34,067 nucleotides of DNA from a bacterium (GCA_021811685.1 JAJZNT010000014.1:1-34067), one strand, 5' to 3'. Positions 1-34,067 are shown, counted from the stretch's first letter. Numbers and translations are program-made. Notes: a model not told the origin generated them from the sequence alone.

Positions 1-111
1 GAACGTCCCCACTGGACCCTGAAACTAAAAAGTCCGATGAGAGCCATGCTGGATGCGCTACAATTAGAAGCACGGCAGTCCAATATGTTATGGACGGATA
101 CAACTTGTTAA
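1..111 (+). CDS. C-terminal fragment of probable DDE transposase/integrase (rve-type), 5' truncated by window edge
   Basis: Frame 1 is open from base 1 to TAA at 109-111: ERPHWTLKLKSPMRAMLDALQLEARQSNMLWTDTTC*. The RPHxxLxxxSPM tail resembles the C-terminus of IS3/IS481-like integrase core proteins. Confidence 0.5.
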   Translation, partial: ERPHWTLKLKSPMRAMLDALQLEARQSNMLWTDTTC

Positions 112-139
112 ATATTGTTTAATTTAGTATTAATTAACT

Positions 140-538
140 ATGCCTAGTGTAATGGCTTTAAATACTAAGGAAGTAATACCGTGTGAACAATGTCCTTTTT
201 TTCAAGAAATTACTTCTGAAACTAGAGAAGAATTCTTAAAGTCATTTGAGTACGTAACTGCGGTGCTTGGACAGACATCGATAGACACTTTATGGGAAAG
301 ACAGCAAGACTATATTGATGCCTTAAGGTCTGGTACCAAAACATGCTCAGGATATACGCCGATAAAGCCAGGCTGGAAAAGAATTATTAAATTCTTTGAG
401 GGAAAAATTGGACTGTCACTCGTAGAAAATGACCAGTGTCAGAATCCTGAGGCTAGAGGCGAGGCATCTGAACGACTTCTTTCAGCAATTAAAGATTTAC
501 AAAAAAAAGCGAAGACTTGCCTCCAGGGCACCTGTTAA
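140..538 (+). CDS. hypothetical protein, Cys-containing (CEQC motif)
   Basis: 132-aa ORF without a competing ORF; CEQCPFF near the N-terminus and further Cys residues. No family recognised. Confidence 0.55.
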   Translation: MPSVMALNTKEVIPCEQCPFFQEITSETREEFLKSFEYVTAVLGQTSIDTLWERQQDYIDALRSGTKTCSGYTPIKPGWKRIIKFFEGKIGLSLVENDQCQNPEARGEASERLLSAIKDLQKKAKTCLQGTC

Positions 539-670
539 TAAATAATTTTAGTCTTACTAACATAAGCATTATATCACTCCTTACTTGCTGTTAGGGGATA
601 GTCCCCATTGATTATTATGGACATAATCATAAAAACATAATATAGTAAATATACATCTTTAAGAGGTTTT

Positions 671-1069
671 ATGGTTATGGCAGAAGTTCCTGATAGCGGT
701 AACTCAAGTTTACGCAGGTGGGCGCCGAGTCGTATTGCCTCGGCTTTGGTTTTAGTAATAGTAATTCTTGGCGGCGCTGCTTACGGTATATATACCCTTA
801 CCTCTTCCAGCCCGTCTAAACCGTCAGTATCTAGCCAAAGCCCTAAAGAACAATCAACAAAATCGCCTAACTCGGGCACTAATAACTCTTCTTCCGGTTC
901 AAACCCAGGAAGTTCAAATTCTACGCCGTCTACCAATCAAGGCAACTCAAGCGGCAGTCTTACTAACACCGGCCCAGGCGATACAGCACTAATCAGTTTC
1001 ATTGCGTTTAGTGCAATTGGAACGGTCACGCATTACGCTTTACGTAAGCTGCGCTCGTCTAATAACTAA
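671..1069 (+). CDS. putative surface protein: N-terminal TM/signal, Ser/Asn/Pro-rich linker, C-terminal LTNTG-TM-basic tail (sortase-signal-like)
   Basis: Hydrophobic ALVLVIVILGGAAYGIYTL, low-complexity S/N/P/G linker, then LTNTGPGDTALISFIAFSAIGTVTHYALRKLRSSNN; upstream AAGAGG. Confidence 0.7.
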   Translation: MVMAEVPDSGNSSLRRWAPSRIASALVLVIVILGGAAYGIYTLTSSSPSKPSVSSQSPKEQSTKSPNSGTNNSSSGSNPGSSNSTPSTNQGNSSGSLTNTGPGDTALISFIAFSAIGTVTHYALRKLRSSNN

Positions 1070-1155
1070 CGCTGGACTCTAATAGCTTAAAGTGCTTGTT
1101 AAAATATCGTTGACTTCAAAAAAGAAAACAGGACCCTACTAACACTTAATCGTAA

Positions 1156-1183
1156 AAACGAAAATTGTAGCTTGATGCTACAA
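1156..1183 (-). terminator. rho-independent terminator (minus strand)
   Basis: Minus strand reads TTGTAGC-ATCAA-GCTACAA followed by TTTTCGTTTTT. Perfect 7-bp stem plus T-tract, downstream of the 1250-1687 gene. Confidence 0.7.
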
Positions 1184-1202
1184 CGTGTGTTCAGGTCCTC
1201 TT

Positions 1203-1231
1203 CCCAGAGAGATCATCGTTGCCTCTCTGGG
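1203..1231 (-). other. perfect 9-bp stem-loop CCCAGAGAG / CTCTCTGGG
   Basis: CCCAGAGAG (1203-1211) is the reverse complement of CTCTCTGGG (1223-1231), 11-nt loop, between the 1250-1687 stop and the terminator. Confidence 0.6.
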
Positions 1232-1249
1232 GCTAGGCCAATAGGTTTT

Positions 1250-1687
1250 TTACCCCTCGGGTCTAGAGCTCGACGATGAGTCAAGCCCCATTGGTACATA
1301 CCCAAAGACTTTAGCGTCTTTTGAGAGCTTATACCTTTCCGAAGGATTTTGGACCCTTATCCTTATGCCTATAAGTAGCGTAAGTAGCGGTGAAATCACC
1401 GCGACGGCACTTAGCAGGCATACGATACGGCCCGTATCAGGAAGCATCCATACTCCATGCTTCCAATACTGGACAAGGCCCTGCCATGTTAGGTTGCTCC
1501 CATAGCGAACTAACACTATGAGAAATAGACCCCCCGTAAGGGCCTGCGCCAACATTAAGGCCAGGTAGCGCCCAATCGTCCAGACTTTACTACTGAATGC
1601 AATCCAGTAGTAAAAAATACCGAATATTCCAAATAGGGGGACGAAAAATAAAAGGTCCTGAAGACCGGTTGGGGTTACGAAGGGCAT
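1250..1687 (-). CDS. hypothetical multi-TM membrane protein
   Basis: ORF track 1250..1735; the internal ATG (MPFVTPTG) is preceded by AAAGGAG, so the start is likely 1687. Several hydrophobic segments. Confidence 0.65.
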   Translation of the reverse strand: MPFVTPTGLQDLLFFVPLFGIFGIFYYWIAFSSKVWTIGRYLALMLAQALTGGLFLIVLVRYGSNLTWQGLVQYWKHGVWMLPDTGRIVCLLSAVAVISPLLTLLIGIRIRVQNPSERYKLSKDAKVFGYVPMGLDSSSSSRPEG

Positions 1688-1844
1688 TTTAGCTTCTCCT
1701 TTTTGGTCTAGGGAAAGGTGCGGCAAAAGCGACAAGAGTCACCTATGCGAACTTGCATAATAACATATAACCAATATAAAAGCAAGCACCTATATATTAT
1801 TGTTTTGTATAAGCCGCATGCTTGGTCTTGAGAAACTTAATGAC

Positions 1845-2111
1845 TTAAGGAATAGCTATTGAAGTTGATTGGGCCTTTTGCAGAGTCGTATTGATATTGT
1901 TGAGGTTCTTATTTACGGTATCGAATTGGGCATTCAGGGTATTTACCTTGCTGTCCAGATTATTGTTTAGGTTAGTAACGCTATGGCTAACTTTTACTCC
2001 GGCAAAGATTAAAAAGGCCACGATGACAACTAAAGCTATAAAGTTAAGCGTGGCGATGATGCTTAAATAAACTAACAAGCCTTTTCCATATTTAGGTTCT
2101 ACTTCTTCCAT
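1845..2111 (-). CDS. small membrane protein with one TM and C-terminal coiled-coil-like region
   Basis: 88 aa; hydrophobic LSIIATLNFIALVVIVAFLIFAG followed by heptad-like SVTNLNNNLDSKVNTLNAQFDTVNKNLNNINTTL; GAAAGGGAG upstream. Confidence 0.65.
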   Translation of the reverse strand: MEEVEPKYGKGLLVYLSIIATLNFIALVVIVAFLIFAGVKVSHSVTNLNNNLDSKVNTLNAQFDTVNKNLNNINTTLQKAQSTSIAIP

Positions 2112-2123
2112 GGCTCCCTTTCA

Positions 2124-2585
2124 TTACTCCTTAATTATCTTTCCTAGCAGGTCCTCTGCCTGCTGGTAAAAAGAGGGGCGGCGTTTAGCCTTCTCTTCTT
2201 TTATTGAATCGTGCAGCTTATGCATGGCTCCCGGTTTTTCCAGCTTGTCCAGCAGTTTTTGGAACTGCTGGTCCAGTTCTTCAATTTCCTCATCGGTCAT
2301 CTCTTCTAAGCCCACAAATGAGTCGCGGGCTTTTTGATTGGCGGTGATCAGCTCGTTTAACTTGAGCTGGATTGATTTGCTATTGCGGTTTTCACTGCTT
2401 TGCAAGGAAAAAATCATCAAGAAAATAATTACATCGGTAATGGTGGCGATTGATACCAGCCAGGTATTGGAAAAATGGAAATACGGGCCGGTAAGCAGCC
2501 AGACCAGGACTCCGACTATTGCCAGAGCAAAAGCAAAAGTAGAACCGGTAAAGCGGGATAGCCAGTGCGAAAATTTATGTACCAT
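2124..2585 (-). CDS. low-affinity iron permease family membrane protein
   Basis: 153 aa; pattern FTGSTFAFALAIVGVLVWLLTGPYFHFSNTWLVSIATITDVIIFLMIFSLQSSENRNSKSIQLKLNELI is typical of the Iron_permease family. Confidence 0.85.
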   Translation of the reverse strand: MVHKFSHWLSRFTGSTFAFALAIVGVLVWLLTGPYFHFSNTWLVSIATITDVIIFLMIFSLQSSENRNSKSIQLKLNELITANQKARDSFVGLEEMTDEEIEELDQQFQKLLDKLEKPGAMHKLHDSIKEEKAKRRPSFYQQAEDLLGKIIKE

Positions 2586-2655
2586 AAGATTATTTTTTAA
2601 ATGTTAGCCAGCTTTAAGCATAATTATAACTAAAATGTCGTATATAATAAAAATC

Positions 2656-3117
2656 ATGAAACAAGCACCGAATTTTAAACTGCAAGATCAAGACGGAAAA
2701 TGGCATGAGTTAAAGGATTATAGCGGGCGTTGGCTGGTGCTGTACTTTTATCCCAAAGACGACACTCCCGGCTGCACCACGGAAGCCTGCAGTTTTAGGG
2801 ATGGCCGTTCGGACATAGCCGATCTTGGCAGTGTTGACGTAGTCGGTGTGAGCATTGACTCCATTGAGTCACATAAAAAGTTTGCTCAAAAACATCAGCT
2901 AAACTTTACATTACTCGCCGATCCCGATCACTCTGTTGTTGAGGCCTATGGCTCCTGGAAGAAAAAAAGATTTTTCAGTAAAACAATACCGGGAACTCAG
3001 CGCAATACTTTTATTATCTCCCCTGAAGGAAACATAGTGAAAGAGTATATAGGAGTTAATCCTATTAACCACTCGAAAGAGGTTGTTGAGGATCTGAAGC
3101 GGCTGATTGCCGGTTAA
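2656..3117 (+). CDS. bcp: thioredoxin-dependent peroxiredoxin, Bcp/AhpC-TSA type
   Basis: APNFKLQDQDGKWHELKDYSGRWLVLYFYPKDDTPGCTTEACSFRD with peroxidatic Cys motif; start taken at the second ATG (MKQAPNF). Confidence 0.93.
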   Translation: MKQAPNFKLQDQDGKWHELKDYSGRWLVLYFYPKDDTPGCTTEACSFRDGRSDIADLGSVDVVGVSIDSIESHKKFAQKHQLNFTLLADPDHSVVEAYGSWKKKRFFSKTIPGTQRNTFIISPEGNIVKEYIGVNPINHSKEVVEDLKRLIAG

Positions 3118-3556
3118 TAGACAAAATTTTTGCTAGGTTACCTTCAGGAGCGCGACCTGCCGGATGTTGATAGTATGCCCATAACTCTTCATAGAACTGC
3201 GGTTTGGGCCAGCTCGCCGGTTGAGCTTTTTCTAGTAATGCCTTGGCTACTGGACCAAACTCCTCTACGGTAGTGTCTCCACATACTACTCTACCTGCGT
3301 AGTTGCTAATCGACTCCCTTACTATGACATTTGCTTGTTTAGCTGCTTTTAGCCTAAATGCACATTCTAGGCCAAATACTACGAAAAGTTTACCGACTTT
3401 TTTGTTAATAATGCTCAGGTCCCGAACTTTTTCATTATCCTCAATTTGGTTATGTATTCCTTTTAAGAGATCGTCTACAGATAAAGGTTTGCCTACTTCT
3501 TGTTTGCTCTTAGACATAAGAAGAAGTTCGGTGCCGGTAATCCACGAAACTACCAT
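3065..3556 (-). CDS. hypothetical protein
   Basis: 163-aa ORF, soluble composition; its 3' end overlaps the bcp 3' end by about 53 nt in antisense. Alternative start at MSKSKQEV. Confidence 0.55.
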   Translation of the reverse strand: MVVSWITGTELLLMSKSKQEVGKPLSVDDLLKGIHNQIEDNEKVRDLSIINKKVGKLFVVFGLECAFRLKAAKQANVIVRESISNYAGRVVCGDTTVEEFGPVAKALLEKAQPASWPKPQFYEELWAYYQHPAGRAPEGNLAKILSINRQSAASDPQQPLSSG

Positions 3557-3620
3557 TTTGCTGCTATTGTCTCTCGCATATTAGTTTAATAGTTTAGCTT
3601 GTGCTCTTCGAAGGTAGTAT

Positions 3621-4265
3621 CTAATGTTTCAAAGAGGATATAAAAGCATCCTTAAGATATAACGTTTTCTCGGAACTGGCAAGGTCTAAGATTAGCTCAG
3701 CAATGTCTTTTGGCTCCATTGCGCTATTATCTTGGCTTGAGGTAGCCATTTTATCCGGGTATAGATTAGTGATCTGGTATTGCTCCGGAGGGTATTCCTT
3801 TTGCAGCGAATTAAAAAAGTGAGCCTCGGCCGTCTTGGCGGGACCGTATGCACTATTGTTCGCTAGTGGGGTTACCCCTGTAGAAGAAATAATATTAACT
3901 ATCTTGGCTTGAGCAAAATTATTGATCAGTCCGCGTGTCATATGTACTGCGCTAAAGTAAATTGATTGCATTTGGCTGACGTAGTCTTCCGGTTTCAGTT
4001 CCTGTAGCTTGCCGCCTTTGTATCCTCCGGCATTATTAATTAGGCAAACAGGGTCATTACCCGCTTCGTTTTTAAGCGTCTGCCAAAAATTATTGGCTGC
4101 ATCATAATCCGAGTTATCGAACTGGTAATACATAGTTTCGGATACTAATTGTTCCGGCCTTGGAGACGTTCCGGTTCCGATTACGCTCCAACCGTTAGCA
4201 GCAAAGGTGTTAGCTACAACTAAACCCAGTCCCCTGCTGGCTCCGGTTATAATCACATATTTCAT
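3621..4265 (-). CDS. SDR family oxidoreductase
   Basis: MKYVIITGASRGLG (TGxxxGxG), NNAGG, YGPAK. The ATGA overlap with the upstream VKOR stop places the start at 4265. Confidence 0.9.
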   Translation of the reverse strand: MKYVIITGASRGLGLVVANTFAANGWSVIGTGTSPRPEQLVSETMYYQFDNSDYDAANNFWQTLKNEAGNDPVCLINNAGGYKGGKLQELKPEDYVSQMQSIYFSAVHMTRGLINNFAQAKIVNIISSTGVTPLANNSAYGPAKTAEAHFFNSLQKEYPPEQYQITNLYPDKMATSSQDNSAMEPKDIAELILDLASSEKTLYLKDAFISSLKH

Positions 4266-4858
4266 AGATGTTTTCCGTAGTAATACCAAAAGTGGTTAAG
4301 AATGAACGCTATGACTAATATAATCCACAACAGCAAAATATCTAAGTGGTGTTTTCTGACCCAGGTATAGCCCTTTCTGTCACGTAACTTCTTAAATAAG
4401 CCGTGGTCGATACTATAAAGAGAGGTGTACCAAAACAGCGTAGTCGTTACGGCATCTACGCTTAAACAGTACGGACAAAGTGCATGGATTTCAAACATAC
4501 TCTTAACCAATAAATAATATGCCCCGATAATTCCCAGGCTTACGCCGGACCAAAGTGTCGCTAAAAACCATCTTTTATATTTAGCCTTTGCCAGCAGGCT
4601 TACTCCTACCGTTGCCAGCACGGCAAAAGCGGCTATCCCGTAAAACGGATAGGGCAATCCAAGGATTGAATCTCCTTTAAAAGTTATAACGTCACCGCAA
4701 CTAATTACCGGGTTTAAATTGCATGATGGGATATAGTTAGGATTCTTGGCGATAGATAATGTGTCGTGTGCCAATATTAAAGATGCTACTACTCCAATTA
4801 TCCCGCCGATTGTTAGTAGCCACGGATAAACTTTCTCTAAGCTAAGTCCGGATTTCAC
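4262..4858 (-). CDS. vitamin K epoxide reductase (VKOR) family membrane protein
   Basis: Multi-TM; SCNLNPVISCGDV loop cysteines and CPYC active-site motif (HALCPYCLSVDAVTTTLFW). Confidence 0.92.
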   Translation of the reverse strand: MKSGLSLEKVYPWLLTIGGIIGVVASLILAHDTLSIAKNPNYIPSCNLNPVISCGDVITFKGDSILGLPYPFYGIAAFAVLATVGVSLLAKAKYKRWFLATLWSGVSLGIIGAYYLLVKSMFEIHALCPYCLSVDAVTTTLFWYTSLYSIDHGLFKKLRDRKGYTWVRKHHLDILLLWIILVIAFILNHFWYYYGKHL

Positions 4859-4936
4859 GTTAGTATTATAGCGGTTTAAGGCTTAGGTTGCCTAACTATA
4901 CCGATGCATTCCGATAACTTTTTGCAATAAGAGCTG

Positions 4937-6163
4937 TCATTCCCAGCGGAATACCCGGAAAGCGATGGCGTATATAATAACCATCCACACGCCCATAACC
5001 GCTAGTTGAGGGCCAAGATCAAGCAGGCTTTTGCCTTGGGTTAGAATCATGCGGGCGCCGTCAATTACCGGAGTAAGCGGCATATAGTTAGTAACACTCT
5101 GCAGCCACTGAGGCATTAGATAGCGCGGGAAAAACACTCCGGTTAAGAACATCATCGGAAAGACTATGATGTTCCCGAGCGGCGCAACTTGGCGTTCGTT
5201 TTTAGCCCAACCGCCGAGCGCCAGACCGATACCTAGGATTAAGACGATGCCTATAGCTAAGAAGGCAGTCAGGGTTATGTAATCTCCTACTACCTTCAGG
5301 TTATAGATACCTACGGCTACAGCGATCATGGCCGCAAGCGACATTAGCCCGGTTATTGCTTGGCCTATCATGTTGGACAAGAAGAACTGCCAAACTCTTA
5401 AAGGTGTTGTGTGTAGTCGGCGTAGTATCCCCATTTTCTTAAGTTCCGGAAAAACATTCATTGGTCCGAAGATTCCCGAGCCTAGAACGGCAAAGCCAAG
5501 CAGACCAGTGAAAGTGTAATCAAAAGCGGTCAAGCTGTATTTATTGGTAACTTTGCTGACTACTTTAAGCGGTTTTTCGACTTTGACAAAACGATTGGTA
5601 ATCGAGTCGAATTGCGATTGCATGATTGAAGACAATGCTTGAGCTTCCTGAGCATTACTTTGACTGTAGTTAATGACAGCGTCTCCGCTTGGAATACCGT
5701 TGCTGTTTAGTTTTCCAAAGCCTGGGGGCAGCTCAATTATGACGTCTATTTCGCCTCGGCTCATACTTTGATTGGCTTCAGAGATAGTAGTTGCGCTTTT
5801 GGATATGTTAAAGGTCTTATCATTTTTGAGGCTATTCTGATACTCATTAGCTAGCGCCGTATGGGATTCATTGATTAAGGCAACCCGGTAAGATACATGG
5901 CCGCTGTGAGATAAACTGCCAAAAACAAACAGAAAGATCAGCGGAAACAGGAAGGTAAAGAATAAAGCCACCCTATCTCTAAATACTCGCTTTAGATTGA
6001 CTACAAAAAAGACCCAAACAGTGTATAGCTTAAGGGCCCAGGGCGGCAGATTAAGCTTGGTATCATTAGGATCCGTCTGGCGGTTATTTAGGGTGCGCTT
6101 AATGATAACCCGGATAATCCGGAATACGATTAGAGCGGCAATTATAAAGACTAGATACTTCAT
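4937..6163 (-). CDS. ABC-2 type transporter permease
   Basis: 408 aa; N-terminal TM, extracellular loop, ABC2_membrane pattern (RDRVALFFTFLFPLIFLFVFGS; GIFGPMNVFPELKKMGILRRLHTTPL). Confidence 0.9.
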   Translation of the reverse strand: MKYLVFIIAALIVFRIIRVIIKRTLNNRQTDPNDTKLNLPPWALKLYTVWVFFVVNLKRVFRDRVALFFTFLFPLIFLFVFGSLSHSGHVSYRVALINESHTALANEYQNSLKNDKTFNISKSATTISEANQSMSRGEIDVIIELPPGFGKLNSNGIPSGDAVINYSQSNAQEAQALSSIMQSQFDSITNRFVKVEKPLKVVSKVTNKYSLTAFDYTFTGLLGFAVLGSGIFGPMNVFPELKKMGILRRLHTTPLRVWQFFLSNMIGQAITGLMSLAAMIAVAVGIYNLKVVGDYITLTAFLAIGIVLILGIGLALGGWAKNERQVAPLGNIIVFPMMFLTGVFFPRYLMPQWLQSVTNYMPLTPVIDGARMILTQGKSLLDLGPQLAVMGVWMVIIYAIAFRVFRWE

Positions 6164-6927
6164 TAACTGTCTCTCCCTAATTCTTTTCCGGTTAAATCAA
6201 TAAAGACATCCTCGAGATTTGCTTTTTCAATCTCTTGTTTTTTAGTAAAACCACGCTTTAGCAGGGCTTTAATTAGAGCTTTGGGAGTATCCAAAGCAAT
6301 AATTTTGCCGTTGTCCATAATGGCTATCCGGTCGCATAGCATTTGAGCCTCTTCCATGTAGTGGGTAGTTAAAATGACGCTGATGCCGCGCTTCTTTAAT
6401 TCCTCGATCAGTTCCCATAAATTACGTCTGGCTTGAGGGTCAAGTCCGGTTGTCGGTTCGTCCAGGAAAAAGACTTTAGGGTTATGTACCAGGGCGGTGA
6501 CAATTGAAAAGCGTTGTTTTTGACCTCCGGAAAGCTGCTCAACGTAGGAGTTAGCCTTATCTCCCAGGTTTACTTCTTCTAGAAATTGTTTAGGGTTAAC
6601 CTTCTCGCCGTAAGCTGCGGCAAACATTTGGATAATCTCGGTTAACTTTGTCCGGTCCTGAAAACCTGGAGTTTGCGGCTGCACCCCGATTACCCCTCGG
6701 ATCTCGTATGGACTTGAGGCGACATCGATACCGTTAATACTGGCGCTGCCGCTGTCTATACTGCGCAAGGTCTCAAGCATCTCAAGTGTAGTGGTTTTCC
6801 CTGCTCCGTTTGGACCCAATATGCCGAATATCTCGCCTTTTTTAACTTCGAAACTTATATTATCTACGGCTTTTACTTCACCGTAAGATTTTGACAGCTT
6901 CTTAACTTTTAAAATTGCTTCTGGCAT
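6163..6927 (-). CDS. ABC transporter ATP-binding protein
   Basis: Walker A GPNGAGKTT, signature LSGGQKQR, Walker B VFFLDEPTTGLD, H-loop TTHYMEEA. Confidence 0.97.
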   Translation of the reverse strand: MPEAILKVKKLSKSYGEVKAVDNISFEVKKGEIFGILGPNGAGKTTTLEMLETLRSIDSGSASINGIDVASSPYEIRGVIGVQPQTPGFQDRTKLTEIIQMFAAAYGEKVNPKQFLEEVNLGDKANSYVEQLSGGQKQRFSIVTALVHNPKVFFLDEPTTGLDPQARRNLWELIEELKKRGISVILTTHYMEEAQMLCDRIAIMDNGKIIALDTPKALIKALLKRGFTKKQEIEKANLEDVFIDLTGKELGRDS

Positions 6928-7036
6928 TTCTTGTAAGCTATTAATTTTATTCCAAAATCATTCTTAGCTACTTCATGATAGCAACCGCTAACACTTAAGC
7001 CAAGGCCGGCACTACTTAAGTATTAGATTAATCCTG

Positions 7037-7831
7037 CTAAATTTTGGATACCGGGACTCTTTCAATAGCCTCTTTAGCTCCGGGCATTTGTTCTATGTTT
7101 TGCTTGGCTTTATAAACACCAAGAATGTAGCGGAATAATAACTTTTTATAACCTGGAAGTATATGCGGAGATGCATATCCTCCTTTCAGCATTTCAAGGC
7201 CCGAAATAATAGCTGTCATCTCTTCATCTGCCTCATCCCCCAGAGCAGAATAAGCGGTCATTTTTTGCTCGTCATTCGCTTCTTCTAGTGCTCTATACGT
7301 TGCAACGAGCTCAATTCCATTTAGCACCATAGCTGCTTCACCTACTGGCTTTAGCCGATAAATGTCTGGATGAAGTACCGCTTCTCGGTTGTAAAAATAG
7401 CGCCTGCCTCCGACGAAAGGAACCGGTAGTGCCGGAGGGGTTTTCATTTTTAGTTGGCACTCTAACGGCTTAAGCTTATCAGGAGTTCTTTGCTTTGCCG
7501 ATGTATTGTCAGCTGTTAATACCCAACCCGCCAGCTGGTTACTTGAGTCAAAAATACCGGTAAAACGCGGCCGTTTATAAAGCTGGTTGGGGTTAAATTC
7601 CCTCACAAGACTTGGGTCTATGCGACCGTCGCGGTAAGACTCAAAGTCTCCCCACTTGACTATAATATCGGCCCTCTCCTGCCCGTCTTTTGGTAAAAGT
7701 GCACGTATGGATTCACGGTGGATCCCGTGAGCGGCTGTCCAAACCTCGTCCGGAACTTCAGCAGTATCCCAGATTACCAGCTTGTATCCTTCGGTATGAT
7801 TAAAGTCAAAACGAGGACCGGTTTCAGACAT
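7037..7831 (-). CDS. uncharacterised protein (264 aa)
   Basis: Long ORF without overlap; soluble composition. No family recognised with confidence. Confidence 0.65.
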   Translation of the reverse strand: MSETGPRFDFNHTEGYKLVIWDTAEVPDEVWTAAHGIHRESIRALLPKDGQERADIIVKWGDFESYRDGRIDPSLVREFNPNQLYKRPRFTGIFDSSNQLAGWVLTADNTSAKQRTPDKLKPLECQLKMKTPPALPVPFVGGRRYFYNREAVLHPDIYRLKPVGEAAMVLNGIELVATYRALEEANDEQKMTAYSALGDEADEEMTAIISGLEMLKGGYASPHILPGYKKLLFRYILGVYKAKQNIEQMPGAKEAIERVPVSKI

Positions 7832-7902
7832 AAAACTTCCTATAATTAAGTGTATTCTACAATAATTAACAAGTAATTACAAGTATCTTGCGCTGAATTA
7901 AT

Positions 7903-8583
7903 TTAGGATGCCTCATTTGTTCTGACGTAGTAAGGTGCCACTCCTAGCTTATTGGCTTCGACAAATAATGTGTGCATAATTTGCGGTTCGGAGAAAGACT
8001 CTGGAACTTCGGGTCGTGATCTAAGATAATTTCCCAACGCTATATTGGCGTCAAAGCAAGTGCCCTTAAACACTTTAACCTTAACTTCATCTGAATCAAC
8101 TACAGCAGGAATATAGCCTTCGGGGAGCAGCGAAACTATTTGGTCGTCGGGCGCAGTTCTTGTTAAGTCCGGCTTTCCTACTAAGTGTAGAAGTTTACCG
8201 CTTCCGCAATCCACGTAGGTGCCGCTAACATTTACGGAGCTTCCTCTAAGTCTAAATAGTCCGTATTTATATAGCTGGAATTCTTCAATATTAAAAGAGT
8301 AAGGCAACTGCTCTGTCTCTGCCGCCCTATATAGCCTTTGCTTACCCTTTTTACTAAGTCCTGTCGCCGAGTGTTTTAGCTTATCTATTTCTTTGCAGAG
8401 CTTGGCGTTTATTTCCAGTCGGGAGTATTCATGATGTATGGCTCGGTGAAGTGCCAGGTAAGGTAGCTGACTCCAACGGTCTGCCTGGCTGAGCACATAC
8501 TGTCTAATTTCGTCGGCGTTAACCGGGCTATTGGTAGTGGGTGTCGAGAGAGCTTCGAACCCGGGCTTTGTTTCTACAGACAT
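7903..8583 (-). CDS. uncharacterised protein (226 aa)
   Basis: Long ORF without overlap, same orientation and compositional style as the 264-aa neighbour. Confidence 0.65.
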   Translation of the reverse strand: MSVETKPGFEALSTPTTNSPVNADEIRQYVLSQADRWSQLPYLALHRAIHHEYSRLEINAKLCKEIDKLKHSATGLSKKGKQRLYRAAETEQLPYSFNIEEFQLYKYGLFRLRGSSVNVSGTYVDCGSGKLLHLVGKPDLTRTAPDDQIVSLLPEGYIPAVVDSDEVKVKVFKGTCFDANIALGNYLRSRPEVPESFSEPQIMHTLFVEANKLGVAPYYVRTNEAS

Positions 8584-8714
8584 AAGTAATCCTTTTAAAT
8601 CAATCTTAAAACGTGTTTAAGGTAGCCCGCCCTAAATTAGGATTAATGCGATTAGCTTTATAAATCCTAATATACTAACCAATTATTCATATTCAAGCAT
8701 GCTGGTTAAGATAT

Positions 8715-8751
8715 GGCAACAAAATCCTAAGTGGTAATATTTTGTCTTGCC
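8715..8751. promoter_or_regulatory. inverted repeat / hairpin upstream of MMPL gene
   Basis: GGCA-ACAAAAT ... ATTTTGT-ct-TGCC: perfect 7-bp core arms (8719-8725 / 8739-8745), extended by GGCA/TGCC after a 2-nt bulge. Confidence 0.4.
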
Positions 8752-8840
8752 CTCGTAACCGCTGAACTGTAGACTGAATTATAAATATGACAAAAACTTA
8801 TCTTATGATGCGCTTATTCAACCTGTTAGGGGATATCTAA

Positions 8841-11162
8841 GTGCCCTTAAAAGCTAAGCAAGAAAACAATACCCCAGATGAGGAACACCGAGGATTTAGA
8901 TTGTTTAAGGCGATCGGTAGCTTTTCGGTACGTTTTCGCTGGCTGGTGTTGATTTTTTGGATTGCTGGCGCTTTTCTCTCGGTTCATTTCTTGCCTTCTC
9001 TGTCCAGCGTCACCCTGTCTAACAACGCCAAGTTCTTGCCGGCCAGTGCGCCTAGTGAAAAAGCTAATACACTGGCATCCGTTTTTGGTATAAATAACAC
9101 TGAACCAATTCCGATTATTGTGGCTAGAAATAACGGCCAGTTAAGCGCTTCAGACCAGCAGGTCATAACTAAGATCGATAATGCCCTATCTGGCAGTAGT
9201 TATGTTCAGAGGGTGGAGGATAGGGGGCGCTCCCCTGACGGACAGGCCGATGAGCTAGTGGTACTGGCTAAAGATCAAGTCAGCGCCAGTCCGGATGCAT
9301 TAATCAGTTCGCTGAGAGCTGCCATTACTAAGGTGGTTTTGCCTGCGGGGCTTCAAGTGCATCTGGCTGGAGATATTGCAACTTCGGTAGATAACAGTAA
9401 GAGCTCAAATAGCTCCAATAGTCAGATTGAAATATTCTCGGCAATATTTATTATCGTGTTATTGGTTCTGATTTTCAGGGCGCCACTGGCTCCTTTAATT
9501 ACCCTGCTTCCGCCGCTTTTAGTAGTAACCATTGCCGGGCCATTAATTGCCGAAGCCAGTAAAGCAGGACTAAAAGTCTCGGCGATTGCTCAGCTATTGC
9601 TAACAGTCCTAGTAATTGGTGCGGGAACAGATTACGGTCTGTTCTTGATCTTTAGAACTAAGGAAGAACTGCGTGGCGGTTTAAGTGGCCGAGAAGCGGT
9701 AGTTAAGGCGCTTAGCCGGGTCGGAGAATCAATAACTTTTTCCGCAGCTACGGTCATCGCAGCACTGCTGTCATTACTGCTTGCCACCTTTGAAATATAT
9801 TCCGATCTAGCAGTACCTCTGGCTATAGGTATTGGGTTGATGTTGCTTGCCGGAACTACTCTACTGCCGGCTTTAGTGGCCATTTTCGGCCGGGCGGTCT
9901 TTTGGCCGGGCAATGTCAAAGCTGGTACTAAAAAGTCGGGCCTTTGGGGCAGCATTGCCTCCAGGGTAGTTCAGCATCCGTGGCCGACTTTAATAGCGGG
10001 GGTGATAGTTTTTGGCGGTCTGGCAATAGCTATTAATGGATATAAGTCAGGAGGATTTGCCGGTAATGTTACGGCTCCTGCCGGCTCCGACTCTGCAGCC
10101 GGCAATGCACTCTTAGCGGCCCATTTTCCTAAAACTTCAGCTAATCCTACGGCTCTGCTCTACGTTCTTAAGGAACCAGTTTGGCAGGACCCCTCTCCCG
10201 TTATTGCCGCTCAGCATATGCTTGAGCATGAGTCGGAGTTTACCAAGGTTAACGGTCTACTCAATCCTAATGGCTTCAGCTTAAGCGAGGCCGAGCTAGT
10301 TACCCTATACCACAAGCTTGGTCCGCCCAGTAACCGTATGCCTATTACGCCCGGACCGGGAGTTAAGGTTCCTGCCCGCATTTATGAAGCCTATCGTTCA
10401 CTTGCTAATTTTATAGGTCCGGACGGTAAAACTATTGAGTTTGTTGTAGGACTAAGTGCGGGTAATCCGCGTGGTACAGCTGCGCTTCAGGCGGTACCGA
10501 GTATTCGTAATCAGGCAGGCCAGGTAGCCAGGGCTATTGGCGCGGTTAGCTACGGCGTTGCGGGCCCCGCACCGACTCTTTACGACATCAGCAACATTTC
10601 CAGTAATGATTTAAAGCGGGTTATTCCGGTTGCTATTGTGGTTATCGGGTTGTTGCTCGCCGTCTTAATGCGCAGTCTGGTTGCTCCTCTGTACCTAATT
10701 GCTTCAGTAGCTATATCCTATCTTGCGGCACTCGGTTTAGTAACCCTGGTGTTTTTAGATATAGGCCATGGTAGCGGCATTGTCTTTTTACTGCCGTTTT
10801 TGATGTTTATTTTCCTGCTGGCTCTCGGAGAAGACTATAACATCTTAGTTATGACCCGGATTAGAGAAGAGGCTCATGGCCTACCGCTCAAAAAAGCCGT
10901 GGCCCGGGCGCTCACAACTACCGGAACAACAGTTACTTCGGCCGGGTTGGTTTTAGCCGGAACCTTCGCAATTTTAGCAATTGTAGGCGGGCGTTCCGGC
11001 GGCAGCGAGATAGTGGATATCGGCTGGGGTCTAGCTCTAGGTATCTTAATGGACACTTTCTTGGTCAGGACACTGCTGGTACCGTCAGTGGTTGTATTGC
11101 TTGACCGCTGGAACTGGTGGCCAAGCAAACACGGCAGCTGGGTGAATGAGGACAAGGACTAG
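8841..11162 (+). CDS. MMPL/RND family transporter
   Basis: 773 aa, GTG start after TTAGGGGATATC; duplicated multi-TM architecture with GAGTDYGLFLIFR and LGEDYNILVMTRIREE, typical of MMPL. Confidence 0.95.
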   Translation: MPLKAKQENNTPDEEHRGFRLFKAIGSFSVRFRWLVLIFWIAGAFLSVHFLPSLSSVTLSNNAKFLPASAPSEKANTLASVFGINNTEPIPIIVARNNGQLSASDQQVITKIDNALSGSSYVQRVEDRGRSPDGQADELVVLAKDQVSASPDALISSLRAAITKVVLPAGLQVHLAGDIATSVDNSKSSNSSNSQIEIFSAIFIIVLLVLIFRAPLAPLITLLPPLLVVTIAGPLIAEASKAGLKVSAIAQLLLTVLVIGAGTDYGLFLIFRTKEELRGGLSGREAVVKALSRVGESITFSAATVIAALLSLLLATFEIYSDLAVPLAIGIGLMLLAGTTLLPALVAIFGRAVFWPGNVKAGTKKSGLWGSIASRVVQHPWPTLIAGVIVFGGLAIAINGYKSGGFAGNVTAPAGSDSAAGNALLAAHFPKTSANPTALLYVLKEPVWQDPSPVIAAQHMLEHESEFTKVNGLLNPNGFSLSEAELVTLYHKLGPPSNRMPITPGPGVKVPARIYEAYRSLANFIGPDGKTIEFVVGLSAGNPRGTAALQAVPSIRNQAGQVARAIGAVSYGVAGPAPTLYDISNISSNDLKRVIPVAIVVIGLLLAVLMRSLVAPLYLIASVAISYLAALGLVTLVFLDIGHGSGIVFLLPFLMFIFLLALGEDYNILVMTRIREEAHGLPLKKAVARALTTTGTTVTSAGLVLAGTFAILAIVGGRSGGSEIVDIGWGLALGILMDTFLVRTLLVPSVVVLLDRWNWWPSKHGSWVNEDKD

Positions 11163-11184
11163 CAGGCTTTATTTAACTCGGTAG

Positions 11185-11583
11185 CTACTCGCTGGTAGTG
11201 CCGTCAAACTCTTCATTGCTTGTTTCGGCATCTTGTTTGGTTTGATGGACAGTTCGATCCATATGATGTGCAGGAGAGTAGATCGTGTAGAGCTTAAGCG
11301 GCTTTAGTGATGAGGTGTTAACTACGTTATGTTTTGCTCCTGCGGGAACCACCACCGCATGTCCTGCGGTAATCGTATATTCATGCCCGTCAATAATGAC
11401 TTTGCCTTCACCCAGCTCAAAACGCAAAAATTGATCGTTTGCCGGGTGTGTCTCCAAACCAATTTCGTTTCCCGGAGGGATATTCATTAAGACCAGCTGA
11501 GAGTGCTTGCCGGTATAGATGACTCTTCTAAAATCCGTATTTTGCAGAGTTTGTTTTTCAATATCCCCAGAAAAGCCCTTCAT
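11185..11583 (-). CDS. cupin domain-containing protein
   Basis: ETHPANDQFLRFELGEGKVIIDGHEYTITAGHAVVVPAGAKHNVVNTS cupin pattern; AGGAG upstream. Confidence 0.9.
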   Translation of the reverse strand: MKGFSGDIEKQTLQNTDFRRVIYTGKHSQLVLMNIPPGNEIGLETHPANDQFLRFELGEGKVIIDGHEYTITAGHAVVVPAGAKHNVVNTSSLKPLKLYTIYSPAHHMDRTVHQTKQDAETSNEEFDGTTSE

Positions 11584-11657
11584 AAGTTCTCCTTTAGTTT
11601 TACTAACTATAAAGATATCCCTATTTGCTTATGCGCGCTGTATGTTAATTTGCTTTG

Positions 11658-12512
11658 CTAGGTTTTTGGGATGAGGCGTGATCCGATGTAAATAATGAAA
11701 GCTGCACTGACAATGAAGAAACTTACCGGGTAGGACACGTAGTAAGAAACGAACAGCCCCAGCCAGGTTACAAGTAGCGAGATGGCTACGGATAAGATAA
11801 TTCCTTGTTTCGGCCGGCTAGCTAGGTGCTGGGCGGTTGCCGCCGGTGTTACCATTAAGGCGAAAATCAGCAACACTCCTACAACCTGAACGGCTATGGA
11901 GGTGGCCACGGCTAGCAGCAGCATAAAGCCTATACTGAGCGCTAAGATGGAGATGCCTTTAGCTTCTGCAACATCCTCATCAAGCGAAGTAAACAATAGT
12001 CGTCTATATAACAGGGCGGCAGCTAGTAAGATAAACACCCCGGCCACTAGTGTTATATAGACGTCGTCTATGCTGATTCCCAGTATTTCGCCGAATAGTA
12101 GAGAATAGGCTTCGGTGGCATAACCTTTATACAGGCTGATAAACAATACACCTAGCCCAAGCATAAAGGCCAGAACCGTACCGATTTGCACATCCCGCGC
12201 AGCGGCTTTACGTCCGAGAGCCGCCATCGCCAGACTACCTCCCGAGGTAAAGGCTAGCAATCCATAAAGCGGATTAACGCCAATTAGTGCGGCCCCGGCT
12301 GCCCCGGCAAAGCCGACATGTGATAATGCGTGGGCGGCAAATGACAAACGGCGGATTACTACGAAATAGCCGATTACTCCGGCTACGATCGCAACTATGG
12401 TACCGGCTTCAAATGCGTGCTGCATAAACGCATATTGCCACATTGATCTGAAATCGCTGACCAGGTTCCAGCTAAAGGCTGAGGCAGTTGTATTGATTAG
12501 GCTATGAAGCAT
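11658..12512 (-). CDS. metal ABC transporter permease (ZnuB/MntB-like)
   Basis: 284-aa multi-TM ABC-3 family pattern (VIRRLSFAAHALSHVGFAGAAGAALIG); follows an ATPase gene. Confidence 0.93.
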   Translation of the reverse strand: MLHSLINTTASAFSWNLVSDFRSMWQYAFMQHAFEAGTIVAIVAGVIGYFVVIRRLSFAAHALSHVGFAGAAGAALIGVNPLYGLLAFTSGGSLAMAALGRKAAARDVQIGTVLAFMLGLGVLFISLYKGYATEAYSLLFGEILGISIDDVYITLVAGVFILLAAALLYRRLLFTSLDEDVAEAKGISILALSIGFMLLLAVATSIAVQVVGVLLIFALMVTPAATAQHLASRPKQGIILSVAISLLVTWLGLFVSYYVSYPVSFFIVSAAFIIYIGSRLIPKT

Positions 12513-13293
12513 GGTGCATGGCCTCCTCTACTCCTAGTACCGCTAGGCGCCCCTTACTGTCGCGCAAAACTTCAATTGGCGCCTCGTAAAGATCAGATAA
12601 GGAATCGCTGGTGACTACGGTATCGACCTTGCCGCTGGCGATTTTACCGTTGGCGATATAGATTATCCTGTCGACTACCGGCAGCAGGGGGTTAATGTCG
12701 TGGGCTATAAGAATTACTGCCATGTTATTTTCTTTGGCTATCTTTTGCACTAACCTGATTAACTCTGTTTCGCGCCTAATGTCTAAGTTGGCTAGCGGCT
12801 CATCTAATAGCAGCAAATCAGGTTTACCGACCAGGGCTTGGGCCAGGAATATCCGTTGCTGTTCACCGCCGGACAATTGATTAAGGCGCTTATGGGCTAG
12901 ACCGAGAGCGTCAACATGTTCCAAGGCTTTTAGCGCCTGCTTTTTTTCTTTGGACGCTTGAGCCGGCAATGAAAAACCCCACTTGTTACCGGAAATACCC
13001 ATTAGTACGTATTCAAGCGCCTGGATTTTGGTCTCTGCGTCAATTGTTCTACGCTGTGGGACATAGCCGATGCGCGGACTACCTCTTTCCGGTTGTTTAG
13101 CAAAGATAGATAGCTTGCCACTTAGGGGTATTTCTAACCCGAGCAATAATCTAAACAGAGTGGTCTTGCCTGCTCCGTTAGCACCTAGCAGGCCAATAAA
13201 CTCGCCTTTTTCTACTACGAAGTTAGCATCCTGCCAAATTGCCTTGGACTTATATCCTGCAGACAGGCTTTCCGCTCTAATCAGTTCTGCCAT
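12502..13293 (-). CDS. metal ABC transporter ATP-binding protein (ZnuC-like)
   Basis: GANGAGKTT, LSGGEQQRIFLAQAL, LLLLDEPLANLD, AHDINPLLP. Confidence 0.95.
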   Translation of the reverse strand: MAELIRAESLSAGYKSKAIWQDANFVVEKGEFIGLLGANGAGKTTLFRLLLGLEIPLSGKLSIFAKQPERGSPRIGYVPQRRTIDAETKIQALEYVLMGISGNKWGFSLPAQASKEKKQALKALEHVDALGLAHKRLNQLSGGEQQRIFLAQALVGKPDLLLLDEPLANLDIRRETELIRLVQKIAKENNMAVILIAHDINPLLPVVDRIIYIANGKIASGKVDTVVTSDSLSDLYEAPIEVLRDSKGRLAVLGVEEAMHHAS

Positions 13294-13307
13294 TAATTTG
13301 CCCCTCC

Positions 13308-14222
13308 CTAGCCATTACCTAGCGCATTTTTAATTTTAGTAACCTCGATGCTCATCCAACTTTGAAAACTTGAGTTTGGCGGCTGAATAGTTTCGCTTAC
13401 ACCGACAACGGGGATGTTATGTTCTTGTGCCAGTTGTTTCATACTGAGTGTCAGCGGAGTAACTGTTTGCGTATTATAGACTAGAAGTTTCACCGTGTTG
13501 TTGGTTAATTGCTGTTCAAAGGTTACCACACTGCTTGCCGGAGGATCATTGCCTTCACTGACAGCCTGCATAAACGCTTTGGGCGAGACTAGGTTCAAGC
13601 CGCTGGCGCTAGCGAGGTAACTAAAGATATCTTCTGTAGCCGCCACCTTTACTCCTCCGTAATTTCGTTTAATTAATGAAATGATGTTTTGATAATCGTT
13701 TAGAGAAGCCTTAAGTGTCACGAAGTTACCAACAAAATAGCTCTTATCCCGGGGATCCAGACTGATCAGGTCCTGCTCCATTTTAGCTAACACTGTATTG
13801 ACGTAAGCGGGGCTGTACCAGAAATGCGGATTAGAACCGTTCTTTTTTTGGAGTAAGCTGGCTACGTTTAGGACTTTGCGTCCTGATGTCGGGTTGGCAT
13901 TGAGCAGGTTGTTCGCCCAGCTATCATAACCGGCGCCGTTAATAACCACGTAGCTGGCTTGAGCAAAAACCCTTGCGTCAGTTGTATTGCTTTCATACTC
14001 ATGCGGGTCAGCATTAGGATCGGTTACTATAGAGGTCACCTGAACTTTTGAGCCTCCTATCTGAGACAGCAGACTTCCCCAAAAGTTTTCAGCGGCTACG
14101 GCTATCATTGGCGTTTTAGATGAAAGTTTGGGCTTATTGCTTAAGCCTAAAAACACTAAGCCGGCAACTATTATAAGGAGTAGTGCCGTCGAAATAACCC
14201 AGTATATCTTTTTGCTTTTCAC
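13308..14222 (-). CDS. metal ABC transporter solute-binding protein (ZnuA/PsaA-like)
   Basis: N-terminal TM/signal, AVAAENFWGSLLSQIGG, DPNADPHEYE, NPHFWYSP. The ORF track start (14258) is a TTG; an in-frame GTG at 14222 precedes KSKKIYWVISTALLL. Confidence 0.9.
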   Translation of the reverse strand: MKSKKIYWVISTALLLIIVAGLVFLGLSNKPKLSSKTPMIAVAAENFWGSLLSQIGGSKVQVTSIVTDPNADPHEYESNTTDARVFAQASYVVINGAGYDSWANNLLNANPTSGRKVLNVASLLQKKNGSNPHFWYSPAYVNTVLAKMEQDLISLDPRDKSYFVGNFVTLKASLNDYQNIISLIKRNYGGVKVAATEDIFSYLASASGLNLVSPKAFMQAVSEGNDPPASSVVTFEQQLTNNTVKLLVYNTQTVTPLTLSMKQLAQEHNIPVVGVSETIQPPNSSFQSWMSIEVTKIKNALGNG

Positions 14223-14265
14223 CTTAGTATGGTAGTGCAGGTTTATGGATATTTGCAAAACTGTT

Positions 14266-14286
14266 GCAACTATTTACAATAATTGC
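14266..14286. promoter_or_regulatory. candidate Zur/Fur-family operator
   Basis: GCAACTATT-TAC-AATAATTGC; arms match at 8 of 9 positions, located in the short divergent interval between the znuA-like and fur/zur genes. Confidence 0.65.
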
Positions 14287-14289
14287 TAC

Positions 14290-14721
14290 ATGAGCACAAA
14301 TAATAAAGAGTTGTTTGAGTTAAGCCTAAGGCGCAGAGGCTTTAGTATTACATCGCAGCGCCACATGGTATTTAAAGAATTAATCGGCCAAGAGCCGTTA
14401 TCTATGAGAGAGCTTTATGAACGACTTAGGGGGCAGGTTGATCGTGCCAGTCTCTATAGAATAATTAGTGTCTTTGAAAAGTCCGGCGTGGTTGTAAGAA
14501 TACCGGTTGGTTGGAAGTACAAACTGGAACTATCCGAAGCTTTCAATTACCATCACCATCATATAACCTGTATTAAGTGCAACCGGGTTATACCGATTGA
14601 AGAAGATGAGACCGTTGAGCGTTTAATAAAAGAAGTGAGTGAAAAGCATGCCATATTACCCTTTGCTCATCAATTAGAGATACAGGGCTTTTGCCGGGCG
14701 TGTCGCCCGGCAGATTCTTAA
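14290..14721 (+). CDS. Fur family transcriptional regulator (Zur-like)
   Basis: RRRGFSITSQRHMVFKELIGQ winged helix, HHHHITCIKCNRVIPIEE and CRAC zinc-binding pattern; divergent from the metal ABC operon. Confidence 0.9.
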   Translation: MSTNNKELFELSLRRRGFSITSQRHMVFKELIGQEPLSMRELYERLRGQVDRASLYRIISVFEKSGVVVRIPVGWKYKLELSEAFNYHHHHITCIKCNRVIPIEEDETVERLIKEVSEKHAILPFAHQLEIQGFCRACRPADS

Positions 14722-15287
14722 GCTTCTAATGGGTCGAGCAGGACGCCGTTTTTAGAAACGGAGGGTTCACTGGATAAATTGCGGTTCCAGCAGCACGGCC
14801 TTCTTTTCCCGGCTTTTAGCTTAGAGATGGCTACTTCGATTCGTCTTTGTCTGGTTTCTTTACTGCCGGTTGAGCGGATCCAGCGTACCCATTCCCAACG
14901 CGCCATGGGAGTGATTTGCTGCCATAGGTCATTTGCTTGACTACTGGTACTAAGCGCCTTTTTCAGGTCAACCGGTAAGGAAGGATTTGGCCATTTCTCG
15001 ACCGCTTTAATTTTGATTTTCAAGTGATCGCCCGGGCTAAGTTTTACTGCCTTTTGCAGGTCCTTATCAATACGGAACCAATGGCTCCAGTTTCCGTCTG
15101 GCTCCAGAGGGGTCTGAAAAGATACCCCGTTTATTATTCCTTCAACCATCGCCTGACCGCGTGACGGAAGTTTGGCGCTAGCAGTCTTCGGCAAACGGAT
15201 AATAATCCAGTCTGCTATGCTGTAGGCGGTAGTTTCAAAGCTGATATCCTGGTAATTCTTACCGGTCTTTTTAGCACTTAAAGCCAT
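14718..15287 (-). CDS. YdeI/OmpD-associated family protein (DUF1905-like)
   Basis: DUF1905-like N-terminus (GQAMVEGIINGVSFQTPLEPDGNWSHWFRIDKDLQKAV) and YdeI-like C-terminus (WVRWIRSTGSKETRQRRIEVAISKLKAGKRRPCCWNR). Confidence 0.85.
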   Translation of the reverse strand: MALSAKKTGKNYQDISFETTAYSIADWIIIRLPKTASAKLPSRGQAMVEGIINGVSFQTPLEPDGNWSHWFRIDKDLQKAVKLSPGDHLKIKIKAVEKWPNPSLPVDLKKALSTSSQANDLWQQITPMARWEWVRWIRSTGSKETRQRRIEVAISKLKAGKRRPCCWNRNLSSEPSVSKNGVLLDPLEA

Positions 15288-15306
15288 GATTAAAGCTTAT
15301 CACGGC

Positions 15307-15693
15307 TTAGCGTACGCTTAACCCTAAGATGAATGATCCGATCAGGATTATTAACACAAATAATGTGACTAACATCATTGGACGCTCACCTTTTCGTGAA
15401 AATAGCATAGTCGAGGAAGCCACCCGTAAAATAGGGGTCAGTATCAAAAGTAAGATGCCGAATTCAATATAGCCGGCACTCCTGCCGTTGAGCATGGCAT
15501 TTATTAGCGAGTTAATGGTGTGCGGAAATGAGTAGCTTGCGGAACTGAACTGATGGTAATTACCAAAATGATGGCTGCCGCTAAAGAAAAGGACTAATCC
15601 GGCCAAAATAAAAGATACGCTGATAATTACACCTATTCGCAGTACGCTGCTGACAACCCATTCTAAATCTGCGGTATTTTTGGGCTTATTCAT
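15307..15693 (-). CDS. DUF1634 family membrane protein
   Basis: 128 aa, three hydrophobic segments; adjacent and overlapping with a TauE-type permease, a common pairing. Confidence 0.8.
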   Translation of the reverse strand: MNKPKNTADLEWVVSSVLRIGVIISVSFILAGLVLFFSGSHHFGNYHQFSSASYSFPHTINSLINAMLNGRSAGYIEFGILLLILTPILRVASSTMLFSRKGERPMMLVTLFVLIILIGSFILGLSVR

Positions 15694-16532
15694 GCTAGTC
15701 CCCTTTGCAGCATTTCTATTGCTACTACCACAATAGCTATCATAAACAGAGCTTGAATATAGCGCGGTGCTACGCGGTTAAGCAGGCGTGATCCGATCAC
15801 TGCCCCGATTAATACTCCAATAGCTATGGGTGCGGCAATAACCGGGTTAATTTGACCTCTGGAGAAAAATGCTCCGGCACTGGCGGCGGCAGTTACGCCG
15901 ATCATAAAGTCACTGGTTGCCGCTGAAGCTTTGATCGGCATATGCATGGCAGAATCGAGAGCCGGAACTTTGAGTGCTCCCGAGCCTACCCCAAGCAGCG
16001 CGGAAATCATACCGGCAACATACATTATCCCGAGCCCTATTTTGGTGTTGGTGACTTTATAACTTATTGTTCGTTGCTGGCTTTGGTCGTAGTATGAGCC
16101 GTGGAGTTTAAAGCGATTGGCAATTTTATCATCAGACTTAGTTAATACTTCTTTTTGTCGGCGGTGTCTGAACATCGATAATGCCGAGTAGATTAAAACA
16201 AAGGCAAACAGAATAAACAGGCTGTTATCGGATACTAGAGTGGTTATATACGCTCCGCTTATGGCGCCGAGAGTAGTCGCTACTTCTAAGAACATACCGC
16301 TACGCAGATTGGTCAGCTTTTGTTTAACGTAAGTAACCGCCGCGCCTGAAGAAGTAGCAATAACCGCCAGGATGGAGGCGCCGATAGCCAGGCGTATGTC
16401 TATATGGTAAATAAGGGTTAAAACCGGAACGATAATTATCCCGCCCCCCAGTCCAATCAATGAGCCGAGCATCCCGGCAACAACTGATATTAAACTAAGC
16501 GAAATAACAAAATCTGCAACAGACATAAGCAT
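15690..16532 (-). CDS. TauE/SafE (TSUP) family sulfite exporter-like permease
   Basis: GSLIGLGGGIIIVPVLTLIYHIDIRLAIGASILAV and GMISALLGVGSGALKVPAL repeated TSUP motifs. Confidence 0.93.
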   Translation of the reverse strand: MLMSVADFVISLSLISVVAGMLGSLIGLGGGIIIVPVLTLIYHIDIRLAIGASILAVIATSSGAAVTYVKQKLTNLRSGMFLEVATTLGAISGAYITTLVSDNSLFILFAFVLIYSALSMFRHRRQKEVLTKSDDKIANRFKLHGSYYDQSQQRTISYKVTNTKIGLGIMYVAGMISALLGVGSGALKVPALDSAMHMPIKASAATSDFMIGVTAAASAGAFFSRGQINPVIAAPIAIGVLIGAVIGSRLLNRVAPRYIQALFMIAIVVVAIEMLQRGLA

Positions 16533-16624
16533 ATTGTATGTTTGCTTTGTCCTGAGGCCAAAACATTATCTGCTGTTAAGAAATAAACAGAAGTCGTTTT
16601 AGGTATTTGAATATACTAAAAGTT

Positions 16625-17356
16625 ATGAAAGTAGATGGTAAGGTGGCGATAGTAACCGGTGCCAGCGGCGGCATAGGACTTTCGACTGCGCGGTTGCTGG
16701 CAGCAAAAGGCGCTAAGGTGGCTTTAATTGCGCGCTCTGAAGCTAAGTTAAAAGCTATTTCATCTAAGATCCCGGGTTCAATTTATCTAGTCTGTGATAT
16801 GTCTAATCCTGAACAGATTAAGGTGATGGTGTCTAAGGTATATGAACATTTTGGGCAAATCGATATTTTAGTTAATAACGCCGGGAGGGGCTACGACTCA
16901 ACTATTGAGCACAGCGACCCGAATATTTTAGAAGATATTTTTAAGCTGGATTTTGTCGGGCCCTTAGTCGCCATGCAGCAAGTTATTCCGGTAATGTCTC
17001 TTCAGAACGAGAGCTCTATTGTAAATGTCAGCTCGGGAACGGCTTTAATGCACCTGCCAAATATGGGAGGTTATGCGGCAATTAAAGCGGCGCTGGCGCA
17101 TTTAAGTCTTACGGCCAACGGGGAGCTTAAGAATAAAGGGATAGCCGTAAGCGTAGTTTACCCCTACTCTAGTACAACCGATTTTGAAACTAATACTATT
17201 AGGGGTAGAATTGATTCACAACTGTTCGCAAGTGACGACCCTAAAGGCTTCTCACTTCCACCTCCGGATACTCCAGAGTATGTTGCGGGACTGATACTTA
17301 AGGCCATTAAAACCGGCAAACCGGAAATGGCTGCTCATGACTGGATGAACAGATGA
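16625..17356 (+). CDS. SDR family oxidoreductase
   Basis: MKVDGKVAIVTGASGGIGLSTARLLAAKGAKVALIAR, NNAGRG, YAAIK. Start taken at the ATG for MKVDG. Confidence 0.93.
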   Translation: MKVDGKVAIVTGASGGIGLSTARLLAAKGAKVALIARSEAKLKAISSKIPGSIYLVCDMSNPEQIKVMVSKVYEHFGQIDILVNNAGRGYDSTIEHSDPNILEDIFKLDFVGPLVAMQQVIPVMSLQNESSIVNVSSGTALMHLPNMGGYAAIKAALAHLSLTANGELKNKGIAVSVVYPYSSTTDFETNTIRGRIDSQLFASDDPKGFSLPPPDTPEYVAGLILKAIKTGKPEMAAHDWMNR

Positions 17357-17471
17357 TTTTATTGAAGAAAAAAATCTTAATAAATTAGTTTGCTAATATA
17401 CAAAATAGTTATTAAAATAACCTAGATTAAGTTAATATTAAGTGTTTAAGCACAAGGGACGAGGGCAGTTA

Positions 17472-19745
17472 ATGACAACTAAGGACCATAAGAGTTTACA
17501 CAAAAGTCGGCAATGGGGTGCCGAAAAACGTTTAGATCCGTTGCCAATGATGCATGCAGTGCCTTCTACGGCTAAGATAAGCTTTAGTCGGATTGCTATA
17601 GTACTGACAGTTTTGCTCTGGTTTACTTATTTTATCTATACGGTAATTCGCCAGTTCTTTGAAGGCCCAGCTACCTTCAGCTTCCTACTTCAGTCAATCA
17701 TTTATCTCTCGATTGTTACGTTCTTAACCCTTTCCTCCCTGCTATATCTGATAACCCGACAAGGAGCGTTTCAGCGTTTCAAGAAGCATACAAGGGTACC
17801 GCGGGCGGAAATTGACCGCTTTTTCGATAAAAAACATCCCTCAATCACAGTTCTTATTCCCTCTTATGATGAAGAGCCTGAGGTAATCAGGAAAACGCTT
17901 ATTTCTGCGGTTCTCCAGGAATATCCATCACTTAGAGCGGTGCTGCTACTAGATAATAATCCTAATCCTAGCAATCCTGATCAGCAACTAAAGCTTAATA
18001 AAAGCCGCAAGTTAATTGAAGATATAGACGAACTGTTTAAAGAGCCCAGGGAGCTACTGGCAAAAGCTTTTAGGGAATTTGAGCGTAAAAAAACTAAGAG
18101 AGCTTATGCCAGCCTTGAGCAGATTAGGGCTTTAAGTGGTCATTACGCCTGGGCTGCCAGCTGGCTGAACAACTTAGCTGATGAAGAGACAATAGAGGAT
18201 CACGTAGACCTATTCTTTGCTAACCAGGTACTGAGAGAACTGTCTAAAGATTTAAACTTGGTAAGTCAAGCTCTGCAAACTTCAGCCCTAGAAAACGCCA
18301 AGCTTTCCAAGACCAGAATTAAACAGCTTTATATGCGCCTGAACTGGATTTTTGACTTTGATATAGACGTATTCGAGCGAAAAGGTTTTGCCTCTTTGTC
18401 TCATGAGTCCAATAAGGCGATGAACCTTAACTCATATATTGGATTAATGGGCGGCGCTTATCGGCAGCTGCCCTCTCCTGACGGGCCGGTGTTAATCCGC
18501 AGCCGGAAGGTTGAGGCTAATGATCTGGTAATTCCGGACAGCGATTTTGTTTTAACCTTAGATGCTGATTCGATTCTCTTAAGGGAATACTGTTTAAGGC
18601 TGGTTTATTTCCTTGAGCAGCCGGACAATGCCAAGGTAGCTGTGACTCAAACCCCCTACTCGTCATTTAGGGGAGCATCAACCCGCATTGAGCGCTTAGC
18701 CAGCGCCACTACTGACGTGCAGCATATTCTGCACCAGGGAATGAGTTATTATGGGGCAACCTTCTGGGTTGGCGCTAATGCTATTATCCGCAAGAAAGCG
18801 CTTGAAGATATTTGCGAGAGTGAGTGGATTGGCGGTTATGAAATAAAGAGATATATCCAGGACCGTACGGTTATTGAAGATACAGAATCCAGTATCGATT
18901 TGACGCTGCATGGTTGGAGCTTGGTTAACTATCCCGAACGCCTGAGTTATAGCGCTACTCCTCCTGACTTCGGGTCGCTAATTGTACAGCGTCGGCGCTG
19001 GGCAAACGGCGGATTACTAATTTTGCCTAAGCTTTGGTCGCATAGCCGTACTCGTAAGCGCAATAACCAACCGGTACTAATGCCCGAGCTAATGCTCAGG
19101 GTTAATTATATGGGCTCGATCGCCTGGGCCAGCTTGGGGCTGGTCTTGCTGCTGGCCTATCCGTATAACGGACGTCTGCTTTCCCCGTTCGTTATTCTGG
19201 CCGCTTTGCCCTACTTCATAGCCATGGCAAGCGATCTTAAGTACTGCGGCTATAAGCGCAGCGATGTACTAAGGGTTTACGGGTTTAACTTAATGCTGCT
19301 TCCGGTTAATATTGCCGGAGTTGCCAAATCTATTCAGCAGGCCCTGACCGGTAAGAAGATTCCTTTTGCGCGCACTCCTAAAGTTAAAAACCGGACCTTA
19401 ACTCCCGCACTGTATATTATTGCGCCGCTACTTATTATTGTTTTTTCCTTATTTACGCTATATAGGGATGAGCTGTCGCATAACTTAGGCAATGCTATCT
19501 TTGCCGGAGTTAATGCCCTCTTAACGCTTTGGGCGGTAACTGCGTTTATTGGGATTAAAAACTCGATTGTTGATTTATGGCGGGCATTTACTAATTGGCT
19601 GTATATTGAGGTGCCCGTAAAGCTTGAACAAAAAGACTTGGCCGCACAGGCGATTGACTGGAAATCTGTTTTATACCACGGTAATAACGATGACAGCACC
19701 AAGCGGAAATATGTCCCTGAAGACGAACTCTATGGAAAAGTCTAG
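17472..19745 (+). CDS. large processive GT2 glycosyltransferase (cellulose/beta-glucan synthase-like)
   Basis: PSYDEEPEVI, DADSILL, QRRRW (QxxRW) and several C-terminal TM helices. ORF track start is 17442; the ATG at 17472 is a likely alternative. Confidence 0.92.
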   Translation: MTTKDHKSLHKSRQWGAEKRLDPLPMMHAVPSTAKISFSRIAIVLTVLLWFTYFIYTVIRQFFEGPATFSFLLQSIIYLSIVTFLTLSSLLYLITRQGAFQRFKKHTRVPRAEIDRFFDKKHPSITVLIPSYDEEPEVIRKTLISAVLQEYPSLRAVLLLDNNPNPSNPDQQLKLNKSRKLIEDIDELFKEPRELLAKAFREFERKKTKRAYASLEQIRALSGHYAWAASWLNNLADEETIEDHVDLFFANQVLRELSKDLNLVSQALQTSALENAKLSKTRIKQLYMRLNWIFDFDIDVFERKGFASLSHESNKAMNLNSYIGLMGGAYRQLPSPDGPVLIRSRKVEANDLVIPDSDFVLTLDADSILLREYCLRLVYFLEQPDNAKVAVTQTPYSSFRGASTRIERLASATTDVQHILHQGMSYYGATFWVGANAIIRKKALEDICESEWIGGYEIKRYIQDRTVIEDTESSIDLTLHGWSLVNYPERLSYSATPPDFGSLIVQRRRWANGGLLILPKLWSHSRTRKRNNQPVLMPELMLRVNYMGSIAWASLGLVLLLAYPYNGRLLSPFVILAALPYFIAMASDLKYCGYKRSDVLRVYGFNLMLLPVNIAGVAKSIQQALTGKKIPFARTPKVKNRTLTPALYIIAPLLIIVFSLFTLYRDELSHNLGNAIFAGVNALLTLWAVTAFIGIKNSIVDLWRAFTNWLYIEVPVKLEQKDLAAQAIDWKSVLYHGNNDDSTKRKYVPEDELYGKV

Positions 19746-21306
19746 TTATACAACTGTCAGAAAATTGTCTCTGCTCAGGCTGCTACTGGTAGTACTAATC
19801 TTTGCCTTAATCGGTGGCGGGGTTGCTTATGCAATTCGTCAATGGAATATTAACCGAGTTATAGGGCCGCACAACCCCTGGTTTGCTTCTTACGTAGACG
19901 TTACCGCTACCCCTCTCTACCCCTTTGAGAATTTAGGTACCAGTGCTCATAAAGACGTAGTCCTGTCCTTTATTGTTTCTCTACCGTCTAAACCTTGTAC
20001 CCCTTCTTGGGGTGGTGCCTATACTATGAACCAGGCTTCAGCCTCGCTTGATCTTGATAGACGGATCGCCCGGCTGCAACAACAGGGGGGTAGCATAGCT
20101 ATCTCCTTCGGGGGAAAACTGAACCAGGAGCTGGCAAATAAGTGTACTAACCAGCAGTCATTGCTTAGCGCCTACCAGAGCGTAATTGATCGATATAAGG
20201 TAGATACGATCGACCTGGATATGGAGGGACCTACGCTTGGCAATTCGGCTGCTATGGTACGCCGTGCGGAAACTATAGCGAAGCTTCAGAACGAACGGCG
20301 AGATCACGGGGAAAAACTTGCTGTCTGGCTGACCTTACCCGTCACTCCCCAGGGCCTAAGTGAAGCCGGCACTAATGCGGTGGCTACTATGCTGGCAAAA
20401 GGAGTTGATTTGGCAGGGGTTAATATCATGACCATGGACTACGGCCAAAGCCTGGCCCCGGGACAAAACATGTTAAGCGGCTCAGAAAGCGCCGCAACTC
20501 AGACGGTGCGCCAGCTGGGTATTCTCTACCGCCGGGCCGGAATTTATCTGAATAACGGGACTCTCTGGTCGAAGCTGGGTCTTACTCCCATGATTGGTCA
20601 GAATGATAACGCCTATGAAGTGTTTACCACCTCGGACGCCAAATCCTTAAATGCATTTGCTGTTTCTAATCAAGTCGGGCGAATGTCGATGTGGTCAGCC
20701 AATCGGGATATAACCTGCGGCAGTAACTACGTCACTTTAAGTATTGTTTCTACTTCCTGTAGCGGTGTTAATGAGGGTCAGCCCGGTACGTTTGCCGAAC
20801 TTTTGGGCAAAGGCTTTACCGGAAGGATTGAGCTTAGTGCCGGCCTGATTACTAAAGCTGATACTAAGTCCAGCTATTTAAGCTCACCGGACAATCCGGC
20901 AACCAGCCCCTACCCCATATGGTCAGATAATTCCGCATATTTGGAGGGTACAAAGGTGGTGTGGCACCATAACGTTTACCAGGCTAAATGGTGGACTCAA
21001 GGTGATGTTCCCGACAATCCGGTGCTGCAAAGCTGGCAGACTCCATGGGAGCTGATTGGTCCGGTACTTCCCGGAGAGAAACCGATTCCTCAGGCAACTC
21101 TACCTGCGGGAACCTACCCTGACTGGTCAGGTACGACTATTTATAATACCGGGAACCGCGTGCTGTTTAACGGCGTGCCTTACCAGGCGAAGTGGTGGAA
21201 CCAGGGGCAGAGTCCGGCCGCAGCATCGTCCAACCCCGGAGGGTCTCCTTGGACTCCCCTGACCCAGGCGCAAATTAACGCTATCGAGAATCAGAGTAAA
21301 AGCTAA
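19732..21306 (+). CDS. GH18-like glycoside hydrolase (chitinase-like) with N-terminal TM anchor and two C-terminal CBM5/12-like modules
   Basis: DTIDLDME matches the GH18 DxxDxDxE motif. Repeats YPIWSDNSAYLEGTKVVWHHNVYQAKWWTQGDVP and YPDWSGTTIYNTGNRVLFNGVPYQAKWWNQGQSP are CBM5/12-like. Start at MEKSSY overlaps the GT2 stop by 14 nt. Confidence 0.9.
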   Translation: MEKSSYTTVRKLSLLRLLLVVLIFALIGGGVAYAIRQWNINRVIGPHNPWFASYVDVTATPLYPFENLGTSAHKDVVLSFIVSLPSKPCTPSWGGAYTMNQASASLDLDRRIARLQQQGGSIAISFGGKLNQELANKCTNQQSLLSAYQSVIDRYKVDTIDLDMEGPTLGNSAAMVRRAETIAKLQNERRDHGEKLAVWLTLPVTPQGLSEAGTNAVATMLAKGVDLAGVNIMTMDYGQSLAPGQNMLSGSESAATQTVRQLGILYRRAGIYLNNGTLWSKLGLTPMIGQNDNAYEVFTTSDAKSLNAFAVSNQVGRMSMWSANRDITCGSNYVTLSIVSTSCSGVNEGQPGTFAELLGKGFTGRIELSAGLITKADTKSSYLSSPDNPATSPYPIWSDNSAYLEGTKVVWHHNVYQAKWWTQGDVPDNPVLQSWQTPWELIGPVLPGEKPIPQATLPAGTYPDWSGTTIYNTGNRVLFNGVPYQAKWWNQGQSPAAASSNPGGSPWTPLTQAQINAIENQSKS

Positions 21307-21389
21307 CCCTATTTAGAGATCAGATGTTATGCTCAGAGTGATTTAAGGAGCATAATCTCAGGTAGTGAAATTAAAATACATTTGATGCT

Positions 21390-21935
21390 ATGAAGAAACT
21401 TACGGCGGTAATCGGTTTAGTTTTTTTAGGACTGTTGGTTTTTATTGGATATCATTTACTGCGATCTCAGCCGGCATCAACAAAGGCTCATAATCAAAAC
21501 GCTAAGCATATAGCGAAGACTGCGCCGAAACAGGCCGCGAGTCCGCTTAGTCTTTATCCTAAGACATCGCTTAATTGCAGCAGCGAAGTGTCTTTAGTTT
21601 CGCTTTCGAGGGACTATACCGTTACTAATATGGGTTGCATCGCTCCGGCGATTGCTTCGGGAGTAGTCTTTATTAAATGCAACGGTACGATCATGCAGCG
21701 TGCAACCGATGTCAGTCTTAATTGTTATCGTGCAGGTTACTATTCACTGAACGATTTGCTTAATTGCAGCGGCACGACTAATGCAGCATCCAGTCCGGTT
21801 AATTTGCTACTTAACTATACCTGTAATCTGCCTAATATGGCCGGAGCAAATGTAATCTACTCCTGCAGCGGGAATATTATTAACTATGATACTTTTAGCA
21901 TTAACTTACCCTTATCGGTTAGCTGCGGTGCTTAA
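21390..21935 (+). CDS. secreted or anchored Cys-rich hypothetical protein
   Basis: N-terminal hydrophobic segment, then repeated C-containing units (LNCSSEV, MGCIAP, IKCNGT, LNCYRAG, LNCSGTT, YTCNLP, YSCSGN, VSCGA). Confidence 0.65.
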   Translation: MKKLTAVIGLVFLGLLVFIGYHLLRSQPASTKAHNQNAKHIAKTAPKQAASPLSLYPKTSLNCSSEVSLVSLSRDYTVTNMGCIAPAIASGVVFIKCNGTIMQRATDVSLNCYRAGYYSLNDLLNCSGTTNAASSPVNLLLNYTCNLPNMAGANVIYSCSGNIINYDTFSINLPLSVSCGA

Positions 21936-21938
21936 TAG

Positions 21939-22253
21939 TTAGCTAATCTGCTTGTTATGCGTGTAACAAATATTTCTGGCGTAGTGAGAGCGTAAATCGT
22001 AGCAATTAAATTGTATGCTTAAATTGTCGATTAGTTGCTTGACGTCGTAGCGTACTTGGGATAGTTCTATTTGAGCTGAGCCGGTTTGAGAGTTAGCCTT
22101 TAGCAAAAGCTTGCTGTAGTAAAGATTGTTTAGGAAGTTAACGGTTAGTCCTGTTCCGATTGAGCAGACAATAATTAAGCTGATTAGTAAACGGATAAGT
22201 TTATCCTTCTTCCGCTCAGGTTGTCTGGCTTGCCTTTTCAGCTTGATGACCAT
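21939..22253 (-). CDS. hypothetical small membrane protein
   Basis: 104 aa, basic N-terminus then TM LIRLLISLIIVCSIGTGLTVNFL. Confidence 0.5.
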   Translation of the reverse strand: MVIKLKRQARQPERKKDKLIRLLISLIIVCSIGTGLTVNFLNNLYYSKLLLKANSQTGSAQIELSQVRYDVKQLIDNLSIQFNCYDLRSHYARNICYTHNKQIS

Positions 22254-22378
22254 TATTTTATTTATACCTATTTTCTACTATACCCCTTTAGTTAGACTGA
22301 TTTAGCAAAAAAGCGATTATGGCAAGGTTCTAACATAAAACTATTCAGAACAAATAATATTTATCTTATAGGGCTTTA

Positions 22379-24760
22379 TTATTCCTGATAACTTACGCTA
22401 AAGTTATTGTTTTCCCAAGTGTCTGCGTGATGCCAGTAGAAAGTAAAGGTTATTGAACTTTGCTTGGTGGTATTGTCTGCAGGTAAATCGACGTAGTGCA
22501 GTCCCAGTCCTGAATCGATAGTGGCGCTGTCGTTTATGGTTTTCCAGTTATCCATAGTCCAATGTACAGTTGCCGGAGCTAAGGTCTCAATGCGCAGAGT
22601 TTTGCCTCTTGGTAAGAAACGAATTTTTTGGTTAAACCGCCAGGACTTTATTTTGGACGCCGTTTGCTGATTGATATAACGCTGCACGCTTTGTTTGGGT
22701 GCATCAAACAGTCGGCCATCTTTTAATGAGCGTAGTAATTTAAGGTATTCGCCGTGAGCCCAAGCTAGGGGCATTGCTGAGCCAGTCGGTCTGCCAAGCT
22801 CTAGCCCATGTTCGGAAATTGGCGAGCTGTCCCAAACCTGCTCGGGAAACAGGCCGCCTTTGCCGCTAAAGCTTTCCATGTCGTTCTTCAACTGATTGGC
22901 ATAATCTTTATTGCCTAATGATAGTTCGTAGTGACCTCTCTCGCCGGTCAACAGCGGCCAGCCTCGTCCGATACCTACGCCGTCAAATGCTGATCCGTCT
23001 TCATGCTCACCATAGCCATCGTCGTTATAGCGGTGCCAGGTGCTCCCGCTAGGAGTATCTATCTTTAGCAGTTGATCAATAAGTTTAACCGTATCTAAGA
23101 TGCGCGGGTCGTCGGGCTTGCGCAAACCGAACCTAACCAGGGCTAAGGCATCTGGACTGATAAGATGCACCGGTTTAAGTTCCGACTTGGCATCAGGAAC
23201 ATTCTTAACGTGCACGAAAGTTTGAAAACGGTTGATTTGATCTTTATTCACTGATGCAACCCGTTCGTAGTAGCCATCAACACCATACTGCTTGCACCAG
23301 TCACTACTGTTCGTATAGAGCCAGCTATCTATGTTGTCATGCCATATATCCGCAGTTTCTCTCATTAAGTTAGCGGCTGAAGCTTCATTAGCTAAATCTG
23401 CGAAGTCGGCAGCTGCTAGCAGCGCGGAGATTTCGGCAGCTAGCGTGAAAGGCGTATATCCCGGGTCTTCTTCCCATCTGTCTTGCTGGGTTACCGGGCC
23501 GTTCCTTAAGATGTATCCGGCAGCCGAGCGAATCATCGGCCAGAACTCAAACAGATCGTCATTATTAAGCGCAGCTTCGCTATAGGCTAGGTTAACCAGC
23601 AATACAGGCAGCGCTGTCTCGTCCATTTGAATGCCGTTCCAGTACGGCGTGCCGTCAATCCACATATTTTGCGGCCAGTGACCGTCACTCTTTTGAGTAT
23701 TCTTAAGCCGCCTGAGTATGCTTTTAATTGAGCCCTGATCACCGCCTGCCAGCAGGCCTCCGGCTGACTCAACTAAATCACGAGTCCAAATTGCATGGTA
23801 TCCAATCTTATCGTCATCGCCGTTAGCATAACCCCAGGGGCTAGCTAGCCCGGCAACCAAACCGCCGTCCGGGTTCTTAGACTCATGGGTCTTAATGGTC
23901 GACATGCTGATTAACGCCAACTCATTATGGTTATTTTCTAGTTTGCTCATCGCACCATCGAGCCATGTTTGCCATTCGCTCTTATATAGATCAAGTGCTT
24001 CGTTAAACGGTTGATTTAAACTCTCAAGCGCATTATCTGTTGCCGCTTCAGCGCTGTGGGCAAAACCAAGTGCCAGAATAAACTCCCCTCCGCTATAATC
24101 GATTTCCGCAGTTAGTGCCGTATTTCCGCTTTTGGCTTCCTTATACTGCCAGTTCATTTGTTTATGTTTGTTTAAATCTTGCCAACCGTCACTCCTTCCA
24201 ACATAACCAGCCGAAGTCTTAATTAGCGGAGCTGATGCGGCTAGTGCCAGAAAACAACCGTCTCGCTCTGCCAGCAGTAGCGGTATCTCTCCCCTGTTCT
24301 CTATCCAAGCGTGGTTATTTCCGCCCATGTCTCCAAGATGTGGTGCTAGCAGCAGGTACAAATGATAATTAGAGTTCTCTTTAGGCTCAAAGCTAATTTT
24401 CTGCAGTACCACTGGACGTCTCGGGTCGCTAATCACCTGTTTTTTTATCGTGTAGTTTTTGTCCGGGCTGACATTGGTTATTTCGTAAGCCGGGACGCCT
24501 GGAGCTAGACGGATCAGGCTTGAGTCGGTCTTAGATTCTTCAGAAAAATAGTTTTCCCCGTCAGTAACTATTAGCTGCATATCGCGGGTTGAGGGTGTAT
24601 CTACTTGTGGGAAAAAGATTTCGTTTAGTACTCCCTGCCCTATAGTGAACCAAACGTTACTAGCCTCATTTAAAGCTGTACCTACCGCGTCTTTAGGCCC
24701 GGGAGCCCAGCGAGCATCGACTCCGGGCGCTCCGGGCGCTTGCTTAGCAGAGTCTGGCAT
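22379..24760 (-). CDS. GH15 family glucoamylase (glucan 1,4-alpha-glucosidase)
   Basis: Bacterial GH15 architecture: N-terminal beta domain and catalytic pattern GYHAIWTRDLVESAGGLLAGGD, DGHWPQNMWIDGTPYWNGIQMDETALPVLL, FPEQVWD. The ATG of MPDSAKQ is preceded by GGAGG. Confidence 0.93.
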   Translation of the reverse strand: MPDSAKQAPGAPGVDARWAPGPKDAVGTALNEASNVWFTIGQGVLNEIFFPQVDTPSTRDMQLIVTDGENYFSEESKTDSSLIRLAPGVPAYEITNVSPDKNYTIKKQVISDPRRPVVLQKISFEPKENSNYHLYLLLAPHLGDMGGNNHAWIENRGEIPLLLAERDGCFLALAASAPLIKTSAGYVGRSDGWQDLNKHKQMNWQYKEAKSGNTALTAEIDYSGGEFILALGFAHSAEAATDNALESLNQPFNEALDLYKSEWQTWLDGAMSKLENNHNELALISMSTIKTHESKNPDGGLVAGLASPWGYANGDDDKIGYHAIWTRDLVESAGGLLAGGDQGSIKSILRRLKNTQKSDGHWPQNMWIDGTPYWNGIQMDETALPVLLVNLAYSEAALNNDDLFEFWPMIRSAAGYILRNGPVTQQDRWEEDPGYTPFTLAAEISALLAAADFADLANEASAANLMRETADIWHDNIDSWLYTNSSDWCKQYGVDGYYERVASVNKDQINRFQTFVHVKNVPDAKSELKPVHLISPDALALVRFGLRKPDDPRILDTVKLIDQLLKIDTPSGSTWHRYNDDGYGEHEDGSAFDGVGIGRGWPLLTGERGHYELSLGNKDYANQLKNDMESFSGKGGLFPEQVWDSSPISEHGLELGRPTGSAMPLAWAHGEYLKLLRSLKDGRLFDAPKQSVQRYINQQTASKIKSWRFNQKIRFLPRGKTLRIETLAPATVHWTMDNWKTINDSATIDSGLGLHYVDLPADNTTKQSSITFTFYWHHADTWENNNFSVSYQE

Positions 24761-24783
24761 TTGTCCCACCTCCCATTTGTTAT

Positions 24784-25566
24784 TTAACCGCCGTGAGCAA
24801 AATCCGGATAGTCGGTCATTCCGCCGTCTACAAAAATAGTTCGTCCGGTTACATATGATGCCGTGTCGCTTATAAGCACCACGGCCATGCGCGCTACTTC
24901 GGAAGGTTCGCCTATACGTCTTAGGGGTATTTTCTCGAGCAGGTCATTTAGCCCCTGTTGGTTATTCCATACGTCCTGATTAATAGTGGTTTTAATTGCT
25001 CCGGGAGCCAGGGCTAAAACCCGAATGCCGTAAGGAGCAGCTTCCTGGGCTAGAGTTTTTGTCAGCATACTCAGGCCGGCTTTGGATGTGGTATAAGCAC
25101 TATGCCCTGTCCAGGCGATAATTTCATGTACCGATGATGTACTTAAGATAACGCCGGCCTTTTGCGGTACCATCCGCTTAAGCGCCTGACGCGAGCAGTA
25201 ATAGCTGCCCATTAGATTAATGTTTATTACTTTCAGCCAGTCATCGAGTTCTGAATCCCAAGTATCTGATTTAGCCCCGTCAATGCCTGCGTTGTTTACT
25301 AATATATCCACGCCGCCCCATTGGCTGTCCAGCTCATAGAACATCTTCTCTACCTGAGTAGGATCAGACACATCGGCCATGATTGAGATGGCCTCCTTAC
25401 CTTTGTTCCTAAGATCATTGACCATTTGCTCGGCAACTTCAGGGCGGGAGACGTAGTTAATGGCAACCTTAGCTCCGGCCTCAGCCAATTCATCGGCAAT
25501 AGCCGCGCCGATCCCGGAGTTGGCGCCGGTAATCAGGGCTCTTTTACCATCTAGGCGTATTTCCAT
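24784..25566 (-). CDS. SDR family oxidoreductase (glucose 1-dehydrogenase-like)
   Basis: KRALITGANSGIGAAIADELAEAGAKVAINY, NNAGI, YTTSKAGL, VDGGMTDYPDF C-terminus. Confidence 0.9.
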   Translation of the reverse strand: MEIRLDGKRALITGANSGIGAAIADELAEAGAKVAINYVSRPEVAEQMVNDLRNKGKEAISIMADVSDPTQVEKMFYELDSQWGGVDILVNNAGIDGAKSDTWDSELDDWLKVININLMGSYYCSRQALKRMVPQKAGVILSTSSVHEIIAWTGHSAYTTSKAGLSMLTKTLAQEAAPYGIRVLALAPGAIKTTINQDVWNNQQGLNDLLEKIPLRRIGEPSEVARMAVVLISDTASYVTGRTIFVDGGMTDYPDFAHGG

Positions 25567-25629
25567 GCTTACTTTTTAGCATAACCTGCTTTCAAGTATT
25601 AGTACAAGCGTTTTAGGGATATACTAATT

Positions 25630-25908
25630 ATGATGCATTGGCAGGAAACCATTCTGGCTATTGGTCAGGTCGTATTTATCATTGCTCTATTGCCTTCGGT
25701 GTTTAGTAGCGACAAGCCGGAAATCTGGACTTCGCTAATTACCGGATCGGTAGCTCTTAGTATCGCTATTACCTATGCCACGATGAAGTTACCAATAGCA
25801 GCCATATCTGCTTTTTTTAATTTTGTCTTCTGGTCAATATTAGCTATACAAAAACACCGTCAAAACCTTAATTCTAAGCATAAGACTAAACGCCATATAT
25901 CGCGTTGA
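25630..25908 (+). CDS. small membrane protein
   Basis: 92 aa with hydrophobic helices; stop TGA lies inside the hairpin preceding the MFS start. Confidence 0.65.
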   Translation: MMHWQETILAIGQVVFIIALLPSVFSSDKPEIWTSLITGSVALSIAITYATMKLPIAAISAFFNFVFWSILAIQKHRQNLNSKHKTKRHISR

Positions 25909-25934
25909 AGCGAGTATAGTCTAGGTATATGGCG
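25891..25934 (+). promoter_or_regulatory. RNA hairpin sequestering the MFS start codon
   Basis: CGCCATATA (25891-25899) is the perfect reverse complement of TATATGGCG (25926-25934), which contains the ATG at 25929-25931. Inner stem TCGC/GCGA at 25900-25903 / 25910-25913. Confidence 0.6.
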
Positions 25935-27404
25935 GGAGCACTTAAACCCGGAGCTGATAGTTCGGACAAGCAGTACAGCAAAATAACCAAGCACCGCAGT
26001 TTGGCCATGATTGTAGTAATGACCGGCGTGTTAATTACGGCAATCGACACTACGATTGTGGTTTTGGCTCTTCCTGAGATTGAAAAGGGGCTAAAAGTCG
26101 GACTGACATCAGTTATATGGGTGATTATTGGATATCTCCTGGTAATTACCCTGCTGGCTACCCAAGTGGGCAGGTTTGGTGACATGTACGGCCGGATTAA
26201 AATGTATGAGGCCGGATTTCTAGTTTTCGTTATCGGGTCTCTAGCTTGCGCTTTATCCTGGAATGAAACCTCAATCATTATTTTTCGTATTATTCAGGGT
26301 ATTGGCGGAGCCTTTGTCTCAGCCAACAGCGGTGCAATTATTGCTTCTTTGTACCCGCCGCATCACCGCGGTAAGGCATATGGATATAATGCGATCGGCT
26401 GGATGCTAGGGGCAATCTTAGGCATTATCTTAGGCGGGGCGATAGTGACTTATATTTCCTGGAGATGGATATTCTGGATTAACGCACCGATTGGCATTAT
26501 GGCATTATTGCTTGCGCTTAAGGTGCTGCATGAAACTACGGAACGAAAGAAACATAAAACGGATTTTAGCGGCATGATTTGTCTGGGTGCCGGCTTGTTC
26601 GGCATACTTTGGGCAATGACTAAACTGGCTACCAGTTCGCTTGACTTCTCTGTTTATGGCTACCTGATTGGAGGGGTAGTTCTGCTTATAGTCTTCGGTC
26701 TTATAGAAAGGCGTAAACCCGAGCCGATGCTCCATCTATCTCTCTTTAAGGTTCCGACTATGGCGCCTTCGCTCTTGGCCTCGTTATTCCAAGGTGTAGC
26801 AAACTTTGCCGTGTTGTTTCTAGTTATCATGTACTTACAAGGGACCAGGGGTTTAACGCCGATTCACGCTTCTCTGCTTTTGGTGCCGGGGTATATTATT
26901 GGCTCGGCTATCGGGCCGTTTGCCGGGCGCATGGCGGATAAGGTTGGAGCGGCAGTTCCGGCAACCATTGGATTGGCGGTTCAGGTAGCGGCCTTATTTA
27001 TTTATGCGCACCTTGGCTTAACTACCGGTCTTTGGGTGGTTGTTGTAGCTAGTATTATTAACGGCGCCGGCAGCAGTGGCTTTTTCCCTGCAAACAGTTC
27101 GGCGGTAATGAAGGCCTCGCCGCCAGATATGTTCGGTATCTCTTCGGGCATGCTGCGTACGTTTTCGAACGTCGGGATGGTGTTCTCCTTTTCGGTCGCT
27201 ATATTAGTCGCTTCTCGTTCTATCCCTAAGCATCTGGCATTTGCTATTTTCGTAGGTACGACCAGCCTAAACGGTCATTTGGCAAAAGTATTTACTAGCG
27301 GTCTGCATGCCGCCTTTTATGCTTTAACCATTTTTATGGTAATAGCTGCAGTTTTGTCTGCCACCAGATTTGGCAAGTTAAAGTTGGCCCAAAAACCGGC
27401 GTAA
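25929..27404 (+). CDS. MFS transporter, DHA2 (EmrB/QacA-like) family
   Basis: 491 aa, about 14 TM; ITAIDTTIVVLALPEI motif, GRFGDMYGRIKMYEAGF, IIFRIIQGIGGAFVSANSGAII. Confidence 0.95.
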   Translation: MAGALKPGADSSDKQYSKITKHRSLAMIVVMTGVLITAIDTTIVVLALPEIEKGLKVGLTSVIWVIIGYLLVITLLATQVGRFGDMYGRIKMYEAGFLVFVIGSLACALSWNETSIIIFRIIQGIGGAFVSANSGAIIASLYPPHHRGKAYGYNAIGWMLGAILGIILGGAIVTYISWRWIFWINAPIGIMALLLALKVLHETTERKKHKTDFSGMICLGAGLFGILWAMTKLATSSLDFSVYGYLIGGVVLLIVFGLIERRKPEPMLHLSLFKVPTMAPSLLASLFQGVANFAVLFLVIMYLQGTRGLTPIHASLLLVPGYIIGSAIGPFAGRMADKVGAAVPATIGLAVQVAALFIYAHLGLTTGLWVVVVASIINGAGSSGFFPANSSAVMKASPPDMFGISSGMLRTFSNVGMVFSFSVAILVASRSIPKHLAFAIFVGTTSLNGHLAKVFTSGLHAAFYALTIFMVIAAVLSATRFGKLKLAQKPA

Positions 27405-27429
27405 TTTTGCTTATGCTAAAATAATCAAG

Positions 27430-28620
27430 ATGGAAGAAAATCAAAAAGATAAAGGTATAGATCAAAGTACAAACATTAATCAGGACTCGCCTACTGTTCC
27501 CGTTAATCCTCCGGAAGTCTCAGCCGAGAAGGATCCGGTAAATAATAGTTCCTCACCTAAACAGCCTAAGGTGCCGAAGTGGCTGTTAATTTCCGGTTTG
27601 GCGGCAGTGTTAATTGCTGTTGGGGTACTTATTTTCTTTTTAGTAGATAACACCAGTAACAGTAATACGGTTAGCTATGTGACCAATAATAAGCCGGCCT
27701 CCACTCCGCCATCCACTAAAGCTAATAGCTATAACACTCCGGCATCGATTAACCCGATAAATCCGGCGGCAATACCGCTAGGCACCGGCAAGGTATCCAC
27801 AACTCCCCGGGTTGGTTATGTTGATTTTTGTAACAATAAGGGTACGAGTGTTGCTCCCGAGCCTAACCTGCCCTGGATTAATAAGACTAATAATACCTGG
27901 GACTCGTTAACTAAGCCGGCGGTACAGGGATCGGTTTCTTGGGCGGGCTCAGCCAGTTATTCGGTTACCTTGTCCGGAAGCACCAGAACCATAACAACTA
28001 ATGATTTACCGATAAACCATGACAGCGGAGTCTTCCCGATAAGCGTGAATGATCCGGCTTACCAATATGATCATAACCCGAATAAGATAACCTCTCAGCC
28101 AACGACCTGGCAGCTGTCGGCTAATCCGATTGCAGCTGCCACCCCAGGCTGTACCAGTGACGGGCCGATCGGCGTATTAACCGACGGGGTTTTCCTATTT
28201 AATGCACTTGACGCGGATAACCGGGATGCTGGTGCTACCGAGATTCTTGATCAGTGGCAAGGACACCCGCAGAGTGCAGGTATGTACCACCACCACGATA
28301 TTCCTAACTTTATGCTGAAAGCCGATTCAGCTAAATCCTCTTCTACTCTAGTTGGCTACGCACTAGACGGCTACGGCATTTATGTTGAGCGGGACGCTAA
28401 CGGGAACTTACTGACTAATGCCAACTTGGACGCTTGCCATGGACGCACAAGTGAGGTTATGTGGAATGGCAAGATGACTGACATTTACCACTACGACGCT
28501 ACACTTGAATACCCCTATACTGTAGGCTGTTTCCACGGTACGCCGATTACCATAAATAAGACTGCGCCTCATGGAGCGGGCGGCAATCCTACTGGAAACA
28601 AGCTACCGCCTAAGACCTAA
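27430..28620 (+). CDS. YHYH domain-containing protein, membrane anchored
   Basis: TM KWLLISGLAAVLIAVGVLIFFLV; GMYHHHDIPNF, GYALDGYGIYVE, DIYHYDATLEYPYTVGCFHGTP. Confidence 0.9.
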   Translation: MEENQKDKGIDQSTNINQDSPTVPVNPPEVSAEKDPVNNSSSPKQPKVPKWLLISGLAAVLIAVGVLIFFLVDNTSNSNTVSYVTNNKPASTPPSTKANSYNTPASINPINPAAIPLGTGKVSTTPRVGYVDFCNNKGTSVAPEPNLPWINKTNNTWDSLTKPAVQGSVSWAGSASYSVTLSGSTRTITTNDLPINHDSGVFPISVNDPAYQYDHNPNKITSQPTTWQLSANPIAAATPGCTSDGPIGVLTDGVFLFNALDADNRDAGATEILDQWQGHPQSAGMYHHHDIPNFMLKADSAKSSSTLVGYALDGYGIYVERDANGNLLTNANLDACHGRTSEVMWNGKMTDIYHYDATLEYPYTVGCFHGTPITINKTAPHGAGGNPTGNKLPPKT

Positions 28621-28790
28621 AGTTTAGAGTTCTGCCTCCCAGTCCGTAATTGTATTAAATATGTAAGTTGAAGTATTAACAAAACTATTGAATAGTACAT
28701 TGTTGTGTAGTAGTATTTGTTTAGACAAAGGCTGGGCTATGTGTCTTAAAATAGGCGTTTGTTCATGTGGGGACAGATAACTATCCAGTT

Positions 28791-31238
28791 ATGATTAAGA
28801 AAATTTTTAGTTTAATTGCCGCCGCTTTATTAAGTACTTTTGCTCTATTGCCTTTTAGTATTAACGCGGCTGCCAGCAGTACTAATCTGATTGCCAACCC
28901 TTCGGTTGAAACTCCCAGTCCGGCAAATTCAAGCCTTCCCCAATACTGGCAAGAAGGCCACTGGGGCACTAACTCTGAAAGCTTCAACTATCTAAATACC
29001 GGGTATAACAGCAATCATTCAGTTCAAGTTAATATGACCAGTTATAGCTCGGGGGATGCCAAGTGGTACTTTAATCCGGTGAGTGTAGCTTCGGGTTCGG
29101 AGTATACCTTTAGCGATTATTATACGAGCAATGTCACTACTGATGTTGTTGTCCAATACGGGCTGAGCAGCGGCGGTTATAGTTATGTGGATTTAGGATC
29201 AGTTGGCCCAAGCAGCAACTGGCAGACATTTAGCTCAACGTTTACTACACCCTCTGGAATAAACAACTTAACAATCTTTCACCTGATTAACAGCGTCGGC
29301 AGCTTAACTACCGATAATTTTTCTTTAATTTCCGGAGCGCCTCAACTACCGCCTCCTTCAGTTGGTAGTAACTTAATTTATAATCCCTCAGTAGAAATAT
29401 CCAGCGGCAATTTGCCCGCCGGCTGGCAAGAAGGCCACTGGGGCACTAACTCTGAAAGCTTCAACTATCTAGATACCGGGTATAACAGCAATCATTCAGT
29501 TCAAGTTAATATGACCAGTTATAGCTCGGGGGATGCCAAGTGGTACTTTAATCCGGTAAGTGTTCTGCCTAATACTAATTATATCTTCAGTGATTATTAT
29601 GAATCTAACGTAGCAAGCGACGTAGTTGTGCAGTTTGAGGACAGCAGCGGCAACTATGGCTACTTAGATCTGGGTAATGCTCCAGCCAGTAGCAGCTGGA
29701 ATAACTATAGCGCAACCTTCACTACTCCGGCTAATACGGCTTCGCTGACAGTTTTTCACCTGATTAACCGCGTCGGCAGTTTAACTACGGATAACTACAG
29801 CTTAAGTGTATCTACGGCACCGAGTGTAAGTATCACTTCCCCGTCAGCAGGGTCAAATATTAGCGGGCAGGTCGCCCTTTCGGCAACCGCGTCGGCTAGT
29901 GATGGAGTTGCGTCTGTTCAGTTTAAGCTGGACGGTGTTAACCTCGGCCTGCCGCTCAGTTCCTCTCCATACTCTATGAACTGGAACTCGGCAGACACTA
30001 CGAACGGCACACACACCCTGGTAGCTGTTGCTATCGGGAAAGACGGCTCAGTTTCCAGCTCTGCCCCGGTTATTATTAATGTCAGCAACCCTGATCCGCT
30101 CGGCGGCAACTTAATCCCGAACCCGTCGATTAATACACCTGATCCAAATAATTCAAGCTTGCCTCTTGATTGGGTGCATTCATCTTGGGGTACTAACTCC
30201 GAGACTTTCCATTATCTAAGCAGTGGCTATAACGATAGTCACAGCGTTCAGGTCAATATGACCAGTTATAGTTCAGGCGATGCCAAGTGGTACTTTACGC
30301 CTCAACTAGTGTCACAAGATACACAGTACAAATACAGCGAGTATTACAAGAGTAATGTTCAGACTCAGATAATGGGAGTGTTTAACATGAGCGATGGCTC
30401 AACCCAGTATTTGTTTATCGGGCTGCCTGACAGCTCAAGCGCCTGGACGCATTTCTCGACCGAGTTTTCTATCCCTCTCGGGACTGTTAATATGACTATC
30501 TACCATCTAATTAACAGCGTCGGCAGCTTAACTACCGATGATTTTTCACTGACACCCTATAGCCCCACCGGCTTCAGCCGCCCATTGTTAAGTCTGACCT
30601 TTGATGACGGCTATTCAAGTACCTTTAATAACGGTTTGCCCTTGCTGCAGCAATACGGCTATAGCTCTACCCAGTACATTATCACCGATTTAATTAATGC
30701 GAATAGCTACTACATGAGTAATGCTCAGGTACTGAAGATGTATCAGGCGGGCCAGGAAATAGCCTCACATACCATTACTCATTCAAATCTAACCAGTGAA
30801 TCGACCTCTGCTGTTACTAATGAGCTGTCAAACTCAAAGATTCAGCTGCAAAAATGGATCGGCGCGCCCGTGAGCGATATGGCCTACCCTTATGGTCTTT
30901 ATGACAATACGGTTATGAGTTTGGCCGCCAATTACTATGCCTCTGCCCGAGGAGTTGAAGACGGGCTAAATTCCAAGGATAACCTAAACGTATACGACCT
31001 CAAGGTCCAGAACGTTTTCAGCTTTACCACCACCGCTCAGATCGCCGACTGGGTAAAGCAAGCAGAAGCAACCAATACCTGGCTAATTTTGGTATATCAC
31101 TCAGTCGATCCAAGCCCGGTAGACATCTATAACGTGACGCCAACTCAGCTGGCTAACCAGTTAGCGGCGATTAAAGCTAGCGGTATTACCGTAGAGAATA
31201 TACATTCAGCCCTAAGCGAAGTCGAAGCTCAATTATAG
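28791..31238 (+). CDS. secreted polysaccharide deacetylase (NodB/CE4-like) with three CBM-like repeat modules and an Ig-like domain
   Basis: Signal peptide MIKKIFSLIAAALLSTFALLPFSINAAA. Modules start near 28887, 29373 and 30111; Ig-like region about 29823-30090. C-terminal NodB domain has LTFDDGYSST and SHTITH motifs. Confidence 0.92.
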   Translation: MIKKIFSLIAAALLSTFALLPFSINAAASSTNLIANPSVETPSPANSSLPQYWQEGHWGTNSESFNYLNTGYNSNHSVQVNMTSYSSGDAKWYFNPVSVASGSEYTFSDYYTSNVTTDVVVQYGLSSGGYSYVDLGSVGPSSNWQTFSSTFTTPSGINNLTIFHLINSVGSLTTDNFSLISGAPQLPPPSVGSNLIYNPSVEISSGNLPAGWQEGHWGTNSESFNYLDTGYNSNHSVQVNMTSYSSGDAKWYFNPVSVLPNTNYIFSDYYESNVASDVVVQFEDSSGNYGYLDLGNAPASSSWNNYSATFTTPANTASLTVFHLINRVGSLTTDNYSLSVSTAPSVSITSPSAGSNISGQVALSATASASDGVASVQFKLDGVNLGLPLSSSPYSMNWNSADTTNGTHTLVAVAIGKDGSVSSSAPVIINVSNPDPLGGNLIPNPSINTPDPNNSSLPLDWVHSSWGTNSETFHYLSSGYNDSHSVQVNMTSYSSGDAKWYFTPQLVSQDTQYKYSEYYKSNVQTQIMGVFNMSDGSTQYLFIGLPDSSSAWTHFSTEFSIPLGTVNMTIYHLINSVGSLTTDDFSLTPYSPTGFSRPLLSLTFDDGYSSTFNNGLPLLQQYGYSSTQYIITDLINANSYYMSNAQVLKMYQAGQEIASHTITHSNLTSESTSAVTNELSNSKIQLQKWIGAPVSDMAYPYGLYDNTVMSLAANYYASARGVEDGLNSKDNLNVYDLKVQNVFSFTTTAQIADWVKQAEATNTWLILVYHSVDPSPVDIYNVTPTQLANQLAAIKASGITVENIHSALSEVEAQL
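28946..29080 (+). repeat. intragenic direct repeat copy 1 (135 bp, 134/135 identical to 29423-29557)
   Basis: ctggcaagaaggccactgg...aatccggt; only difference seen is TAAATACC versus TAGATACC; offset 477 bp (159 codons). Confidence 0.9.
29423..29557 (+). repeat. intragenic direct repeat copy 2
   Basis: See copy 1; flanking module sequence is markedly more diverged. Confidence 0.9.
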
Positions 31239-31341
31239 CCAAATACAACCAGGACTAAGAAAAAGGTAATGTTTTACTATAAACTTTACTAACAAGCATT
31301 AATAGTGTAGAATAATACTAAAATAGAAAAGTTATTAAGGA

Positions 31342-31387
31342 GGGCCCCAATGCTCTATTGAGCGGCATTGGTGCCCTTTAGCTTTTT
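31342..31387 (+). terminator. terminator/attenuator-like hairpin upstream of GT2
   Basis: GGGCCCCAATGC (31342-31353) pairs with GCATTGGTGCCC (31365-31376) at 11 of 12 positions, followed by TTTAGCTTTTT. Confidence 0.6.
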
Positions 31388-31414
31388 AAACAGATTATTG
31401 AGAGTAGATATTTT

Positions 31415-32560
31415 ATGAGCAAAGCTAATATTAAGCCCAAATCAACTAGAGGAAAAAAGTCATTGCGGCAGAAAAAGCAGCCGCGGGTTGTGGCTTTGGT
31501 TCCGGCACATAACGAGGCTAAGACAATTGCGAGGACTATCGAGTCTTTAATGAACCAAACTTACAATCTGTCTTATGCCCTGATAATCATAGATAACTGC
31601 TCAGATATGACTTTAAGGGTTGTTCACAACTGCCAAAAGCAATACGGTAAGAAAAAATTAAGGGTAATGAAGACGGTAAATAACCGGTATAAAAAAGCCG
31701 GGGCGCTAAATCAGGGGTTCAAGGCGGTTACTCGAAAGCCCGATTTTATCTTTTGTATGGACGCCGATACTGTTCTTGACCCTGGGATTATTAAGGCGGG
31801 AGTTAGCCAATTGATCAACGAGCCGACTACGGGCGGTATCTGCTCGGCTTACCGCACGCTGCCGCTACCGCAGGGAGCTTCTAAATGGGAGCGGTATTTG
31901 TGGCGGCTGCAGAATATTGAATTCAGCCTGGCTAACGCCTGGAGAGTTGAGAATTATAACAATGCCAGGGTGCTTCCGGGAGTATCGGTTATTTTCCGCA
32001 GTACGGCCTTAAGCGCCATATCCCGGCAAAATGACGGAATTGTCTGGGCAACAGACAGTCTGGTTGAAGACTATAGGCTGACACTTGAGTTAAAAGATCT
32101 GGGTTGGAGTGTTAAGTCTTCCCTAGAGATGGTTTCCTGGTCGGATGTACCGTTAAGGATACGCGGTAAGGGCGGCCTGTTTGACCAGCGCCAAAGATGG
32201 TACAGCGGTACGGTTGATGAAATACGCCGCCGGGGTTTTAAGAAGCATTCACGTTACGAAGCTTTAACCATCGGTCTTTTAAGCCTTAACCTGCTCATGA
32301 GAGGCTTGTTATACTCCGTCTATATTGTTCTTGCCTTAAGCGGCAATCTGGCTCAGTTAGTATCGTTGTTCTTACTCTTGCCCTTATCCGCCGCCTTAAT
32401 TCAATACTATAGATGGAACAAGTACGCTGACCAGAAGGATAAATGGCAGGCCTTAATGACCATCAGCTTAATCCCGAATGAACTTTATGCAATTTTTAGG
32501 GAAATGGTCTACACCTACTCGGTTTGGGTGAGTTATGCTCGTCCGGAAAGGGCCTGGTAA
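31415..32560 (+). CDS. processive GT2 glycosyltransferase (chitin/PNAG/hyaluronan synthase-like)
   Basis: ALVPAHNEAKTIARTIESLMNQ, DADTVLD, EDYRL, QRQRW (QxxRW) and C-terminal TM helices. Confidence 0.92.
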   Translation: MSKANIKPKSTRGKKSLRQKKQPRVVALVPAHNEAKTIARTIESLMNQTYNLSYALIIIDNCSDMTLRVVHNCQKQYGKKKLRVMKTVNNRYKKAGALNQGFKAVTRKPDFIFCMDADTVLDPGIIKAGVSQLINEPTTGGICSAYRTLPLPQGASKWERYLWRLQNIEFSLANAWRVENYNNARVLPGVSVIFRSTALSAISRQNDGIVWATDSLVEDYRLTLELKDLGWSVKSSLEMVSWSDVPLRIRGKGGLFDQRQRWYSGTVDEIRRRGFKKHSRYEALTIGLLSLNLLMRGLLYSVYIVLALSGNLAQLVSLFLLLPLSAALIQYYRWNKYADQKDKWQALMTISLIPNELYAIFREMVYTYSVWVSYARPERAW

Positions 32561-32566
32561 CTTAAG

Positions 32567-32878
32567 ATGCATATTCTTCAGCCATCGCCTACTTCAGCCA
32601 TTTTGCCCGTAGGAGGCGTAGATGCCGGCTTGCATCATTTCATAGGGGTCAGCTGGGATATTCTAATCCCCTACACTATCGTTGGCGCTGCTTTGATGGT
32701 CTACTCGCATGTCCGCTTAATCCAAGGACAAAAAGTCATGCTAACTCCTAATGAAGCACGATCTGCCAAAAAACCTAAACCCAGACTCAAAGCTTCTTTA
32801 AATAAATGGACAAAGTCGGTGCTCGTGATTAGCCGTCCCTATAGCGACAAGATATTCGCGCTAGGCAACAAACGCTAA
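32567..32878 (+). CDS. small single-TM membrane protein
   Basis: 103 aa, starts 6 nt after the GT2 stop; TM ILIPYTIVGAALMVYSHVRLI, basic C-terminus. Confidence 0.65.
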   Translation: MHILQPSPTSAILPVGGVDAGLHHFIGVSWDILIPYTIVGAALMVYSHVRLIQGQKVMLTPNEARSAKKPKPRLKASLNKWTKSVLVISRPYSDKIFALGNKR

Positions 32879-32907
32879 CCGGCATTAATGGGCTTTACTC
32901 TTATCTA

Positions 32908-34067
32908 TTAACGAGGCTTGTTGGCAATATACGGGTAGTAGTAAATTGATTTAATCTGCAGGCTGGCCGGCAGCGCTGCATTATTAATCCCGTTATTGGG
33001 GTACTGAGCCGTATCTTCACCGCCCCATACACCACCAACTGCCAGGTCGATAATTAGATAAAAGGGCTGATTAAATGGCCAGGTTAGGTAGGTCGCTCCT
33101 GGTTGTTTGTAATAGGTGTAGTAAGGCTTGTTGTTTACTTCAAAAGTAATACTGTCAGGGGTCCAAAGCAGAGTATAGGTGTTGTAGTTTAGATTATTAT
33201 TGGCTACTAGGACCTGATTATAATCACCTACGCCGTTAGGATTGTTCTCGTTTGATGTGACGGTGTGGACTACTCCGTAAACAAGATTGGGGTTGAAACC
33301 GACCGCTTCAGCCATGTCAATCTCTCCGCCGTTTAAAAAGCGGTAAATATCGCTAGGAGGACTCATGTCTTCATATTTGGTATTTGCCGGTAGTAACCAG
33401 ATTGCCGGCCAGGTACCGACTCCAATCGGCAGTTTGGCGGTTACGTCAATTCTCCCGTAGCGGAAGGATAGCTTGCCTTTGGTGTCAACCCGGCCTGATC
33501 CGTACTGATAGTTATTTGGTTCTGCCTGATGAGTTGCCTCTAAGATCAATGAACCCTGGCTGATCCGAAGATTTGACGGGTCATTGGTGTAGTACTCGGC
33601 TTCGTTATTGCCGTTATTCGGCGCGCCGATGTTAATTCGCCAGTAGTTAGAATTTAGCTTATTGCTCTTATAGTGGGCGAAGTCTTGCGACCAGGTAGGA
33701 TAGGTTGAGAATTGATTATCTGATTGGGCCGGACCGTAAGTTGTAATCCTACTTGGGGCTTCTTGTGTCTGGTCTTGTTTGCCGATCAGGATAGTGCTGG
33801 GGCCATAGCCGGAAGCGTTGCCGTTATTTAGGGTTAATACGTAGGCTAGCGCGGCAATAGCTAAAATACCAATGGTAATCAAACGGACTTGTGCTCGTAT
33901 TACCCTTTTTGTCTTAGTAAAAGCAGTTACCCGAAAACGCTTTAGTGCCGCTAGCTTGCCCTTCGCTTTAGTCTGACGCGCTCGTATTGGTTTAGCGGTA
34001 GTCTTTTTAACTGATTTTACGCTAACTTTAGATCGAGAATTTGCGGCTTTAGTTGACTTTTTAGCTG
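32908..34067 (-). CDS. GH16 family glycoside hydrolase (beta-glucanase-like), membrane anchored, N-terminus truncated by window edge
   Basis: FRYGRIDVTAKLPIGVGTWPAIWLLP and GGEIDMAEAVG (ExDxxE). ORF track start at 33882 is a TTG, but the frame stays open to 34067, encoding AKKSTKAANSRSKVSVKSVKKTTAKPIRARQTKAKGKLAALKRFRVTAFTKTKRVIRAQVR before the TM. Confidence 0.9.
   Translation of the reverse strand, partial: AKKSTKAANSRSKVSVKSVKKTTAKPIRARQTKAKGKLAALKRFRVTAFTKTKRVIRAQVRLITIGILAIAALAYVLTLNNGNASGYGPSTILIGKQDQTQEAPSRITTYGPAQSDNQFSTYPTWSQDFAHYKSNKLNSNYWRINIGAPNNGNNEAEYYTNDPSNLRISQGSLILEATHQAEPNNYQYGSGRVDTKGKLSFRYGRIDVTAKLPIGVGTWPAIWLLPANTKYEDMSPPSDIYRFLNGGEIDMAEAVGFNPNLVYGVVHTVTSNENNPNGVGDYNQVLVANNNLNYNTYTLLWTPDSITFEVNNKPYYTYYKQPGATYLTWPFNQPFYLIIDLAVGGVWGGEDTAQYPNNGINNAALPASLQIKSIYYYPYIANKPR

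Follow-up and report, generated by a model that had tools for sequence, protein, structure and literature searches.

The locus described here belongs to a Saccharimonadales metagenome-assembled genome (MAG) of 614 kb (31 contigs, 63% complete), and the window, i.e., the whole stretch of DNA that was analysed (34,067 nt), is its entire contig C2. Toward the 3' end, genes for a secreted deacetylase, a GT2 glycosyltransferase and a small transmembrane (TM) protein follow each other on one strand (Table 1), with spacings of 176 nt between the first two and 6 nt between the last two. The positions of the three genes agree to the base with those originally described, and motifs and Pfam matches were found for both enzymes. 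The 5' end of the neighboring GH16 gene runs into the contig end; elsewhere in the window, GH15 and a GH18-like/CBM5_12 protein are also encoded. The original prediction compared the three genes with a pga/ica-like PNAG cassette, and cautioned that architectural similarity does not prove orthology. The pga/ica reading would equate the GT2 with PgaC/IcaA, the small protein with PgaD/IcaD and the deacetylase with PgaB/IcaB, a functional set that is identical on paper.

Table 1. Features of the locus; positions are counted from the first nucleotide of the window.
Feature	Position	Strand	Remarks
Secreted CE4 (NodB-type) deacetylase	28791..31238	+	Signal peptide, CBM4_9-like repeats, Big_7 Ig domain, C-terminal catalytic domain in canonical CE4 motif order
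Promoter-like box TTTACT-17-TAGAAT	31285..31313	+	Conserved 25-nt form in 4 orthologous loci
Leader hairpin, U-rich 3' side	31332..31388	+	Between promoter-like box and GT2; possible attenuator
GT2 glycosyltransferase	31415..32560	+	Cytosolic GT-A domain and three C-terminal membrane-type helices; DAD/VED/QRQRW
103-aa one-TM protein	32567..32878	+	Conserved TM at about residues 25-46; variable basic C-terminal tail
GH16, membrane-anchored or secreted	32908..34065	-	EIDMAE, ExDxxE type; convergent with the small gene

The deacetylase comprises 823 aa from an in-frame GTG at 28767, or 815 aa from the better ATG at 28791, where the protein opens with a signal peptide (MIKKIFSLIAAALLSTFALLPF...); the stop lies at 31238. 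Pfam recognizes Polysacc_deac_1 (8.9e-25), Big_7 (4.5e-18) and CBM_4_9 (7.5e-9), the CBM4_9-like repeats being matched in two stretches and discernible by eye in three. The secreted NodB-type enzyme that had been announced, with its TFDDG and SHTxxH motifs, is thus borne out (TFDDG at 611 and SHTITH at 667, numbered from the GTG), and together with AYPYG (706) and LVYH (777) the metal-binding and catalytic motifs of CE4 enzymes are retained. A NodB fold and the DD, HxxxH and late-His motifs place the C-terminal domain, residues 590-823, in family CE4, with a fold matching PdaC and acetylxylan esterases. The motif order is that of canonical CE4 enzymes, with the YH block C-terminal to FDDG, whereas in E. 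coli PgaB, a staphylococcal plasmid-borne IcaB and the Lactobacillus brevis enzyme the YH/WH block is N-terminal to FDD (in IcaB, a “VT..Q” stretch is visible after this block and ahead of FDD). The scores of 29.2 and 32.1 bits against the PgaB and IcaB equivalog models fall short of their cut-offs (321.9 and 248.35, respectively), and the best NCBIfam model, HfsH, gives 78.2 vs. the 400 needed. In fold searches, the CE4 domain model, of moderate confidence (pLDDT 76), matches first a xylanase-linked CE4 domain (an esterase), then PdaC and PgdA/chitin deacetylases, with the PgaB-type BpsB at rank 45; the hydrolase domain of PgaB has no counterpart here.

The GT2 matches Glycos_transf_2 in Pfam (7e-22) and carries the generic DxD, ED and QxxRW motifs (DAD116, VED217, QRQRW258). 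The family assignment therefore stands, and the adjective “processive” of the original prediction is an inference from motifs; QxxRW is also found in non-processive GT21-type enzymes. PgaC_IcaA (TIGR03937) is the best NCBIfam model, with 93.2 bits vs. a cut-off of 422.3; Glyco_transf_21 and HpnI models likewise match, and the 25 top-ranking NCBIfam models do not include CelA, so that the enzyme is not assigned to the CelA/CslA type. No TM segment precedes the GT domain, in contrast to the hydrophobic residues 1-31 of IcaA and 1-54 of PgaC. The structural model (pLDDT 91.2, pTM 0.88) consists of a GT-A domain followed by C-terminal helices 277-309, 312-337 and 352-375, and a Foldseek search of the PDB places hyaluronan synthases on top (E 1e-14, TM-score about 0.67), the mannosyltransferase PcManGT at rank 4, and then chitin and cellulose synthases. 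As judged from the predicted fold and the motifs, the enzyme would be compatible with a processive synthase, which these features cannot prove. A non-processive GT2 decorating a lipid or a wall polymer, with the small protein as membrane anchor or regulator, would fit the lack of an N-terminal TM, the presence of only three C-terminal membrane-type helices, the Glyco_transf_21 and HpnI matches and the rank of PcManGT. We nonetheless regard it as unlikely, since a GT2 that clusters with a secreted deacetylase and with endo-glycanases of two families points to an extracellular polymer.

Comparison of the GT2 with PgaC/IcaA had been named as a check beforehand, and a maximum likelihood tree of 42 GT2 sequences places the orthologues of the window in a Saccharimonadales-specific clade of their own (100/100) on a long stem, separate from the clade (100/97) that unites PgaC, IcaA and two Lactobacillaceae ica-like enzymes. 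Forcing both together lowers lnL by 58.7 and is rejected by the AU test (p-AU 0.0003). The proposed PgaC/IcaA likeness is hence not upheld, neither by model score, nor by clade, nor by the N-terminus; the GT2 lies outside this GlcNAc-synthase clade, and was not placed within any other characterised clade either. Constraining it with NodC, whose branch is very long, gives a borderline p of 0.047, and with a sequence from Janibacter (L047) a p of 0.44, which neither establishes nor rejects a link to the latter. Orthology with the GT2 of G019, which has a similar neighborhood, was rejected (p-AU 1e-7).

The 103-aa protein belongs to no family in Pfam or NCBIfam. Over its first 58 codons, the differences from the orthologue in G016 are distributed 11/5/36 among codon positions 1/2/3 (p=1.5e-7), and being concentrated at third positions they indicate protein-level selection; the basic C-terminal tail is not alignable with that of G016. 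This bias, together with its recurrence after every GT2 orthologue with downstream sequence, identifies the small ORF, on sequence grounds, as a real gene. The adjacency on which the PgaD/IcaD match had been based is confirmed, but the protein has a single TM (25-46) where hydropathy gives two for E. coli PgaD (13-46, 52-77); the L. brevis IcaD-like ORF also has two, by eye only. Its charge pattern can be read as N-out. PgaD and IcaD are themselves non-homologous, yet each is needed for its synthase (PMC7112194), which makes it plausible, by analogy, that the small protein may be a third, unrelated kind of synthase partner. That it might represent the N-terminal TM displaced from the GT2 (cf. 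IcaA) is not argued here, because GT2s of the G019 type also lack that TM, and no such partner was seen beside them. The frames of the GT2 and the small gene are in phase, so that a read-through fusion (TAA=G) can be constructed for co-folding; it would be uninformative, as MAFFT put the small-protein rows on the GT2 and a linker this short would impose contact.

Considering the three proteins jointly, orthology with pga/ica is contradicted by the model score, the tree, the AU test, the motif order of the deacetylase and the TM count. A true PNAG cassette is very improbable in our judgment: PgaC_IcaA as the best model and the location of the nearest plasmid-borne relative (L. brevis) in an icaA-D-B-like cassette speak for it, but every PgaB-, PgaC- or PgaD/IcaD-specific test that was run went against it, leaving only the generic GT2 motifs, and the neighbors are glucanases. 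The original caution about orthology was well placed.

All orthologues of the GT2 that were found (about 50-78% identity; next matches about 33%) come from MAGs titled or classed as Saccharimonadales relatives, namely G016, G214, G185, G277, L045 and the fragment L046, the latter titled only “bacterium”. The small gene lies 3' of the GT2 in 6/6 orthologues with downstream sequence (window, G016, L045, G185, G214, G277); in G214 its first 23 residues precede the contig end, and the copy in G277 is diverged. A small-protein profile run against 392 genomes of the order matches all five genomes with a GT2 orthologue, and in the 387 genomes without this GT2 yields one marginal frame with a stop; the absence elsewhere is the informative part, because the copies of the five genomes were in the profile and their recovery is circular. 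A match in G051 proved to fall on the first TM helix of a 292-aa HExxH protease-like protein that is unrelated. GH16 occurs in 5/5 sampled genomes with a GT2 orthologue vs. 17/392 overall (hypergeometric p of 8e-8, or 4e-5 when genera are collapsed; neither value corrects for shared ancestry), and lies near the GT2 in the window, G016, L045, G185 and G277, and on a separate contig in G214. In the window, G016 and G185, the deacetylase gene precedes the GT2 on the same strand; in L045 it is on the other strand beyond GH16 and GH6 (with its frame split into two ORFs), and in G277 it is divergent. The GT2, the TM protein, the deacetylase and GH16 are thus found together in the window, G016, G185, L045 and G277, in varying order and orientation, in members of the same genus as well as in other genera and a further family of Saccharimonadales. 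This recurrence despite rearrangement supports the part of the original prediction that proposed a surface-polysaccharide locus with GH16 nearby. A GH6 glucanase is added to the loci of L045 and G185; it was not found in the window genome (G000) or G016, both of them incomplete MAGs (63-68%).

Beyond these orthologues, G019, G250, G169, G130 and G199 have a CBM-repeat deacetylase of this type beside a GT2 from a different clade and GH6 and/or GH16, and G033, G046, G050 and G058 combine other deacetylases with further GT2s and a sortase. Outside the order, GH6 adjoins a related GT2 in L048 (an actinobacterial MAG), and a GT2 is followed by a deacetylase in BMS3Abin01 (L062), where the deacetylase tail shows a similar carbohydrate-binding repeat by eye, with no Pfam match there. 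Synthase, deacetylase and endo-glycanase thus form a recurrent set, of which the GT2 is the exchangeable part. The same observations bear on the idea that the locus serves to degrade foreign (host or environmental) glycans, with GH16, GH6, GH18 and CE4 enzymes scavenging and the GT2 pair a mere neighbor. The GH15 and GH18-like genes of the window and the xylanase-linked esterase on top of the CE4 fold matches would agree with scavenging, which is however distinctly unlikely given that the GT2 and the small protein remain clustered through changes of order and orientation, and that these enzymes are found again beside other GT2 clades.

Regarding transcription, a single operon across deacetylase and GT2 is not evident, because a promoter-like box and a hairpin lie in the 176-nt gap (Table 1). 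As a class, such promoter-like matches show no excess (12 found vs. 16 expected in shuffles); this box is credible because its position is conserved in four loci, the 25-nt form TTTAC..CAT..TAGTGTA occurring in the window, G016, G185 and L046 at -123 to -133 relative to the start of the GT2. The strict form is present in a single copy in the 614 kb assembled of the genome, and the box is kept in L046 though the upstream gene there is not the deacetylase. The leader hairpin is unusually stable in 4/6 orthologues (z of -3.4 in the window, -2.8 in G185, -2.3 in L045 and -3.6 in G214) and not significant in G016 (z -1.6) and L046 (z -0.1); a search for known riboswitches gave no Rfam match. Transcription of the GT2 and the small gene apart from the deacetylase is thereby suggested.

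From the observed gene content, conservation, clade, predicted fold and motif order, the reading we favor, at slightly better than even odds (about 0.55), is a Saccharimonadales-specific, synthase-dependent surface-glycan locus, analogous to pga/ica or csl and a member of neither. The GT2 would bind a nucleotide sugar on the cytosolic side and, together with the one-TM protein as a putative membrane subunit in contact with it, would processively extend a beta-glycan and extrude it across the membrane. The secreted CE4 enzyme, tethered to the glycan through its CBM4_9-like repeats, may remove some acetyl groups from a presumably acetylated chain, which GH16 as a membrane-anchored enzyme (joined by GH6 in relatives) could trim or release. 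What counts against this surface-glycan reading is the occurrence of QxxRW in GT21-type enzymes, the high rank of PcManGT, the lack of a GH6 match in the incomplete MAGs of the window and G016, and that its parts imply different sugars, as a CE4 enzyme suggests an acetylated glycan, and GH6/GH16 a beta-glucan. A bolder possibility, held only tentatively, is a separate, undescribed glycan synthase-secretion system, in which a free one-TM subunit replaces PgaD/IcaD, equipped with a promoter of its own and with a structured leader, and which would coat the cells or the host contact site with a partly deacetylated beta-glycan. The surface coat and the host attachment of CPR/Saccharibacteria are, to our knowledge, a largely open question, and a compact locus with clear parts offers a defined, testable glycan system in reduced genomes; it is also a warning that such GT2/CE4 sets should not be annotated as PNAG.

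A literature search, with subscription papers mostly outside its reach, found no report of a Saccharibacterial PNAG or exopolysaccharide locus, and known systems from other groups resemble this one in part. Of the solved folds, those of hyaluronan/chitin synthases come closest to the GT2 model (TM-score 0.67-0.69 at best, for Chlorella virus HAS), at 13-17% identity; these synthases possess N-terminal TMs and a larger number of channel helices. With pgaABCD/icaADBC, the locus shares a membrane GT2, a small TM partner directly after it, a NodB-type deacetylase and the functional logic, and differs in GT2 clade and N-terminus, in the TM count of the partner, in the place of the YH block, and in having GH16 and, in relatives, GH6 as neighbors instead of a PNAG hydrolase. 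Among Streptomyces proteins, CslZ is a GH6 enzyme and CslA a larger cellulose-synthase-like protein. Their cslA-glxA-cslZ locus couples the synthase of a cellulose-like glycan to the glucanase CslZ, active on cellulose and chitin (PMC11022532); the likeness lies in the linkage of a Gram-positive-type glycan synthase to a secreted glucanase, whereas the present locus has a deacetylase and GH16 in addition, and GH6 was not found in G000 (63% complete) and is present in L045 and G185. In the PNAG locus matAB of Streptomyces, MatB fuses a GT2, closest to PgaC, and a CE4 domain (PMC5972031); GT2 and CE4 functions likewise meet at one locus here, but as separate genes and with a GT2 of another clade.

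Ahead of the GT2 gene, a leader hairpin is flanked by a conserved promoter-like box on one side and by the GT2 on the other. Among the hairpins of the window, of the compared stretches L133 and L134, and of the related Saccharimonadales locus L045, stem sequences vary between genomes, and a GAGC-like loop was found, by eye, to recur. The hairpin has no family match in Rfam and is possibly an attenuator or a new cis-regulatory RNA. A SAM riboswitch (48.6 bits; cut-off 44.4) also occurs in L133, followed by an S-adenosylmethionine synthetase-like ORF.

For the YHYH-domain protein, no counterpart was found in the locus of the related genome G016. The split deacetylase frame in L045 reflects either sequencing error or decay. 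Sortase, GT2 and polysaccharide deacetylase form a further recurring Saccharimonadales set (L030, L035, L038, L039, L040; the sortase of L035 assigned by eye). Within the window, the second GT2 (767 aa; top model CelA, 81 bits vs. 699 needed) and its GH18-like partner are a separate glycan pair.

Features of the window and of compared stretches
Feature	Location	Remarks
Second GT2, GH18-like protein	window 17442-21306	overlapping; GH18-like protein with CBM5/12 repeats
YHYH-domain protein	window 27430-28620	secreted; directly upstream of deacetylase
Leader hairpin	window 31332-31388	
Two overlapping ORFs	L045 6735-8968	in place of one deacetylase frame
SAM riboswitch	L133 6930-7033	
icaA-like GT2, icaB-like deacetylase cassette	L142 3860-6265	L. 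brevis plasmid pPUL102_4
icaD-like ORF	L142 5028-5381	117 aa; two TM (by eye)
icaA-like GT2, icaB-like deacetylase cassette	L143 1693-5269	P. damnosus plasmid pL21535-3

The PLSDB gene table holds no entry for the P. damnosus GT2 or for the L. brevis icaD-like ORF; a GH20 adjoins the ica-like cassette of the P. damnosus plasmid.
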